Below are positions 1 through 64,000 of a stretch of DNA of 64,000 bases, piece after piece; position 1 is the stretch's first letter; every line of letters starts with the position of its first letter. The notes beneath the pieces were generated by a model that was not told where the DNA came from, ran no database searches, and was given only the letters and a program-made list of their open reading frames with translations. The DNA is taken from contig WHTK01000011.1 of NCBI GenBank assembly GCA_009377745.1, positions 1-64,000 of the forward strand, written 5' to 3'. Both the position numbers and the translations under genes were made by a program. Source of the DNA: Dehalococcoidia bacterium (GTDB lineage Bacteria > Chloroflexota > Dehalococcoidia > DSTF01 > WHTK01).

Positions 1-104
1 GTGGTACCGTTCGTCACGCCGGTCATCCCTTCCTGCGCTCAAAGCGCTGCTTTGGGACACCTTATACGTGAGCCCGTCGGGTGACCGGCCTTCTCATCCC
101 ATCT
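1..104 (-). mobile_element. IS110-like element, left-end fragment at window edge
   Basis: The reverse complement of this stretch matches the region upstream of the IS110-like transposase at 22.5 kb almost throughout, including the terminal motif ATGAGAAGGCC (seen here as GGCCTTCTCAT at 87-97) and the preceding AGATGGG. The element therefore ends near base 104 and its transposase, on the minus strand, lies to the left of the window. Only the non-coding left end is visible, so the state of the transposase is unknown. The same end motif flanks the copies at 3.6, 22.5 and 25.9 kb. Confidence 0.7.
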
Positions 105-187
105 GATCGTGCGGCCATATCGATTCGCTGCCTTAAGATGGGCCATACGTTTCAGTACGGTCGGCGCGGAAAAAGAAAGCGGAAACC

Positions 188-1582
188 ATGGACCTTTCCT
201 CTGCCATTGCGGACTTTGGAGCTAGTGCCAAAGCGAAGCTTTCTAACGTGAGCGCAAGCGGACAGGCGGAGGATCAGCTTCGTACGCCATTCAACAATCT
301 GATTGAGGACCTCGCTGAGCTTTCATCGATACCGAGAGCGGCGGTTGTCGCGGTGGGTGAATCTTCGCTGAGTGACCTCAAGATTCGCCCTGATTACGCG
401 GTCACAGTCCATAGCGCGTTGGTTGGACACGTCGAACTGAAAGCGCCGGACAAGGGCGCAGACCCGAAGAAGTTCAAAGACCCTCATGACAAAGGACAGT
501 GGGAGAAGCTCCGCTTACTCCCAAACCTGATGTACTCCGACGGCAACCACTTCAGCCTCTGGCGCGACGGAGAGATGGCCCTGCCCATCGTGCGGCTAGT
601 GGGAGACATCGAGACCTCGGGAAATAAACTGGAGGCGCCGCCACAGCTATTAGCCCTATTCGAGACATTCCTCAGTTGGGAACCGATCCCGCCGAAGAGC
701 GCCAAAGACCTGGCCAAAGTAAGCGCACGCCTCTGCCGCCTGTTGCGCGACGAGGTCACGGAGCAGCTAGCATCCGGCAGCCAGGCGCTGACTTCGTTGG
801 CAGCTGACTGGCGCAGACTTCTCTTCCCGGAAGCGACCGACGATAAGTTCGCTGATGGCTACGCTCAGGCTGTCACCTTCGGACTTTTGATGGCCCGCGC
901 TAAGGGAATCCCGCTGAGCGACGGATTTGACAAGGTCGCGCAGGAGCTTGGCCACACGAGCACTCTCATAGGCGCGGCGCTCAGGCTGCTTACCGACGAC
1001 GCTGTAAATCAGGCGTCGTTGAAGACCTCACTGCAGACTCTGACCAGAGTGCTCGATGTTGTCGATTGGCCGGCGATCAGCAAGGGCGATCCTGAAGCAT
1101 GGCTGTACTTTTATGAGGACTTCTTGGAGGTCTACGACAACAAACTTAGAAAGCTGACCGGCTCCTACTACACCCCGCCTGAGGTCGTTGGCGCGATGGT
1201 CTGCCTGGTAGACGAGGAACTCAGAAGCCCTCGCTTCGGCCTCCACGCGGGCGTGGCATCACCCGCAGTTACACTTGCCGACCCTGCTACAGGCACCGGT
1301 ACCTTCCTACTGGGTATCCTTCGCAAGATCGCTGAGACCGTAGAGGCGGACGAAGGCGCAGGCGCGGTTAAGGGCGCGATCAACGACGCTATCAAACGTT
1401 TGATCGCCTTCGAGATGCAGCTCGGGCCGTTCGCGGTCGCTCAGCTACGACTACTCGCCGAAGTCGTCGGAGCTGACTGGCGCTCCGCCCACAACGCCAC
1501 CCCGCATGTTCGTGACCAACACCCTCGGCGATCCGGAGGACGAGGAAGGCTGGATTCCCGGCATGTTGGCGCCCATTGCTAG
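188..1582 (+). CDS. Single-chain restriction-modification enzyme, 5' part (nuclease and start of N6-adenine methylase), frameshifted
   Basis: The N-terminal part carries a PD-(D/E)xK-like signature (RPDYAV about residue 78, then GHVELKAPD about residue 90), followed by a helical region and the start of an N6-adenine DNA methyltransferase: GSYYTPPEVV and the SAM-binding motif LADPATGTGTFLL. The methylase catalytic motif NPPY is missing from this frame and is found in the next overlapping frame. The two frames align to one roughly 1,107-residue protein if one G in the GG at 1469-1470 is removed; beyond that point this frame reads 110 bases of nonsense. Start ATG at 188 follows a weak GGAAA. This resembles Type IIG or Type ISP-like enzymes, but no helicase domain is present, so a Type IIG-like activity is the better guess. 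Whether the frameshift is real or an assembly error cannot be judged here. Confidence 0.75.
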   Translation: MDLSSAIADFGASAKAKLSNVSASGQAEDQLRTPFNNLIEDLAELSSIPRAAVVAVGESSLSDLKIRPDYAVTVHSALVGHVELKAPDKGADPKKFKDPHDKGQWEKLRLLPNLMYSDGNHFSLWRDGEMALPIVRLVGDIETSGNKLEAPPQLLALFETFLSWEPIPPKSAKDLAKVSARLCRLLRDEVTEQLASGSQALTSLAADWRRLLFPEATDDKFADGYAQAVTFGLLMARAKGIPLSDGFDKVAQELGHTSTLIGAALRLLTDDAVNQASLKTSLQTLTRVLDVVDWPAISKGDPEAWLYFYEDFLEVYDNKLRKLTGSYYTPPEVVGAMVCLVDEELRSPRFGLHAGVASPAVTLADPATGTGTFLLGILRKIAETVEADEGAGAVKGAINDAIKRLIAFEMQLGPFAVAQLRLLAEVVGADWRSAHNATPHVRDQHPRRSGGRGRLDSRHVGAHC

Positions 1583-3512
1583 CTCCCGCAAAGACGCCAA
1601 CAAGATCAAGCGAGACGTGCCTATCACCGTCGTTATCGGCAACCCTCCTTATAAGGAAAAGGCGATGGGCCAGGGCGCCTGGGTCGAAGGCCAGGCGTCC
1701 GATGCGCGTAGGTGGACGCCGCTCAAGGATTGGATTCCACCGGCGGACTGGGGCGTCGGCGCCCATGCTAAGCACCTGCGTAACCTGTACGTCTACTTCT
1801 GGCGCTGGGCTACCTGGAAGGTCTTTGACCACGATCCCGCCAACAACACGGGAATCGTCTGCTTCATCACCATGGCAGGTTTCCTGAATGGGCCGGGCTT
1901 CCAACGAATGCGCGACTACCTGCGCCGCATCTGCGACAGCATCTGGGTGATTGACTGCTCACCAGAAGGCCATCAGCCCGAGGTCAATACGCGCATATTT
2001 CAGGGAGTACAGCAGCCGGTGTGCATTGTGCTCGCCTCCCGCTCCGCGACGAAGGACAGCGGGACCCCCGCAACAGTGCGGTGGCGGGCACTACCACCTG
2101 GGCCAAGGGACGTTAAGTTCGCAGCCCTGGAGAAAATCGCGCTCGCCGAAGATGGATGGGTAGACTGCCCTTCGGAGTGGCGTGCTCCGTTCCTGCCCGC
2201 GTCCACTGGCGCATGGTCTACCTTCCCCGCTTTGGAAGACTTCTTCGCCTACAACGGCTCCGGAGTTATGCCTGGCCGTACCTGGGTAATTTCACCAGAT
2301 GCTGAGTCTTTGAAGCGCCGGTGGGATGCCCTCATGAAGGCTCCGGCTGGTGAGAAGGAGACCCTATTTCATCCCCATCTCCAGGGCGACAGGACGATCA
2401 ATCGTAAAATCGGTGGTGCTCTGTCGGGCTTCCCTCTGCGACCGAAGACGCTTGCTGAGGAAAATGGTGCATGTGAAGCACCGGTCCCTTACGCATATCG
2501 CTCATTCGACCGTCAGTGGATCATTCCCGACAACCGCCTCATCAACCGACCAAACCCTGAGATGTGGGCGATGCGCTCCAATCATCAGGTCATCCTGACA
2601 GCCCTGTCGAGGACGTCTCCATCAGCTGGGCCCGCGCTGACCGTGACTGGTCTGATTCCCGATCTCGACCACTACAAGGGCTCATTCGGTGGCCGCGTCT
2701 TCCCGCTCTGGCAAGACGCACTGGCCACTGTTCCCAACTTGCGCCCAAAGGTGCTTGCCGCTCTGTCCCAGAAGTACGGCTACGAGGTCAGCCCGGAAGA
2801 CCTTCTCGCCTACATCGTCGCCTTGACGGCGCAGCCTGCGTATACGGAGCGCTTTCGTGAAGACCTTTCGACTCCAGGCCTGCGCATCCCTCTGACGGCA
2901 CACGCAGCCAGCTTCCGGGAGGCCGCAGAACTCGGTCGCACGGTCGTCTGGCTCCAGACCTTCGGCGAGCGCATGGCCGACCTGGCTAAGGGGCGCCAAG
3001 CAGGTCCGCCGCGTCTGCCGGTAGAGCAGAGACCGGCCGTACCAGCCAGCGGCGCCATCCCTCAAGACCCTGGCGCGATGCCTGAGTCGATCGGCTACGA
3101 CGCAAGCAAGAAGCGACTCCTAATCGGCGCGGGCTACGTCGACAACGTTGAACCGGCGGTGTGGAACTACGAGGTTTCGGGCAAGCATGTGCTGCGACAG
3201 TGGTTCAGCTACCGCCAGAAGAACCGTGAACGCCCGATCATCGGCGACCGGCGACCGCCCTCTACGCTGGCCTTCGTGCAGCCCGATCACTGGCTCTCCG
3301 AATACACAAGCGAGCTGATCAACGTCCTCAACGTGCTCGGTTGGTTGGTCGAGTTGGAGCCGCAGCAAGCCGCGCTGCTTGAGCAGGTCAGCGTCGGGCC
3401 GCTGATCACGGCTGAGGAGCTACGCCTCGCCGGGGTGTTCGAGGCCATCGCACAGCCTAAACGGCGCGCCAGAAGGCAAGGTGGCCCCAGTCTGTTTGAT
3501 CGCGCGGGTTAG
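1506..3512 (+). CDS. Single-chain restriction-modification enzyme, 3' part (methylase catalytic motif and ISP-type specificity region)
   Basis: Continues the protein begun at 188; the natural reading resumes at base 1470 (ELTGAPPTTPPRMFVTNTL), before the first ATG at 1506. It holds the N6-adenine methylase catalytic motif VVIGNPPYKE, a long target-recognition-like middle region, and a C-terminal block with WNYEVSGKHVLRQWF and ERPIIGDRRPP that I recognise as the C-terminal specificity domain of Type ISP-like enzymes. The gene stands alone: no separate S, R or helicase subunit is nearby. An IS110-like element follows 90 bases downstream and an IS110-like end lies just upstream, so the gene sits between two mobile elements, which fits horizontal acquisition of a defence gene. 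Confidence 0.75.
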   Translation: MFVTNTLGDPEDEEGWIPGMLAPIASSRKDANKIKRDVPITVVIGNPPYKEKAMGQGAWVEGQASDARRWTPLKDWIPPADWGVGAHAKHLRNLYVYFWRWATWKVFDHDPANNTGIVCFITMAGFLNGPGFQRMRDYLRRICDSIWVIDCSPEGHQPEVNTRIFQGVQQPVCIVLASRSATKDSGTPATVRWRALPPGPRDVKFAALEKIALAEDGWVDCPSEWRAPFLPASTGAWSTFPALEDFFAYNGSGVMPGRTWVISPDAESLKRRWDALMKAPAGEKETLFHPHLQGDRTINRKIGGALSGFPLRPKTLAEENGACEAPVPYAYRSFDRQWIIPDNRLINRPNPEMWAMRSNHQVILTALSRTSPSAGPALTVTGLIPDLDHYKGSFGGRVFPLWQDALATVPNLRPKVLAALSQKYGYEVSPEDLLAYIVALTAQPAYTERFREDLSTPGLRIPLTAHAASFREAAELGRTVVWLQTFGERMADLAKGRQAGPPRLPVEQRPAVPASGAIPQDPGAMPESIGYDASKKRLLIGAGYVDNVEPAVWNYEVSGKHVLRQWFSYRQKNRERPIIGDRRPPSTLAFVQPDHWLSEYTSELINVLNVLGWLVELEPQQAALLEQVSVGPLITAEELRLAGVFEAIAQPKRRARRQGGPSLFDRAG

Positions 3513-3680
3513 TGAACAAACGGTATTGCGGGAACTAGTCCCGATTGACCGTCTCCAAGTCCGCAGCCCACTTGCGGAGGAAAGCACCGAAGACACTATT
3601 TAAATGGAATGAGAGGCCCGGTACCGGACTCACGTAGAGTGAGTCCAAAACAGGCACGAGAGTGCAGGAGGGTAGCCGAG

Positions 3681-4739
3681 GTGACCAATTCATTTCCTCA
3701 GACGCCAGCTTTGACAGTGGGCATAGACGTATCAGACCGCCTGACCAGTTTCTGTGTGCTTGACGGGCAGGGAGAAATCCTGGAAGAGGGCAAGGTGCGA
3801 ACGAGCCCTGAAGGATTTGCTCGACGCTTTTCAGCCCTGGAGCCGTGTCGCATGGTGATGGAGGTCGGAACGCACTCGCGCTGGGCGAGCAAGCTCCTGG
3901 CAGACATTGGTCATGAGGTGATCGTCGCTAACCCGTGGAAGGTGCGCCTGATTGCGAGTTCGATAAAGAAGACCGACCGCTCAGACGCGGAGACTCTAGC
4001 CCGGCTAGGACGCGTCGATCCCAAGCTCCTTAGCCCGGTAATCCACCGGGGTGCCGCAGCGCAGGCCGACCTGGCGATCATCCATGCTCGTGAATCGTTG
4101 GTGGCGGCGCGCCGTCTCTTGATCAATCACGTCCGGGGTGCGGTCAAACCCTTCGGCGCCCGCCTGCCGGACTGCGACGCTCACGCTTTTCACAAGAAAG
4201 TGCCGGCGGCAGTACCGCCAGAGTTGCGCCCGGCGCTCGAGCCGCTGATCAGCGTCATCGCCCAGCTAACAACTGAAATCCGCGACGCGGACGCTCGGAT
4301 CGAAGAGCTGTGCAGGCAGCGATACCCCGAAACGACGATCCTGCAGCAGATCCAGGGAGTAGGGTCCCTGATTTCGCTGACCTATGTCCTGACCTTAGAC
4401 AATCCCTTGCGGTTCAAAGTCAGCCGGACGGTGGGACCCTATCTGGGACTTGTACCGCGGCAACGCGAGTCAGGCGAGAGGTCGCCCCAGCTGAAAATCT
4501 CCAAGGCTGGCGATAAGTACCTTCGCAAACTCTTGGTCAATGGCGCCCATTACATCCTCGGCTATCGGGGGCCTGACACCGATCTCCGGCGCTGGGGACT
4601 CGCACATGCCGGCGGTGGGAAGGCGGCAAAGAAGCGAGCCGTCGTGGGCGTAACCAGAAAACTTGCCGTTCTTCTCCACCGCCTCTGGGTGACTGGCGAG
4701 GTGTATATCCCGCTGAGGTCTGAGGAGGTGGCAGCTTAG
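3681..4739 (+). CDS. IS110 family transposase (DEDD recombinase)
   Basis: A 352-residue protein with the two IS110 domains. The N-terminal RuvC-like DEDD domain shows GIDVSD (Asp16), MEVGTHS (Glu61) and KKTDRSDAE (Asp99 and Asp102). The C-terminal Transposase_20 domain shows QQIQGVGSLISLTYV, YLGLVPRQRESGER, whose serine fits the catalytic Ser of this family, and ISKAGDKYLRKLLVNGA. GTG 3681 is chosen because AGGAGGG (3666-3672) lies eight bases upstream; an ATG at 3609 would start inside the terminal inverted repeat. No frameshift is seen, so this is the only transposase in the window that looks functional. It is predicted to work with the structured RNA encoded just downstream. Confidence 0.93.
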   Translation: MTNSFPQTPALTVGIDVSDRLTSFCVLDGQGEILEEGKVRTSPEGFARRFSALEPCRMVMEVGTHSRWASKLLADIGHEVIVANPWKVRLIASSIKKTDRSDAETLARLGRVDPKLLSPVIHRGAAAQADLAIIHARESLVAARRLLINHVRGAVKPFGARLPDCDAHAFHKKVPAAVPPELRPALEPLISVIAQLTTEIRDADARIEELCRQRYPETTILQQIQGVGSLISLTYVLTLDNPLRFKVSRTVGPYLGLVPRQRESGERSPQLKISKAGDKYLRKLLVNGAHYILGYRGPDTDLRRWGLAHAGGGKAAKKRAVVGVTRKLAVLLHRLWVTGEVYIPLRSEEVAA

Positions 4740-4769
4740 CTCAGGGGGACAATCCGCGTTCGAGCCAAG

Positions 4770-4950
4770 CCGCGTACAGGGGCGACTGCGCACGATGTGT
4801 TGGGGCAATTGACCCCGTTATTTAAATAGCAGCGCCCAGCCAAGAAAGTACCCCAGTGTGCACCAGGTCAACGACCGAACAGAGTGCGGATGGAAACCAG
4901 GTATGGCTAGCGGAAAGGCTCAAGGCCACCACGTTGGCCTTGACGAGAGT
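4770..4950 (+). ncRNA. Candidate bridge/seek RNA of IS110-like copy A
   Basis: The non-coding 3' end holds a foldable unit. The basal stem is GGGCG-a-CTGC (4780-4789) with GCAGCGCCC (4829-4837). The apical stem is GGGG (4802-4805) with CCCC (4813-4816). Between them, strand one, CACGATGTGTT (4791-4801), is complementary to 9 of 11 bases of the element's right flank (4965-4975). Strand two, TATTTAAAT (4819-4827), is identical to the left flank (3597-3605). Copy B has the same fold with different strands that match its own flanks. Known bridge RNAs use an internal loop in this way to read the target. Exact RNA ends and the donor-binding loop were not resolved. Confidence 0.65.
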
Positions 4951-5005
4951 AGGGCCTCTCATGGAACACGTAGTGTGCTTTGGCAGAATCCAATAGGCTC
5001 GGCTG

Positions 5006-5644
5006 TCAGGCTATTTCAGTCGAGGCTCGTCCAGAGTGGGTGCCATTTAGAGCGACTGTGCGGCTTTTGCCCTCGCCGTCATTCGAGTCCTTTGAGCTCT
5101 CACCCGGCTTATCAGTCGACATCCTAATGGTTCCGTTCACCAGGGCGCCTTCATGCACATGTAGGGCCTTAGTGATTACTTCTCCCTCGATTTTGCTCTG
5201 AGGTTGTAGTTCTAGACGCTCCAGGCACCTTATCTCGCCTTTGAAGGTTCCGCAGATTACGACGAATGTCGCCTTAATCTTTGCTTCTACTACGGCTCCT
5301 TCAGAAATGTGGATTGTGCCTTTCGCGTCCACCGTGCCTTTGAGGCGACCCTCAACGCGCACGCTGTCTTCACTGATTAGGGAACCTTCCCACTTTGTTC
5401 CGCTGGCTATGACGTTGGAGCACTTCTCTGGCGCCGTTGGGCTGCCTTTTGATTCGTGCTCTGATCCATAGGATTGCCGGAACTCTTCGCCTATGCTTGG
5501 TCCTGAGGAGTTTTCGGCCGCCGATGCCAAATCCGAATCCGTTGACGTGAAGCCTCGTCTCGCTTTGTCACTATCTGCCGGGCTCATATCACGAGTTCGT
5601 CCAAAGGTCACTGCTGCCTCCGTGGAGATGGTTGGGTCGTCCAT
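5006..5644 (-). CDS. Bactofilin family cytoskeletal protein
   Basis: The central part of this 212-residue protein has the bactofilin beta-helix pattern: GTKWEGSLISEDSVRVEGRL, GTIHISEGAVVEAKIKATF, CGTFKGEIRCLERLELQPQS, KIEGEVITKALHVHEGALVNG. Bactofilins polymerise without nucleotide into filaments at the cytoplasmic membrane and scaffold cell-shape or wall-modifying proteins. The N- and C-terminal tails are polar and low in complexity, as is usual. No peptidase or other common bactofilin partner is adjacent; it lies between the IS110-like element and a divergent ATP-grasp gene. The start is uncertain: no good ribosome site precedes 5644, and a second ATG 19 codons in is possible. Confidence 0.85.
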   Translation of the reverse strand: MDDPTISTEAAVTFGRTRDMSPADSDKARRGFTSTDSDLASAAENSSGPSIGEEFRQSYGSEHESKGSPTAPEKCSNVIASGTKWEGSLISEDSVRVEGRLKGTVDAKGTIHISEGAVVEAKIKATFVVICGTFKGEIRCLERLELQPQSKIEGEVITKALHVHEGALVNGTIRMSTDKPGESSKDSNDGEGKSRTVALNGTHSGRASTEIA

Positions 5645-5798
5645 AAGGTTCGGCCTACTGGAACACCCTCAACCAAAACCTACAGAGCAGACCCTCACAC
5701 GTCAATAAGGGAAAACCCTATGAGGGCGAGGGCCTGCCAGCTGAGCCAAACAAAAGTTGGTCTGAACCCTACAGAGAGCCGTCATAGTGTGACCTCGA

Positions 5799-5827
5799 TT
5801 GACAGGCGGCTCGGCTGGCGACATGAT
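5799..5827 (+). promoter_or_regulatory. Sigma-70-like promoter of the ATP-grasp gene
   Basis: TTGACA (5799-5804), a 17-base spacer and CATGAT (5822-5827). The expected transcription start is only about five bases before the ATG at 5839, so the message would be nearly leaderless; this agrees with the absence of a Shine-Dalgarno sequence there. Confidence 0.5.
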
Positions 5828-5838
5828 CGTGCCAGTCT

Positions 5839-7077
5839 ATGACTGTACCCAGAGTCCTCCTCCTCATACCCAACGCCAGCTACCGCGCCCCTGACTTCCT
5901 GCAGGCGGCGGCGGCACTCGGCGTCGACGTAGTCGTCGGCAGCGACCAACGCAGCCCGCTTGAAAACCTCCATCCGGACCGTCAAGTCGGTCTCGATTAT
6001 GCCGACCCGGACCACGGCGCCGACCAGATCGAGGCGTACGCTCGTCGCTATAGTCTCGACTGCATCGTCCCCGTAGACGATGCCGGTACGCGCCTTGCTG
6101 CCCGCGCCGCGCGCCGTCTCGAGTTGCCTCATAACCCGGTCGCGGCTGTAGAGGCAACACGCAACAAGGCGCTTCTGCGCGAGCGATTGGCACAGGCCGG
6201 GCTCGCCTCGCCGTCATATCGAGTCGTGCCGTTCGCTACTGATCCGATCGTGCTTCCGGCCGGCCTAGATTTTCCCGTCGTCGTCAAGCCGCTGTCGCTG
6301 TCGGCCAGCCGCGGTGTCATTCGGGCCGACACACCTGCCGAGCTCGCCGATGCAGTCGAGCGCGTCCGGCGCATTCTCAATCAGCCGGAGTGCGCCATCG
6401 AGGCTGGCGCCCTCAATGACCGCCTGCTCGTCGAGGGCTACATCCCCGGTGTCGAGGTCTCAATCGAGGGCCTGCTGACCAACGGCCGCCTACACGTCCT
6501 CGCGATTTTCGACAAGCCCGACCCGCTCGAAGGACCGTTCTTTGAGGAGACGATCTATGTCACGCCATCGCGCCTGTCCGAGGCCGACCAGGGCCGATTA
6601 GCCGAAGCGACTGAGCGCGCCGCGGCGGCCCTCGGCCTGATCGATGGTCCGCTGCACGCCGAGCTGCGCCTGAACGACGCTGGTGTCTTTCCGATCGACA
6701 TCGCTGCCCGGTCGATCGGCGGCCTCTGCTCACGTACCCTCAGCTTTGGCACTGGCATGACGCTTGAAGAACTGATCCTGCGCCACGCGATCGGCGCTGA
6801 CATCCCATCGTTCGAGCGCGAATCGCACGCCGCGGGCGTAATGATGATTCCGATTAAGACGAAGGGCGTCCTTCACAGCGTTGAGGGCCTCGAAACGGCG
6901 AAGGCCGTGCCACTTGTCGAATCGATTACGATCACGATTCACCTCGGTGGCGAAGTCGTACCGTTGCCAGAGGGCAGCGCCTATCTCGGCTTCATCTTCG
7001 CCCGCGGCGCCAGCCCATCAGCCGTTGAGCAGGCGCTGCGTGAAGCCCACTCGCGCCTGCGCTTCGCCATCGACTAG
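5839..7077 (+). CDS. ATP-grasp family carboxylate-amine ligase-like protein
   Basis: A 412-residue protein with the ATP-grasp order: a pre-ATP domain ending in LPHNPVAAVEATRNKALLRERL, the lysine-bearing strand FPVVVKPLSLSASRGV, the acidic strand VEGYIPGVEVSIEGLL, and the metal/phosphate segment LHAELRLNDAGVFPIDIAARSIGG. These proteins join a carboxylate to an amine or thiol through an acyl-phosphate intermediate; the nearest relatives I recognise are carbamoyl-phosphate-synthase-like and L-amino-acid-ligase-like ATP-grasp enzymes. The substrate cannot be told. It converges on a B12/radical SAM gene that ends 60 bases downstream, and the two may share a pathway. It is full length with a well-kept reading frame. 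Confidence 0.85.
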   Translation: MTVPRVLLLIPNASYRAPDFLQAAAALGVDVVVGSDQRSPLENLHPDRQVGLDYADPDHGADQIEAYARRYSLDCIVPVDDAGTRLAARAARRLELPHNPVAAVEATRNKALLRERLAQAGLASPSYRVVPFATDPIVLPAGLDFPVVVKPLSLSASRGVIRADTPAELADAVERVRRILNQPECAIEAGALNDRLLVEGYIPGVEVSIEGLLTNGRLHVLAIFDKPDPLEGPFFEETIYVTPSRLSEADQGRLAEATERAAAALGLIDGPLHAELRLNDAGVFPIDIAARSIGGLCSRTLSFGTGMTLEELILRHAIGADIPSFERESHAAGVMMIPIKTKGVLHSVEGLETAKAVPLVESITITIHLGGEVVPLPEGSAYLGFIFARGASPSAVEQALREAHSRLRFAID

Positions 7078-7136
7078 GGAGCATGCTCCATCGTGGGACG
7101 GGATTCTTTAACTGGCCAGATTCCCCACTCACCTCA

Positions 7137-8606
7137 TTACCTAGAAATGACCGGCAATTGCTCTGGGTAGATGCCGAGGGCTTCGTCCAACGGCGCCAAC
7201 TGGGCCGTCGTCGGCTCGGCGCAGCAGAACCAGGTCTCTGTAAGGCCTGGCACGGGCTTGGGGGGTTGCGGCCGTAGCGTGATCGCGCCTAGGTCGCCGG
7301 CCAGCATTCTCCGCGCAGCCTGCTTCACACGGAGGAAGGTGGTTTCGGAGGATTCCGCATCGTCACATTCCTCGCAGCCAGCCGCGTTTTCGACGATACC
7401 TGCGATCTCGGCCTGCAGGTCATCGAGGCGGCTGTCCGGGTTCGTCCACTGATAGGTAAGCCGCTCCTCGTCAAACCCACCCAGGCGTCCTTCGCCGCCA
7501 ATGACCTCGATCAACGGCGAGCCGGGCGGCAGGAGCAGCCGCAGGGCGTACTGCACCGGCTGGACGGCGTTCACCAAGCCACGCGTCTCGATGAAGTCCA
7601 GGAGGTCAAGGAAGCATTCAGACGTGGTCCAGGGCGTAAAGGCGACCCAGGTCGGCCGTAGCGCGATGCCTGCTGCCTCGGTTAGCGCCAGCGCTTCGCC
7701 GAGGTCGGCGCGCGTGTGACCCTTCGCGAGCAGCCGCAGGACGCCATCGTCCGTCGACTCAAAGGCGGAGGTGATAAAGAGGCAGCCGAGGCTACGCAGG
7801 CGGGGCAGGAGCCCGGAATGCTCCAGCAGGTGCTCGACTTTGATTGTCGCGTCAAAGCTGAGCTCCGGATGGCGCTGGTGCAATGTCTCGGCGATTTCCA
7901 GCGAGTGAGGCACAGCGTTGAAGAAGTCTGGGTCACCGAATGTGATGTGACGGGCGCCGGCGGATATGAGCTGGTCGGCGTCGGCCAGCACCGTATCTTT
8001 CTGGACTAAGCGCAGGCGTCCACCGTAGACGGGCGTAATCGGGCAATGCGTGCAGGTATGGGCGCAGCCGCGGGATGCTTCAACATAACCGGCAAGACGC
8101 AGCTCGCCGTCGAGATTGAGCTGAGCATAGGCGTTGAGGCCGGGCAGACCGCTTCGGTCTGGCACGGGGAATAGCTGGCGTTCGAAGAGAGGCAGCGCCC
8201 CTACACCTGCCGGCGGCGACTCCGAATTGTACTCATCGGCACCGAGTCGGTCGGCGAGAGCGGCGAGTCCGATCTCGTACTCGCCACCGATCACCGAATC
8301 GGCTAGACCGGAGTGGATGAGGTGGTCGTTTAGAGGCGTCGCGTAGAGGCCGTAGAAGGCGATGTGCCTTGCCCCGTTCAAGCGCCGCACGCGTCTGGCG
8401 AGCTCGACGCCGAGACGGGAGGCGGTATGCATTGGGACTGAAATCGCGATGAGGCCTGCATCCGCAAAGGTGCCCAATGCCGCCGATTCGATGGACAGGT
8501 CGAGGCAGGCGACTTCGTGGCCGCGGGCGCGCAGGACTGCGGCCGGCGCGGCAAGGCCTAGGGGTTGATGGCCCAACTCATAGGTCGATACGAGGAGGAT
8601 CTTCAT
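7137..8606 (-). CDS. B12-binding radical SAM protein with CCAEP tail
   Basis: The N-terminal 130 residues form a cobalamin-binding Rossmann-like domain (MKILLVSTYELGHQPLGLA). The radical SAM domain follows, with CAHTCTHC at residues 181-188 (CX3CX2C for the 4Fe-4S cluster). The C-terminal region is rich in Cys (GCEECDD) and holds WFCCAEP, with CCAEP at residues 461-465, 24 residues from the end. This identifies the family known as CUAEP/CCAEP-tail radical SAM (seleno)proteins, in which some members have selenocysteine in place of the second Cys; here both codons are TGC. The reaction is unknown. It starts 12 bases after the NfuA-like gene, in the same direction, so the two probably form an operon in which NfuA supplies clusters. 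GGGAG precedes the ATG. Confidence 0.9.
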   Translation of the reverse strand: MKILLVSTYELGHQPLGLAAPAAVLRARGHEVACLDLSIESAALGTFADAGLIAISVPMHTASRLGVELARRVRRLNGARHIAFYGLYATPLNDHLIHSGLADSVIGGEYEIGLAALADRLGADEYNSESPPAGVGALPLFERQLFPVPDRSGLPGLNAYAQLNLDGELRLAGYVEASRGCAHTCTHCPITPVYGGRLRLVQKDTVLADADQLISAGARHITFGDPDFFNAVPHSLEIAETLHQRHPELSFDATIKVEHLLEHSGLLPRLRSLGCLFITSAFESTDDGVLRLLAKGHTRADLGEALALTEAAGIALRPTWVAFTPWTTSECFLDLLDFIETRGLVNAVQPVQYALRLLLPPGSPLIEVIGGEGRLGGFDEERLTYQWTNPDSRLDDLQAEIAGIVENAAGCEECDDAESSETTFLRVKQAARRMLAGDLGAITLRPQPPKPVPGLTETWFCCAEPTTAQLAPLDEALGIYPEQLPVISR

Positions 8607-8618
8607 AACGCTCCCTGG

Positions 8619-9239
8619 CTATTTCTTCGATGGCTCGTAGTAGGGATTGGTTCCAGAGGCGTGGTCTGTGTTGTCGACTACGTGCTCGATGCCCGGCACG
8701 ACGCCGATAATCGAGGCTTCGACGCCTTGCTTAAGCGTGACGTCAGCCATGCCGCAGCCCTGGCAGCCGCCGCCCATCTGGATGTAGGCGGTGTTTCCCT
8801 CGACGGCGAGGAGGCTAATGAAACCTCCATGAGCGGCGATCTGCGGATTCAGCTCCGTCTCGATGATCTCCTGGATCGCCATCTCCGCCTCGCCAAGCCA
8901 GAGCGGGTTCGGGTTGGCGTACTCGAGACCGCTGCGGTCCGGTCCCTTGTACTCGTATTGGATCTTCAAACCGTTCAGATAAGCTATATTACGGCCCTCG
9001 ACGAACACCGGGACGGATAGACCGCCGACTTCGACCCGCACATCGCCCGCGTCTTCCTGGCCCTCCTCGACGATGCTCAGCAAGTGCTCAAAGTCGCCCT
9101 GCGGGCGACCGGTGAGCTGCAGGCGTAGGCCGGCGACCGGCTTCGGCTGACCGGCGACGACCTCGTTGAGTTTCTCGACTGCCTGGACCGTGAAGTGGAG
9201 CGCCACTGGCTTGTCCGGGCCGGTATGCTTGTCTGCCAT
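8619..9239 (-). CDS. nfuA: NfuA-like Fe-S cluster carrier (HesB-like plus NifU C-terminal domain)
   Basis: The first half of this 206-residue protein is an A-type (HesB/IscA-like) degenerate domain (FTVQAVEKLNEVVAGQ, ending near YEYKGPDRSGLEYANPNP). The second half is the NifU/Nfu domain with IQEIIETELNPQIAAHGGFI and the cluster-binding CxxC in GGGCQGCGMADVTLKQGVE. Proteins of this type carry 4Fe-4S clusters and pass them to client enzymes. The client here may be the radical SAM protein encoded 12 bases downstream. The Cys residues expected in true A-type carriers are absent from the N-terminal domain, as in NfuA. The start ATG has no strong ribosome site. Confidence 0.9.
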   Translation of the reverse strand: MADKHTGPDKPVALHFTVQAVEKLNEVVAGQPKPVAGLRLQLTGRPQGDFEHLLSIVEEGQEDAGDVRVEVGGLSVPVFVEGRNIAYLNGLKIQYEYKGPDRSGLEYANPNPLWLGEAEMAIQEIIETELNPQIAAHGGFISLLAVEGNTAYIQMGGGCQGCGMADVTLKQGVEASIIGVVPGIEHVVDNTDHASGTNPYYEPSKK

Positions 9240-9372
9240 CGAATCGGCCTCGCGGTCACCGAGCCAATCTGAGGCTCAGGGCCTAATTCCTTACACTCAC
9301 TTCCGACGAGACTAGGATACTACGTAGCCATTGAGACGCCGCTCCAGCGCAGCGGCTGATTTGAAGCCTGAA

Positions 9373-9388
9373 ACTATCGGGCGATAGT
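9373..9388. promoter_or_regulatory. Palindrome ACTATCG-GG-CGATAGT, copy 1
   Basis: Seven-base perfect arms separated by two bases, about 35 bases upstream of the broken nitroreductase-like gene at 9421 and between divergent genes. Near-identical palindromes occur at 29324 and 38398, each ahead of a gene, which suggests a shared operator. Confidence 0.5.
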
Positions 9389-9420
9389 GTCCATCGCCGT
9401 CCGACTTGAACGGCGCATAA

Positions 9421-9997
9421 TTGGGCGTGTCCAGGAAACCACCGCGGCCTTACATCATCAAGGCAGTCTCGACGCTGCACGCGCTCGTCTACAGATTGAC
9501 CCAGGGCCGCGTTGGCGGTCGGCTCGGCAGCCTCCCGATCTTGCTCCTAACAACCAGGGGTAGGAAGAGCCGCAGGCGCCGCACGACGCCGCTGGTCTAC
9601 CTGCGAGACGGTCAGGATCTGGTCATCATCGCCTCCTACGGCGGCCGGGATCAACAGCCAGCTGGTTCTGGAACCTTGAGAGCCACCATCAGGCGCAGAT
9701 CACGATCGACGGACGGGCTGCAGGGGTCGCCGCCCGCAAGGCGACCAGCGAGGACGCGAGCGGCTCTGGCCGAAGGTGTTGCGCCTGTGGCCCGGCTACG
9801 GTAAGTATCAGGAGCGAACCAGCCGGACAATCCCGCTGGTAATCCTCAGCCCAACCCCCGACGAGTCCGCGCCGTTGAGCGCTTGTGAACTCGAGGACGA
9901 ACTACATCCACCACAGTCGCTATGTTTGATGCATTGGCCATACGTTTCTTACGCTGAAGTCAGCGTGTGTACACGGTCGAGAGATGCAGATGAGTAA
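9421..9997 (+). pseudogene. Deazaflavin (F420)-dependent nitroreductase family protein, frameshifted
   Basis: Three successive frames together give a DUF385-type deazaflavin-dependent nitroreductase/quinone reductase: LVYRLTQGRVGGRLGSLPIL, LLTTRGRKSRRRRTTPLVYL and IIASYGG in the first frame; SWFWNLESHHQAQITIDGR in the second (from about 9660); LWPGYGKYQERTSRTIPLV in the third (from about 9765). Two indels are needed, near 9655 and 9758, so no single frame makes the protein. These enzymes use F420H2 or FMN to reduce quinones or nitro groups. The third frame also runs past the usual end to 9997. The start is TTG 9421 or GTG 9427. Confidence 0.75.
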
Positions 9998-10006
9998 GTC
10001 AGAGCC

Positions 10007-10426
10007 TTAGATGAATTTGTGGTGCTTGCCTTCGCCCATCAGTTGATCCACGGCAGAGGCTATGCGTGACCAGTCCAACGGGACAGCTCGGTTGGCGGCA
10101 AGGCCAACGGGCAAATCAGAGCTTTCATCTGCTCCGCCAATGAGAACCCCCAAGAATGGCACGTTCGACTTCTTGGCGAGCTGAATCTCGGTCGCAACGT
10201 TACTTGACGAGCCCATCTTCTTCCCAATGAGAACGATCATTAGGTCACACCGCCCGATTCGTCCCTGGACAGCTTTTTCTCGGTCGGATCCGGCCGTTCC
10301 CAGCCTTGCCGACCAGTCGTCCACAGAGAAGCGCGTGGGCGAGTTTGCCAGCTGGTCGCAGAATTGTGCACGCTCGTTCTCGTCGTGCTCTAGGTCGAAG
10401 CTAATGAACGCCAATGGATTAGCCAT
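10007..10426 (-). CDS. TIR-like (DUF1863 / ThsB-type) domain protein
   Basis: A 139-residue single-domain protein with the pattern of the MTH538 TIR-like family: AFISFDLEHDENER at the N-terminus, then RFSVDDWSARLG, RIGRCDLMIVLIGKKMGSSS, VATEIQLAKKSNVPFLGVLI. Family members include ThsB of Thoeris anti-phage systems and related NAD-derived signal makers; others have unknown roles. No ThsA or SLOG/SIR2 partner is visible nearby, so a complete Thoeris system is not supported. It is divergent from a methyltransferase gene and follows the broken nitroreductase. A role in defence or signalling is inferred from the family only. Confidence 0.8.
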   Translation of the reverse strand: MANPLAFISFDLEHDENERAQFCDQLANSPTRFSVDDWSARLGTAGSDREKAVQGRIGRCDLMIVLIGKKMGSSSNVATEIQLAKKSNVPFLGVLIGGADESSDLPVGLAANRAVPLDWSRIASAVDQLMGEGKHHKFI

Positions 10427-10580
10427 GCTTGCCGTGCCAACTTAACACAAGTGAGTGTCCAGCGCGGTCGAACCGCCTTCCTCTTACGACCAGCTTCCTT
10501 TGCGCCTCACGCAATTGCCAAGACTATTCAGTCATAGTGGCATGGAGATGCGACAATCATCGAAACTGCTTGGAGTCAAC

Positions 10581-11408
10581 ATGAACCAACCAACGACGGG
10601 CCCCAAGGTTCTTGTCGATGAGACGAGGTCCGACCGCCTCTCCGGCTATGACAAATGGATGATCGATCCCCTCCACTCCGCCTTCTTCGGGCATAGCGAT
10701 TATTACAACTATGGCTACTCTACGAATGAGACTGATTCGCAGCACCAAGCCTGCGAAAACCTGATGAAGACGCTACTAGACCGCATTCCGGAGAAGAGCG
10801 GGACGATCCTTGATGTTGCGTGCGGCTTGGGAGCGTCCACCCGGCACTTGCTCAACTACTACCAGCCAACGGAAGTAACGGCAATCAACATATCGGACCG
10901 ACAGCTCGAGCGGGCAAGACAAAACGCTCCAGGTTGTCGCTTTCTAAACATGGATGCCGCGAAGTTGGACTTTCCTGACAATTCGTTCGACAACATTTTG
11001 TGCGTCGAGTCCGCATTCCACTTCGTGACGCGGGAGCAATTCTTCCGCGAGGCTTTGCGCGTGTTAAAGCCGGGCGGCCGGCTGGTGCTATCTGACATTC
11101 TGGGCTGGCTAACGAGGGCCAAGAAAGCTAACTATGTGGGCGGACCAATCGCTTATGAAGGGCTTCTCGCCAGAGCAGGCTTTGAGAAGCCACATGTACT
11201 GGATTTCACGGAGGAATGCTCCCGAAGTTGTGGTCGGCGGCTAAGACGCTGGCCGGCCAAGGCCTGGCGAGCTGGAAGCCTCAAATTCCACGAGTATCTG
11301 CGTGCCTGGCTGGCTGGCCACCTCTACTCGCTGTACATGCGTCGTAGCCAGCGTTACTACCTGGTTTGCTGGGCCCAGAAGCCTTCCGCGAGCATTCCCA
11401 AGGTCTGA
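10581..11408 (+). CDS. Class I SAM-dependent methyltransferase
   Basis: A 275-residue methyltransferase of the Methyltransf_11 type. Motif I is TILDVACGLGASTRHLL, followed by TAINISDRQLERAR (acidic loop region), NMDAAKLDFPDNSFDNILCV and the post-motif LRVLKPGGRLVLSDIL. The substrate is unknown; size and motifs are like small-molecule C- or O-methyltransferases. ATG 10581 is preferred because TTGGAG lies six bases upstream, whereas the longer frame from 10455 adds 42 residues with no family match. Its last 168 bases overlap, tail to tail, the over-extended end of the desaturase remnant on the other strand. Confidence 0.85.
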   Translation: MNQPTTGPKVLVDETRSDRLSGYDKWMIDPLHSAFFGHSDYYNYGYSTNETDSQHQACENLMKTLLDRIPEKSGTILDVACGLGASTRHLLNYYQPTEVTAINISDRQLERARQNAPGCRFLNMDAAKLDFPDNSFDNILCVESAFHFVTREQFFREALRVLKPGGRLVLSDILGWLTRAKKANYVGGPIAYEGLLARAGFEKPHVLDFTEECSRSCGRRLRRWPAKAWRAGSLKFHEYLRAWLAGHLYSLYMRRSQRYYLVCWAQKPSASIPKV

Positions 11409-12000
11409 TTCTGAACCTGATTCGCGCAGAGGAACCGCCATGCGGTGGAAATAGCGGGTGACCTCCCAATACGCTCGTCCGACACTGGTTTCATGGTAGG
11501 GAATTGAAAGATCCATACAGAATTGTCTGACTATGATTCGAGCTTCCTTCAACTTGTTTCGCGGAATCCTCGGGAAAAGATGGTGCTCAATCTGATAGTT
11601 CAAGCCACCGTAGAGGAAGTCTGTGAGTGGACTTGGCTTGATGTTGCGGCTCGAAAGGACCTGACGCTGCAGGAAATCCATGCTGACCGATGGGTCGGGA
11701 ATAGGCATGCCATTGTGATTGGGGGCGAAGACCATGCCCAGATACAAGCTCGTTAGACCTTGGTGAACCAAAATGAATAGCAAGGCTTGGCCTGGCGGCA
11801 TGGCATAGAAGATTAGCCCCGTGTAGAGGACGAGGTGCAGGCCGATTCCTACCGCTTCTGCGAGAGGATACTTGGTTCTTCCCGAGAGCAAGGCTCGAAT
11901 GCTCGCCACTCTGATGCCGAGGGCCTCAAGAGTAAGAAGCGGGTAGAAGTAATACGCCTGGAAGCGCGTGATCAGTCTAAGGAGGCCGTGTCTCTCTTGC
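11241..12000 (-). pseudogene. Membrane fatty-acid desaturase, C-terminal remnant
   Basis: The reading frame (ATG at 11909, open without a start to about 12000: RFQAYYFYPLL) gives the C-terminal third of an acyl-lipid desaturase: FILVHQGLTSLYLGMVFAPN, HNGM and the third histidine box GGLNYQIEHHLFPRIPRN. The first two histidine boxes and the N-terminal membrane segments are missing, cut off where the beta-propeller gene begins on the other strand. The C-terminus also overruns by about 70 residues into the methyltransferase gene, so the normal stop is lost as well. Not functional as it stands. Confidence 0.8.
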
Positions 12001-14280
12001 GCCTTGGTTTATGCGCTACTCGTCTTTGTTGCTGTTGCGTTGCTAGCCGCTTCGGCCGGCGTGCCGTCCACGGCGGCAGCAGCGTCGCTCAGCGCGAACC
12101 CTACCTGTACTGGTCCGTCGACGACTAGCGTCGAGTTCACCTGGGCGCAGCCGGAGCAGCTGCCGATCGAGTGGTGGCTGGACATCTCGCTGTGGAGCGA
12201 CGGATTCGAGCCGGGGACCTTCCTAGGCACCGGACCGCTGCCGCCGACCGCAACGGGTGTGGTGTGGGAAGGCATCCTAGCGAACCTGCCGCACTTCTAT
12301 CGTGTAAATGCAGTATATCCGGACGGCTGGCGGCCCTCGGAGGCGGGCGTCTTCGAGGCACGCTGCCTGCCCGGCGAGGCCTCTCTCGGCGGCTACGACA
12401 GCCCCTTCAGCCTTTATCCCGGCCTCTACACGCTCGACATAGAGACTGGAGTTGTGACGCGGATCGAGGACCTGCGTGAGCACTCTGACATCGTACAGAT
12501 GTCGCCCCGGTTCGATTGGTCGCCGGACGGGACATCGCTGGCCCTGCTGCGGACGCCGTCGGACTACCGCACGACCTGGCTCAGCATTTACGACGAGCAG
12601 TCGGGCGCCCGCTCCGGCGAGCTCGAGGGGCGTTTCTGGGAGTTGGACTGGCTGGCGACCGGCAAGATCTCGGTACAGACGGAGGCGAATGACCAGCAGG
12701 CGGTGGCGCTGGTTGATCCGGCGACGAGCAGCTTTAGTGCCATGCACGCTGGCTTCGGCGGCTCCGGAGATTGGTCGCCCGACGGCCGGCAGATCGTGCA
12801 GCCCTGGCAGCCGGTGGGGCCGGACGGCGGTCCAGGCGGCGTCTACTTGACAGACATCGAGAGCGGCGCGCACCGGCTCCTGGTTGCCGGGCAGGTCAGC
12901 TTCCCGAGGTGGTCGCCCGACGGCGCGATGATTGTTGTCTGGACGCACGATGAAAGCGGCGATAGTTCCTGGCTCTCGGTGCGCAACGCTGAGACGGGCG
13001 ATGAGCTGCAACGCCTGCGGTTCGCCAGCGAGACGATTTGGGCGCCGCACAGCCGGTCGATTGCCGGCGTCGAGCAGACCTTCGACGGTGAGGCTGCAAG
13101 CACACGCCTGCTCGTGCAGGACGCAGGCACCGGTCAAGCCATCGAGCTGGGCGCCGGGTCGAACCCGAGCTGGTCGCCCGACGGGGAGTTCCTCTCCTTC
13201 GTTCGCGACGGGGAGCTCTGGGTGGTTGACGTCCGCACCGGCGCGGAGCGCCCGCTGCTGGCCGCCCAGCTGCCGGCTATCAACGACGTCGTCTGGTCGC
13301 CCACAGGACGGCACATCGCTTTCGACACGCTTGGCGGCGGCAGCGGGATCTACACCATCGACGCCGACGGGCAGAGCGAGCGCTACGTCGGCCCCGGCTT
13401 TGCGCCCACATGGTCGGCGGCGAGCAACCGCATTGCTTTCACCTTCGGTCAGAGCTTCGGACTGGGATTCGGCGGCCACGTCTTTTCGATGGCGCCGGAC
13501 GCGAGCCGCATCAACCGGCTGGGCACCTACGGCGTCGGCGACGTGCTCCTGATCTGCGAGACGGGTCGCGGGCCGGAGTGGTCGCCGGATGGCACGAAGG
13601 TCGCGTTCGGATCGCAGGTCCCGCGGGGCGTCTTCGTGGCGGAGGACAGGCCATCGACGCAGGTACGACACTTAGGGTTCGGCGGGGCGCCGTCGTGGTC
13701 GGCCGACAGCAACTCGGTGGCCTACCACAGAGGCGAGGCCGGGATGCCCAGCTGCCACGTCTCCAGCACCTCCGTGGCGAGCGGCGCAACGTCGCTCCTC
13801 GTCGCGGGCGCCATGAACCCGGAGTGGTCGCCGGACGGCAGGCACCTCGCCTTCGAAACCGGCCAGACGCTTGGACCAGCAGGCACCACGCGCATCCTCG
13901 GCGCTGGCATGACGCCAGTAGCTGAAATCGCGCGCGCCGGAGGTCTCGAGTGGTCGCCGGACGGCAGTTCGGTAGCGTTCCTGCGAACTGCCAGCGACCC
14001 TCCGCCCGGTACGCTCCTCCTGCCCCCCAACACACCCCGCCAGCTAGTGACAGCCAGCCCAGATGGCACAGGCGAGCGGGTGCTAGCCGAAGCGCCCAAC
14101 GTCTTTGGCTTCGCTTGGTCGCCCGGCGGAACACACATCGCCTACGCGACGTCCGAGCCGTCGGAGCCACCTCAGATTTTTGTGGTTGAGACGGAGGGAG
14201 AGTCGCGGCCGCGACGCCTGACGCAAGGCTCCCAGCCTACGTGGTCGCCGGACGGCCGGACCATCGCGTTCAGTCGTTAG
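11968..14280 (+). CDS. Secreted TolB/PD40-type beta-propeller protein
   Basis: A 770-residue protein with an N-terminal signal peptide (ALVYALLVFVAVALLAASAG, then a probable cleavage near STAAAA). An Ig/fibronectin-like stretch follows to about residue 140. About thirteen WD40-like PD40 repeats then run to the last residue, most with the signature WSPDG-x-x-(I/L/V)-(A/V)-(F/Y), for example WSPDGTSLALL, WSPDGRQIV, WSPDGEFLSF, WSPDGTKVAF, WSPDGRHLAF and, at the very end, WSPDGRTIAFSR. Such propellers bind ligands or proteins outside the cytoplasm. ATG 11968 lies in the ruins of the desaturase gene; a TTG at 12004 is an alternative start, and the true N-terminus is uncertain. Confidence 0.85.
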   Translation: MISLRRPCLSCALVYALLVFVAVALLAASAGVPSTAAAASLSANPTCTGPSTTSVEFTWAQPEQLPIEWWLDISLWSDGFEPGTFLGTGPLPPTATGVVWEGILANLPHFYRVNAVYPDGWRPSEAGVFEARCLPGEASLGGYDSPFSLYPGLYTLDIETGVVTRIEDLREHSDIVQMSPRFDWSPDGTSLALLRTPSDYRTTWLSIYDEQSGARSGELEGRFWELDWLATGKISVQTEANDQQAVALVDPATSSFSAMHAGFGGSGDWSPDGRQIVQPWQPVGPDGGPGGVYLTDIESGAHRLLVAGQVSFPRWSPDGAMIVVWTHDESGDSSWLSVRNAETGDELQRLRFASETIWAPHSRSIAGVEQTFDGEAASTRLLVQDAGTGQAIELGAGSNPSWSPDGEFLSFVRDGELWVVDVRTGAERPLLAAQLPAINDVVWSPTGRHIAFDTLGGGSGIYTIDADGQSERYVGPGFAPTWSAASNRIAFTFGQSFGLGFGGHVFSMAPDASRINRLGTYGVGDVLLICETGRGPEWSPDGTKVAFGSQVPRGVFVAEDRPSTQVRHLGFGGAPSWSADSNSVAYHRGEAGMPSCHVSSTSVASGATSLLVAGAMNPEWSPDGRHLAFETGQTLGPAGTTRILGAGMTPVAEIARAGGLEWSPDGSSVAFLRTASDPPPGTLLLPPNTPRQLVTASPDGTGERVLAEAPNVFGFAWSPGGTHIAYATSEPSEPPQIFVVETEGESRPRRLTQGSQPTWSPDGRTIAFSR

Positions 14281-14391
14281 CTGAGAGCTATGCGGGACCG
14301 CCAGCGATACTGCAGAATCTGATTCCCCTGGAAGTCCTCAGCCTTGTTGGGGCGACGGCAATCAGCGCATGCGCAGTCGCCTCGCGGAATC

Positions 14392-16185
14392 TCAAGCTCG
14401 ACGGTCTCTGCGCGGCATCGCAGGATCCAACCACCTCTTGTGCCCCCAACTGACCTGCGGGTAGGAGGCATTTCGCAGCCACGGCCACTCGAGCCGGAAC
14501 GGAGCATGGCGATGGCTGCCAGGTCCCACGGGCCACTGCGTCGCGGCCAACTTCTGGATGTCCTTAATAACCTCAGCGCGCTTCAGGATGTCGCGCTCCC
14601 GCCGCTGAGCTTCGATTAACCGGTCCATCTCAGGGCTAGAGTAGGCCGTTGCGGTACCGCGACTGTGGAACTGGCGGGTGAGGTGGTAATCGGCGTCGGT
14701 GTCGCCGCCGCCACTCTGCAAGAAGCTCATGCCTTTGAAATTATTGCTGCGGACGACGTTGTTGAGGTAGTCGGTGGACGTCCTATATTCTCGTAGCTCG
14801 AATCGCACGACGCCGCTGTTCTCCATCTCGCTTTTGTAGACAGTCCAGTCGTCGCTACCTTGGAATGTCGTGTTACGCGAGTTGATGATCATTTCGATCC
14901 CGTTCGGATAGCCGGCGGCTGTCACAAGCTTCTTAGCCTCAGCCACGTTGTAAAGGTAGTTTTCCGACTGCGGGCCAAGCTCGTTCTTGCGCGGATCGAG
15001 CCAGAATAGCGGGTCGAATGGTACATGGGTTGCGAAGTCGGCCTCGACTTCGATGCCGCGGCTCCGGAACTCATCCCGGTTGGAGCGCAAGCCGAGGAGG
15101 CCATCCCAATTCATTGCTCGGTGTAGGGCAATGCGGACCCGTGCGTCCTTCCAAGGCGCCGTGTTTGCTTCTTGCCGTCCATAGATGAAGCGTTGCATGT
15201 CGGTTGTGCTGATCTGGTCCGCGATAATCATCGCCTCTGGCGCCGACGTACGGATCTGCAGGACTTCACGCATCGTCGGTATGAAACTGATGATGTTCTG
15301 GGTAAGGAACTGCGCGGATTTGTTCGCAGGCTCCGGGATGTTGTACTCCACCCAGCGATCTATGAACGGCTTACCGTCCCAGTAATCGTCAAACCGCTCG
15401 TAAGCCAAGTAACGGCTGGGCTGGTGGTCAACTAGCTCCCGGAAGTTGGTGCCGGCCGCAACCGTGGCGGCTAACTCCACCTTTTCATGCAGTTCGCGGG
15501 GCATGATCGCTGGTGAGAAGCCGATGGTGCCCTCGGTGGATCGGATTACGAAAGGTGCATACGGCTCCTTGAGGCGGACGACCATTGTCCGCGTATCAGG
15601 GAACTCCACCTTGTCGCGAAGTTCGAGCCACTCGGTTGCGTGGGGGTGCATCGCCTCGAAGCGCTGGACGGAGGTGCGCCAGTCGTCGATGTTCATCTCT
15701 CGGCCATTTACGGGCGCCTTGCGATGGAACTTGACCCCCGGGCGCAACTTGAATGTCACTGCCAGACCGTCCTGGGACACCTCGTAAGACGACGCTAAGC
15801 CGGGTTGCGGCGTGTTGTACTCTAGGCTTCCTACGGCCACCCCGGGCGCGCGGTTTCGGCGAATGAGGAATTCATAGGTCTCAGGAGCTGTAACTAGAGC
15901 GCTACCCCAAAAGATGTCGTAGCCTTGCTCGTTGTCCACGCCTTCGCTGTCGGCATAAGTGCCGCCGGGAACTGCGTTACTGCTTTCTTCGGGCCACAGA
16001 TGGTAATCGCGGTCATAAAGGACAGCGCCTGGGTTTCGTTTTACGCCTGCCGCCAAGTCACCTCCATCGTCATCTCCACCACAGGCCAGGAGAAAGGCGC
16101 CGCTAGCCCCGGCCACGGATCCCTGGAGGAAACGCCTCCTCGTAACGGTGCGGGCGTATCTGGGCAACCAGGTTGGTGCGGTCAT
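14392..16185 (-). CDS. ABC transporter substrate-binding lipoprotein, family 5
   Basis: About 597 residues. The N-terminus has a Tat-like signal followed by a lipobox (TRRRFLQGSVAGASG, AFLLACGG), so the protein should be exported folded and lipid-anchored outside the membrane. The body matches SBP_bac_5: GLASSYEVSQDGLAVTFKLR, PGVKFHRKAPVNGREMNIDDW, PWKDARVRIALHRAMNW, YNVAEAKKLVTAAGYPNG. This family binds peptides, opines, nickel or other solutes for ABC importers. No permease or ATPase gene is adjacent. ATG 16185 is chosen because AGAGAGAAA precedes it; the longer frame adds 13 codons. The similar proteins at 29.4 and 52.6 kb share the long N-terminal linker and PVNGR/PVNSR segment. Confidence 0.92.
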   Translation of the reverse strand: MTAPTWLPRYARTVTRRRFLQGSVAGASGAFLLACGGDDDGGDLAAGVKRNPGAVLYDRDYHLWPEESSNAVPGGTYADSEGVDNEQGYDIFWGSALVTAPETYEFLIRRNRAPGVAVGSLEYNTPQPGLASSYEVSQDGLAVTFKLRPGVKFHRKAPVNGREMNIDDWRTSVQRFEAMHPHATEWLELRDKVEFPDTRTMVVRLKEPYAPFVIRSTEGTIGFSPAIMPRELHEKVELAATVAAGTNFRELVDHQPSRYLAYERFDDYWDGKPFIDRWVEYNIPEPANKSAQFLTQNIISFIPTMREVLQIRTSAPEAMIIADQISTTDMQRFIYGRQEANTAPWKDARVRIALHRAMNWDGLLGLRSNRDEFRSRGIEVEADFATHVPFDPLFWLDPRKNELGPQSENYLYNVAEAKKLVTAAGYPNGIEMIINSRNTTFQGSDDWTVYKSEMENSGVVRFELREYRTSTDYLNNVVRSNNFKGMSFLQSGGGDTDADYHLTRQFHSRGTATAYSSPEMDRLIEAQRRERDILKRAEVIKDIQKLAATQWPVGPGSHRHAPFRLEWPWLRNASYPQVSWGHKRWLDPAMPRRDRRA

Positions 16186-16285
16186 TTTCTCTCTTGCGGA
16201 TCGGAGAATTTGCCTGCGGCCCATGCTGATGTCTTCGCTGCGGTCGAACCAGGGTAAGAATGGATTTGACCCCCACGAGTTGTCA

Positions 16286-16299
16286 ATAGATCGATCTAT
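16286..16299. promoter_or_regulatory. Perfect palindrome ATAGATC-GATCTAT
   Basis: A 14-base perfect inverted repeat about 100 bases upstream of the substrate-binding protein gene (start 16185, minus strand), in the gap before the next gene. Its place and symmetry fit a repressor operator; no regulator is adjacent. Confidence 0.4.
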
Positions 16300-16352
16300 C
16301 CATTAATCCAATGAACTTGAGACACTTGCCAGCACGATTGCCGCCAGGCCGG

Positions 16353-16646
16353 TCAGGCCGTCAAGATTGGGCCAGACACTCCGGATTCCAGCCGGAGCAG
16401 ACGCGCCGCAATGCTCAGACGGTAAGCGTCGTTGGAGTAGCTGCCGTTCTTGCCCTGCCAGAAGCGCAGCTGTCCATCTGAGGCCTCGCATGCTTCTTTG
16501 AAACGCTGCACGACCTGACGATGGAAGCGGTTGACGAGCCGAGCGACCTCTTCGCCTGAGCTTACCTCGTAGTCCGTCCTCTGGCTCGTCGCCAGCTTCA
16601 GGGCCGTAGACACGCGTTCACTGAAGCTCATCTTCTTTGCAGCCAT
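16353..16646 (-). CDS. Small hypothetical protein
   Basis: A 97-residue charged, helical protein (MAAKKMSFSERVSTALKLAT, later EEVARLVNRFHRQVVQRFKE, DAYRLSIAARLLRLESGVSG). No family recognised. GAGGAG five bases before ATG 16646 supports translation. It is divergent from the DUF5317-like gene, with which it shares a 40-base gap, and lies upstream of, and in line with, the substrate-binding protein gene. No membrane segment or cysteine motif is seen. Confidence 0.6.
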   Translation of the reverse strand: MAAKKMSFSERVSTALKLATSQRTDYEVSSGEEVARLVNRFHRQVVQRFKEACEASDGQLRFWQGKNGSYSNDAYRLSIAARLLRLESGVSGPILTA

Positions 16647-16686
16647 GCCCACTCCTCGGAGGTGCGGTTTCTTGCACCTTCACCGC

Positions 16687-17058
16687 ATGGCCGCGAAACT
16701 CCAAGAGGAAATTGGCACACTGGGTAGGAGGCCGGCGAACCTGAAAACTCTAGTCGTCTGTGTTATCGCGCTCGGCTTGGTGCTAACGGGCCTGGCGTCT
16801 TGGCCTCTAGCGCTCGGCGTCCTCGGCGCTGTTCTCAACGGCGCCGTGGCACTCGTAAACCGCGGCAGGATCCCCGTCATTGGCATTCGGGAAGATCAAG
16901 AACTGGCCGATCCTCGCCAACATATGGTCGCGAACAGCGACCATCGGCTGCTAGTGCTGGCGGACCGAATACCACTCGGCCCCTTCCTGCGAGCCTCGCC
17001 GGGTGATGTCTTGCTCGCGCTCGGCGCCCTTCTACCTATCCTGTTCTTTCTGTTCTAG
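16687..17058 (+). CDS. DUF5317-like membrane protein
   Basis: A 123-residue protein with two to three hydrophobic segments (LKTLVVCVIALGLVLTGLA, ALGVLGAVLNGAVALVN, SPGDVLLALGALLPILFFLF). The segment LNGAVALVNRGRIPVIG and the later LLVLADRIPL with SPGDVLLALG fit the DUF5317 pattern (conserved NGGRMPV-like, aspartate-isoleucine-proline and GDV segments). Usual members are longer, so the N-terminal hydrophobic part appears shortened. Function unknown. ATG 16687 is used; an upstream GTG/ATG extension adds 14 residues without hydrophobic character. Confidence 0.6.
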   Translation: MAAKLQEEIGTLGRRPANLKTLVVCVIALGLVLTGLASWPLALGVLGAVLNGAVALVNRGRIPVIGIREDQELADPRQHMVANSDHRLLVLADRIPLGPFLRASPGDVLLALGALLPILFFLF

Positions 17059-17073
17059 CGGAGCCCGCGACCC

Positions 17074-17784
17074 TTACCGACCAGCAAGCATGGCGATCAA
17101 TTGGCGGGCATTCCGCTGCGCCTTGTCCTCGTAGCAGTTGTTAAACATGGCGTGGACCTGCCTCGTCTTGGAGGCAAGCTCTCGCGTGCGCTCGGCCAGC
17201 TCGCTTATCTCTTCCTCCGAGTACAGGTAGTTAAACCGCTCCGCAGCGGTCTGGGTCTTCTTCATCCAGGTGTCTGCATTGCGGCCGTGAAAGCGGACAA
17301 CGGCGAGGTTGTGCTCGTTCTTGAACTCCCAGGCCGGGAACTGGAAGAGCAGGTAGCCCAGCTTGTTGGCTGAACGCAGCGGCGCCAGCGCGTCCTTGAA
17401 GATTTGCCACAGCTCGGCCTTCTCGTCGTCGCTAAGGTCTGAGTAGTAGACGTTGCCGGCTTTGTTCCCACGTGGTTCGAGATCCTCTCGTAGCACCTTG
17501 GGTAGGTTGAGGGGCGTCTGATGCAGCGTGAAGATGCGGAACGCCTTGACGTCGAACTGGAAGTCGTCGGAAGTCCTCGCCGCCCAGGCTAGAGCCTTGT
17601 CGTGTGAGGGCATCGCGTAGAAGCTGCTGTCAACTTCCACGATCGAGAATTGGCTCGCGTAAAAGCGCAGGCGCTGTTCCGGTGTCTTAGCCTCGGGTGG
17701 ATAAAACCGGCCGGACTTCAGCAGTGTCGGATCAGTCCAGCCGGCGGTGCCGACGCGGACCTTTTCAGCGGCCGGATGTGCCAT
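17074..17784 (-). CDS. DUF72 (YecE-like) family protein, internally shortened
   Basis: The protein begins with the family signature VRVGTAGWTDPTLLKSGRFYP and continues with EVDSSFYAMPSHDKALAWA, FDVKAFRIFTLHQTP, KLGYLLFQFPAWEFKNEH, VVRFHGRNADTWMKKT, and the C-terminal HAMFNNCYEDKAQRNA. DUF72 proteins form a TIM-barrel-like fold of unknown reaction. Here 236 residues are present where about 300 are usual. The block between FQFPAW and RFHGRN, which normally carries the EFRH and VD segments, is almost absent. That suggests an in-frame internal deletion of roughly 60-70 residues, likely to disturb the fold. Convergent with the DUF5317-like gene. Confidence 0.85.
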   Translation of the reverse strand: MAHPAAEKVRVGTAGWTDPTLLKSGRFYPPEAKTPEQRLRFYASQFSIVEVDSSFYAMPSHDKALAWAARTSDDFQFDVKAFRIFTLHQTPLNLPKVLREDLEPRGNKAGNVYYSDLSDDEKAELWQIFKDALAPLRSANKLGYLLFQFPAWEFKNEHNLAVVRFHGRNADTWMKKTQTAAERFNYLYSEEEISELAERTRELASKTRQVHAMFNNCYEDKAQRNARQLIAMLAGR

Positions 17785-17996
17785 AGCTCAATGCTAACGG
17801 AACTTCGAGTTATGTTCGCAAGAGTGGCTTGACACCGCGTAGCACGGACTGACGAGCTACGTCCATGGAGGACGTGCTAAGGGCCAAAACCGAGCCAAGA
17901 CGCCCGAACACGGCCGGAATGCCCAATTGGCGGAAAGCACCGGCGCAAGGCCAGATTTAGCTATCTGCGGCCAGTAACTCCCGCTAAGTCGATAGC

Positions 17997-18317
17997 CTAA
18001 GCGCGATGAAGCCTGCCCCAGCCGCCACCCCAACCGGCGGCACACGAGCGCAGCAGACCGATTATCAGGCCGCCAACAACCAAGTAGACGAGGAAGGCAA
18101 TGAGGGAGGTTGGCTCAAAGAAGCCGCCGGTCTCCTCGAGGCCCCGGTTGCCGAACAGGTTGAAGAACGGCTTCACCCAAAAGTCACTCTTGCGCAAAAT
18201 CCAGTCGACAATTTCATTTGCGCGGTCAACGTTGAAGAGAAAGATTAGGAACCGCGCTCCCGTCATGAACAATAGGAAAGCCAGAAATAAACTCGCCAGT
18301 GTGACCAAGATTCGCAT
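17997..18317 (-). CDS. YggT-like small membrane protein
   Basis: A 106-residue protein with two membrane helices (VTLASLFLAFLLFMTGARFL and SLIAFLVYLVVGGLIIGLL) separated by a loop with VDWILRKSDFWVKPFFNLFG. This is the architecture of the YggT family, where the loop between helices carries a proline/aromatic-rich motif. YggT proteins are linked to cell-division or membrane functions but have no known reaction. GGAGG seven bases before the ATG gives strong support for the start. The C-terminal tail is unusually rich in Gly and Trp. Confidence 0.7.
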   Translation of the reverse strand: MRILVTLASLFLAFLLFMTGARFLIFLFNVDRANEIVDWILRKSDFWVKPFFNLFGNRGLEETGGFFEPTSLIAFLVYLVVGGLIIGLLRSCAAGWGGGWGRLHRA

Positions 18318-18626
18318 TTCTGTACCTCCAGGTTGAAGCTACGCAAGGAGCCCGCAAGGGAAACAAATTTCGCCGCGTGGGACCTAACATGGCAGTTTCA
18401 GATGTGCTCGCGGATTAGGCCTCCACCAATGACAGCGGATGTAAAAGTTTCTAGGGCCGCCCGTTAACGGCGGACGCATCGGAGCCCTACTAGTTTGCCT
18501 GTGAGGTGCGCGCCGCGCAGCCTCGACCCAACCGAAACCTTTGTGGAGAACAGAATCGACTCCTCCTCCGCAAGCTAACGTCGATTTAGCTAGAATTCAG
18601 CGCGTGCGCAGGATAAGGAGGACGAG
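18318..18626. other. Intergenic region, no gene recognised
   Basis: About 310 bases between the divergent YggT-like gene and a broken small gene. Besides the ribosome site AAGGAGG (18615-18621) I see no clear feature. Confidence 0.4.
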
Positions 18627-19050
18627 ATGAATATCCTGAAAGATCTCTTCGGCGGCAAGAAGAAGCGCCAAGAGCCGATGAGAGGCTTGGAAACAAGGCA
18701 GAGTGAGGAGGAGCAAAGCTCGACTCGCGTCGCATGGAGGCGGAGATGGTAGCAAGCCGCGAACAGCGCTCCGCTGGCAGTTCCCCTGCCACCCCCAGTG
18801 GAGGGCCAATGACTCCTTCAGAACGGGAGCACGCCATCTTTGTCTTGGTGACGCAGGCCTTCCCGGGCGCGACTTGCAGGTGTCCACTGTTGATGTTCAG
18901 AAACTCGAGGGCGGGACCGAGTCAACCTTGCGTTTCACCCTCGATAGCAGTGCATCGACGGATCTTGAGACGGCCAGAATCGTCGGTGGAGAAGAACCCA
19001 GAGAAGTATTGGCGAGTGCCGTGGTCGATGAGCTTAGGAGTCAGACCTAA
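18627..19050 (+). pseudogene. Small hypothetical protein, frameshifted
   Basis: A strong ribosome site (AAGGAGG, five bases before ATG 18627) starts MNILKDLFGGKKKRQEPMRG, but the frame stops at 18752. The next frame gives EREHAIFVLVTQAFPGA and a third gives DLQVSTVDVQKLEGG, RFTLDSSASTDLETARIVGG and a stop at 19050. Read together with two indels (near 18740 and 18870) they form one protein of about 140 residues. The family is not recognised. Each piece has coherent, protein-like composition, which is why I call it one broken gene rather than noise. Confidence 0.45.
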
Positions 19051-19084
19051 ACGGGCGCGTAGAACGGGCGCCGTTAAATTCACG

Positions 19085-19302
19085 ATGACAGATCTTGTCG
19101 ACTGCCGGACGTGTCACAATCGAGGCTGGGTACTCGACGCCAATGATCCCGAGGTCGCCTACTTGTTCCTATTCCTTGCCCTGCTCCTGAATGCCAGCAC
19201 TCGGGAAAGTCATTAGAGTGGCTCGACGTGAAGGAGGCGCAATTCCACGACGTGAAAAAGGACGGGGATATCGTCACGCGACTGTCAAAGTATGTGAGCT
19301 AG
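19085..19302 (+). pseudogene. Small zinc-ribbon-like protein, frameshifted
   Basis: ATG 19085 opens MTDLVDCRTCHNRGWVLDAN, with a CxxC pair. The frame then loses sense and stops at 19216. In another frame ECQHSGKSLEWLDVKEAQF, followed by HDVKKDGDIVTRLSKYVS, runs to the stop at 19302. A single small protein with two Cys pairs can be rebuilt with a frameshift near 19170. The family is not recognised and the rebuilding is tentative. Confidence 0.35.
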
Positions 19303-19576
19303 GCCGGCGCGAAGTCCTCCTCCGTCAGCTCCCAACAGTGTCGGCGCCGCGGCTCCACAAGCCCAGCCTCACGCAGCAGCTCCAAGTCCTCCTTGAGAAA
19401 CCAGACTTCGATAGCCATTGAGTCGACGCGGTAGGGCCGCACGGCGACTAAGTCGTGCCCTGCAGGTGCTTGAGGGCGTAGCACGGAACATCGAGTTGCT
19501 CCAGCGTCTTCGGCCCTTCGGCCAGACGTGGCAACACGATGTTCGAGTACAGGTCTAAGGTTGATTTGAATGGCAT
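19299..19576 (-). pseudogene. Small winged-helix-like protein, frameshifted
   Basis: From ATG 19576 one frame reads MPFKSTLDLYSNIVLPRLAE, GPKTLEQLDVPCYALKHLQG. After an indel near 19468 another frame continues HDLVAVRPYRVDSMAIEVWF, LKEDLELLREAGLVEP and ELTEEDFAPA to the stop at 19299. The end (helix, LREAGLVE turn, strand) looks like a winged helix, but no named family is assigned. Confidence 0.4.
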
Positions 19577-19643
19577 GCCGTATCAACGGCGGGGCTAGCG
19601 AAATCATGCGATAACGTGCGGCGAGGGGCAACGTTGTTCCCGG

Positions 19644-19725
19644 ACACTGCCTCGAAATAGCAGGCCAGCTATTTCGTTCACGGTTGTGGCGCACACGCGC
19701 CATGGATAACTATGACCAAATCGTG
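19644..19725. repeat. Dispersed 80-base repeat with hairpin, copy 1
   Basis: The first 49 bases are identical to those at 26338, and the rest is similar. It contains a perfect nine-base hairpin CGAAATAGC-AGGCCA-GCTATTTCG (19653-19676) and a second short inverted repeat (GGCGC/GCGCC). It lies just ahead of the MFS gene and could be a small non-autonomous element. Confidence 0.8.
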
Positions 19726-19770
19726 TGCTGTCTCGGGACGTAGCTGCCTAATGCTAGAGTTCTCGCTACG

Positions 19771-21033
19771 ATGCCTTCGCGAATTCTCGGCCTCCTCATT
19801 CCTGCGGGAGCTACGGCGGATGCACGGCGGCTGGTCCTTGCTCGAGGTCTGCGTGGTCTCGTCGATGGCGCGGTTAGCGTCCTCCTCGCAAGCTACCTGA
19901 GAGACTTAGGATTCTCGCCGAGCGAGATCGGCGTCCTAATCACGGGGACTTTGCTCGGCTCGGCCGCGCTGACACTGGGTGTCGGACTCTTCGGCCAGCG
20001 AATAAACCCACGGCGCATCCTCCTCGTCGCTTGCGGTCTCATGCTGGCCACGGGTCTTGGCTTCGCCGGCGTCACGTCATTCTGGCCCCTGTTGCTCATC
20101 GCGATTGCTGGCACCCTGAACCCGTCGGCCGGGGACGTGAGTGTCTTCCTACCCACAGAGCAGGCGCTCCTGACGCGGACAGTGACGCCGTCGAGCCGGA
20201 CGGCCTTGTTTGCGCGCTACAACCTGGCCGGCATCTTCTGCGGGGCCTGCGGCGCCCTACTCAGCGGCCTGCCGATCGTAATTGCTAAGACCCAGGATCT
20301 TGACCTGCTCGACGCGCAGCGCAGCGGCTTTGTGCTGTACGCGCTGGCTGCGATACTCATTGCCTTCCTCTACCGCGGCCTGTCGCCCGAACTCGACGTG
20401 GACAAGACGCAGGTCTCAGGGCCGCTATCGAAGTCACGCGGCATCGTCTTGCGTCTGGCTGCACTATTTAGCATCGACGCGTTCGGTGGCGGCTTCGTTG
20501 TCCAGTCTCTACTTGCGCTCTGGCTTTTTGAGCGCTACTCGCTCTCAGTCGAGACAGCAGGCGCCATCTTCTTCGCCGCCGGCCTGCTCTCCGCCTTCTC
20601 GCAGCTGGTTTCGGCCTGGCTGGCAGCGCGCATCGGCCTCATCCGGACGATGGTCTATACGCACCTACCCTCAAACTTGTTCCTCGTGCTTGCAGCTTTC
20701 ATGCCAACCGCGCCTTTGGCGGTCGCGTTTCTGCTTGCGCGGATGGCGCTATCCCAGATGGACGTGCCGGCACGCCAGTCCTACGTGATGGCAATGGTGC
20801 CGCCTGAGGAAAGGGTGGCCGCAGCGAGCGTCACGAATGTCCCCCGGAGTCTTGCCTCAGCTCTGGCACCAGCGGTGGGTGGCTATTTGCTAAGCCTGAG
20901 TTCCTTCGGCTGGCCGCTCCTACTCGCTGGCGTCATCAAGGCTCTTTACGATCTGCTTCTAATGCTCCAGTTCCGTAACCAGCGCCCGGAGGAAGAAGAG
21001 AGATTCACGACCAGCCAGACAACAGCCCGCTGA
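19771..21033 (+). CDS. MFS transporter
   Basis: A 420-residue protein with about twelve hydrophobic segments, two six-helix halves and a polar middle loop around residue 210 (ELDVDKTQVSGPLSKSRG). Helix 2-3 has FGQRINPRRILL, the usual position of the MFS motif A basic loop; the second half repeats LAARIGLIRTMVYTHLPSN. ARQSYVMAMVPPEERVAAAS is typical of drug-export-like MFS proteins. The substrate is unknown. The gene stands alone between a dispersed repeat and a degraded PEP-utilising gene. The frame is intact, in contrast to its neighbours. Confidence 0.85.
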   Translation: MPSRILGLLIPAGATADARRLVLARGLRGLVDGAVSVLLASYLRDLGFSPSEIGVLITGTLLGSAALTLGVGLFGQRINPRRILLVACGLMLATGLGFAGVTSFWPLLLIAIAGTLNPSAGDVSVFLPTEQALLTRTVTPSSRTALFARYNLAGIFCGACGALLSGLPIVIAKTQDLDLLDAQRSGFVLYALAAILIAFLYRGLSPELDVDKTQVSGPLSKSRGIVLRLAALFSIDAFGGGFVVQSLLALWLFERYSLSVETAGAIFFAAGLLSAFSQLVSAWLAARIGLIRTMVYTHLPSNLFLVLAAFMPTAPLAVAFLLARMALSQMDVPARQSYVMAMVPPEERVAAASVTNVPRSLASALAPAVGGYLLSLSSFGWPLLLAGVIKALYDLLLMLQFRNQRPEEEERFTTSQTTAR

Positions 21034-21107
21034 CCCTATGACCATATAGTCCTGCGAAGGCCGCGTTCTCCTCGAGGTGCAATGGGACCAATTGCGGGAT
21101 TGGCCGC

Positions 21108-22449
21108 TCAGTCTCTCACAAATTTGACGATGCCCGTAGAGCCATCGACCTCCAAATCGTCACCATCGGCTATGAGGCGCGTGGCAATGTACGTGCCGAC
21201 AACAGCGGGAAGCTGATACTCGCGCGCGACAACGGCGCAGTGCGAGAGCATCCCGCCCGAATCTGTAACGATGGCTGCAGCGTTGAGAAAGAGCGGCGTC
21301 CAGGCGCTGGTAGTCGAGCGCGTGACGAGGATTTCGCCGGGCTGCAAACGATCGCCATCGGTAAGATGCAGGATTACCCGGGCCCTGCCGCGAGCGCTAC
21401 CTCTGCTAGCGCCCACGCCCTTGAGCTCGCTAACGTCATCGGAAGCCTCAGGACTCTGTCCCCCGATCGTGTGCGGCGGCAAAAGTTCACGCCACAGCTC
21501 GTAATCTGCCCGGCGCGCCTGTATGCGGGCGTCGAGGTCCTCGCGCTCACCCCGTCCAGCAGCCTCGATCTCCGAGAACGTAAGAAAGAAGACGTCGTCC
21601 ACCTGTTTGATCGCCCCGATTGCGACGAGCTTGCGGCCGGCAGCCAGACACGGCGCGCGTAGTGAAGCACGCGACAAGCTCATCACGGAGTTGCGACTCC
21701 GACCTCCTTCGTCGATACCTCCCGCTCCAGAAGGGCCAGAGTGTCTTTCGCGAATATGTAGCTATCCGGCGTCACGCTGCCAGAGACGATAGCTTCGCCT
21801 AGCCCCCACGTGGCGTTGATCAAAACCTGGTCGAGGGCGCCGGTTATCGGGTTAGCTGTGAACGCGACGCCTGAGATCGCTGCCGGGACCATTTGCATGA
21901 CAACAACCGCCATATCACCCACCGTGCTCTTGCCGCTCCGGGCCGTGTAGCTATGTACTCGCTCTGACCAGACGGACGCGTAGCAGCGGCGCAGGGCGTC
22001 GATAAGCGCCTCCGGACCTGCTACGTTCAGATACGTATCGAAGAGTCCGGCGAAGGATTGCCGGGCGCCGTCCTCACCGGTCGCAGATGAGGGACCGCGA
22101 CAGCTGCTATGCCTTTTCGCTGCAGCTCAGCGTAGGCAGCAAGCACTTCATCTCGTAGATCTAGAGGCACGACTGCTTCGAGGGCCTTCGTGTGCAGCGC
22201 CGACGCGGCAGCCACCTGCTTGTTCCGATCGTATACAGCGGGTGACGGGAGTAGGCGAGTAGTTTCGTTGGCCAATCCAGTCTCGGCTACAAAGTGCTGA
22301 AACGCGATGGTGTTAATTACAAAGCCTTGAGGGACGGCAAAGCCTCCCGCAACAAGCCGCGAGAGCGCTGCGCCTTTGCCACCCGCTCGTGCAGCCTCGT
22401 GAGGTCCCGCATCCAACCGGTCGATGAAGCCTATGTCGCCTCGAGCCAT
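21108..22449 (-). pseudogene. PEP-synthase / rifampin-phosphotransferase-like enzyme, degraded
   Basis: Three frames together show an enzyme that uses PEP or ATP and pyruvate-like substrates. The N-terminal ATP-grasp part has AGGKGAALSRLVAGGFAVPQ and, after a frameshift near 22088, PSSATGEDGARQSFAGLF, then GVAFTANPITGALDQVLINA to a stop at 21683. A junction near 21683 then leads into the C-terminal phosphohistidine swivel domain: TRSTTSAWTPLFLNAAAIV and GGMLSHCAVVAREYQLPAVV. The middle 300-400 residues are missing. So there is one frameshift plus a large deletion; the gene is dead. An IS110-like element begins about 90 bases upstream. Confidence 0.85.
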
Positions 22450-22535
22450 TTGGGCACAATTGTAAGCACGCGGGTACTAGCAACGCGGTTCAGAGCTCGA
22501 GTACTTAGAAGAAGCTGCCCCAGACGAACACTATG

Positions 22536-23900
22536 AGATGGGATGAGAAGGCCGGTTTCCCGCGGGCTCACGTAAGGTGTCCCAAAGGCAGCGCTAGATG
22601 CGCAGAAAGGGATGACCAGCGTGAAGACACCACGGCACCGGAGATTTCTTGGAGGGGATTGACGGTTGGACTCGACGTTTCGGACAGGTCCAGCAGCCTC
22701 TGCTTCTTGGACGAGCGGGGTGAGGTCGTTGAGGAGGGCAAGGTGCGGACCCACCCAAGCTGTCCTTGAGCAGCGCTTCAGCCCCACTACCACGAAGTCG
22801 CGTTATTCTCGAGGTCGGCACCCATTCTCCTTGGATGAGCCGCTTACTAGAGGACCTTGGGCACGACGTCGTCGTGGCTAATCCCGGCAGGGTTCGCCTG
22901 ATTGCTGAAAGCGTGCGCAAGACCGATCGCTCTGATGCTGAGACCCTTGCCCGATTAGGCAGGGCCGACGTTCACCTGCTGAGCCCGATAACTCACAGGA
23001 CGGCCCAGGCCCAGGCCGACTTTATCGCTCATCAGGGCACGGAGCGCTCTTGTCGCCTCTCGGACACTCCTGATCAATCATGTTCGAGGTGCAGTGAAGT
23101 CGAGTGGAGCCAGACTTCCCACCTGCGACGCTTACATGTTCCATACGAAGGTTGGGCCGTCTATCCCGGACGTACTTGCGCCGGCACTAAAGCCGCTTCT
23201 TGAGGCCATAGCGCACCTGACTCAGCAGATTTCGCAGATCGACAAGAGCATCGAAGGTCTCATTCTGGAACGCTACCCGGAGGCGCAAGTCCTTCAGCAG
23301 GTACCTGGGGTCGGGCCATTGATTTCCCTGACCTTCATCCTCACGATCGGGGACCCGCAGCGATTCAAGAAGAGCCGTCAGATAGGCCCTTACCTAGGTC
23401 TGGTACCGCGCCAGCGCGAGTCCGGCGAACGCAATCCGCAGCTGGGGATCTCCAAGTCGGGCAATCAGTACCTACGCCAGCTCCTGGTCAACGGTTCCCA
23501 GTACATTCTAGGCTTCCGGGGCTCCGATACGGATCTTCGTCGCTGGGGCCTAGCTAAGGCAGGCATTGGCAACAGGAGCGCCAGGAAACGAGCAGTCGTC
23601 GCCGTCGCTCGAAGACTAGCAGTGTTGTTGCACAGGCTCTGGGTGACCGGGGAGGTCTACATCCCTCTCCGGGCAGCTTAGGGCAGGAGGAAGCCGCGTA
23701 CCGGGCGACTCGCACGATCGGCTGGACCGCCGAGTGTCCGTCTATGAGATTGCAGCGCCAGGGCAAACGTACCCCAGTGGGCACCGGGTCAACGACTCAT
23801 GCAGAGTGCGGATGGAAGCGGGGCAAATGCCCAGACGCGGCGGAGAGAGAGCAACGGGCCACCCCACGTTGGCCTTGACGGGGTTAGGCCTTCTCATGGA
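22536..23900 (+). mobile_element. IS110 family (IS1111-like) element, copy B, transposase broken
   Basis: Ends are ATGAGAAGGCC (22543-22553) and GGCCTTCTCAT (23887-23897). The transposase reads in three frames: TVGLDVSDRSSSLCFLDERG up to about 22760; then RVILEVGTHSPWMSRLLEDL and RKTDRSDAETLARLGR up to about 23080; then GVGPLISLTFILTIGD, YLGLVPRQRESGER and LWVTGEVYIPLR to the stop at 23681. At least two frameshifts (near 22765 and 23050-23095) make it inactive, though the DEDD residues and the catalytic-serine segment persist. The 3' non-coding end is well preserved and is listed separately. Confidence 0.88.
23695..23886 (+). ncRNA. Candidate bridge/seek RNA of IS110-like copy B
   Basis: Same fold as in copy A. 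The basal stem is GGCG-a-CT(c)GC (23704-23713) with GCAGCGCC (23752-23759). The apical stem is GGAC (23724-23727) with GTCC (23736-23739), where copy A has GGGG with CCCC. Loop strand CACGATCGGCT (23713-23723) is complementary to all 11 bases of the right flank AGCCGATCGTG (23901-23911). Strand CTATGAGAT (23742-23750) equals the left flank at 22531-22539. The loop strands thus follow the element's own insertion site. RNA ends are estimates. Confidence 0.65.
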
Positions 23901-23961
23901 AGCCGATCGTGGGCTAACGCATGGTGGATCCAGGCCGCGTGAGCCGAAGAATGATGACGAG

Positions 23962-25198
23962 CTAGGGAGCAATCTCCACACGCGCTCCTCGGTCATACAA
24001 CTTCGCCCTCATGGCCTCGAACCAGTTGACGTTCGTGGGTAGAGTCGCCTGGTAGCCGCGGACTTTGTAATAGGTCGGGGCTACTCCAGGTGGCTCGCCC
24101 CCGTCCTGCACGGTCCTTACGGCCTTTAGCAGGGCCCGCCGAGCATGGATGATTGCCCTGTCGGTGGTCCCCAGGCGCTCAAGCGTACGATCTGCAATTC
24201 CACCCATGCTCTCCTGGATCGCGCGATCTTGCGTATTAGTTCCTGGTATGCCGCTGTACGTCTGAGTCCTCTGAAGCTCACGGTCGATCAAATAACGATT
24301 GTCAGCGTTTCTTGTGGATCGGAAGTTCCTCGTCACGTCAACGTCGACGCCAAATTCGTTCCCGTTGCCCACGGGGAGACGTGCGTCCCGCAGCCAGAGC
24401 GCAGCGTCTGGTCCGTCAGTGACTCGTGGGGCCTCGGCCTCCTGCTGTCCACCTTGCCACCGCGGGGCGCCCAACGACGCCTCTTCAGGCGGGTCTTTGA
24501 AGAGAGCGCTACGGTTGTAGCCCATCGTGTTTTCGTCGTCCATTGGGACCCACATATGGCCGCCGTTGCCGCCATTCTCACCATACGCGAGGAAGCTGTG
24601 GAAAGGCATGATCCAGTGATAGGCCCGGACATCCCGGGTGCTTGTGTCCGCGATCTCGCGGATGCCTCCGTAACAGAAGCCGTAGTCGGTGGGTACGACC
24701 TCGACCGTCGGCGACAGTGAGAGGTCGCGCTCGGGACGACCTGCGGCCCTATCAGCAGCGCGCAAGAGCGGCGGCCGGCCGCTGTGGAGGAATGCGGTGT
24801 GTGCTGTGTCGATGCCGCCCTCTAGTGCCTGGAGCCAGTTGCATTGCTGCCAGACTTTCGACATGGCGCGCTGCTCCGGTGGGACTTGGGTCCAGGCGAA
24901 GAGCGGCGGCGCCGGCTTCTTGTCCAGCGGGCCCAGGTAGGCCCAGACCACGCCGCCAACTTCATAAGTCGGGTAGGCTGGGATGCGCACTTTGTCCTTG
25001 AAGTTACTCTCCTCCGGTTCAGAGGGCATGTCTATGCAGTGCCCTTGGCAATCGAACTTCCAGCCGTGGTAAACGCAGCGGATACCGTTCTCCTCGTTGC
25101 GTCCCCAGAAGAGGTGGGCTCGGCGATGAGCGCAACGGGCTCCGACGACGCCGACTTTGCCATCGGTCTGACGAAAGGCGACGAGCTCCTCACCAAGA
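23962..25198 (-). pseudogene. Rieske oxygenase alpha subunit, 5'-truncated by IS110-like remnant
   Basis: The frame is open from about 25198 (KLLGEELVAFRQTDG) and contains the full Rieske site CAHRRAHLFWGRNEENG ... CVYHGWKFD, which lies upstream of the first internal ATG at 25029, and the catalytic-iron segment EGGIDTAHTAFLH. About 40 N-terminal residues found in the two complete paralogs (MLTRVG, RYWNPVLLSSELP) are missing: sequence switches to the IS110-like transposase at about 25198-25200. No start codon or ribosome site of its own is left. Related enzymes hydroxylate aromatic or other hydrophobic compounds with electrons from a reductase, which is not encoded here. Confidence 0.88.
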
Positions 25199-25978
25199 AG
25201 CTTGATCGCCGATCGTCAGTATGAAGGCCAACGAGATCAGAGGCCCGACGCCAGCCACTTGCTGCAGGTTCAGAGCTTCTGGGTATCGAGTCTCGATCAA
25301 GTCGAGCACTCTGCCGTCGGCAGCCTTGATCTCCGTCGTGAGCTTCTCGATAGCGTCGAGCAGAGATCCCATCGAAAGACCTAAGCACTCCGGCAATGCC
25401 GGGCGCGCCTTTCGATGGAAGCTGGTGGAGTCACAACTGGCGAGCTGGCCTCCCACAGACTTCACTGCTCCACGAACGTGGTTGATGAGCACCGTTCGTG
25501 CCGAGATCAGGGCATTGCGACTGCGAATCAGCGCGAGATCGGCCTGAGCCTGCGCGCTTCGGTGAATGACAGGAGTCAGGAGCCCGGGGGTCCACACGAC
25601 CCAGACGAGCCAACGTCTCGGCGTCCGTCTTGTCATTCTTCCGCGTCGACTGAGCGATCAGCTGTACTCTTCGCGGATTCGCAACGACGACTTCGTTACC
25701 AGCCTCGGCGAACAACCTGCTAATCCAGGGCGAATGAGTTCCTGCTTCCAGGACGACTCTCCCGTCAAAGTCAGCAAATCGCTTGCGCAGACTGCTCTCG
25801 GTCGTCCGGAGCCTGCCCTCTTCAAGGACCGCTCCACTGCTATCTAAGTGGCAGTAGTTCGTGTACTGGTCCGAGACGTCCAGTCCCAAAGTCGCCATGC
25901 CAGCCATCCTCCTTGCCCGAAGGCTCGTGCTCCGGTCACTGTACGACCGGATGGCTGACAGGCCTTCTCATCCCATCT
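25199..25978 (-). mobile_element. IS110 family element, copy C, truncated and frameshifted
   Basis: The left end GGCCTTCTCAT (25961-25971, minus orientation) and the transposase start at 25907 (MAGMATLGLDVSDQYTNYCH, VLEAGTHSPWISRLFAEAG, RKNDKTDAETLARLGR) are present. A frameshift near 25590 moves to LLTPVIHRSAQAQADLALIR and on to LQQVAGVGPLISLAFILTIG, where the sequence ends abruptly and the Rieske gene begins. The C-terminal third of the transposase, including the catalytic serine, and the whole 3' RNA end are gone. The protein is more distant from copies A and B than they are from each other. Confidence 0.85.
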
Positions 25979-26003
25979 TCATTGTGCCTAGTGGGTCCAA
26001 CCA

Positions 26004-26108
26004 TCAGGCGCCGCGGTGTTGGATCCAGCTGCCGTAAACAAGCAAGAAGCTGGCCAGGACGATGTGGAACGGGACCGGAAGAATTGCCTTGCGTTGCCGA
26101 TCTGCCAT
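26004..26108 (-). CDS. Possible small membrane protein
   Basis: A 34-residue frame (MADRQRKAILPVPFHIVLAS, FLLVYGSWIQHRGA) with one hydrophobic segment. The frame is open upstream to 26285 (AAKVARTIRYL), and the coherent part may begin there. No family recognised and no clear ribosome site; it may be a remnant. Confidence 0.25.
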   Translation of the reverse strand: MADRQRKAILPVPFHIVLASFLLVYGSWIQHRGA

Positions 26109-26337
26109 GAGGTATCGGATGGTTCGCGCGACCTTGGCAGCGCCGTAGGCAGACCCGGGAGCTCGTTTACAAGTCGCCCGACAACCGCCGGTAGTACATA
26201 TCTTGACGCCTGTCTTACACTTGCCAGGCCGATTGTTGACCAGTAGCAGCGACCGGCTCTCCCCTCGAGCGAGGCCGAGCCACAAACGGCTCGGCCTCGT
26301 CCCTTAGAAATCACCGACTCGCCTCCATTGGCGCGTA

Positions 26338-26417
26338 ACACTGCCTCGAAATAGCAGGCCAGCTATTTCGTTCACGGTTGTGGCGCCTGCGCCATGGTTA
26401 ACTATGACTGAATCGTG
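26338..26417. repeat. Dispersed 80-base repeat with hairpin, copy 2
   Basis: Shares its first 49 bases exactly with 19644-19692, then GCGCCATGG-TAACTATGA and ATCGTG with small differences. The nine-base hairpin is kept. It lies between the copy C left end and a broken VOC gene. Confidence 0.8.
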
Positions 26418-26466
26418 GCGGTTGGCTGAGTTGCACAGCCATCTTCCCAGCCCACCGCGGAGTATC

Positions 26467-26841
26467 TCAGCTAGGCTGAACAGACAGCTCTAGGCGATTA
26501 CCGCTTGGATCCACGACATACACGGAATAGCCAATCCCTTCACGGTCTTTCCGAACTGTCTCTACAGTGATCCCCTTCGCTTCCAGTTCCCTCGTCATCT
26601 CGTCTGGGTCTGCAGGCCCCTCGCAGGCGAAGGTATGGTGGGGGATGCCAGGCCGGGGGCCAGCGGAGGAGTCGAACACGCCAATCCCTTGCGCCCCGGC
26701 ACGCAGACGTACAACTTCGGCACCACCGATGGTTTGACGTCCGGATTCTTCGATACCCAGCTTGTCTCTATAAAAGCTCAACATTGCGTCAAGCTCATCC
26801 GCATTAAGGTTTCAGGACCGGAGACCGGTAACTTTAAACAT
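26467..26841 (-). pseudogene. VOC (glyoxalase/bleomycin-resistance) family protein with in-frame TGA
   Basis: From ATG 26841 the frame reads MFKVTGLRS, then TGA (26812-26814), then NLNADELDAMLSFYRDKLGI without any shift. Downstream are PGIPHHTFACEGPADPDEMT and YSVYVVDPSGNRLELS, a usual VOC ending with the metal-ligand glutamate in the last strand. GGAGG lies about ten bases ahead of the ATG. The first beta strand of the fold is before the stop, so initiation at the internal ATG (26784) would give a protein lacking it. No selenocysteine hairpin was evident. A nonsense mutation is most likely. Confidence 0.7.
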
Positions 26842-26881
26842 TCTGATGCATCCTCCAACTTATCCGGTTTGGCCATACATC

Positions 26882-27120
26882 GGCCCCTGGGCATTCTGGT
26901 ATTTAGCCCGAGCCATCCTCGTCCGTCGCTAGTTATCGCGGCGCGATCATCCCGCTAGCCGGCCGGACTGTCAAAGAGCCTTTCAGCGCATGGACACTAT
27001 GGTAAGTTGCCAGCTTCGCAGCCTCCTTCGGCCGGCCAGCTATTGGATGCTAGAATCTCGTCGGCCCGACTCTTGGCGGACTAACTTCCCTGCGCGGCGC
27101 AGGGGGTCGTTGGAGACTGA
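26882..27120. repeat. Long direct repeat (about 240 bases), copy 1
   Basis: Nearly identical to 38085-38324, with only about ten differences. It is non-coding in both places and ends shortly before a gene here (ATG 27134). It begins at GGCCCCTGGGCATTCTGG and ends at GACTGA. No transposase or clear terminal inverted repeat is seen. Confidence 0.9.
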
Positions 27121-27133
27121 AAGTGGTTGTCAG

Positions 27134-27601
27134 ATGCTGCGGCGGAAGAAACTAAGTCTGGACGAGGCGACGGCCGTGATCAACGCGGTCTTCGCCCATG
27201 CTAAGGCCCACAGTCAACCCGGCGTCGCATGTGTTGTCGTGGACGGAAACGGCGACATCATCGCTGGCGCCACGATGGATGGCCGGGCCGCCCGCGTCTA
27301 CAAATCAGCCCATCGAAAGGCTTACGCCGCTGTCAAGTTCGAGCATGACACTTCGTGGATCCTGGAGCTCCATGCCCGGATGGAGGCTAATGGTCACCGA
27401 GGGCCACATGACTGGAACGACCCAATGTTTACTACGCTGGCCGGCGGCTACGTCGTTGTGGATGAGGACGAGAACGTGTTGGGCGGTATCGGCGTGGGCG
27501 GTGGAAGCCGTGGTGACTTCTCTGACTGGTCCTTCGTAAAGATCGGCCTCGCGAGCCTGGGCGAGGCTTACCATCACCGCCCTGGCAAGCACGAGCAATA
27601 G
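27134..27601 (+). CDS. GlcG/HbpS-like (DUF336) protein
   Basis: A 155-residue protein with the GlcG/HbpS fold: LSLDEATAVINAVFAHAKAH, GVACVVVDGNGDIIAGATMD, GRAARVYKSAHRKAYAAVKF, and a C-terminal GGYVVVDEDENVLGGIGVGG. Members bind heme or occur with glycolate and aromatic catabolism genes; the exact role is seldom known. An upstream in-frame ATG (26990) lies inside the 240-base repeat and would add 48 residues unlike the family, so ATG 27134 is taken. There is no clear ribosome site. It is followed by the FAD-oxidase gene on the same strand. Confidence 0.85.
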   Translation: MLRRKKLSLDEATAVINAVFAHAKAHSQPGVACVVVDGNGDIIAGATMDGRAARVYKSAHRKAYAAVKFEHDTSWILELHARMEANGHRGPHDWNDPMFTTLAGGYVVVDEDENVLGGIGVGGGSRGDFSDWSFVKIGLASLGEAYHHRPGKHEQ

Positions 27602-27802
27602 GGGCTTTGTCACGCGCACACATGGCACTTCTTCGACCTGGCTCCGGCATTTGGCCGGCCTGATAAGCGCCTCGATGACGCAATAGTGACACTTTCAGGA
27701 TAACGCGGCACTTCACGCCGTCCTTCGATTCAATTATTCTTGGTGCGCTCGCGCTCCGGGAGCAAATGGGGGCACGAAAGCTAGCTTAGGCAGGCGGTTC
27801 AG

Positions 27803-29172
27803 ATGACGAATATCGCTATCGATGAAAAGGCTGTCGAGACGCTCCGTAGCGCACTCCGAGGCGAACTCATAACACCAGACCATGCGGAGTACGAAGACTC
27901 GCGGAAGGTTTGGAACGGCTTGATAGACCGACCTCGGCGCTCATCGCGCGCTGCGCCGGCGCCGCTGATGCTGTTGCCTGCGTCAATTTCGCCCGGAATC
28001 ACGACGTGCTTCTCTCTATGCGCGGTGGCGCCCACAATCTGCTGCGCGGTAACGCTGTCTGCGATGACGGCCTCGTGGTCGACTTCTCGCGAATGAAAGC
28101 GATCCGCGTCGATGCTGCCAACCGAACCGCCCGTGCGGAACCGGGCGTCAAATGGATTGACTTCGACCGCGAGGTCCAGGCCTTTGGCCTGGCAATGACC
28201 AGTGGCACATTCTCGGATACAGGTATTTCCGGACTAACACTCGGCGGAGCTATCGGCTGGCTTGGCGGCATGTTTGGTCTCGTCAGCGACAACGTGATCT
28301 CCTTCGATGTGATCACTGCTGATGGAGAGCTTCGCCGGGCTAACGAGGATGAGAACCCCGAGCTCTTTTGGGCACTGCGCGGCGGCGGCGGCAACTTTGG
28401 TGTCGTTACGTCCTTTGAATACCGTCTCTATCCGGTCGGCATGCTTTTGGCCGGCCTGGCCATCCATCCATTCGAGCGAGCGCGCGAAGCCCTCCGTTTT
28501 TACCGTGACTTCTCCTCCAACATGCCGGATGAGCTCACAACTGGCTTCGGTTTCCTCACCACACCGGAGGGCATGCCTGCTGTCGGCATAGTGGTCTGCT
28601 ATAACGGTTCGCTTGAGGAAGGCGAGAAGGTTATTCGACCTGTTAGGGAGTTCGGGCCGTCTATCGCCGACCACATCCAGCCGATGCCATACAACGCTGT
28701 TCAAACAATGTTCGACCCGCTCGCTCCGACAGGGCGGAACTACTACGTCAAGGCGCCATTCTTGCGTGAGATTAAAGATGGTGCGATCGAGGCCATGGTT
28801 ACTCGGTTTGCCGAAGTGCCTTCGCCGTTTACGGTGATTTTCATCCAGCAAAAGTCGGGGGCTATGGCGCGTGGCGAGCCAGACAGGACCGCCTTCGGCC
28901 ACAGGGCCGACCAATACTCAGCCGTCGTCCTTTCGGGCTGGGACGATCCGAATCAGAGTGAAGCAAACATTGCCTGGACTCGGCAGCTTGGCGCCGAAAT
29001 CGAGGCCTTTGGCTCCGGAGGCGAGTACATTGACGAGCTTGGCCCGGCCGACTCCGAGGACCGCATTCGGGCATCATTCGGAGTCAATTACGAGCGCCTC
29101 GTGGAGCTGAAAAACAAATACGGCCCGAATAACCTCCTTCGCCACACTCAGAATCTAGGGCGCAGAACCTGA
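27803..29172 (+). pseudogene. FAD-linked oxidase (berberine-bridge type), one frameshift
   Basis: The first frame from ATG 27803 gives the family N-terminus (LRSALRGELITPDHAEYEDS, RKVWNGLIDRP). A one-base shift near 27930 moves to the main frame (open from TTG 27910): SALIARCAGAADAVACVNFA, then MRGGAHNLLRGNAVCDDGLV with the His that usually binds FAD covalently, GLTLGGAIGWLGGMFGL, and the C-terminal BBE segment FGVNYERLVELKNKYGPNNL. These flavoproteins oxidise alcohols, sugars or alkaloid-like compounds with O2. Apart from the one indel the protein is complete, so this may be a recent mutation or a sequence error. Confidence 0.8.
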
Positions 29173-29323
29173 GCTGCCGCATTATGGCTAAGGAATTCAA
29201 TCGTATACGTGGGCGACTTGGGCGCATATCTGGCGCACTTGAGTCGAGGCTCGCTTTCATCCTCGACATGCTCGGACTTAACTGGGCCATAGCGGGCGAG
29301 CAGTCTTACCGGCCAGGACAGAA

Positions 29324-29341
29324 CACTATCGCCGGATAGTG
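29324..29341. promoter_or_regulatory. Palindrome CACTATC-GCCG-GATAGTG, copy 2
   Basis: Seven-base perfect arms, 70 bases upstream of the substrate-binding protein gene at 29412. Matches the palindromes at 9373 and 38398. Confidence 0.5.
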
Positions 29342-29411
29342 CACTCTCCCACGCGGTATTGAAGGCGCATCTTTGGTCGGCTAGCCTTAATCAAATACGT
29401 AGGGAGGCGAC

Positions 29412-30737
29412 ATGAGCTACTGGGACACTTACAGGTCATCACGCATCGGCCGACGACGAGCGCTCGCACTGGGCGGCAGCGCTGCCATCGGGGCAGGTCT
29501 GCTAGCCGCCTGCGGTGGCGAGAGCACCGACGACGGCGGGCAGAGCAAGCAAGTCACGCAGCCCGAGGACACGACCGCGCAAGCAAAGCGCGGCGGCACT
29601 CAGCGCTGGGCGATCGATGAAGATACGGCGCACTTCGATATCTTCCTGCAGAACTCGCCTCTGACCAGTTTTAAGAACCATCTGCACAGCAAGTTCCTTC
29701 GTATGAAGCCCGGCTACAAGGGGCCTCAGGAGTTCCTGGAGGTCGAGGGTGACGCGGCGGAGTCGTGGGAATACGCGCCGGACTTGATGCAGCTCACCCT
29801 TAAGCTGCGGCCTAACGCCAAGTGGCACAACAAGCCGCCGGTGAATGGCCGCGCCTTCGATTCTTCCGACGTGATGGCGAGCTGGGATCGCTTCCGCCGG
29901 ATGGGTCTGTTGCGCGCCGCCTACTCGAACGAAGTTAACGCGGACGCGCCAATCCTCTCGATGACGGCGCCCGACGGCCGCACGATCGTCATCAAGCTCA
30001 AAGAGCCCACGATCTATATGCTGCATGTCCTGGCCAATCCACTGAACGGCCACTTCGGGCTCCTGCCCAAGGAAGCCGACAACGGCTACGACGTGCGCCG
30101 GGGCATCATCGGCCTCGGGCCCTACGTGATGGAGAGCTACGAGCAGTCCTCCGGCATGGTGTGGAAGCGCAATCCCGACTACTGGGAGAAGGACACCCCT
30201 TACTTCGACACCATCGAGGTGCCTATTATCACCGAGTACGCCACAGGACTGAGCCAGTTCCGAGCCGGCGCGCTTCCATACTTCGACGTGCGCAGCCACG
30301 ATATTCTGGCTACGAAAAAAGACATCCCCGAATTGCTCATGTACGAGCGCCCAACCCCCGCGGCGTTCCCCGGCAGCGGCATCGCGTTTGGCTGGCAACC
30401 CCACGGTCAATCGCCTTATCGAGACGAGCGCGTCCGGCAGGCAGTCTCCATGGCCATCGACCGCGACCTTTACCTCGATGTCCTGGGCGACCGGGAGGCT
30501 TACGAGCGGGAAGGATTCACGATCGACACCATGTGGACCTCGGCCGGACTGCGTGGCGGCCCCTTCTGGCTTGACCCCAAGGGCAGCGAGTTCGGGGCCA
30601 ATGCCAAGTACTACAAGCACGACATCGCCGAGGCGAAGCGGCTCATGGCGGCGGCGGCCACGCTAACGGCATCGACGTCGTTTCTAACTTCGGGACGATC
30701 TACGGGCCGCGCGAGTCGGAAATCTCGGACAACATGA
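29412..30737 (+). CDS. ABC transporter substrate-binding lipoprotein, family 5, 5' part (frameshifted)
   Basis: Starts with GRRRALALGGSAAIGAGLLA and lipobox LAACGG, a Tat-like lipoprotein signal; GGGAGG sits five bases before the ATG. SBP_bac_5 features follow: ESWEYAPDLMQLTLKLRPNA, WHNKPPVNGRAFDSSDVMAS, SPYRDERVRQAVSMAIDRDL. Good sequence ends at AKRLMAAAA near 30655. A one-base loss in the GGCGGCGGCGGCC run there throws the frame off, and the last 27 codons are nonsense. The remaining quarter is in the next frame. Together they give a normal protein of about 598 residues. No transporter subunits are nearby. Confidence 0.85.
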   Translation: MSYWDTYRSSRIGRRRALALGGSAAIGAGLLAACGGESTDDGGQSKQVTQPEDTTAQAKRGGTQRWAIDEDTAHFDIFLQNSPLTSFKNHLHSKFLRMKPGYKGPQEFLEVEGDAAESWEYAPDLMQLTLKLRPNAKWHNKPPVNGRAFDSSDVMASWDRFRRMGLLRAAYSNEVNADAPILSMTAPDGRTIVIKLKEPTIYMLHVLANPLNGHFGLLPKEADNGYDVRRGIIGLGPYVMESYEQSSGMVWKRNPDYWEKDTPYFDTIEVPIITEYATGLSQFRAGALPYFDVRSHDILATKKDIPELLMYERPTPAAFPGSGIAFGWQPHGQSPYRDERVRQAVSMAIDRDLYLDVLGDREAYEREGFTIDTMWTSAGLRGGPFWLDPKGSEFGANAKYYKHDIAEAKRLMAAAATLTASTSFLTSGRSTGRASRKSRTT

Positions 30738-31207
30738 TCGCTGAGGCGGGCTTCCGAATCACCCGCAAGCAGATGGACACCCAGCTCGACTACCCCAAGT
30801 TTCGCGACGGTAATGGACAGTTCGAGAACTGGGCGTACATCGTGGGCGGGCCTCTCGCCAGTGAGCCGGTCGCCGCGTTCGTGTGGCGACACACGAAGAC
30901 AGGCGGTGCAGGCTTCCTCGGCTATGACGCCGCCGGCAAGGGCGACCAGTCGGGTGATCCCGAGGTCATCTCTATGATCGCCCGAGCTGGACGCGAGACG
31001 GACGTGAACCGGCGAAAGGCGATCGTCCAGGACATTCAGCGCTATCTCGGCAAGGCGCAGTATCAGGTAATGGTGCCGGGTGGCTTCTCTCGCTTCGACC
31101 TCGCGTGGCCGGGGCTCAAGAACTTCCAGGTCTACAACGGCGACCAGCGAGGCCCTAACCACACTTGGTGGCACGACAGGACTCTCCCACCCTTTAACCG
31201 AGCGTAA
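30734..31207 (+). CDS. ABC transporter substrate-binding lipoprotein, family 5, 3' part
   Basis: Continuation of the gene at 29412. The correct frame resumes at about 30660 (GHANGIDVVSNFGTIYGPRE), before the first ATG at 30734, and carries the C-terminal lobe (QMDTQLDYPKFRDGNGQFEN, RRKAIVQDIQRYLGKAQYQV, HTWWHDRTLPPF) to the stop at 31207. Alone it cannot bind ligand or be exported. Confidence 0.75.
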   Translation: MIAEAGFRITRKQMDTQLDYPKFRDGNGQFENWAYIVGGPLASEPVAAFVWRHTKTGGAGFLGYDAAGKGDQSGDPEVISMIARAGRETDVNRRKAIVQDIQRYLGKAQYQVMVPGGFSRFDLAWPGLKNFQVYNGDQRGPNHTWWHDRTLPPFNRA

Positions 31208-31262
31208 CTAGGGCAGATCATACGACCTGCCCTTGGCGCTTTGAGGCAGCAAGGGAGAAAAC

Positions 31263-31401
31263 ATGCCGGATGAGCTTGACGCTCTGAAGCACAAAGTCGC
31301 GCTATCCTGCCGCATGCTCGCTATGATGGGCATAGTCAAAGCTTTTTGGGTCACGTGAGCGCCCGCATTCCCGGTACTGAGGAGATGTTCATTCGATGCC
31401 T
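31263..31401 (+). pseudogene. Class II aldolase/adducin family protein, 5' fragment
   Basis: With an AAGGGAG ribosome site, ATG 31263 opens MPDELDALKHKVALSCRMLA, closely like the start of the intact aldolase at 58155 (MPDLNELRRQVALSCRMLG). After a frameshift near 31345 GHVSARIPGTEEMFIR continues, then the similarity stops. About 80% of the gene is missing. Confidence 0.75.
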
Positions 31402-31422
31402 CCTGGGATATTTGCAGCTATC

Positions 31423-31867
31423 ATGAGTGCAGAACGAAGGGAGATCGCTGCAGCGATTGGCTTGACTGCTGTCGCAGGTGTGGCCGAGGTCCTGACGCTC
31501 TCCTGCTCGTACTAACATTGACCTCACTGATTATCAATACGGAATCGTGGCAGGCATGACTGTCTACGCCATGCCGCAGGTTGTCGCGGCTGCCTTTTCC
31601 GTCAGTCAAGTGAGTGGTGAAGTGGCCATTTTGGTAAAGCTTGGACGTGTCATGTTCATTGGTCCGGTGGTCCTCTTAACAGGTCTGTACATGCGGTTGT
31701 CGGGAGATCGAACTCAGGAAATCAACCGCTCGCAGCTCTTGCCCTGGTTCGTGATCGGGTTCTTTCTCGTCCTATCGCTGCGCAGTGCGAACGTCATACC
31801 CGGTTCGTTCGTTGAGCCGATCGGCGACGTAGCGAGGATACCGACCATTTGGTCGATGGCAGGCTAG
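31423..31867 (+). pseudogene. YeiH/UPF0324-like sulfate-exporter family, C-terminal remnant
   Basis: The frame open from about 31514 (TNIDLTDYQYGIVAGMTVYA, MPQVVAAAFSVSQVSGEVAI, LVKLGRVMFIGPVVLL) matches the conserved helix pair of the UPF0324 family, where GxxHxxxQVxAA precedes the conserved VKLxRV. An out-of-frame 5' piece (ERREIAAAIGLTAVAGVAEV from ATG 31423) probably belongs to the same gene. Full proteins have about 330 residues and ten helices; only about a third is left. The fragment follows directly on the aldolase fragment, so a deletion has joined two dead genes. Confidence 0.65.
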
Positions 31868-32410
31868 GCCTGGGCGTGGCCCTGAAGTCAGTGAGGCCCG
31901 TTGGGCCCCAGAGTCGGTGCGGCCTCTGTCCTCTCCGATGTCCCTCCTTGTAATGGCTCAGCCTGTCCTCGCCGCCATGTTCGGGTTCGATTAGGAGAGG
32001 TAAGCTCCAATGACAAGCGGCTTGGCAGGGGCTCACTGGCTCCATATTCAACTAAGTCAGAGGGGTCTAGGCTTGCGGTCATCATTGAGTGCTGATGGAA
32101 CGCTCTGCACGCCTTTGACGCTTCTGAGATCTCATGAGTCCTCTTAGACCTATCGGGATTTAGTAAGGGCTTTTCGAAGAGTTTTGACGACGGTTTCTCC
32201 TTGGCGCTCATGAAGGGAATGCTTAGCCACACCGCGTCGATCGATCGCGGACGTGCACTTAGCGAGCTTAACGAGTCAGTTAGTAGCCGGACCGCTGATT
32301 GATGCTTAGCCTTCGTCAGAATAAGCTGCGCCAAGGTAATAAGGATCGAGAACGTTCGGGTTTCGTGGTGGTTGATCCGCCACGTGGCCAGAAGAACACG
32401 CTAAGGGAAG
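31868..32410. other. Region without a recognisable gene
   Basis: About 540 bases. A 148-codon frame on the minus strand (31888-32334) has no family features, low hydrophobic content and no ribosome site; I do not call it. No repeats or hairpins stand out. Confidence 0.35.
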
Positions 32411-33742
32411 ATGGACAAGCAAAGTCAACGTGGTTGGCGCCTCCCCGGTGCTGCCGCTCTACGCCATCGAGACTACCGGCTCTTCTGGTCCGGCTATGTG
32501 ACGGAGGTCGCCGGCCAACAGATGCTCTGGGTCGCCCAGGGCTGGCTGATCTACGAGCTGAGCGGCTCGGCGGTACTCCTCGGAGCAGCGGGGCTCGCGA
32601 GGGCGATCCCGGGGACCATTCTGAGCTTCGTCGGCGGCGCGCTGGCAGACAAGCTGGACCAACGACGATTGCTGATTGCCGTGCAGGTAATGCAGATGGC
32701 GTTACTGGCGGGCCTCGGTACACTGACTATCACGGGCGGTGTCGAGGTCTGGCATCTGCTGGTGATCGTCTCGGCTTCGGCCGCGGCGCAGTCGTTCGAA
32801 AACCCGGCGCGCCAGGCGATCTTTCCCAAGCTTGTCCCTCGCGCCGACTTGATGGACGCGGTGGCGCTCAATGCGACAATTCACCCGGGTACACGCTTCG
32901 CGGGACCATTTCTCGGCGGTTTGCTGATGGCGCAAGTGCGCCTGATTAGCGGCGAACCGCTCCTAGGCGCAGCCACGCTCTTCTACCTGACGGCTTTCGG
33001 GTACGTGCTGAACGCCTGCCTTCTCTATTTCATCCAGCTCGCTGCCGTGGCGGCGGAACGTAAGAAGACATCGATGTTCGCCGACATGGGCGAGGGTGTG
33101 AAGTTCATCACGCGAAACCCCATCTTCCTCGGCCTGATTCTGGTCACATACTGCACCCAGTTCTTCGGCTGGTCGTTCCAGAGCCTCTTCCCTGTCTTCG
33201 TGAAGGACATCTTCCAAGGCGGCGAATTCGAGCTGGGGCTTATGGGGTCAGCGCTCGGGGCGGGCAGCCTTCTCGGGGCGACCACGGCTTCAAACCTTTC
33301 GTCGGTTCGTAGGCGAGGGCTGCTCGTTATCGGCGGGTTTATGACTCCGGCCGCTCTGATCATTCTTTTCAGCGCCGCGCCTTACTTCACGCTGGCATTG
33401 GGACTGCTCTTCTTCATCGGCTGTACGCAGGCAATCTTCAATGTAACCGCCCAGAGCACGCTGCAGTATCTCGTCCCCAACGACTATCGGGGCCGCGTCA
33501 TGGGCATCTGGGGTATGACGCATACCGCCGTCCAGCCGATGGGACAGCTCCAGATGGGCGTACTGGCTGGGCTACTGTCGGCGCCCATCGCGGTGGCCTT
33601 TGGCGGCGTGGCCATGCTCGCGTTTGCGGTGCTGGTCGTGATACCGAACCGCCGCATTCGGAGGCTGACGCTTGAGATGGACCAGCACGGCGAAGAAGAG
33701 ATCAAAACTCAACTGCGTGAGCTGGCCGGTCCGCGGCACTGA
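32411..33742 (+). CDS. MFS transporter, enterobactin-exporter-like (MFS_3)
   Basis: A 443-residue membrane protein. The N-terminus LRHRDYRLFWSGYVTEVAGQ and AQGWLIYELSGSAVLLGAAG are typical of the MFS_3 (EntS-like) group, as are GGALADKLDQRRLLI (motif A), ENPARQAIFPKLVPRADLMD and the second-half NVTAQSTLQYLVPNDYRGRV. Members export siderophores, drugs or unknown metabolites by proton antiport. A close relative lies at 58944 (ENPARQAIVPNLVPEADLTN). The frame is intact and it stands alone; the substrate cannot be inferred. Confidence 0.88.
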   Translation: MDKQSQRGWRLPGAAALRHRDYRLFWSGYVTEVAGQQMLWVAQGWLIYELSGSAVLLGAAGLARAIPGTILSFVGGALADKLDQRRLLIAVQVMQMALLAGLGTLTITGGVEVWHLLVIVSASAAAQSFENPARQAIFPKLVPRADLMDAVALNATIHPGTRFAGPFLGGLLMAQVRLISGEPLLGAATLFYLTAFGYVLNACLLYFIQLAAVAAERKKTSMFADMGEGVKFITRNPIFLGLILVTYCTQFFGWSFQSLFPVFVKDIFQGGEFELGLMGSALGAGSLLGATTASNLSSVRRRGLLVIGGFMTPAALIILFSAAPYFTLALGLLFFIGCTQAIFNVTAQSTLQYLVPNDYRGRVMGIWGMTHTAVQPMGQLQMGVLAGLLSAPIAVAFGGVAMLAFAVLVVIPNRRIRRLTLEMDQHGEEEIKTQLRELAGPRH

Positions 33743-33876
33743 GTGAGGCCGCTTGGGCTACCTAATTGGACGCAGCCGCAAACCGTATTGCAATCCCTAC
33801 AGCCAAGCTTCATGCACCGACGGCGGCCGCGGCGAAGAGGTCAATCGTGCCAACACATGAGGGCCACCATGGATCG

Positions 33877-34434
33877 TCAAAGTAGGCCTGGGATCCATCG
33901 CTTCACCTTGAGGCAGTATTCACGGTACTGCGCGCCAAATACCTTCTCAAGTCGTTCCTCGTCCTTGGCAACTCTAAGCTGAAAATAGATGATTCTAGTT
34001 GACGCCAGTACAACCGCAACCGGTGACCGGAAAGCCAGGACGACGCCTAGAGAGTAGATGAGGTGGCCTAAATACATAGGGTTGCGCGTCAAGCGATAAG
34101 GGCCAGATGTGACGAGACTGTCAGGATTCCCTGTCATGCCTCTAGAACCACCGCCGAGCCGCGAGCGAAACTTGCTCACAAAGTGGTATTGCAAATAGCC
34201 CCAGGCGAGCAAAGGACTGAACCTCAGGTCGGGTAGCGCAAGGCGTCGCCGCCGAATCGTCTCCAGAAGGAAGACTGTAAGAGGAATGACTAAGAACGTT
34301 GTCCGTGGAGAAGACCAATACAAACTCTTGGCTTCGGTCCTGGCCCGCTCTATCGATTGAGCCAGCGCTCTCAATCGCAATCCCGTCGCATCCGACTGCC
34401 ACCAACGATCGTCTTTCGCCATACGACCCCTCAT
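33877..34434 (-). CDS. Isoprenylcysteine carboxylmethyltransferase (ICMT/PEMT)-like protein
   Basis: A 185-residue protein with hydrophobic segments and the ICMT/PEMT C-terminal signature: DSLVTSGPYRLTRNPMYLGH, then a long membrane stretch and DEERLEKVFGAQYREYCLKV, KRWIP. The RNPMY and the E(E)RL...YxxY parts form the SAM-binding site in this superfamily. Bacterial members methylate unknown small or lipid substrates. GTG/ATG choices at 34434 and 34422 are both possible. It lies between an MFS gene (convergent) and the isocitrate-lyase-family gene (upstream, same strand, 18-base gap), and may be transcribed with the latter. Confidence 0.8.
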   Translation of the reverse strand: MRGRMAKDDRWWQSDATGLRLRALAQSIERARTEAKSLYWSSPRTTFLVIPLTVFLLETIRRRRLALPDLRFSPLLAWGYLQYHFVSKFRSRLGGGSRGMTGNPDSLVTSGPYRLTRNPMYLGHLIYSLGVVLAFRSPVAVVLASTRIIYFQLRVAKDEERLEKVFGAQYREYCLKVKRWIPGLL

Positions 34435-34452
34435 AAGCTACTTGAGCACTAG

Positions 34453-35328
34453 CTATTTCAGTGCGGTGCGAAGGCCCTGGAAGCCACGCGAGGGAAAACC
34501 TTGATTCAGTTGCTCTCTAGGATCGTCTTCGGCGAGGAGGATTTCCGCCAAAGCCTTGACGCCTGCAAGCGCTTGGTTGAAGAAAGATGCGCCGTAGCTC
34601 ACTCGCGCTAGACCGATTTCCTCAAGTTCTGCTGGTGGGGGCGAGTCTGGCCCGGCCAAGATCGAGATCGGAGCCTTCACCTCACGTGCCAATATCCGAA
34701 TGGTCTCAGTCCCGCCGGCGCGCGTGAATAATATGCAATCGGCGCCTAGCGCGGCGTACTCGTTGCCCCTGACGATCGCCTCGTTCAACGCGCTGCTGTG
34801 GTCGTCGGAGGCAAGGAAGGCATCGACACGGGCGTTGAGGAAGAGCTTACTACCGAGCGAGCGCCGTTTCGCCATAAAAGCTTCTATCTTTGCCTTTGCG
34901 AGGTCGAGCGCGATCAGCCGCGCTGCTCCACCGCCTCGGCGATAGTCGCCGTCCTCAAGGTTTATGCCAGCTGCGCCTACAGCGACGAGGCGCTCAACGG
35001 TTACTGCAACGTCCTCAGGACCGCCATAGCCCTTCTCGCCATCGGCGTTCACTGGGACCTGTACCGCCTCGACCATGCGCCGATACACTTCGACCATCAT
35101 CTCACGACTGATGACCTCGCCATCTTGATAGCCGAGGGCGCCAGCGATGCCGCCGCTAGTCCCTTGGATGGCTTGGAATCCCATCGCTTCGAATAGCTGA
35201 GCAGTCACCGTGTCGTAGGCGCCGGGCATGATCAGAATACCTGGCGCACTGATGAGCTCTCGCAGACGATCGGCATCTCGATTAGAGCGCTCCAATGCTT
35301 CAGCGGAGACGGGAAGAGTGTCGCTCAT
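34453..35328 (-). CDS. Isocitrate lyase / PEP mutase family protein
   Basis: A 291-residue TIM-barrel protein: LISAPGILIMPGAYDTVTAQ, QGTSGGIAGALGY, VPVNADGEKGYGGPEDVAVT, GAAGINLEDGDYR and FLNARVDAF follow the ICL/PEPM order (metal-binding acidic residues in the NADGEKGYG and LEDGD strands). Members cleave or form C-C or C-P bonds in 2-hydroxy or 2-methyl dicarboxylic acids; oxaloacetate decarboxylase and 2-methylisocitrate lyase-like activities are possible. The catalytic KKCGH-type loop of true isocitrate lyases is absent, so a different substrate is likely. The first 29 bases overlap the end of the luciferase-like gene. Confidence 0.88.
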   Translation of the reverse strand: MSDTLPVSAEALERSNRDADRLRELISAPGILIMPGAYDTVTAQLFEAMGFQAIQGTSGGIAGALGYQDGEVISREMMVEVYRRMVEAVQVPVNADGEKGYGGPEDVAVTVERLVAVGAAGINLEDGDYRRGGGAARLIALDLAKAKIEAFMAKRRSLGSKLFLNARVDAFLASDDHSSALNEAIVRGNEYAALGADCILFTRAGGTETIRILAREVKAPISILAGPDSPPPAELEEIGLARVSYGASFFNQALAGVKALAEILLAEDDPREQLNQGFPSRGFQGLRTALK

Positions 35329-36001
35329 CGGGTTTTCCGTCTTTCTTTTGGCATTGCCTCAGCGATCGCCGCTGTTGGCGAGGCTGGTTTGCCTCCGCGA
35401 TCATCGCGAAGACCGCAGACTCGTCGAGGTCGCCTGTGGGGAGTGCGTGAGCAATCACCTCGGAAACGCCATCACCCACGAGTTTGCTCAAGCGATGTAC
35501 AACGTCAGACTGCGTGCCGTAGATGACCAAGTTGTCGATCAACTCGTCGCTCATCTCACCTTTAACGTTTGGATAGCCAGCTTCTTCAAACAAGCCCGCA
35601 TAGGTGGATCGGCGCGCAGAAGAGCCGAACTGTTTGCGAGTAGCTTGCCTAACTACTTCGACGTCGTCCGTCAGACAGAAGGGGGCATGGAGGACTAGTG
35701 GGGGCGGGGCTCGGCCGGCTTTTGCTGCGCCGGCTCGCAGAGCCTGAAGGCTCATAAGACGTATGTGTTCAACTGGCGTGAGCCAAGAGATCGCCCCATC
35801 GGCCAGCTCTCCTGCGAGATGGTAGGCCGTCTTGCGCAGCGTGGCGGCAAGGATAGGTACCTCGACAGGCGCTTCGATCCGCGCACGCGCCGTAAACCAC
35901 TGACCCTCATATTCAATCGCGCCGGTCTGCAGGAGCGTCTTCAGGATGTGAATGTACTCTCGAAGATGCGCAAGAGGCGCTTCCCACTTGACGCCGAGCA
36001 A
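35300..36001 (-). CDS. Luciferase-like (LLM class) flavin monooxygenase, 3' part (frameshifted)
   Basis: The C-terminal two thirds of an F420- or FMN-dependent luciferase-like oxidoreductase: LGVKWEAPLAHLREYIHILK, GAIEYEGQWFTARARIEAPV, EVPILAATLRKTAYHLAGEL, ADGAISWLTPVEHI, later MSDELIDNLVIYGTQSDVVH. Sense begins at about 36013 (HKDLLGVKW), where the upstream frame breaks off. The C-terminal tail overlaps the next gene by 29 bases, suggesting coupled translation with the isocitrate-lyase-family gene. Confidence 0.82.
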   Translation of the reverse strand: MLGVKWEAPLAHLREYIHILKTLLQTGAIEYEGQWFTARARIEAPVEVPILAATLRKTAYHLAGELADGAISWLTPVEHIRLMSLQALRAGAAKAGRAPPPLVLHAPFCLTDDVEVVRQATRKQFGSSARRSTYAGLFEEAGYPNVKGEMSDELIDNLVIYGTQSDVVHRLSKLVGDGVSEVIAHALPTGDLDESAVFAMIAEANQPRQQRRSLRQCQKKDGKPDERHSSRLR

Positions 36002-36297
36002 ATCTTTATGGCCTCATTAGCGACACCTAGTCCGATACGCAGGCGGCCCGGCGCGAGGCTGGCAACGACCTGGGCTTGCTGAGCGACCGCAATGGGATGG
36101 CGCGGCCAGGTTGGCAGGATGGAGGCGCCCAGCTTTACATTCGCGGTACGCATGGCGGCCGCGGCGAATACCGTGAGCGCATCGCGACCCGAGCCTGCTG
36201 TCGTGAGCCACACCGCCGGGACACCCGCTGCCTCCGCCTCGACGATTTGCTCGATGAGATGTGGAATCTTTGGCTCTCTGAGGACAATGCCAATCAC
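35941..36297 (-). CDS. Luciferase-like (LLM class) flavin monooxygenase, 5' part
   Basis: The N-terminal third: IEQIVEAEAAGVPAVWLTTA, GRDALTVFAAAAMRTANVKL, GASILPTWPRHPIAVAQQAQ, VVASLAPGRLRIGLGV. After the conserved GLGV at about 36013 one base is gained or lost and the frame drifts. Together with the 3' part it makes a roughly 330-residue enzyme of the F420/FMN-dependent family. Confidence 0.8.
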   Translation of the reverse strand: MIGIVLREPKIPHLIEQIVEAEAAGVPAVWLTTAGSGRDALTVFAAAAMRTANVKLGASILPTWPRHPIAVAQQAQVVASLAPGRLRIGLGVANEAIKICSASSGKRLLRIFESTFTS

Positions 36298-36688
36298 CGC
36301 GCCTTAACCTCCAAACTCGATATGCCCGACTCAACAGATGTTGAGGACAGGCAGATGTTCATCTTGCAACTCTGCCCTCACTGAATCCAGGGGGGCCCAC
36401 AGCCTCACCTTGGTGCATCCTCCTGCTGTTGTGCGTCCGACCGATCCTACAGTGGATGTTCATAATTCGCGGACCAGACCAGCCTAGCCTAGACCAGTGG
36501 CGCTGGCCTCTTGAGGCGGCCGACGGGCGGATCACGGCAGCCTCGTGGGCCGTCCGCCATTGACGACGTACTTCGCTCGTCCAGGCAGCGGGTAGAGCAT
36601 GGGAGAGTTTCCGCTTGGCAGAAGGGGCTTGACGTTGGGAGCGATAATGCCAGCAGACGAAAACGTCGCATGGCGGAGGTCCTTCCAG
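36298..36688. other. Intergenic region between divergent genes
   Basis: Holds the control regions of the luciferase-like gene (leftward) and the Rieske gene (rightward). The ribosome site GGAGG (36675-36679) belongs to the latter. No clear promoter or repeat was identified. Confidence 0.35.
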
Positions 36689-37975
36689 ATGTTGCCGAAA
36701 GAAGAGAACGAACTAGTCACGCGAGTTGGTCCGGGTACACCCATGGGCGAACTAATGCGGAAATATTGGCTACCGGCGCTCCTCTCTTGGGAGCTGCCGT
36801 CACCGGACTGCCCGCCAATCCGCCTCAAGCTGCTGGGCGAGCAGCTGGTTGCCTTCCGCGACACGAATGGCAATGTTGGCGTCATCGACGAGTTCTGCGC
36901 CCATCGCCGCGCCTCTCTCTGGTTGGGGCGTAACGAGGAGGGTGGCCTGCGCTGCGTCTTCCACGGCTGGAAGTACGACGTCACCGGGCAGTGTGTCGAC
37001 CAGATGAATGAGCCCGAGAGCTTCAAGGACAAGATCAAGCTAGCGTCTTACGCTACCAGTGAGAGAGGCGGAGTCATCTGGACGTACATGGGCCGGGGCA
37101 CGCCGCCACCGCCGCCCGACTTCGAGTACACACGGGTTTCCGAGAGGCACCGCGAGGTGAACCGCGTCTGGCAGGAGTCGAATTGGCTCCAGGCCCTTGA
37201 AGGCGGCCTCGACACCTCACACGCGCCGATCCTCCATCGCGCGATGAAGGCGGGCGCGGGAATCACAATGGATACTGCCTTCGTCCGTGGTGGCGCCCCC
37301 TCGCTCGAGGTGGACATCACCGATTACGGCTACCGTTACGCTGGCGTCCGGCCGCTAGTTGAGGATCAGCAATACGTGCGTGGCTACCACTTCGTCATGC
37401 CATTCACGCAAATCCGTCCGAGCCAGAACGCCGGCCGCGGCCAGGAGCGGACGGTCATCTCGGGACACCATTGGGTGCCGATTGACGACGAGAACTGCAT
37501 GGTCTGGAACTGGGACTACAGCTACGGTTCTGAGGAATTGTCGGAAAGCGAGCGTGGAGGCGGCGGCAATGGCGGCGGCAACGGACCCCAGTATGTTGAT
37601 TACGCGAACGAGTTCAGGGCAAAGGGCAATCCTCGCAACAACTGGCTGATTGATCGCGAGATGCAGCGCACGGTCAACTTCACCGGCATCAGAGGTATAA
37701 ACGCTCAGGACAGGGCCGTTCAGGAGAGTATGGGCCCGATCGTCGACCGGTCGCTCGAGCACTTGGGGCCTGCCGACAAGGCGATCATTGCCATGCGGCG
37801 ACTAATGCTCGAGGCGATAAAAGTCGTCGAGGACGGCGGCACACCGAGGGGTGTTGCTGCCAGCTACTACGACCTTCGTGCGTATGAAAAGGTCTTGCCG
37901 CGTACGCTTCCGTGGCGGGACGTGCTCGATCCCGAGATGTACCAAAAGGGGGCGACTGCATCTAGGCTCACATGA
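36689..37975 (+). CDS. Rieske non-heme iron oxygenase, alpha subunit
   Basis: A 428-residue protein. The Rieske cluster site is CAHRRASLWLGRNEEGG followed by LRCVFHGWKYD (CxH-X16-CxxH). The mononuclear-iron segment is EGGLDTSHAPILH, giving the D-x2-H-x4-H pattern. The start VGPGTPMGELMRKYWLPALL is shared with the paralog at 47329-48669. ATG 36689 is preferred because of GGAGG nine bases upstream and agreement with the paralog; a longer frame from 36599 exists. Closest known types are phthalate-dioxygenase-like, ring- or alkyl-hydroxylating or O-demethylating enzymes. No ferredoxin or reductase gene is adjacent, so electrons must come from elsewhere. Confidence 0.92.
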   Translation: MLPKEENELVTRVGPGTPMGELMRKYWLPALLSWELPSPDCPPIRLKLLGEQLVAFRDTNGNVGVIDEFCAHRRASLWLGRNEEGGLRCVFHGWKYDVTGQCVDQMNEPESFKDKIKLASYATSERGGVIWTYMGRGTPPPPPDFEYTRVSERHREVNRVWQESNWLQALEGGLDTSHAPILHRAMKAGAGITMDTAFVRGGAPSLEVDITDYGYRYAGVRPLVEDQQYVRGYHFVMPFTQIRPSQNAGRGQERTVISGHHWVPIDDENCMVWNWDYSYGSEELSESERGGGGNGGGNGPQYVDYANEFRAKGNPRNNWLIDREMQRTVNFTGIRGINAQDRAVQESMGPIVDRSLEHLGPADKAIIAMRRLMLEAIKVVEDGGTPRGVAASYYDLRAYEKVLPRTLPWRDVLDPEMYQKGATASRLT

Positions 37976-38084
37976 AGCGCCTCAGCGCATACCGTGCCTT
38001 AGCAGGGCGATTTCTGGTAGACCGAGACACGAGGGTAACTCACGCAGTATGGAGACTAAGTAGAAAACACTAACCCTGAAGCAT

Positions 38085-38324
38085 GGCCCCCTGGGCATTC
38101 TGGTATTTAGCCGAGCCGTCCTCGTCCGTCGCTAGTTATCGCGGCGCGATCATCGCGCTAGCCGGCCGGACTGTCAAAGAGCCTTTCAGCGCATGGACAC
38201 TATGGTAAGTTGCCAGCTTCGCAGCCTCCTTCGGCCGGCCAGCCTATTGGATGCTAGAATCTCGTCGGCCCGACTCTCTGGCGGACTAACTTCCCTGCGC
38301 GGCTCAGGGGTTGTTGGTGACTGA
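38085..38324. repeat. Long direct repeat (about 240 bases), copy 2
   Basis: Matches 26882-27120 over its whole length with a few substitutions and one-base indels. It lies between the Rieske gene and the VOC gene and is non-coding. The pair is in direct orientation, 11 kb apart. Confidence 0.9.
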
Positions 38325-38397
38325 CGATCCAGCCATGGTCGCGGGCTCGTGAGTTCATCTCATCATGAGGTAGCAAGCTGCCCAGAACGAGCCCTAG

Positions 38398-38414
38398 CAC
38401 TATCGCCGATAGTG
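38398..38414. promoter_or_regulatory. Palindrome CACTATC-GCC-GATAGTG, copy 3
   Basis: Perfect seven-base arms around three bases, about 190 bases upstream of the VOC gene at 38601. Third member of the set with 9373 and 29324. Confidence 0.5.
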
Positions 38415-38600
38415 TGCGCATGTGCTGCACCGTGTACTACCGCCCCCGCTTCTACGCATCGCTCGCCGGCCGACCTTCAATTGACAGGGCGGGCAAGGCG
38501 GACGTACTTTTCAGTCGGCGAAAGCGCCAATCGGCTTTGGGTGGCTTATGACAAATGTCGGACAGAGTCGCCGGACAAATCAATAACAGGAGAGGTTATT

Positions 38601-39023
38601 ATGGGCGTCTTCCTTGACCACACCATCGTTCCAGTACGTGACAACGAGATAGCTGCGAAGTTTTTCGCCAGCATGTTCGGCCTTGAGTACGCGGGGCCCT
38701 GGGGCCACTTCGCACCCGTTAAGGTCAATGGCGGCACCTTGAGCCTCGATTTTGACAGCCGCGAGAACTTCGAGCGCCACCACTACGCCTTCCTCGTCAC
38801 AGACGGAGAGTTTGACGCGATCCTCTCACGCGTGAAGACGGCCGGGCGCAAGTTCGGCAGCGGCCCGGGCTCCCAAGAGGATATGGAGATCAACCACCAC
38901 CATATGGGCCGCGGCTTCTACTTCCGCTGTGACGATGGTCACAGCTGGGAGGTTATCACGCACACGTACACGACTCCCACCTCTGCCGGGACAGCCCGCG
39001 CTTCAGCCGGCGCAGCCCGGTGA
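38601..39023 (+). CDS. VOC (glyoxalase/dioxygenase) family protein
   Basis: A 140-residue single VOC unit: MGVFLDHTIVPVRDNEIAAK, FFASMFGLEYAGPWGHFAPV, HYAFLVTDGEFDAILSRVKT, HHHMGRGFYFRCDDGHSWEV. The His of LDHTIVP and the final Glu in HSWEVITH match the metal ligands of VOC enzymes; an HHHM segment lies near the active site. Possible roles are a dioxygenase, isomerase or resistance protein. AGGAGAGG five bases before ATG 38601 fixes the start; upstream in-frame codons from 38349 lack VOC features. It probably shares a transcript with the aldolase 200 bases downstream. Confidence 0.88.
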   Translation: MGVFLDHTIVPVRDNEIAAKFFASMFGLEYAGPWGHFAPVKVNGGTLSLDFDSRENFERHHYAFLVTDGEFDAILSRVKTAGRKFGSGPGSQEDMEINHHHMGRGFYFRCDDGHSWEVITHTYTTPTSAGTARASAGAAR

Positions 39024-39223
39024 CTTATCCAGCACCGCTTGTCGGCTCGGCTGCAGTCGGGACCGGCCATGGCGATGCCTGACCGATGGCCTGGGAGAAA
39101 CCTTCGCTGCTCTTGGCCGCGCGTCCTCGTGCGGTTTCATCTCCGCCGGCGCTACCGCGACGGCGCTTTGTCGGTTGCTCTCGCGACATAGCGAAAAAGG
39201 CGTTTTGAAGAGGAGACCCGACG

Positions 39224-39922
39224 ATGAATAATCTAGCGAACTACCGGCATGAGATCGTGGAGGCGGCAGACCAGATCGCACGATCCGGCATCATGACCAA
39301 GAGCCTGCACGGAAACCTGAGCCAGCGCGTGCCGAATACCGACACCTTCCTCCTAACCGCCGGCGGCTCTCTTGCCAGTATGAAGCCGGAGAACATCGCC
39401 CTCTTTGACCTCGGGGGCAATCTGCTCGAAGGCACTGTGATGCCGGTGGGCGCTGAGATCATCCAAATGCATGCAGTCGTTTACCGGACCCGGCCCGAAT
39501 TCACGGGCGTCGTCCACACGCACTCGCCCTTTGCGACTGGCTTCGCTTGCGCCGGTCAGGCCATACCTGCCGCGTACGAGGCGCTCGTGCGGATCGGTGC
39601 GATCGACGGCGTGCCAGTCGCACTTTACGGGCCGCGTGGCTCGGAGCAGTCAGCCAACAACATCGCCGCAGTGCTGAAGGCCCATCAGGCAATTAGCTCG
39701 CTGCTCCTGGAAAACCACGGCGTCCTCGCCTTCGGCGAGGGCGTAAGTGGCGCCGTGCGCGCCAACATGGTCGCCGAAGAGGCAGCGGAGATCCTGCTCT
39801 ACTCGGCCTCTCTCGGTGGGGCGAAGAAGATTCTCGCGCAGATGATCCAGGCAACACGAGAGCGCGCAGCCTCCTTCGCGGCGGCTGGCAGCTATAGTAG
39901 CGAGCCAGCGCAGGCAGATTAA
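39224..39922 (+). CDS. Class II aldolase/adducin family protein
   Basis: A 232-residue protein like L-fuculose-phosphate or ribulose-phosphate aldolases/epimerases. The zinc ligands are in VVHTHSPFATGFA (HxH) and LLENHGVLAFG (third His). It begins MNNLANYRHEIVEAADQIAR with SLHGNLSQRVPNTDTFLLT, the phosphate-loop region. GAGGAGA before the ATG supports the start. It would cleave or decarboxylate a hydroxy-carbonyl compound. The position after a VOC gene and near Rieske oxygenases suggests a late step in a catabolic route. Confidence 0.9.
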   Translation: MNNLANYRHEIVEAADQIARSGIMTKSLHGNLSQRVPNTDTFLLTAGGSLASMKPENIALFDLGGNLLEGTVMPVGAEIIQMHAVVYRTRPEFTGVVHTHSPFATGFACAGQAIPAAYEALVRIGAIDGVPVALYGPRGSEQSANNIAAVLKAHQAISSLLLENHGVLAFGEGVSGAVRANMVAEEAAEILLYSASLGGAKKILAQMIQATRERAASFAAAGSYSSEPAQAD

Positions 39923-40010
39923 TTCGTCAGACGTATCGTCAACGCGCTGGGCAATCTTTGTTAGGGAGCGCGATACCTTCGAACCCTGGCCCCCGCCTTG
40001 ACATTACCGC

Positions 40011-40037
40011 GTGTCGCGCCTTCTTGGGGCGCGACAC
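40011..40037 (+). promoter_or_regulatory. Strong hairpin in the leader of the sulfite-oxidase-like gene
   Basis: GTGTCGCGCC and GGCGCGACAC form a perfect ten-base stem around a seven-base loop, five bases before the ribosome site GGAGG (40042-40046). It may terminate the aldolase transcript, though no U-tract follows, or act as a leader structure controlling translation. Confidence 0.55.
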
Positions 40038-40052
40038 GAACGGAGGCACCAA

Positions 40053-40712
40053 TTGATTAGAGATACCTCGGAGACACGATTCAGAGCTGTGAGCGCTCAG
40101 CCGCCGCCAGATAACGATGCCTTCTATCGCGAAGAAATTCAGCTCGCGCTGAGGAACCGAGGGATGCCCCTGGAGGCGCTCCGTTACCCCATTTCGCCGA
40201 CGGGACTCCACTACCTCCTGACTCACTTCGATACCCCTTACGTAGAGGAGAGCAACTGGTCCCTCAAGATACATGGCTTGGTCGAAACGCCGCTCGACCT
40301 TTCCTTGAGAGCGATCAAGGACTTCCCATCGCGAACTCTGACCGTCACGCTCGAGTGCGCCGGGAACGGGCGGGCCTTGATGAAGCCGCGACCGATCAGC
40401 CAGCCCTGGCTCCATGAGGCCGTCAGCACCGCCGAATGGAAGGGCGCTCCGCTGCACGTCGTTTTGCAGAAAGCCGGCGTCAGCCCGAAAGCGGCCGAAG
40501 CCGTCCTAACCGGCCTTGACCAGGGTGTCCAGGGCGAGGAGGTGCAGTATTACCAGCGGAGCCTCTCCGTAGCCGAAGCGATGCGAGAGGAGGTCTTGCT
40601 CGCCTATGAGATGAACGGCGGGCCGCTGCCGCCGCAGCACGGCTACCCCCCTGCGGCTGGTGGTTCCCGGCTGGTACGGCATGACGAGCGTCAAGTGGCT
40701 CGAAAGCATTGA
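40053..40712 (+). CDS. Sulfite-oxidase-like molybdopterin enzyme, 5' part (frameshifted)
   Basis: Carries the molybdopterin-binding domain of the sulfite oxidase/YedY superfamily: WSLKIHGLVETPLDLSLRAI, TLTVTLECAGNGRALMKPR with the Mo-coordinating Cys in ECAGNGR, WLHEAVSTAEWKGAPLHVVL, LLAYEMNGGPLPPQHGYP. TTG 40053 is the likely start: GGAGG lies six bases upstream, and the earlier GTG 40011 is inside the hairpin. A run of six C at 40646-40651 (five expected) breaks the frame right after HGYP; the last 20 codons are nonsense. No signal peptide is seen, so the enzyme would be cytoplasmic. The substrate is unknown. Confidence 0.85.
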   Translation: MIRDTSETRFRAVSAQPPPDNDAFYREEIQLALRNRGMPLEALRYPISPTGLHYLLTHFDTPYVEESNWSLKIHGLVETPLDLSLRAIKDFPSRTLTVTLECAGNGRALMKPRPISQPWLHEAVSTAEWKGAPLHVVLQKAGVSPKAAEAVLTGLDQGVQGEEVQYYQRSLSVAEAMREEVLLAYEMNGGPLPPQHGYPPAAGGSRLVRHDERQVARKH

Positions 40713-41160
40713 GTTCGTGGAGCGTCCCTTTACGGGCTACCAGATGGCGCACTGCTACAGGTACTCCCAGACCAAGGAGGAACCGGGTGCGCCGGTAGAC
40801 CTTGTGAGGGTTAACGCGCTGATGACCCCGCCTGGGATCCCTGACTTTCTCACGCGCGAAAGGCTCGTGAAGCAAGGCGCCGTGCTCCTGCGTGGCCGGG
40901 CGTGGGCCGGGCGGCTCCGCGTAATTCGCGTCGAGGTGAGCAGCGACGCCGGCTCTACCTGGGCCGATGCGTCGCTTGAAGAGCCCGTGTCCGAGTTCGC
41001 CTGGCGTGGCTGGTCGTTCCTGTGGCAGGCTTCGCAGGGGAGACACGAGCTGCGGGTGCGGGCCACGGATGAGAGCAGCGCGAAGCAGCCTGACGCGGAA
41101 TGGAACTACCACGGCATGGGCAACAACGCGGTCCAGCGCGTGGCGGTGCTGGTTGAATAA
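40660..41160 (+). CDS. Sulfite-oxidase-like molybdopterin enzyme, 3' part (dimerisation domain)
   Basis: Continues the gene at 40053. In the correct frame LRLVVPGWYGMTSVKWLESI completes the cofactor domain, and the immunoglobulin-like Mo-co_dimer domain follows: PFTGYQMAHCYRYSQ, RGRAWAGRLRVIRVEVSSDA, WSFLWQASQGRHELRVRATD, NYHGMGNNAVQRVAVLV. Undoing the one-base C-run change would give a normal protein of about 370 residues. Confidence 0.85.
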   Translation: MVPGWYGMTSVKWLESIEFVERPFTGYQMAHCYRYSQTKEEPGAPVDLVRVNALMTPPGIPDFLTRERLVKQGAVLLRGRAWAGRLRVIRVEVSSDAGSTWADASLEEPVSEFAWRGWSFLWQASQGRHELRVRATDESSAKQPDAEWNYHGMGNNAVQRVAVLVE

Positions 41161-41343
41161 CCCTAGCTGAGGTGCACCGAGTTACACGCGCAGCGAAGGA
41201 TCCAGGTCCGTGAAGCCAATCTCGATAGTGCGTACCTACCGGCGTTGACAGGGAGCGACCACGAAAACAGCGTCCGCTTTAATGGCGCACTAGCAAGTCA
41301 CAGGCTCGAACGAAAGGACCTTAAAGCCTAGAAAGGGCAAAAG

Positions 41344-41847
41344 ATGGAAGCTCTCACTCTCCTCAAACAGCAAATCGCAGACGCCCGCCACGAGTTCCAG
41401 GGCGTCATGCAGGATGTCGACCAGACGATGGCGCACTGGCAGCCGCCGGGTGTCGCCAACCCCATAGATGACCTTCTTATCCATACCGTGCTTGGCCAGG
41501 ACCGCCAGGTCTCCAGGCTTACCGGCAAGCCGGCTGTATTTGAAGACTGGGCCGCCAAACTCAACCTCGCAGCTGACTGGAGGCAAACGCCTGAGACCTC
41601 CCGCAACCTCGACGCCAGCATCGAAGTGCTTATGCAGTACGCTGACGCCGTGTACAGCGCCGTCGACGCTTACCTGGCTGGCCTCAACGATGCTGACCTG
41701 GAGAAGCCGGTCGATGCTTTCGGTAGCCAAGTGTCCGTGGCCTCGCAGATATCCAGGAACCTTGTGGTCCATATCTACGAGCACACGGGCGAGATCTCGA
41801 CGATCAAGGGCCTACAAGGCGCCAAGGGTTACGCAACACGCACCTGA
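41344..41847 (+). CDS. DinB-like superfamily protein
   Basis: A 167-residue four-helix-bundle type protein: LLKQQIADARHEFQGVMQDV, DQTMAHWQPPGVANPIDDLL, IHTVLGQDRQVSRLTGKPAV, and the C-terminal NLVVHIYEHTGEISTIKGLQ. The His residues in LLIHTV and VVHIYEH match metal-binding positions of the DinB/YfiT group. Some members are metal-dependent thiol transferases; this one has no assigned reaction. It precedes a glutaredoxin-like gene by about 60 bases on the same strand, which agrees with thiol chemistry. There is no strong ribosome site. Confidence 0.8.
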   Translation: MEALTLLKQQIADARHEFQGVMQDVDQTMAHWQPPGVANPIDDLLIHTVLGQDRQVSRLTGKPAVFEDWAAKLNLAADWRQTPETSRNLDASIEVLMQYADAVYSAVDAYLAGLNDADLEKPVDAFGSQVSVASQISRNLVVHIYEHTGEISTIKGLQGAKGYATRT

Positions 41848-41908
41848 AGGAGCCAGCGGATACTTCCTTCCATAGCCTTAGCGGAAGTTCCTAGAAGGGG
41901 AGGCGAAT

Positions 41909-42148
41909 ATGGATATCAAGGTGTACGGGACGCAGTGGTGCCCTGACTGCAAGCGATCGAAACAAATTACTCGACGAACGCCACGTCGATACGAGTGGAC
42001 CGACATCAGCGAGGATGAAGCCGCAGCCGACCTAGTCCGGTCCATGAATAATGGCCGGCGCACTACACCTACGATCGTCTTCCAAGACGGATCTTGGCTC
42101 GCCGAGCCCAGCAACGATGACCTCGTGCGCAAGCTCCGCCTCCCATAA
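41909..42148 (+). CDS. Glutaredoxin-like (mycoredoxin-type) protein with scrambled helix
   Basis: A 79-residue thioredoxin-fold protein with active site WCPDC (residues 10-14), the cis-Pro segment TTPTIVFQDGSWL and EPSNDDLVRKL, as in mycoredoxin-like glutaredoxins. Residues 20-27 read ITRRTPRR where the family has a segment like LLDERHVD. Shifting by one base from 41967 restores exactly LLDERHVD. A +1 change near 41967 and a -1 change near 41992 thus compensate and leave the frame open. The helix after the active site is altered, so activity is doubtful. Ribosome site AGGGGAGG precedes the ATG. Confidence 0.82.
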   Translation: MDIKVYGTQWCPDCKRSKQITRRTPRRYEWTDISEDEAAADLVRSMNNGRRTTPTIVFQDGSWLAEPSNDDLVRKLRLP

Positions 42149-42252
42149 ATGAGGGCAGACACAGGCTGCCGACTGATGATGCGCGCCAGGAGGGTGAAGG
42201 AGTAGCAGTAACAACTACGCGCTCCGCCCGCTGTTAGTTCTCCTTACGCTCA

Positions 42253-42281
42253 TTGACGTTTGCGTTAATGGTAAATATAGT
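42253..42281 (+). promoter_or_regulatory. Strong promoter of the merR-like gene, leaderless start
   Basis: TTGACG (42253-42258), a 17-base spacer, TATAGT (42276-42281). ATG 42290 follows after eight bases, so transcription should begin at or within two bases of the start codon. The spacer overlaps an imperfect inverted repeat ATTGACG/CGTTAAT, a possible autoregulatory operator. Confidence 0.6.
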
Positions 42282-42289
42282 CGCTCTGG

Positions 42290-42772
42290 ATGGCAGAGAA
42301 GCGCGCTCGCACCCAGGACGAGCCTTGCATCCAGATCGGTGAGGCCGCTGACCGCACCGGAGTCACCCAGCGCACCCTACGCTTCTACGAGGAACGCGGC
42401 CTGTTGAAGCCGCCGACACGCATGGAAGGCGGGTTCCGCCTCTACTCCCAGGACGACGTCGACCGCGTGGAGCAGATCAAGCGCCTGCAGAGCCTGCTGG
42501 GCCTCACGCTCGCCGAGATTAAGGATATGGTCGAGGCGGAAGAGGTGAAGGAGGAGCTGCGGGCTACCGCGAGGTCAGATCTTTCCATCCCCGAGCGCAT
42601 CAGTCGCATTAAGAAGCGCATCGAAGTGACCCAGCGCCAGCACGACATCATCAGTCACAAACTGGCAGCGATGGAAGAGATGAAGCAGGACCTGGAAGGA
42701 CGCCTCGAACACAATCGCGCCACCCTGGCCGAGCTCGATGGCCAGCGGGAGGAAGTCGCACCGGCTCCTTGA
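42290..42772 (+). CDS. MerR family transcriptional regulator
   Basis: A 160-residue regulator. The N-terminal winged helix is typical: IQIGEAADRTGVTQRTLRFY, EERGLLKPPTRMEGGFRLYS, DDVDRVEQIKRLQSLLGLTL. A long coiled coil follows (ISRIKKRIEVTQRQHDIISH, EEMKQDLEGRLEHNR). There is no cysteine cluster after the coil, so it is not a classic metal sensor; the effector is unknown. It is preceded by its own leaderless-type promoter. Likely targets are itself and adjacent genes, such as the cysteine-synthase-family gene 260 bases downstream. Confidence 0.92.
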   Translation: MAEKRARTQDEPCIQIGEAADRTGVTQRTLRFYEERGLLKPPTRMEGGFRLYSQDDVDRVEQIKRLQSLLGLTLAEIKDMVEAEEVKEELRATARSDLSIPERISRIKKRIEVTQRQHDIISHKLAAMEEMKQDLEGRLEHNRATLAELDGQREEVAPAP

Positions 42773-43032
42773 GGTTCTGCACCTGCGGATCGAATCGGTG
42801 ACTGTTGTGGTAGGTGAAAGGAGTTCTTGGGCGCCGTCGAACTCCCCGGAGACATGTGGAAAGGTGACCCACGCCGGGCACGCGTCCTCGCCCAGCCATG
42901 CCGAACGGCTCACGGCGTCTAGCCATGGCCAGCTGAGAAGAACGCGATATTCTCGTAGATGCCTTCTAGGCTCCATGCTTGAGATAATCGCCCGGCGGTA
43001 CGAATGGGAGGAATCAGACTACACTCACTGTT

Positions 43033-43968
43033 GTGGCGAAAAGTGTCCTTGACCTGATCGGAAAGACGCCGGTCGTTGAACTCCGATCGCTGAGTCCACG
43101 GCGCGCTATACGCCTCTTTGCGAAGCTGGAAGGCCAAAATCCCAGCGGCTCGATTAAGGACAGAATCGTCGCATACATGCTCCAGCGGGCACGCGACGAT
43201 GGCCGGCTAAGACCCGGCCAGGAGATTGTCGAGGCCACGACCGGCAACACAGGGATCGCCTTGGCCCTGCTTGGCCGACAGCTCGGCCATCCCGTGAAAG
43301 TCGTGGTCCCAGACAACGCCTTCGGCGACGTTGTCCAGGCCCTCAAAGCGTTGGAAGCGGAGATTGAATCAGTTCCTGCCACACTGGGGATCAAGAGCGC
43401 GATTGATGTGGCACAGGAGATCGCCCGGCGCGACGCGGCCTTTCTTCTCGATCAGTTCGGCTCAAGCGACAACCCGCGCTGCCACTACGAAACCACGGCA
43501 CCCGAGCTGCTCTCTCAGCTACCGGACCTCGATGCCTTCGTCTGTGGGCTCGGCACCGGCGGCACGGCCATGGGCATTGGCCGCCGGCTTAAGGAGCAAA
43601 ACCCGGCCGTGAAGGTGATCGTCGCGGAGCCGCACCCGGGTCATAACCTCCAGGGCATGAGGAGCCTTGCCGAGGGCAATATACCGCCGATCCTCGACCT
43701 GCGCGGGCTTGATGCGAAGATCGTGGTCTCCAGTGCCAACGCTTTTAGAGGCGTACGCGAGCTCTTGCGTCGCGAAGGAATTCTCGCCGGCCTCTCGTCT
43801 GGTGCCGTGCTCTACGCCGCGCTGAAATGGGCGCAGCGAATAGAGCGTGGCAGAATCGTCATGCTATTCGCTGATTCCGGCTGGAAGTACCTTAACTCTC
43901 CGGCGTATAGCCTCGACCGTTCTCTTGAAGACGAGGCCCACACCTTCGACGAAGTGCTCTGGTGGTAG
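43033..43968 (+). CDS. Cysteine synthase family PLP-dependent enzyme
   Basis: A 311-residue fold-type II PLP enzyme: LDLIGKTPVVELRSLS, LEGQNPSGSIKDRIVAYML with the PLP lysine Lys42, EATTGNTGIALALLG (substrate-carboxylate loop), FVCGLGTGGTAMGIGRRLKE (phosphate-binding loop), LAGLSSGAVLYAAL and a final SGWKYLNSPAYS. It would make cysteine, or a related beta-substituted alanine, from O-acetyl- or O-phosphoserine. The start GTG 43033 lacks a close ribosome site; GGGAGG lies 20 bases further up, so the start is unsure. The neighbouring sulfur-related genes (glutaredoxin, sulfite-oxidase-like) may share sulfur metabolism. Confidence 0.88.
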   Translation: MAKSVLDLIGKTPVVELRSLSPRRAIRLFAKLEGQNPSGSIKDRIVAYMLQRARDDGRLRPGQEIVEATTGNTGIALALLGRQLGHPVKVVVPDNAFGDVVQALKALEAEIESVPATLGIKSAIDVAQEIARRDAAFLLDQFGSSDNPRCHYETTAPELLSQLPDLDAFVCGLGTGGTAMGIGRRLKEQNPAVKVIVAEPHPGHNLQGMRSLAEGNIPPILDLRGLDAKIVVSSANAFRGVRELLRREGILAGLSSGAVLYAALKWAQRIERGRIVMLFADSGWKYLNSPAYSLDRSLEDEAHTFDEVLWW

Positions 43969-44159
43969 GAGGGCGCACCGCCACACGAGCAGGACTGAGG
44001 ACGTGGAGGAGCTGAGCTGGCTCACGCGACCCATCAGGATGCGGGAGACGGCATAACGAGGTGCGTCCTGCCGCGAACGTCAGTCGACTCGGAGCGCCAG
44101 CTTGGTCGAGGGCAACGATAAGGGCGAAAGCTGGGCAGCGGACTGGGCGGAGGTGCAGA

Positions 44160-44188
44160 TTGACAACCGAGGCGGCTCAGTCTACTTT
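44160..44188 (+). promoter_or_regulatory. Possible promoter of methyltransferase gene
   Basis: TTGACA (44160-44165), 17 bases, TACTTT (44183-44188), 54 bases upstream of the ATG at 44242. The -35 box is perfect, the -10 box weak. Confidence 0.35.
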
Positions 44189-44241
44189 TGCACTCGTCTT
44201 GCGCGACGCAGTTAGCTTATGGGAATGTCGGGAAGCAGAGC

Positions 44242-45072
44242 ATGACCGCAGCCGAAGCGTACGTGGCGCGCATGGATGCCAGGTTGGCTCAGCAGACTCG
44301 GGTATTGGGGGAGGAGCCACGGACCGGCCAGGGTGGCGGCGCCGCGCAGCGCCTGCGCGCCGACCCACACCGGGAGCCCAGTCCCGTCCTGGCGTTCCTG
44401 TTCTCCCTTGTCGGACCTGACGACACGGTCTTGGACGTGGGCGGTGGCGCTGGTCGCTATGGCCTGTCCCTGGCGTTGCGGTGCAGGGAGGTCATTAACG
44501 TCGACCCGGCACTAGCCATGGGTGAGCAGTTCCAGGCCTCCGCGGCCGAGGCAGGCATCGGCAATGCCAGATTTATCCACAGCGATTGGTTGCAAGCGCA
44601 GGGCTTGGAAGGCGACGTCGTGCTTGTGACTCAGGTAACCTTCTTCATCCGGGACATAGAGCCTTTCCTCAGGAAGCTCCGCGCCGCTGCCCGGAGGCGG
44701 GTTGTCATTTCGCTCCAGGCGGTACCGCCACCGAATCATTACTGGGCGTTCTTCCGGCTGGTATACGGCGAGGACCAGGTGGAGGCTCCGGGCTACCGAG
44801 AACTGTTGCCGGTCCTTTGGGAGCTGGGCATCCTGCCCGATGTCCGTATCCTTTCCGCTGACTTCCCACGCAGGCCCGACACGCAGGAAGGGGCACTGGA
44901 AGCTGCGCTCACCGGTAACTGGCTGCGATCCGAAGACCGGGAGCGCGCGCGCCCTCTCATCGAAGCCCACTTCGACGAACTCTTCGTCCGTACTCCCCGA
45001 GGCTATGAGCCCAGGGAAGCAAGCCCCTCAAAGGACGTGCTCGTCACTTGGGAAACAACCGAAGCGAGTTAA
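44242..45072 (+). CDS. Class I SAM-dependent methyltransferase
   Basis: A 276-residue protein with motif I VLDVGGGAGRYGLSLALRCR, the acidic residue in EVINVDPALAMG, and a weakly conserved later half (VVLVTQVTFFIRDIEPFLRK, RRRVVISLQAVPPPNHYWAF). Small-molecule substrate unknown. ATG 44242 is chosen because GGGAAG precedes it and the 18 upstream codons look non-coding. It stands alone, divergent from nothing close, with 220 bases of empty sequence after it. No frameshift. Confidence 0.82.
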   Translation: MTAAEAYVARMDARLAQQTRVLGEEPRTGQGGGAAQRLRADPHREPSPVLAFLFSLVGPDDTVLDVGGGAGRYGLSLALRCREVINVDPALAMGEQFQASAAEAGIGNARFIHSDWLQAQGLEGDVVLVTQVTFFIRDIEPFLRKLRAAARRRVVISLQAVPPPNHYWAFFRLVYGEDQVEAPGYRELLPVLWELGILPDVRILSADFPRRPDTQEGALEAALTGNWLRSEDRERARPLIEAHFDELFVRTPRGYEPREASPSKDVLVTWETTEAS

Positions 45073-45292
45073 GCCCACCCCGTCCCTGAGCCGCAAGTCA
45101 CGATTGACGGCTTATTCTTGGCCGAGCTAACACGACGCAAAGGCACCGGGTGCATCCTCTCTTGTCGCTTCGTTCCTACGACGTCCCAGCTGCGGCGACT
45201 AGGGGTTAGGGGCAGAGTTGAGAGAGGGATAGCGAATGACACCAGGCTCTAGTGAGCCATCAATTGGCCCTGTGCTTCCGGAGCCCTTGATC

Positions 45293-46189
45293 TCAGCCAG
45301 CCGCGATCTTCGTGTCTACGAGGTCCTCGTAGCAGGCTGACTCCGGTACGAGTCCCCAGCTGAGCATCCAGCGCCTTGTCCTCTCAAACTCGTCCTCTGG
45401 ATAGGGCCGCGGATAGACGTAGTGCAAGCGAGCAAGCCGGAAGTCTGAAGGTCTGACGAGTCCCCGGAGTTCGTCCGGAAGGTCGTCGATAAGGTATCGA
45501 ACGTAGCGAGCTTTGTCGGCGTTGATCCGGTCGACGGCAGCGCAGACGGCGCGGTTGATTGCCTGGTTCGTCTCCTCGTCTACATCGGGTGCCGAGATTT
45601 CTGAGCCCGCGTAGTAGCCTTCGATGATCGGACGGCAGCCCTGACTCTCGGCGAGTGCAGTGTACGGCTCCATCAGAGTTGCAGCGTCGACAGTCCCGTC
45701 CATCAAGGCCTGGTAGCGAAGTCGCGCCTGCCCGAGGTGCACCGGCTTGATTTCGTCACGTGCCATAAAGCCTTCGAGGAGCTGGAGCGTCAGATAATGA
45801 GAGCCTGCATGGAAGTTTACGGCGATGGTCTTTTCGCGGAGCATCTGCGGATGGGTAATCGGCGAGTCACCCCGAACGAAGATCACCTGGTTCCCCATCG
45901 CCGCGCGGAGCATCACGATGCGGCCGCCGACCTCACTGTCATTCGATCGCCGGATCTGGCCCCACTCACAAGCATTGAAGAACTCCGCTGCACTTTCCTC
46001 GAAGGGCTTGTGGCGCCAGAACGGGTCTACCTGAACCGGGTCAGTGATTACAGGCCTTGTAGCATCCCAACCGGGCGAACGGACAAACTGAACCTCAATG
46101 CCTTCCTTCGCGAAGAGTCCCTCGTCCTGGGCAACCAACCAGGGTAGATTGAAGACTACTTGGCTGTACTCGCTTGTAATCTTCTTCAT
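45293..46189 (-). CDS. NMT1/THI5-like substrate-binding domain protein without signal peptide
   Basis: A 298-residue protein of the SsuA/NMT1 type: QVVFNLPWLVAQDEGLFAKE, GIEVQFVRSPGWDATRPVIT, NQVIFVRGDSPITHPQMLRE, KTIAVNFHAGSHYLTLQLLE, YQALMDGTVDAATLMEPYTA. Related periplasmic proteins bind sulfonates, nitrate or pyrimidine precursors for ABC importers. Here the protein starts MKKITSEYSQVVFNLPW with no signal peptide or lipobox, and no permease or ATPase is adjacent. It may be a cytoplasmic enzyme or sensor with this fold, or it may have lost its export signal. Confidence 0.8.
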   Translation of the reverse strand: MKKITSEYSQVVFNLPWLVAQDEGLFAKEGIEVQFVRSPGWDATRPVITDPVQVDPFWRHKPFEESAAEFFNACEWGQIRRSNDSEVGGRIVMLRAAMGNQVIFVRGDSPITHPQMLREKTIAVNFHAGSHYLTLQLLEGFMARDEIKPVHLGQARLRYQALMDGTVDAATLMEPYTALAESQGCRPIIEGYYAGSEISAPDVDEETNQAINRAVCAAVDRINADKARYVRYLIDDLPDELRGLVRPSDFRLARLHYVYPRPYPEDEFERTRRWMLSWGLVPESACYEDLVDTKIAAG

Positions 46190-46296
46190 CGTTAGGCTCC
46201 CAGTCTCCCATTAGAGCAGTTGCGTCACCAGCAGCAGTGCGATGTTAGCACGGAATCAGAAGTGGGCGAAGGCGATGTACTCGTCCGGTAGATGCT

Positions 46297-46701
46297 TCAT
46301 ACCACCTCCTTTCCGGGGCTCTGTAGGCGCCATTGCGTTACATACTTCTGGGGAGTGAGATATCCGAGGGACTGATGTGGCCGAATAGTGTTGTAGACGT
46401 TCTCCCAACTGAGGAGGTCCGGGCGTACGCCGGCCGCGGTCCAGTCGAGATCATGGACGTCGTAAAACTCCTCGCGATGGGTACCATTGCCGGGCTCGAC
46501 GCAGCCGTTGAGCTTGGGTGAGGGCGGCGGCAGGACGAACAGGGGGATGCCTCGTTCCTGACAGAGGGTCTCGAAGTCAGCCTTGCACTCGGAGCCGCCG
46601 TCCACCTGGATCGCCTTCACATCGTTGGGTGTGCGCTCCAGAATTGCGTCCAGGAAAGTAGTACGAAGGCGGGACCGACGACCCGCGCCACCCTGCGCCA
46701 A
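46297..46701 (-). pseudogene. DDE integrase-type transposase (IS481/IS3-like), C-terminal fragment
   Basis: The last part of an rve-type transposase: TPNDVKAIQVDGGSECKADF, ETLCQERGIPLFVLPPPSPK, LNGCVEPGNGTHREEFYDV, NTIRPHQSLGYLTPQKYV. The second Asp (VDGGSE) and the catalytic Glu (NGCVEP) of the DDE triad are present. The N-terminal helix-turn-helix and the first Asp are missing, and upstream sequence belongs to another remnant. Inactive. Confidence 0.8.
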
Positions 46702-46740
46702 AGGCAGGTCGTCGCGGGACTGGCCAAACCGATAGACTCT

Positions 46741-46842
46741 CTACCGCAAGAGCTCGTTCTCAACGGCGAATAGAACGGCTCCTGCCCGACTTGAAACACC
46801 GACCTTCTCATATATGCTTTCTAAGTGATGCCGGGCCGTGTG
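46741..46842 (-). pseudogene. LuxR-type helix-turn-helix, C-terminal remnant
   Basis: The minus strand reads HTHTARHHLESIYEKVGVSS, RAGAVLFAVENELLR and a stop, the end of a LuxR/NarL-type DNA-binding domain. Nothing upstream continues it; the sequence changes at about 46850 into the tail of the next gene. It is wedged between a transposase fragment and a hypothetical gene. Confidence 0.65.
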
Positions 46843-46851
46843 AGTATGCGG

Positions 46852-47199
46852 TTAGCGAGCGCTTTCTCCGAGGCCGATCTTGATGTCGATGACCTTGTTC
46901 AGCTCCTGGACTGCTTCGGGAATCTTCTCCAAACCGACCAAGTCATGAGCATCGAAGATGAGTTGTCGTACACGTTCGAGCTGCGATACGGTTTCGCGTT
47001 CTGACCCGGCGTGGACCGCCAGGCGGCAGTCGGCGTCCGCTTGTCGGTACGCATCATCCATCTCTGCCTCTCGAAAGAAGAACTGCGCGCCTTTCGTCTC
47101 GCGCAGACGATCTATCAAAGAAACGAGCGTCGCGACCGAGAGATCATCGACCCAGACGACCCGATCGACGTCCCTGTCGCTTCCGCCAGTTAGTTCCAT
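46852..47199 (-). CDS. Hypothetical protein
   Basis: A 115-residue, mostly helical acidic protein (SVATLVSLIDRLRETKGAQF, RETVSQLERVRQLIFDAHDL, EAVQELNKVIDIKIGLGESA). No family recognised. The helix pattern with KIPEAVQELNKVIDIKIG resembles bacterial proteins of unknown function with a C-terminal helical hairpin, but I cannot name one. The C-terminus coincides with a rearrangement point, so the last residues may not be original. Confidence 0.5.
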   Translation of the reverse strand: MELTGGSDRDVDRVVWVDDLSVATLVSLIDRLRETKGAQFFFREAEMDDAYRQADADCRLAVHAGSERETVSQLERVRQLIFDAHDLVGLEKIPEAVQELNKVIDIKIGLGESAR

Positions 47200-47328
47200 C
47201 CTCGTCCTCGAGACATCAATCCAATCGCAGTGACTACTAACGACATAACGATAGCTGAAAATCCCAAGGCTCTCACATGGATGATTGGCTAGTCATGTCT
47301 TGGGCCCCGGTCCGTATCAGTAAGGGTA

Positions 47329-48669
47329 CTACGCCCGCGCTCGTGCCGGCCAGGCATCCATGGCCCGCGGCGCTGCGAAGAATCGTTGAGCGGCTTCAAC
47401 CCAGCTCTCTTCTCTAGGGAGTGTGATCCCAGCCGCCGTGTATCGGAAGACCGCCGGGTCTTGAGTCCCGGGCGGGGCAATGTTATCGTCGCGGAGTTTT
47501 CTGGCCGCTCTTAGAAGAATGCGGCGCGCCGCAATGACACCGCTGTCTGAGGTCCCCAGGTGCTCGAGGGTGCGGTCGAGGACCGGGCCCACGTTCTCCG
47601 TCATCATCGTCTCGGTCATAGCCTGATCCTGAGTGCCGATGCCTACGATGCCCGTGTAGGACTGGGCACGCTGAAGCTCCCGGTCGAGCATGTAGTCGTT
47701 ATCCTTGTTCCTCATGCCGTAGAAGGCACCGCCCGGGCGCTGTGTGGCTGGGAGGTATTCCTCTGAACCAAGATCAATTCCGCCCTGCTGGTGGCATTGC
47801 GCTCGTTCTTCGGGTGTGAGCGGCCGTTCCGGGTTGAAGTAGATGTTCCAGCGCATCAGCGTGAAATCATCCATGGGCTCCCACGCGGTCAGCCTCGTGG
47901 CTGGACCAATACACCCTGGAGGTGCGGTCCAAAACGGAAGCATGAAGATATTGATACGCCAGTAGTACTGGTTGTCCGGGGCGTTCCGTTGAGCCGCGAT
48001 GAGAACGCCAGCGGGGATCTCCATCAGCTCAAATCTCGGTGCCCTGTCCTCACGCGTCAGGCTCTGGGCACAGGGGTCAGGATTCCGAGCCTGACGCTGC
48101 CCAGCCTCGTTGTGGAGAAAGGCGACATGGCTCGAATCAATGCCGCCTTCCAGGCTCTGCATCCAGTTGTTCTCGATGACGCGCTTTGAAACCTCGACGT
48201 GGTCTTCGGGCACGAGATTCCAGGGATATTCCGGGAAAGCAGGCTTGAGAGCGCGGGGTCCCATGTACGCCCACACCATGCCGGCCTTTTCGACACAGGG
48301 GTAAGCGATGTGGCGGAACTTGTCCTTGAAGTTGCTTGTCTCAGGCTCGTTCGGCTGGTCAAGGCACCGGCCCTCTACATCGTATTTCCAGCCGTGGTAT
48401 ACGCAGCGCAGGCCACCCTCTTCGTTCCGGCCGAAGAACAAAGATGCTCCGCGATGCGGACACCTGTCTGCTATCAGGCCGACTTGGCCGCTGGTGTCGC
48501 GGAAGGCAACAAGGTTCTCGCCGAGGAGCTTAACCCTTATCGGGTTGCAATCCGGGGCCGGAAGTTCGGACGATAGCAGGACGGGATTCCAATACCTGCG
48601 GAGCAGGTCGCCCATGGGAGTACCGAAACCTACTCTCGTTAACATCTGAGTGTCTTGAGCAGATAGCAT
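47329..48669 (-). CDS. Rieske non-heme iron oxygenase, alpha subunit
   Basis: A 446-residue paralog of the protein at 36689. Rieske site: CPHRGASLFFGRNEEGG, then LRCVYHGWKYD. Iron site: EGGIDSSHVAFLH. The N-terminal VGFGTPMGDLLRRYWNPVLL and the C-terminal DRTLEHLGTSDSGVIAARRI are shared with the other copies in the window. AGGAGG six bases before ATG 48669 fixes the start, 13 codons inside the longest frame. A palindrome lies 43 bases upstream. The protein is complete; redox partners are not nearby. The substrate is likely different from that of the first copy, as the middle region differs in length and sequence. Confidence 0.93.
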   Translation of the reverse strand: MLSAQDTQMLTRVGFGTPMGDLLRRYWNPVLLSSELPAPDCNPIRVKLLGENLVAFRDTSGQVGLIADRCPHRGASLFFGRNEEGGLRCVYHGWKYDVEGRCLDQPNEPETSNFKDKFRHIAYPCVEKAGMVWAYMGPRALKPAFPEYPWNLVPEDHVEVSKRVIENNWMQSLEGGIDSSHVAFLHNEAGQRQARNPDPCAQSLTREDRAPRFELMEIPAGVLIAAQRNAPDNQYYWRINIFMLPFWTAPPGCIGPATRLTAWEPMDDFTLMRWNIYFNPERPLTPEERAQCHQQGGIDLGSEEYLPATQRPGGAFYGMRNKDNDYMLDRELQRAQSYTGIVGIGTQDQAMTETMMTENVGPVLDRTLEHLGTSDSGVIAARRILLRAARKLRDDNIAPPGTQDPAVFRYTAAGITLPREESWVEAAQRFFAAPRAMDAWPARARA

Positions 48670-48711
48670 GTTATCCTCCTTGGCTCTCTCTCGGACGGCT
48701 CTTGTCACGCA

Positions 48712-48723
48712 TACATTAATGTA
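48712..48723. promoter_or_regulatory. Perfect palindrome TACATTAATGTA
   Basis: A 12-base AT-rich palindrome 43 bases upstream of the Rieske gene start (48669, minus strand), placed where an operator would block transcription. Confidence 0.45.
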
Positions 48724-48851
48724 AAGAACCGGATGATGCCTGAACTTGCAGTGCTCAAGCGTGAGTCTGAGTCGTATAGTGGCGCCTCCGAGCGTCTCGA
48801 CAAGGCAGCGACGAGGTCTCGCATTTGACAGAACGACTGGGAGAGATCGCT

Positions 48852-49066
48852 ATGGGCATGAAGTCGGCGGTCGACAAACTCAATGAGATAGGTATGCCCG
48901 CCTTGCTGAGGTGCAACAGCATCTGTTGGCTGGCATGAACGAAGCTAAGGCTCGAGCTGAGGTGCACGATGTGCGGATTGGCTCCTTGCAGCGGACGGTC
49001 ATGATCGGCATAGCCACCACTGTCGGGCTGTTTGGCCTGGTTGCCGTTCTTGTGTTACTTCGATAG
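48852..49066 (+). pseudogene. Small coiled-coil / single-membrane-helix protein, frameshifted
   Basis: One frame reads MGMKSAVDKLNEIG and a second, after an indel near 48893, gives RLAEVQQHLLAGMNEAKARA, EVHDVRIGSLQRTVMIGIAT and a hydrophobic end FGLVAVLVLLR to the stop at 49066. Together this looks like a small protein with a coiled coil and a C-terminal membrane anchor. The second frame alone (ATG 48935, 43 residues) could still be made. Family unknown. Confidence 0.4.
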
Positions 49067-49602
49067 AAAGCAGCGGACTAAGGGGTGTTTTGCCGTTCTG
49101 AGGCGTCGCGTCTCTGGATGACGCCGTTCCGGCCCCGATCTCAAGTGATTAAGACGTTGTCGGCAGGCCGGCCACGTCCGCTGCATGAGGTCGGCGATTC
49201 GCTTTCGGCGGGAGGTTCGCGATTGCGGTTAGCCGCGCGTCATCGTCGTCATTCCACGCTACGCCGCGGCGTCTTCTCATTCCCGTCCCGCGCGGCGGCG
49301 CCATCACGCTGCCTCCGGCGGGCGGTCGTCAGTGGAATCGCGCTGGAGATACGGCGCGAGCAGGTCCATGAACCAGAGACGTCGACCTTTTGGAAGCCTT
49401 CGAGGCCGAGGGTCGCGCGTGACTGTGGCTGCCCGGGTGATCCGCAGGTTGCGGTGGCCAAGGGGCGTAGGACTAGCATTTACCGGCGTAACCCTGCCTC
49501 GTCTCGAACCGCGCCTTTAATAATCATTTGCGTAGCCGTTGAAAGCGATATTCGGACACGCGGGAAACTCGCCTTCAACTTTGACGCCTCAATGCTGGCA
49601 GT
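49067..49602. other. Region without a convincing gene
   Basis: A 207-codon plus-strand frame (49085-49708) has Arg/Ser-rich, non-protein-like composition. A minus-strand stretch near 49300-49400 reads RRLWFMDLLAPYLQRDSTDD before a stop and may be the tail of a lost gene. Nothing can be named. Confidence 0.3.
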
Positions 49603-49977
49603 TCATCCATACGTGCTGACGTCATCAACCAACAGAAGCTTTTCAAAACGCTCTTCAGTTTCAACCACGCTCAGCGCTGCCGCATACTTCCGTTCAAACT
49701 GCGCATAGGTATAACCGGCACTCTGGAACCGGCGCTTTGACACCGCCTGGTTCAGCACGAGAAGCTCCCTAACCGGTACATCCATTAGTCGCGCGAGAGT
49801 TCCTCCGCCAAAGACTTGGTTCTGTGCAATTCGCTGAACGATGAAGTGATGGTTAGCGTGAAAGGCGCCTACCTTCTGGAAGTAGTCGCCGATCAGTTGC
49901 TTGCCGCCGTCGGGAAAGAGCCGGCGCAGCTTCGGGTTGTTGCGGGTGCTGGTCTGCGTCGGCGCAGCGTACGTCAC
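49603..49977 (-). CDS. ComF-like phosphoribosyltransferase-type protein, truncated
   Basis: The protein has NHHFIVQRIAQNQVFGGGTL, then SKRRFQSAGYTYAQFERKYA and a C-terminal KLLLVDDVSTYG followed at once by a stop. LLVDDVSTxG is the PRPP-binding loop of type I phosphoribosyltransferases, and the preceding KRR-Q-S segment resembles ComF-like proteins. The part that normally follows the loop is absent, so the gene ends early. The GTG start at 49977 has no ribosome site, and an upstream frame (LRLGIATHER, from about 50062) may be its original N-terminus after a frameshift. The role is unknown. Confidence 0.4.
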   Translation of the reverse strand: MTYAAPTQTSTRNNPKLRRLFPDGGKQLIGDYFQKVGAFHANHHFIVQRIAQNQVFGGGTLARLMDVPVRELLVLNQAVSKRRFQSAGYTYAQFERKYAAALSVVETEERFEKLLLVDDVSTYG

Positions 49978-50075
49978 GTTCGTGCGTCGCGATGCCTAGG
50001 CGAAGGGTGCGCTCGTTTGAGCGATGAGCAACCTCGTTCGCATCGGCGAAAACTAACGACACTGGATTAACCTGA

Positions 50076-50113
50076 AGTAGAGGCCCTCGCAGAGCATTGC
50101 GAGGGCCTCTACT
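50076..50113. terminator. Perfect 16-base inverted repeat hairpin
   Basis: AGTAGAGGCCCTCGCA (50076-50091), loop GAGCAT, TGCGAGGGCCTCTACT (50098-50113). The stem is very stable and GC-rich; no T-run follows on either side. Likely a transcription terminator or the remains of a mobile hairpin. Confidence 0.6.
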
Positions 50114-50470
50114 GCTTCGAGGCCTACCGGCGGTACTGCCTTTGGGGCACTGTGTGGCGGGGGCAGATCATTCTGCTGACCTTTTATTGGAGCTCGACCT
50201 TCGGGTTTGATTCTCGAGGGTCGTGCACACTTCCCGGGCTCGGCGACCCCCTCAACTTCCACAGATCTGGTGTTCAGCCTACCCGTACGCGATATTAGCC
50301 AGAAGGTTCGTCGGGCGACTCCGCGTTCACGCATCGACCAGCACGTCCGAGATACTCACAGCCTAGCTGGAGAGGCATAAGAAGCGAGAGTCCCTTGCCG
50401 GTCGCTGGTCGCCACGGCCGAGGTCATATCTGCTGCGGGCTGCTCAGCACCCTACACCCGTCCGAGCCCC
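50114..50470. other. Region without a recognisable gene
   Basis: Short frames on both strands have no family features. It lies downstream of the XRE regulator (minus strand). Confidence 0.3.
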
Positions 50471-51112
50471 TCACGCTCCGCCCTTTAGAAGGTCAGCTCT
50501 CCGCGACCGTACTGGCACCGCAGGGCCCGTTGATGTGTCGCCGACGAAGGACACTGGCAGCTGGTGCACCAGGGAGCGGCAAGGGTCAAGCCGGACGTCT
50601 CGAGCTAGTTCGACCCAGCGCAAGGCGTAAGCGGCGTCTTCGAGCCGGCGCAGCTCGGGGCGGCCCTGTCCGCCACGCCCGCATCGCTCGGCAATGGTGC
50701 CGGCCCAGTCACCGTCGTGTTCGCAGTAGCTTCGGCGCAGCGACGCTGTTGATGTGACCGCCTGCAAATCGCCCAGGATCGCCGCCACCACGCCGCCGAC
50801 CGTCTCCCGCATTGGCCGCTCTCGCGAGGCCCGCCGGTACCAACGGCCACTCCGTTCCCAGGACCCAGGCAGGCCGTGACCGGCGATGGCGGCTGCTCGC
50901 AGTTCGGGCCATCGCCGTCCCTCAAGAAGCTCGACGAGGCGCTCGCGACGGATGCCGTCGGGGACGGTCGTACCGCGCTCCCACTGGGCGACCGCCGAGG
51001 GCCCGGCGGCGCCGACAGATCGGGCGATTTCCGTCTGTGTCACCCCGTAGAGAAACCGGAAGTCTCGAAGCCGCTGTCCGAGCTCCTGCCAATGGCTGCG
51101 GAAGCGGTGCAC
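50471..51112 (-). CDS. XRE family helix-turn-helix regulator
   Basis: A 213-residue protein. The N-terminus is a Cro/C1-type helix-turn-helix: WQELGQRLRDFRFLYGVTQT, EIARSVGAAGPSAVAQWERG, TTVPDGIRRERLVELLEGR. The rest (LRRLEDAAYALRWVELARDV, RSLVHQLPVSFVGDTSTGP) has no named domain but could bind an effector. Such regulators often act in phage or stress control. It is just inside the left side of the break in the ComM gene, so it came in with the rearrangement. No partner gene is adjacent. Confidence 0.8.
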   Translation of the reverse strand: MHRFRSHWQELGQRLRDFRFLYGVTQTEIARSVGAAGPSAVAQWERGTTVPDGIRRERLVELLEGRRWPELRAAAIAGHGLPGSWERSGRWYRRASRERPMRETVGGVVAAILGDLQAVTSTASLRRSYCEHDGDWAGTIAERCGRGGQGRPELRRLEDAAYALRWVELARDVRLDPCRSLVHQLPVSFVGDTSTGPAVPVRSRRADLLKGGA

Positions 51113-51185
51113 CTTCGTCCGACCGTCGACCGGCTGGCCCTTTTCATACGCAAGTGTGACCGTGATGACAAGTTCCCGCGCGGCT

Positions 51186-52274
51186 TTAGTGGGAACTATG
51201 GCATTTGCGAATGCATGCGCACGGGTTCATGGCCGCGACGAGCATGAAGTTCGCCGGGAAGGTGACGCTGCCCTGGGCGCGGCTGATCGTCACGAGGTGG
51301 TCCTCGAGCGGCTGACGCAGCACTTCCAGCGTTTGCTGTCCGAACTCGGGCAGCTCATCCAGAAAGAGTACGCCCCGATGCGACAGGCTGATCTCTCCCG
51401 GCCGCGGCTGCCTTCCACCCCCGACCAGGCCCGCCTGTGAGATCGTGTGATGTGGCGCCCGGAAGGGCCGCTGGCGGATCAGGGGTGTATCGCGCGGCAG
51501 CAGCCCGGCGACGCTGTAGATACGCGTCACCGTCAGCGCCTCTTCGGGAGTCAGGGATGGCAGCACCGAGGGCAGCGCCCGGGCCAGTAGCGTCTTGCCC
51601 GCTCCGGCCGGCCCGACCATCAGCAGGTTGTGACCGCCCGCCGCCGCGACTTCCAGCGCCCGCTTGACGTGCTCCTGGCCCCGCACCTCGGCGAAGTCAG
51701 TGCCCTCATAGGCGAGCGGCGCCTCACTTAATGGCTGGCCCTGGCGCACGTAGGGCGCAATCGGCTCTTCGCCGCTGAGGTGCTTGATCAGGGCCGCAAA
51801 CGACTCGACCGGGTAGACTTCGACGCCCTCGACCAGCGCCGCCTCGGCCGCGTCCGAGGCGGGGACGAAGACCTCGCGCAGGCCGCGGTCGCGCGCCAGG
51901 CTGACCATCGGCAGCACGCCGTGGGTGGGCCGCAGCCGTCCGTCCAGCGATAGCTCACCCAGGAATAGCGACTGGCTGGTGTCCGCGATCACCTGCTCCG
52001 AAGCGATGACGACGCCAACCGCGATCGGCAGGTCGAAGCTCGGGCCCTCTTTCTTGATGTCGGCGGGCGCCAGGGCGACGGTGATGCGCTTGGTAGGGAA
52101 GAAGCAGCCGGAGTTGCGGACGGCGGAGCGCACGCGCTCCTTGGCCTCCGAGACGGCCGCGTCCGGCAGGCCGACCACGTTCACGGCCGGCAACCCCGGC
52201 AGCAGGTCGACCTCGACCTCGATCAGCTCACCCTCGAGCCCAACCACCGCCGCCGAGTAGACTTTCGCAAGCAT
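51186..52274 (-). CDS. comM: ComM/YifB Mg-chelatase-like AAA+ ATPase, C-terminally truncated
   Basis: The N-terminal Lon-protease-like subdomain ([60 protein letters not shown]) is followed by the AAA+ core: Walker [21 protein letters not shown] and Walker [21 protein letters not shown]. The family (about 505 residues) acts as a helicase for branch migration in natural transformation. Here the protein stops at residue 362: after AAMNPCAC the sequence changes to CIRKCHSSH and a stop. About 145 residues, including sensor 2, are missing, so it is probably inactive. The break near 51217 marks the left edge of the intact right-hand block. Confidence 0.9.
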
Positions 52275-52646
52275 GTTCGCATCGGATTATAGGGCGTCGC
52301 GGGCGGGATGCAAGAGCAATCGATGTCTGGGGCAAGACCGCAGGCTACCCGATGGAGTGCGTCAAGGTGAAGAAAGGGCCAGCCTGGCGCTCCTGATGAG
52401 GCCGCCCGCTCTGTACTGAGTGCGCATTGTACGAGGCAGCCCTGATCCGTCACTGTCGATTGAAGACTTCGACCGACCTGCGATTCAGGTAGGGCATGAC
52501 TTGGAGGCTCACGCCTTCACGGGCACGCGCTTTTCACGGGTTTTGGTATTGCCTTCTGACTTTAGGCGACCTAGCATTGGGGCAAATTCCGCGCATAGAC
52601 CTGCAGGGTAACGCATTCATTGCGGATTTCGGAAGGGAGACTCGAA
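52275..52646. other. Intergenic region between divergent genes
   Basis: Control regions for the truncated comM-like gene (leftward) and the substrate-binding protein (rightward). The ribosome site GGAAGGGAG (52630-52638) belongs to the latter. No other feature was identified. Confidence 0.35.
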
Positions 52647-54479
52647 GTGACGGCGAATTTGCAGTCGTGGCTTGCGAGCTACACGAGAAGAACTATCAGC
52701 CGGAGAAGATTCCTGGGCACTACGGCTGCCGGGGCGGGTGCCGCGGCGCTGATCGCTTGCGGCGGCAGCGATGGCGGCGACGGCGGCGGCGTGACCTTCA
52801 GCACCAGCGACGCCCGCAAGCCCGGCTCTGTCTGGCTGGGGGCCAACGACTGGAAACTGCCGGACGAGACGAAAGACGCCGTCCGTGGCGGCATCTACCG
52901 TAATTACATAGAGGAGGACGAACAGCAGAGCTACGACGCTCTAATCCTGGCGCCCTCGCAGTCGGCTTTCTCGGGCCACGTCCACGAGTACCTCATGGCC
53001 AAGAACCGCGGACCCGGCATCGACCCTTCAACACCCGAAGCGGACGTCCCGGTCCCGGCCCTTGCCCAGAGCTTTGAGGTGTCCAATGACGGTACGACCG
53101 TCACCTTTACCCTGCGCCCGAACGTCAAGTTCCACCCGGTCGCGCCGGTCAACAGCCGCGTCATGGACATGGACGACTGGAAGACGACCTTGGAGCGCTT
53201 CCTGGCCACCAGCGCCCAGCGCGAGCCGCTGACGTCGGTCCTGGACAAGGCCGAGTACCCGGACGCCACCCACATGGTCTGGCGGCTCAAATTCCCTTAC
53301 AAGCCACTCCTCACCCGCATCCACAACGAGCGGTTTGCCTTCCAGGTGATCCCGAAAGAGATCAACATGGACAGCTCGTTGCACGGCACGGTGGCCGCGG
53401 GCACCGGCTACAAGATCCTCGACAAGCACCAGCCGTCGGTCACGATGGAGTACCGGAAGCACGCGGAGTACTGGGGCGGCGACCCCTTCATCGACCGCTG
53501 GCACTACCCGGTCATCCCCGAGTACGCGAACCGTTACTCGCAGTTCGTGACGGGCAACATGGTTGAGTTTGCACCGAGTGCGCGCGACATCCTCACGCTG
53601 ATGCGGGACGCCCCCGGCGCCGTGGTGGTTGCCAACGCGCTGGTGAACGACGAGTTGGCGCGCGTCATCTTCGGCCGCATTAACGCCACAACTCAGCCCT
53701 GGAAGGACCCTCGTGTCCGCATCGCCATCCGGCGCGCGGGCAACTTCCGCGGCATCGGCGAGTTTCGCGCCAACAAGCAGCAATTCGAAGCCGCCGGCGT
53801 CCCCGTCGAGGTGGTGTCCCGGACTCACGCGACGTACGGGCTTACCTACTTCCTTGACCCTGAGAAGGGTGAGCTCGGCGATCTGTCGGCGAACTATCTT
53901 CACGACATCGCCGAAGCCAAGAAGCTGACGGCCGCTGCCGGTTTCCCGGACGCGATTGAAATCGGCTTCAGGACCTACCCCGTCGCCGGTGAGGTGCCGG
54001 AACAGGATGCCCTGATCAGCGACAGCCTGAACCAGTCAGGCGTATTCAAGGTAAACGTCGAGAACTCCACCAACACCGTGGAGCACCGCAACTGCCGCTC
54101 GCTGCGCCAGTGCGACGGCCTCGTTACGTCTGACACCAACCAGGACATGGACTACGCGATGCGCGAGTACCACAGCGAGGGGCCGAGGCCTGGCGGTGAG
54201 CCGGCATACAGCGACCCGGAGCTCGACCGCATCGCCGACGCGTACCGGCGTGAGCTGGACCCGCAGAAGAGCATCGCGATCCTGCACGAACACCAGAAGG
54301 CCGCGGCGCGGTTTTTCCCCACGGTGCCAAGGGAGCACGAGTACACCATCTTCCAGATCCGCTGGCCCTGGCTGCACAATACCAACCACGGTTACAACGG
54401 GGTTGCGTTGGATGGCCGACCGATTATCGGCGGGCACAAGCAGTGGCTGGACGCCGATATGCCGAGGCGCAACGGCTAG
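52647..54479 (+). CDS. ABC transporter substrate-binding lipoprotein, family 5
   Basis: About 610 residues, intact. The N-terminus has TRRTISRRRFLGTTAAGAG, AAALIACGG, a Tat-like signal with lipobox. SBP_bac_5 features: ALAQSFEVSNDGTTVTFTLR, PNVKFHPVAPVNSRVMDMDD, WKTTLERF, PWKDPRVRIAIRRAGNFRG, LHDIAEAKKLTAAAGFPD, ending GGHKQWLDADMPRRNG. The last motif is shared with the protein at 14392 (GHKRWLDPAMPRRD). GTG 52647 is taken, with GGAAGGGAG eight bases ahead. It should deliver an organic solute to an ABC importer not encoded here. Confidence 0.92.
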   Translation: MTANLQSWLASYTRRTISRRRFLGTTAAGAGAAALIACGGSDGGDGGGVTFSTSDARKPGSVWLGANDWKLPDETKDAVRGGIYRNYIEEDEQQSYDALILAPSQSAFSGHVHEYLMAKNRGPGIDPSTPEADVPVPALAQSFEVSNDGTTVTFTLRPNVKFHPVAPVNSRVMDMDDWKTTLERFLATSAQREPLTSVLDKAEYPDATHMVWRLKFPYKPLLTRIHNERFAFQVIPKEINMDSSLHGTVAAGTGYKILDKHQPSVTMEYRKHAEYWGGDPFIDRWHYPVIPEYANRYSQFVTGNMVEFAPSARDILTLMRDAPGAVVVANALVNDELARVIFGRINATTQPWKDPRVRIAIRRAGNFRGIGEFRANKQQFEAAGVPVEVVSRTHATYGLTYFLDPEKGELGDLSANYLHDIAEAKKLTAAAGFPDAIEIGFRTYPVAGEVPEQDALISDSLNQSGVFKVNVENSTNTVEHRNCRSLRQCDGLVTSDTNQDMDYAMREYHSEGPRPGGEPAYSDPELDRIADAYRRELDPQKSIAILHEHQKAAARFFPTVPREHEYTIFQIRWPWLHNTNHGYNGVALDGRPIIGGHKQWLDADMPRRNG

Positions 54480-54740
54480 TCACTCATCCTTGATCAAAGG
54501 GCGTCGGGGCCCTCTCTTTTGGCGCCGCCACTTCGGCCTTAGTCCCTACGAATTGGCGCTGGTTTCCATTGAGCGATTGCCTAGCCACGCCCGAACAGGA
54601 CGACGGAATTAGCGACCACGCGGGCGTTGGTGGTGGACCCTTGGCTGTCCGACCGAAGGAACGCCTCAGGCTAGCCAACACCTAATTCATTGCTTTGCGC
54701 CAGCCGTTGGCAGTCGCTTCTGGCTCGGTACAGAACCAGC

Positions 54741-54764
54741 GTGCACCTGCGGCAGCAGGTGCAC
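54741..54764. terminator. Hairpin between convergent genes
   Basis: GTGCACCTGC-ggca-GCAGGTGCAC, a perfect ten-base stem, lies between the ends of the substrate-binding gene (54479) and the zincin-like gene (54779). It suits a two-way terminator. The 260 bases before it hold no gene. Confidence 0.55.
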
Positions 54765-54778
54765 AACGACACGCAATC

Positions 54779-55699
54779 CTAGATCACCTCGTCCTCTAGA
54801 TACTCGACGCCGAACTCGTTTAGGAAGGTGCCGGCGGGCAGGAAGAGGCCGCCGCTGAGGTCTCGCATCGCTTCCGCAACCGAGTCCGATGGCTCCATGA
54901 AGGCCAGCATCGAGGCGTCGCGGCGGTCGGAGAGGGCGATGAGGCCGGTCGCCGGGATGTACTCGATTTCGAGCAGACGTCGCGATGTCCGTTTTAGCTC
55001 CGTCGCCGTGAAGACCGGCGAGACGCTGATCACGCGGTTCAGCGGCATGTCCACTCCCTCCGCCGCCAGGGTCTCCTGCGCCAGCGCGATCATTGCGACC
55101 AGCGCCCGCCTCCAGGCCGAGCGAGTGCGCTCCGCCGGACGGATGATCGCCTCGACCCGCTCAGCCAGGCCCCAGGTCACGGCGTAGTTGGCCTCGACGT
55201 GCTGTCTAACCGCGGTCGCGTCATAGGGCGAGCTGACAATGTGCTCCGCCACGACAGCCGCGTTCTGAAAGCGGACGGTCGGGCTTTCCGATTCCGGCTG
55301 GTCCCAGGCGAGGATATTGGCCTCCATCCGCCTCCAGTATTCCTGCCGCTGGAAGCCGCGCTTCGTCATCTCCGCGTGCACGTAGGGATGGCTGACTCTG
55401 ATCTCGATCAGGTCTCGCAGCACCGGGAAGCCGCCCGTGGCGCTCTCCGGTAGCCCTAGATAGGGACAACCCATCCGATAGAAGAGGTCGTGCAGCAGCT
55501 CGTGGTAGATGACCTCATCGTCGGCGCCCGGCCTCAAGTGGACATAAGAAACACCGTCGAGGCCGCGCGCATGGGCGCCATCGGTCGCCAGCTCCGGGTT
55601 CTCGACGAACTCGATCCGGCTACCGGGCCAGCGCGAGATGATCTCCTCGTGAAGCGACTCAATCTCAGCCGAAGCCGGTCTGCCTAAGATCTCCACCAC
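54779..55699 (-). CDS. Zincin-like hypothetical protein (HELLH motif)
   Basis: A 306-residue protein of no named family. YHELLHDLFY (His66, Glu67, His70) is a textbook zinc-metallopeptidase HExxH helix, preceded by a strand-like VSYVHLRPGADDEVIYHELL. A third ligand may be Glu or His in the following LPVLRDLIEIRVSHPYVHAE. The C-terminal half (RLLEIEYIPATGLIALSDRR, DLSGGLFLPAGTFLNEFGVE) is probably a separate domain. There is no signal peptide, so it acts in the cytoplasm. It could be a peptidase or a degenerate zincin. It stands alone. Confidence 0.7.
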   Translation of the reverse strand: MVEILGRPASAEIESLHEEIISRWPGSRIEFVENPELATDGAHARGLDGVSYVHLRPGADDEVIYHELLHDLFYRMGCPYLGLPESATGGFPVLRDLIEIRVSHPYVHAEMTKRGFQRQEYWRRMEANILAWDQPESESPTVRFQNAAVVAEHIVSSPYDATAVRQHVEANYAVTWGLAERVEAIIRPAERTRSAWRRALVAMIALAQETLAAEGVDMPLNRVISVSPVFTATELKRTSRRLLEIEYIPATGLIALSDRRDASMLAFMEPSDSVAEAMRDLSGGLFLPAGTFLNEFGVEYLEDEVI

Positions 55700-55820
55700 G
55701 TCGCCTCCGCCTATGAATATCGCAATTGCAGCGGATTATAGGCGTTCGCGCGGCGCGGCGGCATAGTTCGCTGTCCGAATGGCAGGGCGCTATTCGACAT
55801 AACGAATACGTCGAGTGACC

Positions 55821-56639
55821 TCAGGCCTGCGCCACCGCGATCCAGAGCAGGAAGATCACCATGACCGCGGCCTGCGCGTGCATGACCAGCCACTTCTGGC
55901 CGATGCGCGCCAGCAGCCGCTCCCAGGCCGGATTGCCGTGCAGAGTCAGCAGCGCTGTCTGGTAGGCGTAGGCCGCTCCGGCGACGAAAAAGGCAACGAC
56001 GGCGAAGTGTAGCGGCTGATCCTCGCTGGGCCAGAGGTCGCCCCAGACCTCCTCAGCCAGCCAGCGATAGGCCAGCGCCAGGCTGAAGCCGACCGGCACC
56101 AGCGCGAAACAGCCGATGGGGTTCGTCGTCGTGTGGCGGTAAACGTGCATGCTGAGCCGCAGCGAGCCCAGGATCATCGCCGAGAGCAGGACCCAGGTCA
56201 GAGTGCCGGCGAAGTCGGTGAAGTCGATCGCCAGCAGCAGCAATCGCAGGCCCAGCCAGCTGATCGCGATGCCAATGTAGAAGGTCGCGTTCGCCATCAT
56301 GTAGCTGAGGTGCTGGTCACTCAGGTACTGGGTGGAGACCTCACCGCCGAGGTTGGGCGTCGTCGCGAACTGCATCGTCGAGGCGATCAACACCAGGAAG
56401 GCGAGGATGAACATCCCGACCGCGGCCTCCAATTCGACCGAGCCTCGCGTGACGTTGGCGATGAAGACCGCCGAGGCGACCGTGAAACCGGCGAGCGACC
56501 CGACGATGGTCGTATAGCTACCGGCGACCCGCGGGATGTCCCAGAGAGGCATCGCCGGCGCCGGCCGTTGGCGCCATGACAGCGTCAGCGACACAGCCCC
56601 GCCGGCCACGAACAGCAGCAAAACTCCGGCGACCCACAT
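55821..56639 (-). CDS. Multi-pass membrane protein of unknown function
   Basis: A 272-residue protein with about seven hydrophobic segments, for example WVAGVLLLFVAGGAVSLTLS, MFILAFLVLIASTMQFATT, FYIGIAISWLGLRLLLLAI and a final VMVIFLLWIAVAQA. No transporter or sensor motif is recognised. The region RVAGSYTTIVGSLAGFTVAS may be a re-entrant or pore-like segment. It follows the glycosyltransferase gene on the same strand with a 74-base gap and may be co-transcribed. Confidence 0.65.
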   Translation of the reverse strand: MWVAGVLLLFVAGGAVSLTLSWRQRPAPAMPLWDIPRVAGSYTTIVGSLAGFTVASAVFIANVTRGSVELEAAVGMFILAFLVLIASTMQFATTPNLGGEVSTQYLSDQHLSYMMANATFYIGIAISWLGLRLLLLAIDFTDFAGTLTWVLLSAMILGSLRLSMHVYRHTTTNPIGCFALVPVGFSLALAYRWLAEEVWGDLWPSEDQPLHFAVVAFFVAGAAYAYQTALLTLHGNPAWERLLARIGQKWLVMHAQAAVMVIFLLWIAVAQA

Positions 56640-56713
56640 CGTCCGTAATTATGCAGGCCGCTATCGTTAGCGTCTTGCGTTGGAGAGCCGGTGTGGTTAC
56701 TCGCGAGGCCGCC

Positions 56714-57697
56714 TCAGCCTCGCGACCTGCCTTTCGCCCGGGCAGCCAGATATTTGCCTGCCCGCGTCATCGCGAAAGCCGCGCGGACAGTGGCCCCGAA
56801 GAGCATCCCCGGCGCGAGCGTCGCCGGCGCCCCTACCGACCTTGCCACTGCCGCCATCGCTGCCAGTCCGCCTATCGACCCGATCAGTCCGGTAGCGATG
56901 AAGAGCCGCGGCTTCGTCACCAGCATTACCGCCGCGGCTATCAGCCCCGCCGCGATCGCCAGGCAGTAGCCCAGGCGGTAGTAGCCCGGCCCGCGGCTCA
57001 CGTCGATAGACCGCAGCGCGCGCTGGTGGAGCCAGACCTCTCGGCCCAGCCCGTGCGCCCCGTCGTAAAGATACGCGCCCGCCTCATAGCGGATCCGGAG
57101 TCCACGCCGCCGCGCCCGTGTTACGAAGCCGGCCGGGCTATGGATGTCCAGGCCGCTACCGGGGTCGAAGCCGCCGAGATCGAAGTAGACCGATCGCCGG
57201 CAAGCCATGGCGGCGATGTTGATCGCGATCTTGCGATCCATGCCTCGCTTGAGCGCGAGGTCGAGGTAGCGCAGTGAACGAGCCATGTAAGAGTCGTCCT
57301 CCAGCGGGAACTGAGGGAATCCCAGGATGCCAGCATCATCCGTCTCGACCCGCTTGATCAGCCAAGACACGAAGCCGGGAGGCACAACGGCGTCCTCATC
57401 GAGGAGGAGCAGCCAGTCGCCAAGAGCTGCCTCGGCCCCGGCGGCGTAGCCTTCCAGAAAGCCCTCGACGCCCGTGTTGAGGCAGCGAAACGCCTCGCGC
57501 TGCTGCGCCGGCAGCCGTCTTCGGACCTCAGACTCCTGGCCGGCGGGCAGCAAGCCGCCGACGATCACCTCAATCTCCGGGGCGGCGGCTTGAGGCAGCA
57601 CCGATTCCAGGCAACGGGCGAGGTCGTCGACCCCGCCAATAGTCGAGATGAGGATGGATATCCGCGGCGGCGAGACGCTCTGCACGCTTAGCAGCAT
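56714..57697 (-). CDS. Family 2 glycosyltransferase
   Basis: A 327-residue protein with the GT-A fold signatures: ISILISTIGGVDDLARCLES, LLLLDEDAVVPPGFVSWLIK (the DxD-type acidic motif is DED), GILGFPQFPLEDDSYMARSL, AACRRSVYF-like MACRRSVYFDLGGFD and LDIHSPAGFVTRARRRGLRI. Two or three hydrophobic helices at the C-terminus (YRLGYCLAIAAGLIAAAVML, FIATGLIGSIGGLAAMAAVA) anchor it in the membrane. It transfers a sugar to a lipid or cell-surface glycan. Nine bases separate it from the upstream DUF983 gene, so they form an operon. Confidence 0.88.
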   Translation of the reverse strand: MLLSVQSVSPPRISILISTIGGVDDLARCLESVLPQAAAPEIEVIVGGLLPAGQESEVRRRLPAQQREAFRCLNTGVEGFLEGYAAGAEAALGDWLLLLDEDAVVPPGFVSWLIKRVETDDAGILGFPQFPLEDDSYMARSLRYLDLALKRGMDRKIAINIAAMACRRSVYFDLGGFDPGSGLDIHSPAGFVTRARRRGLRIRYEAGAYLYDGAHGLGREVWLHQRALRSIDVSRGPGYYRLGYCLAIAAGLIAAAVMLVTKPRLFIATGLIGSIGGLAAMAAVARSVGAPATLAPGMLFGATVRAAFAMTRAGKYLAARAKGRSRG

Positions 57698-57706
57698 AAA
57701 CCAGGG

Positions 57707-58054
57707 CTAGCGCGGGTCGATTGTCTGGTCGAGGTGAAGCCAGATGACCCGTGAAAAGCGCAGGAAGATCGGCACGCTGATCAGGGTCTGCAGCACCATC
57801 CAGGTCAGGGCCAGCGCCAGCGGCCAGTCGAGGATCAGGACCAGCGCCGTGGTCCCGGGCAGGATTGTGATTACGCCAAGGCCGTAGCTGATGTACATTG
57901 CGCCCAGGAAATAGCCGGTCTCGCGCAGGAAGCGCAGGCCACAGACCGGACACTCGTCATTCATCAAGCCGATGATCCCGGCGAGTCCCGGCTTGAAGAT
58001 CTGCCCCTCACGGCAGCGCGGGCAAAGTCCCCGGATGATCGCCTCGATGCTCAC
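57707..58054 (-). CDS. DUF983 family protein
   Basis: A 115-residue protein: IIRGLCPRCREGQIFKPGLA carries the first Cys pair, NDECPVCGLRFLRETGYFLG the second, followed by two membrane helices (GLGVITILPGTTALVLILDW and LALTWMVLQTLISVPIFLRF). This is the DUF983 layout (zinc-ribbon then two helices); function unknown, sometimes near respiratory genes. GTG 58054 is the fitting start; the longer frame runs antisense to the aldolase gene. It is the first gene of an operon with the glycosyltransferase. Confidence 0.88.
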   Translation of the reverse strand: MSIEAIIRGLCPRCREGQIFKPGLAGIIGLMNDECPVCGLRFLRETGYFLGAMYISYGLGVITILPGTTALVLILDWPLALALTWMVLQTLISVPIFLRFSRVIWLHLDQTIDPR

Positions 58055-58154
58055 GCCGCTAGCATACGCGGGCGCTCGTCGCTGGTTGACGTCGCTCCGA
58101 TCCATACGTAGCATCCGGGCAGTCTCGAATAGCCAAACGCCGGAGGTGAACACG

Positions 58155-58883
58155 ATGCCCGACCTCAACGAGCTGCGCCGCCAGGTGGCCCTTTCCTGCC
58201 GGATGCTGGGCCGCCTTAACCTCACGCGAGAGCCGGCCGGCCACGTCAGCGCCCGCATCCCGGAGGGCGATCTGGTCCTGATCAAGGGTCGCGGCCCGGA
58301 CGAAGCGCCGCTCAGCTATACCCGGCCGGAAGACCTGATCGTCGTCGACATGGCCGGCAAGATGGTCGAAGGCCGCGACGGGCTCGCCGCGCCCAATGAG
58401 GTCTTCATCCACACCTGGCTCTATCGGCTGCGAGCCGACGTCAACTCCGTGATCCACGTCCATCCACCGACGATCGTCGCGTTCACCATCGCCGGCCGCG
58501 ACCTGGTCCCCTGCGTCGGCGCCTACAGCCCCGCCGCACTTAGCTTTGCCCTGGAAGAGGTGCCCACCTTCGATAGCGGCGTCCTGATCAACAGCGAGGA
58601 GCGCGGCGAGGCCCTGGCGAAGACCGTGGGCGAAGGCCGCGCCTGCCTGATGCGCGGCCACGGTATCGCCGCCGCCGGCTCGACCGTCGAAGAGGCGACA
58701 CTGACGACGATCAACCTCAACGAGCTGGCCGAGATCAACTACAAGGCGGCGCTGCTCGGCGAAGTGCGACCCCTGCCCGACGCCGACCTGGCGGAGTTCC
58801 GCCGTAGCGGCCCCCGCAGGCCTGCCGGGCCGCGACCGCCCAGCTCGGAGTGGCGCTACTACGAGAAGCTGATCGAGGGCTAA
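58155..58883 (+). CDS. Class II aldolase/adducin family protein
   Basis: A 242-residue protein. Zinc-site segments: SVIHVHPPTIVAF (HxH) and LMRGHGIAAAG (third His). Phosphate-loop side: GHVSARIPEGDLVLIKGRGP. GGAGGT seven bases before ATG 58155 fixes the start. Its first 20 residues are close to the aldolase fragment at 31263, so the latter is a dead relative. It would act as an aldolase, epimerase or decarboxylase of a hydroxy acid. The MFS exporter 60 bases downstream on the same strand is likely co-transcribed. Confidence 0.92.
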   Translation: MPDLNELRRQVALSCRMLGRLNLTREPAGHVSARIPEGDLVLIKGRGPDEAPLSYTRPEDLIVVDMAGKMVEGRDGLAAPNEVFIHTWLYRLRADVNSVIHVHPPTIVAFTIAGRDLVPCVGAYSPAALSFALEEVPTFDSGVLINSEERGEALAKTVGEGRACLMRGHGIAAAGSTVEEATLTTINLNELAEINYKAALLGEVRPLPDADLAEFRRSGPRRPAGPRPPSSEWRYYEKLIEG

Positions 58884-58943
58884 CCAGCCAGCACGGCTCA
58901 GGCGTATACTGGCGCCGGCTCTAGCACGCCTGGGGGGAACAGG

Positions 58944-60218
58944 ATGCAGGAGACGGAAAAGCCCTATCGGGGACCGGCGTTCGCGGCCTCGCTGCGACAC
59001 CGGACTTTTCGTGTCTTCTACGGCGGGCTAGTCCTCTCGAGCTTCGGCGGCAACTTTACTCAGATCGCGATCTCCTGGCAGATGTATGAGCTCACGGGCT
59101 CGGCGCTGCATCTCGGCCTGCTGGGCCTGTCGCGCGCCGCCTCCCTGATCCCCTTCCTGCTGGTCGGCGGCATGCTGGCGGACGCCGTCGACAGGCGCAA
59201 GCTCCTGATGTTCACCCAGGCAGGGCATCTCGTGATCACGGCGGGGCTGCTTGTCCTGACGGCGTCCGAGCTGATCTCGCCCGGCATCTTCTACATAGCG
59301 GCGATTGTCGGCAGCGTCTTCACGGCGTTGGAAAACCCGGCGCGGCAGGCCATTGTCCCCAACCTGGTGCCGGAAGCCGACCTGACGAACGCGATCGCGC
59401 TCAACGCCTCGCAGCGCAGCGTCTCCTCGATAGCCGGCCCGCCGATCGCGGGTATCATCCTCGGCTTCCTCGGGCCGGTCGCCAACTACAGCGTCACGGT
59501 CTTCTCCTTCGCGGTGATGATCGTGATCCTGGCGCTGATCCGGCCGCTGCGCGCTCAGGAGTCGCGCGGACGGCGCTCCGTCTCGCTGCAATCGCTGGCG
59601 CAGGGCTTCGCCCACGTCCGCGCCAACCCGATCCTCTTCGTGATGATGCTGCTCGATTTCTGCCAGAACTTCCTCGGCGCCGCCCGCGCCCTGCTGCCGA
59701 TTTACGCCAGCGACATCCTCAACGCCGGGCCGCAGGGCTTCGGGCTGCTCTCCGGCGCCTCGGCCGTCGGCTCGATCACGGGCGGCGTTGTCATGGGGAC
59801 GCTGGGCCGCGTCCGCCGAGCCGGCATCGGCGTCCTCATCGGCATCACGATCTTCGGTGTCTGCACGGTGCTCTTCGCTTACAACACCAGCTTCGTGCTG
59901 GCCTACGTGTTGATCTTCGGCGAGGGCTTCGGCGACACCGTGAGCCACGTCCTGCGCAGCACGATCCTCCAGCTCAACGTCCCGGACGAGCTGCGGGGCC
60001 GCGTGACTTCGCTAAACCAGGTGTTCGTGAATGGCGGCGGGCCACTGGGTTCATTCCGGGCCGGCGGGATGGCCGCCCTCTTCGGGCCGGAGCTGGCGGT
60101 GCTCAGCGGCGGCGTCATTGTCTTGATGATCGTCGCCTTCGTGGCGACCTGCGTGCCGAGCGTGCGCCGCTACACGCTGGAGAGCGATAGGCCCGTGCCC
60201 GCCGGCCATCAAACATGA
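58944..60218 (+). CDS. MFS transporter, enterobactin-exporter-like (MFS_3)
   Basis: A 424-residue protein with twelve helices: LRHRTFRVFYGGLVLSSFGG, ISWQMYELTGSALHLGLLGL, GGMLADAVDRRKLLMFTQAG (motif A), ENPARQAIVPNLVPEADLTN, and in the second half STILQLNVPDELRGRVTSLN. This is the MFS_3 pattern, as in the protein at 32411, but the two are not very close. It likely exports a small molecule by proton antiport. GGGGGGAACAGG precedes the ATG. It follows the aldolase gene and ends before a tandem hairpin repeat. Confidence 0.9.
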   Translation: MQETEKPYRGPAFAASLRHRTFRVFYGGLVLSSFGGNFTQIAISWQMYELTGSALHLGLLGLSRAASLIPFLLVGGMLADAVDRRKLLMFTQAGHLVITAGLLVLTASELISPGIFYIAAIVGSVFTALENPARQAIVPNLVPEADLTNAIALNASQRSVSSIAGPPIAGIILGFLGPVANYSVTVFSFAVMIVILALIRPLRAQESRGRRSVSLQSLAQGFAHVRANPILFVMMLLDFCQNFLGAARALLPIYASDILNAGPQGFGLLSGASAVGSITGGVVMGTLGRVRRAGIGVLIGITIFGVCTVLFAYNTSFVLAYVLIFGEGFGDTVSHVLRSTILQLNVPDELRGRVTSLNQVFVNGGGPLGSFRAGGMAALFGPELAVLSGGVIVLMIVAFVATCVPSVRRYTLESDRPVPAGHQT

Positions 60219-60358
60219 CGGCGAGGCTGGAAAGCCTCGCCTACAAAGTCACATACGTTTTTGCGTCTTGGGTTTGCGTGGCCAGGGTTGGAAGCCCGCC
60301 ATGAAGTTACACCCGTTCGCGTCTGGATTTGAGTAGCCGAGGCTGAAAGCCTCGGCTA
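60219..60358. repeat. Tandem hairpin repeat between convergent genes
   Basis: Two and a half units of about 58-60 bases. Each has a GAGGCT-gAA-AGCCTC-like hairpin (60219-60240; a weaker one near 60280-60300; 60334-60358 with an 11-base perfect stem), separated by similar spacers containing A-AGT-ACA--CGTT and GCGTCT-G--TTTG. It lies between the MFS and phosphatase-family gene ends, so it may also terminate transcription from both sides. Confidence 0.8.
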
Positions 60359-60364
60359 GTCCGC

Positions 60365-61810
60365 TCAATCCCGCGCCACGCCATCGATGTCCGTGGCCGG
60401 CTGCTTGCCGAGTAGCCGCAGTACGGTCGGGAAGACGTCGGCCGTGCGGAAGTAGTCTGCCTGCAGGGGATGGCTGATGATCACCGGGACGTGCATCTGC
60501 GCCGGGATGATCGCGCCGTGGGTCGAGTGGTGCTCCGGTATCTCCCAGCGCGCCCGCAGGTCATAGCCCTGCCGGGCGCTAATCAGCAGGTCGCCGCAGC
60601 GCTCTGCCCGAAACAGCTGCGCCAGCTGCATGCAGGCGTCCGGCCGCGCCGACTCGAAGGTCATTTGCAGCACCTTCTCCGCGTCCAGCCCGGTGAAGCG
60701 GCCGCAGCTCAGCGGGTCCTGTCCCTCGAAGTCGTAGCTGCAGAGCCCGTCGCGCCAGGCGATCGTCGCGGAGCCCGCCTTAGTGCGCAGATTGACGCGT
60801 CCGTCCGCAGTCTGCCCCGCGACCAGGTCGATGCCCTCAATCGAGAGCAGCGCTTCCGGCGTCTGCCGCGCTTCGATCTCCTCCCAGGGCGTACGCTCGC
60901 GCCAACCGGCGCCGTTGCGGAAGTAGACCTGGGTCATGCCGTTGCCGGAGACCATCTCGGCGCAGTGGGCGTCCTGCCGCCACAGGCGGGGGAAGTAGAG
61001 GGTTGGGAAGCCCAGCCCGTCCAGCGTCCTGGCCATATCGATGTGGGTGTGCGTGGCCGAGTGGCCGTGGTCGCTGCCGATGACCCACAGCGTCTCTTCG
61101 TCGCGCCCCAGCGATTTCAGCTCCCTTCGCGCCGCCGCGATTGCTCTGTCGATGGTCCGGTAGGACTCGATGACCTTTGGCGCCCGCGAGTCGCGCTCGT
61201 GCGAGTGGCCGTCGACGCCGTTGAAGGCGCAGGCGATCAGCTCCGGCCCCTGCCTAACCGCATCGACCAGCGCCCCGGCCGCGACCCTGTCCGCCAGCTG
61301 CCACCGGTGCAGGTAATGGCCGATGGCGTAGACGAAAGGCTTTATCCGCCGTGTCAGGTTGTCTTCCGGGTCACAGCCTTTGGTCAAGAGATTAAGGATG
61401 TTCTTGCTGGAGCCAAAGTAGTCGAACCAGGTCGGCCGTTGCGGCAGGTCGAGGTCGAAGCCCAGCGCCTCGCGGCCGCTATAGCTCGCCAGGCCCGGCC
61501 GCGTCCACTTCGACCCCGCCTCGTCATAGCCGGCGCGCGAGAGCCAGCGGTAGCCGGGTACGTTGGCGGTGCCGGGGAACAGGCCCATGAAGTAGGGGAT
61601 GTAAGCCGGGCCCGTGGTGGAAGGGAAGCAGGTGACGGCCTTCTTGACGCCGCCGCCGAGCTCGGCCAGCGACGCGAGCGCCGGCAGGTCACCGGCCGCG
61701 ATCAGCTCGCGCAGCACGTCGTAGGCCGCGCCATCGATCATGATGAAGATCAGCCGCCGGTACGGGCTCCCGGCCGTCGTAAGCCATGAGTCCGGCTCGG
61801 CAGCGCGCAT
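60365..61810 (-). CDS. Type I phosphodiesterase / alkaline phosphatase superfamily protein
   Basis: A 481-residue protein with the metal-site order of the nucleotide pyrophosphatase branch: IFIMIDGAAYDVL (Asp), CFPSTTGPAYIPYFMGLFPG with the nucleophilic Thr in STTGPA, FNGVDGHSHERDS, VIGSDHGHSATHTHI (Asp-His) and a late EHHSTHGAIIPAQMHVPVII (His). It hydrolyses a phosphodiester or transfers a phospho group; the substrate is unknown. There is no signal peptide, so it is probably cytoplasmic. It stands alone. Confidence 0.9.
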   Translation of the reverse strand: MRAAEPDSWLTTAGSPYRRLIFIMIDGAAYDVLRELIAAGDLPALASLAELGGGVKKAVTCFPSTTGPAYIPYFMGLFPGTANVPGYRWLSRAGYDEAGSKWTRPGLASYSGREALGFDLDLPQRPTWFDYFGSSKNILNLLTKGCDPEDNLTRRIKPFVYAIGHYLHRWQLADRVAAGALVDAVRQGPELIACAFNGVDGHSHERDSRAPKVIESYRTIDRAIAAARRELKSLGRDEETLWVIGSDHGHSATHTHIDMARTLDGLGFPTLYFPRLWRQDAHCAEMVSGNGMTQVYFRNGAGWRERTPWEEIEARQTPEALLSIEGIDLVAGQTADGRVNLRTKAGSATIAWRDGLCSYDFEGQDPLSCGRFTGLDAEKVLQMTFESARPDACMQLAQLFRAERCGDLLISARQGYDLRARWEIPEHHSTHGAIIPAQMHVPVIISHPLQADYFRTADVFPTVLRLLGKQPATDIDGVARD

Positions 61811-62032
61811 GCAGGGAGAGTAGCCGCTTCCCCCCTTCCGCGCGAGGCTCTATGAGTTGGATACCGGGACTGATGCCACGGCGTACAGATGGCGGATTGA
61901 GGGACAAGGATGCCGTAAGGCGTTTTCACGTTGGACGCGGAAAGATCTGTGGTTGGGGAGTTTTATCCTCGCGGTTAGTCGCTGAGGATGGCAGGGGATG
62001 GGGATGAACCGAAGCGTTGTGAGGAGGGTGAT
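61811..62032. other. Intergenic region
   Basis: About 220 bases without gene, hairpin or promoter that I can support. Confidence 0.3.
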
Positions 62033-62443
62033 TTAGCTCTCGTCCACCAGCTTGTGCAACGACTCTACCAGCACCTCGGGGTCGAATGGCTTGTTCAGGG
62101 ATGCCTCCGCGCCCAACTCCCGCCGCGCCTCCTCCGCCTGGTAGGCGGATAGCACCAGCACCGGCGTCGAGTAGCCGCTGCCGCGCATCTCTTTGTAGAA
62201 GGTGCGGCCGTCCATCACCGGCATCTGCAGGTCCAGGACAATGGCGTCAAAGTTGCCGTCCTGCTGCATCTGATCGAGTCCCTCCTGGCCGTGTCGCGCG
62301 GTGGTCACGTCAAAGCCGTCCGAGATCAGAGACAGCCGCAGCATGCGCAGCAAAGAGGAATCGTCATCGATCACCAGTACACGCGCTGCCGGCACTGCTT
62401 CGGCCGTCTCCTTAATACTTATATCGTCTAACACCTTTACCAT
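62033..62443 (-). CDS. Single-domain response regulator (receiver)
   Basis: A 136-residue CheY-like receiver: ARVLVIDDDSSLLRMLRLSL (acidic pocket), FDAIVLDLQMPVMDGRTFYK with the phospho-acceptor Asp in VLDLQMP, TPVLVLSAYQ (Ser switch), ASLNKPFDPEVLVESLHKL (Lys). There is no output domain and no kinase is nearby. It must pass its signal by protein contact. The first 18 residues are a variable extension. Confidence 0.92.
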   Translation of the reverse strand: MVKVLDDISIKETAEAVPAARVLVIDDDSSLLRMLRLSLISDGFDVTTARHGQEGLDQMQQDGNFDAIVLDLQMPVMDGRTFYKEMRGSGYSTPVLVLSAYQAEEARRELGAEASLNKPFDPEVLVESLHKLVDES

Positions 62444-62635
62444 TTCTTATTAAACTAGAAAAGCCCTATCGGAAACGCATAGACCTGGACATAAAGATTT
62501 CGCCCTTATGGTGAAGCAGATTAGCAGCCCGGCCCCCCGTGGGCCATATCGGCGCCGTTTTAGTTTCATAGCGGCCGCGTGACGTTCCTGCCCTCAGGCC
62601 CTAACATAGGCGCCAATGCAAGGATCGGCAGCGAG

Positions 62636-62797
62636 ATGAAATCCCGTATACTCATCGGCTTCATCGGCCTGGCGCTGATTGCCGGCGCGCTGCTGATCTT
62701 CCTCCTCCTTCAGGACGGCTCCTCCGGCGCTGACGGCGGCACCGAGGGCATACCCTCATCCGCAACCTTGCCACCATCCATCATCAGCGCGCTCTAG
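62636..62797 (+). CDS. Small membrane-anchored protein
   Basis: A 53-residue frame: MKSRILIGFIGLALIAGALL with IFLLLQ as one membrane helix or uncleaved signal, then a Gly/Ser-rich tail (DGSSGADGGTEGIPSSATLP). No family. A longer frame from 62579 is possible, but the basic residues just before the hydrophobic helix favour ATG 62636. It precedes the TasA-like gene on the same strand by 220 bases. Confidence 0.5.
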   Translation: MKSRILIGFIGLALIAGALLIFLLLQDGSSGADGGTEGIPSSATLPPSIISAL

Positions 62798-63020
62798 CTC
62801 CATCGGGGTTTTCCCTAAGTTTTGGCGACGGAAGCGATTAGTCGCGTCCGCTATATAGATGATTTTTGCCGCTTTGTTTACGGATTCGTTATGTGTGTGT
62901 TACTGTCTCTGACGATGTAACAGCGGCATCGCAGGGACGTTGTTATAGCGAAGGCCCAAGAAGGGCAAGGACTTTGCCAGGACTCGGACGCCCTGGCCCA
63001 GCAAGCAAGGAGGCATCTCT

Positions 63021-63665
63021 ATGCGAAGGAGCGTCTTATTCTCTCTGCTGATCATCGGCGCTGCGATCAGCGTTGTGGTCGGCGCCGGCACCTTCGGTGC
63101 GTTCTCTGACGAGGAGAACATCGACGGTACCGTCACCTCAGCCATCGTCGACTTCGAGCTCTCGGGCGATGGCGCCAGCACCGGGACCACGGAAAACCCA
63201 GTCGATGAGACTCTGGAGATCAGCTTTGATGCTCTGGGCGTCACGTGTGGCTTCGCGTTCTTCGCCCCCGGCAGCAGCTGCGAGCTGGAAATTGACCTAA
63301 CACGGGCCAACATCCTTCAGCAACTCGCTGTTGACCTGAGCGTCACGGCCTTCACCGTTGAAGGCGTGGGCGACACCAACGCCGCCCCTGACCTCGACGT
63401 TGCAGCTCAATCCATCGGCATTGACTGCGATAGCGTGGCCGGGGCCGACTGGCACATCTCCTGGGACTGGTTCGACGACGGCGGTGATGACGACGAATTT
63501 ATGCCGGCCGCAAACGACGACACCGGCCAGCGTATTGACGTGACTGTTTCTCTGGACGGCGACGCCCAGAACGGCTGCCAGAACAGCGAGATCGACCCGA
63601 TCCTGATCACCATTCAGGCGTTGCAGGCCACGCCTGACCCGCACAAGGCCAACGACCTGCCTTAA
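63021..63665 (+). CDS. TasA/camelysin (CalY)-like secreted protein
   Basis: A 214-residue protein. RRSVLFSLLIIGAAISVVVG, AGTFGAFSDEENIDGTVTSA is the signature of TasA/camelysin-type proteins: a signal peptide, then the AGT-xA-FSD segment recognised by SipW-like signal peptidases. The mature part is acidic (DGGDDDEFMPAANDDTG) and has Cys pairs (VTCGFAFFAPGSSCELEIDL, GIDCDS, NGCQNS). TasA forms extracellular fibres in biofilms; camelysin relatives are surface proteins. AAGGAGG seven bases before the ATG supports the start. A second exported protein follows 55 bases downstream. Confidence 0.85.
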   Translation: MRRSVLFSLLIIGAAISVVVGAGTFGAFSDEENIDGTVTSAIVDFELSGDGASTGTTENPVDETLEISFDALGVTCGFAFFAPGSSCELEIDLTRANILQQLAVDLSVTAFTVEGVGDTNAAPDLDVAAQSIGIDCDSVAGADWHISWDWFDDGGDDDEFMPAANDDTGQRIDVTVSLDGDAQNGCQNSEIDPILITIQALQATPDPHKANDLP

Positions 63666-63720
63666 GGTCTCGGAACGGATTTAGCGGGTAATCAGGTAGT
63701 AGCTAAGGTACGGATAGCGG

Positions 63721-64000
63721 ATGAAGTCACTTTTTCGCCTCTCGTTCTTGCTTGCATCGCTGACTCTGGTGGGGTTCATGGGCCTTAATGGGGCCCTGGA
63801 CCCCGCCGGGGTCGCCCGCGTGCAAGCGCACACCATCACCATCGAAGCGACGAGTGACGGGAACGATACCCTCACCTTCGGCATCACCGCTGCCTGCGAT
63901 GCCCAGGCCCTGGCCCCCGGCGACCAGTGCGTGGCCACGGTCGCCGTCGAGAACACCGGCGCGGCCACGGTAGAAATCAGCGACCCCGCCCTCCAGACCA
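63721..64000 (+). CDS. Secreted protein, 5' part (runs off the window)
   Basis: ATG 63721 opens MKSLFRLSFLLASLTLVGFM, a signal peptide, then an extracellular beta-rich start with two Cys (FGITAACDAQALAPGDQCVA, TVAVENTGAATVEIS). The segment with C-x-LAPGDQC-VATV-VENTG resembles the mature start of TasA/camelysin-like or related surface proteins, like its neighbour. The frame is open to the window end. The family is not certain. Confidence 0.7.
   Translation, partial: MKSLFRLSFLLASLTLVGFMGLNGALDPAGVARVQAHTITIEATSDGNDTLTFGITAACDAQALAPGDQCVATVAVENTGAATVEISDPALQT

Follow-up and report, generated by a model that had tools for sequence, protein, structure and literature searches.

A predicted bridge/seek RNA downstream of the transposase gene in an IS1111-type insertion sequence, with guide strands that follow the flanks and ends of their own elements

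Copy A, which occupies positions 3604-4965 (+) of the 64-kb stretch of DNA analysed here (the window), is an IS110-family insertion sequence with IS1111-type anatomy, and an RNA encoded 3' of the transposase gene very probably guides its DEDD recombinase. Its anatomy, the covariation of target guides and donor guides, the covariation of stems and the empty sites in relatives were each established by comparing sequences. Bridge/seek-RNA elements were first described in 2024 (PMC11187229, PMC11208160), and copy A is a well-supported example of them rather than a new kind of system.

The ends of copy A were inferred from an AG-core alignment of about 45 relatives and from empty sites. The left target flank, AAGACACTATTTAA, lies at 3590-3603 (+), where the core was placed from the empty sites in relatives L072, L033 and L030, and the core and right target flank together cover 4966-4985 (+). 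The core of copy A differs by side, being AA on the left (3602-3603), where nearly all relatives have AG, and AC on the right (4966-4967). The subterminal inverted repeats, ATGAGAGGCCC at 3609-3619 (+; ATGAGAAGGCC at the same place in relatives) and GGGCCTCTCAT at 4952-4962 (+), are conserved in relatives, and their length of 11 bp falls within the 7-17 bp that is the criterion for the IS1111 group. The transposase gene (3681-4739, +) encodes 352 amino acids. GTG at 3681, preceded by a GGAGGG-like ribosome site, is the likely start; ATG at 3609, which opens a 376-aa ORF, falls inside the inverted repeat. The gene is followed by about 226 bp of non-coding sequence (4740-4965) and preceded by about 77 bp (3604-3680). 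In a domain search, the protein matched the two domains that serve as the criterion for the IS110 family, DEDD_Tnp_IS110 (PF01548; 2.7e-17, 63.4 bits, cut-off 29) and Transposase_20 (PF02371; 1.9e-16, 60.7 bits, cut-off 21.3), and it also matched the model for IS110 family RNA-guided transposases (NF033542; 9e-60, 202.6 bits, cut-off 140). Its catalytic D/E/D residues and SG motif align with those of IS621. The GL-P----S(T)G motif is present in the C-terminal domain as GLVPRQRESG, and it is not discriminating, as IS621 and ISCro4 also have it.

The predicted RNA, in which a target loop precedes a donor region, spans 4776-4913 (+), with approximate ends taken from a 41-sequence alignment. The original prediction had described the target loop of copy A from its own letters, and both stems were located as proposed. 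The basal stem is formed by GGGCGACTGC (4780-4789, +) and GCAGCGCCC (4829-4837, +), the latter also placed by the alignment, and reads GGGCG-A-CTGC / GCAG-CGCCC with a single A bulging from the 5' arm; pair types UA, CG, UG, AU and GC occur at alignment columns 9:94. The apical stem GGGG/CCCC (4802-4805 with 4813-4816) closes a hairpin at 4802-4816 (+) that is recovered by both fold and alignment. Between the two stems, the right target guide CACGATGTGTT (4791-4801, +) is, as claimed, complementary to the right flank (4965-4975) at 9 of 11 positions and would pair with its top strand; of the two mismatches, one would form a G.U pair in the RNA and the other is real. The assignment of this guide rests on the match to its own flank and on the family comparison. 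The left target guide TATTTAAAT (4819-4827, +) has the letters of the left top strand and would pair with the bottom strand. Its identity with 3597-3605 was correct, but not all nine letters are flank: comparison with relatives assigns 3597-3601 to the target, 3602-3603 to the core and 3604-3605 (AT) to the element. The same comparison, with exchange at a 2-nt core, places position 4965 within the element on the right side. RNAfold returned the described fold for the 71-nt loop region at -27 kcal/mol, where 8 of 200 shuffles folded as well (z -1.95), and z was -1.17 for 138 nt. The fold of the copy A sequence alone is weakly unusual, and the strong evidence is comparative. No Rfam match above the gathering score was found within the 64-kb window.

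A scan of genome contigs yielded 74 loci in several phyla, and a class search added a few more. In about 45 of these loci, the motif GGGTGACTGCG...AGATNGCAGCACCC...CCCCAAC-TGCACC...GAGTGCGNATGGAAG lies 3' of the transposase; these relatives with RNA come from at least six phyla and share about 40-65% protein identity. The subfamily was found in a Chloroflexota-like host and in Acidobacteriota, Gemmatimonadota, Myxococcota, Verrucomicrobiota, Actinomycetota and others. The viral contigs searched encoded no relative, and a phylum-wide DNA search gave no useful close relative. Among the relatives, the loop strands track their own flanks and outscored all 20,000 shuffled pairings on both sides, with 275 matches versus a maximum of 194 for the right guide (38 elements) and 188 versus 165 for the left guide (37 elements); these shuffles ignore shared ancestry, but the proteins are only about 40-65% identical and the flanks are unrelated. 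At the five bases before the core, the left guide matched its own flank in 89, 92, 92, 69 and 64% of cases versus 23-30% for cross pairs, and the match dropped to background at the sixth base. The right guide matched in 79-87% at the core G and the next seven bases, versus 42-57% for cross pairs, and in 61% at the eighth base past the core G, with background beyond. Family-wide, the right guide thus comprises 8 nt plus one core base, and the left guide 5 nt plus the 2-nt core, usually AG. In four relatives (L029, L076, L087 and L089), the match is poor on one side or both. RNAalifold on 41 sequences recovered the basal stem, the apical stem and a donor hairpin, with 15 consensus pairs, 7 of which have changes on both sides, and this stem covariation supports the predicted fold. 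A common palindromic repeat, CCCTGAGCTTGTCGAAGGG, also occurs inside the target loop, and it replaces the left-guide region in two loci from different phyla, L062 (4215-4389) and L089 (4240-4431).

Empty sites matching the joined flanks, as had been proposed for copy A, were found for its relatives L072, L033, L030 and the multicopy element E. L072 is inserted in one unit of a local repeat, and two uninterrupted neighbour units match its joined flanks at 30 of 32 positions; the flanks meet at AG without duplication. In the first joined-flank scan, truncated flanks gave mostly noise, and the L072 matches alone were kept. L033 and L030 have uninterrupted attC-like counterparts elsewhere in their locus or genome, and these read identically across the junction (GCGCATAAG-CTGC and GCGTTTCAG-CTGC). 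For element E, the left flank CACACGATCAG (contig C28) and the right flank GCAATAGTGT (C38, C2) join to ACACGATCAGGCAATAGTGT, which occurs uninterrupted, with 20 of 20 positions matching, in a genome from the same order (G350:C36:24847-24866), with the flanks taken from different copies because the assembly breaks at E. Together with the guide-flank covariation, these sites support the reading of the structure as the target-binding loop of a bridge RNA placed after the transposase. Separately, L030, L033 (at 920, 2880 and 5129), L077 and L089 sit in repeated TAACG...TMAGCTGC sequences, which resemble the attC sites of integron cassette arrays.

The donor region follows the target loop. Donor guide 1 (ACCCCAG, 4850-4856, +) is complementary to the left-end GGR triplet next to ATGAGA. 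Across 38 elements, the three RNA bases preceding the conserved A of CCC-A complement the left-end triplet that precedes ATGAGA at 93 of 114 letters, versus a mean of 68.5 and a maximum of 83 in 20,000 shuffles. Donor guide 2, GATGGAAA (4889-4896, +), has the letters of the element's right end, CATGGA; the RNA letters ATGGAAG equal the right end, and where the right end reads ATAGAAG, the RNA also reads ATAGAAG (L048, L064, L069 and L065). Both donor guide strands flank the donor hairpin (4860-4887, +), in which GCAC (4860-4863) pairs with GTGC (4884-4887) and compensatory changes occur among relatives (GCAC:GTGC 35, GCAG:CTGC 5, GCAA:TTGC 1 and GCAT:ATGC 1). Considering that the donor guides covary with the element ends, the RNA appears to read the target as well as the donor, and in each case the right-hand guide comes first. 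An extra hairpin (CCCAGGT...ACCTGGG) separates the target loop from the donor region in L043 (2752-2930) and L048 (1506-1684).

By analogy with IS621 and ISEc11, the RNA would be expressed, the excised element would form a circle intermediate and the recombination chemistry would be shared. The target loop strands would pair with the two flanks of the insertion site, while the donor region would read the abutted ends of the circle, with its 5' strand pairing to the left end and its 3' strand to the right one. Recombination of target and circle at the core would then give insertion without target duplication. For copy A, the predicted targets are ACACTATTTAAACGTAGTGT-like, the predicted circle junction is CATGGA-(core)-ATGGAATGAG, and an empty site would be expected to read ACACTAT-TTA(A/C)AC-GTAGTGT.

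The host is an incomplete 3.5-Mb assembly of 73 contigs and the single genome of its genus in the comparison, which yielded no orthologous empty site for copy A or copy B. Copy B (22538-23900, +; RNA at about 23698-23836) belongs to the same family and has a decayed transposase with seven in-frame stops; between its guides, CACGATCGGCT and CTATGAGAT, and the flanks of this copy, 11 of 11 and 9 of 9 positions agree. Copy D (about 25082-25971 of the window, -) is 3'-truncated with the RNA missing and has the left flank GGCACAATGAAGAT. Element E has its ends at contig breaks (C28, C59, C38, C2, C52 and window 1-104), and at window 1-104 (-) its left end, with the flank GCACGATCAG, is cut by the contig start. 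Copies A, B and E are each located at the centre of a dispersed 20-bp dyad, ACACKAT-N6-ATMGTGT, and the guides of the three differ. Joined at the core, their sites are variants of this dyad and read ACACTAT-TTAAAC-GTAGTGT for A, ACACTAT-GAGCCG-ATCGTGG for B and ACACGAT-CAGGCA-ATAGTGT for E. The guide of copy A encodes the half-site ATCGTG, so that of its two differences from the right flank, one is G.U-compatible and the other falls at the degenerate position of the dyad. A 133-bp direct repeat with 98% identity also occurs in the window, at 26908-27040 and 38111-38243, 11.2 kb apart.

The shared dyad raises the question of whether a protein, either the transposase or another, recognises the site, with the RNA match arising as a by-product of specialisation on one site class. 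While the location of A, B and E in the same dyad family would be expected in that case, the 6-nt spacer, which is not conserved, is matched by their guides as well (e.g. CAG/GCA and GAG/CCG), and the relatives insert at unrelated sites. Moreover, an element on contig C70 of the same genome, the transposase of which is 54% identical, occupies a non-dyad site that is matched by its own guides. We therefore regard recognition of the dyad by a protein as very unlikely, though it is the least improbable of the alternatives.

The similarity between guides and flanks could also be fortuitous or could stem from capture of flank by the 3' region after insertion, for example through imprecise excision, with no guiding involved. 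Copy A by itself offers one left and one right match, both from a free search, and the left match is AT-rich, as chance would allow. Across about 45 elements with unrelated flanks, however, the matches keep constant positions within a structure that is conserved and covaries. In addition, copies of E that share one guide occupy similar sites, which indicates that the guide precedes insertion; the right flanks of the E copies on C59 and C52 fit the shared guide poorly or only with a one-base shift and count against guiding. Fortuity or capture is accordingly given hardly any credence. Nor does the structure seem to terminate or attenuate transcription of the transposase gene, a reading suggested by its hairpin fold and its position directly 3' of the stop codon. 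No T-run follows the stem, the loop strands change fastest and track the flanks, and another region covaries with the ends of the element, so the covariation data leave a terminator or attenuator highly improbable compared with a guide RNA.

Siddiquee et al. (2024) described IS1111 elements with 3' non-coding regions and two guide segments in top-strand-first order (PMC11187229), and Durrant et al. (2024) reported bispecific bridge RNAs, assigned the RNAs of IS1111 elements to the right end and placed the probable donor nucleotides in a multiloop (PMC11208160). Like the seekRNA IS1111 elements ISEc11, ISPa11, ISKpn4 and ISPst6 (PMC11187229), copy A has a DEDD transposase, subterminal inverted repeats and a long 3' non-coding region, places the top-strand (right) guide 5' of the bottom-strand (left) guide and, judging by its relatives, is inserted without duplication, so its anatomy and guide order fit IS1111. 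The original prediction was right that the right-flank strand comes first in the RNA, but this order is not special to copy A, having been reported for IS1111 (PMC11187229, PMC11208160). Compared with those seekRNA elements, the copy A family additionally shows a covarying donor-reading region, as judged from sequence evidence. In an unrooted tree with few references, the copy A transposase forms its own branch outside the IS5075/ISShdy1/IS5708 clade (99/99) and far from IS621/ISCro4, and the IS5075 transposase is just 26% identical to it. Subterminal repeats of 12 bp occur in the nearest plasmid type, which is from Bradyrhizobium. As in IS621 (PMC11208160), a single RNA of copy A combines a target loop with a donor region, each having two guide strands, the core dinucleotide is shared and the 5' guide strand is longer than the 3' one. 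Unlike in IS621, the RNA of copy A lies 3' instead of 5' of the gene, the strand-flank assignment is reversed in both loops, and its inverted repeats measure 11 bp instead of 2-3 bp; similarity to the IS621 transposase is weak (PDB 8wt6, E 1e-4). IS1111 elements targeting integron attC sites are attributed to Post and Hall (2009) as cited in PMC11208160, and L030, L033 and L077 resemble them in their repeated TAACG...TMAGCTGC sites, whereas copy A is inserted in a different repeated dyad.

On balance, we favour the view that copy A represents a broad uncharacterised subfamily with a 3' bridge RNA, an AG core and both loops right-guide-first, the reverse of IS621, and that several separately reprogrammed copies in one genome converged on one dispersed 20-bp dyad and entered its exact centre. 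Within a single genome, one class of repeated host site could thus attract copies with different programming. Programmable bridge recombinases are under development as genome-engineering tools, and the types with a 3' RNA are less characterised than IS621. The family offers many natural guide-target-donor triples outside Pseudomonadota, and as the guide borders (8+1 and 5+2 nt), the AG core, the donor guides and the empty sites are clear, its reprogramming rules are directly testable.

As for the dyad itself, a search of the genome that allowed spacers of 3-12 found 11 sites, all with a spacer of 6, versus 0 in the control and about 0.05 estimated by chance, and the 18-bp core pattern matched 16 sites. 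The dyad is patchy in the class, occurring in 21 of 393 genomes, with 8 sites in G350. Its loci (L145-L194) include window 29324-29341, contigs C2, C40, C47, C52, C53, C64, C65, C66 and C73 of G000, and contigs C15, C20, C36 and C43 of G350. Candidate roles are a dimer operator and a tyrosine-recombinase core site; an RNA hairpin was rejected, as the half-sites often fail to pair (ACACTAT with ATCGTGT). Several 6-nt spacers (GTGAGA, CCGGTG, GGCACA, CTGGCC, CAGGCA and GTGGGG) recur in different contexts. The dyad is also found 0-5 nt past the end of a long ORF, often one for a large secreted-looking protein, in L186 (2737, 6770), L187 (3412, 5545), L192 (2873) and L155 (7110).
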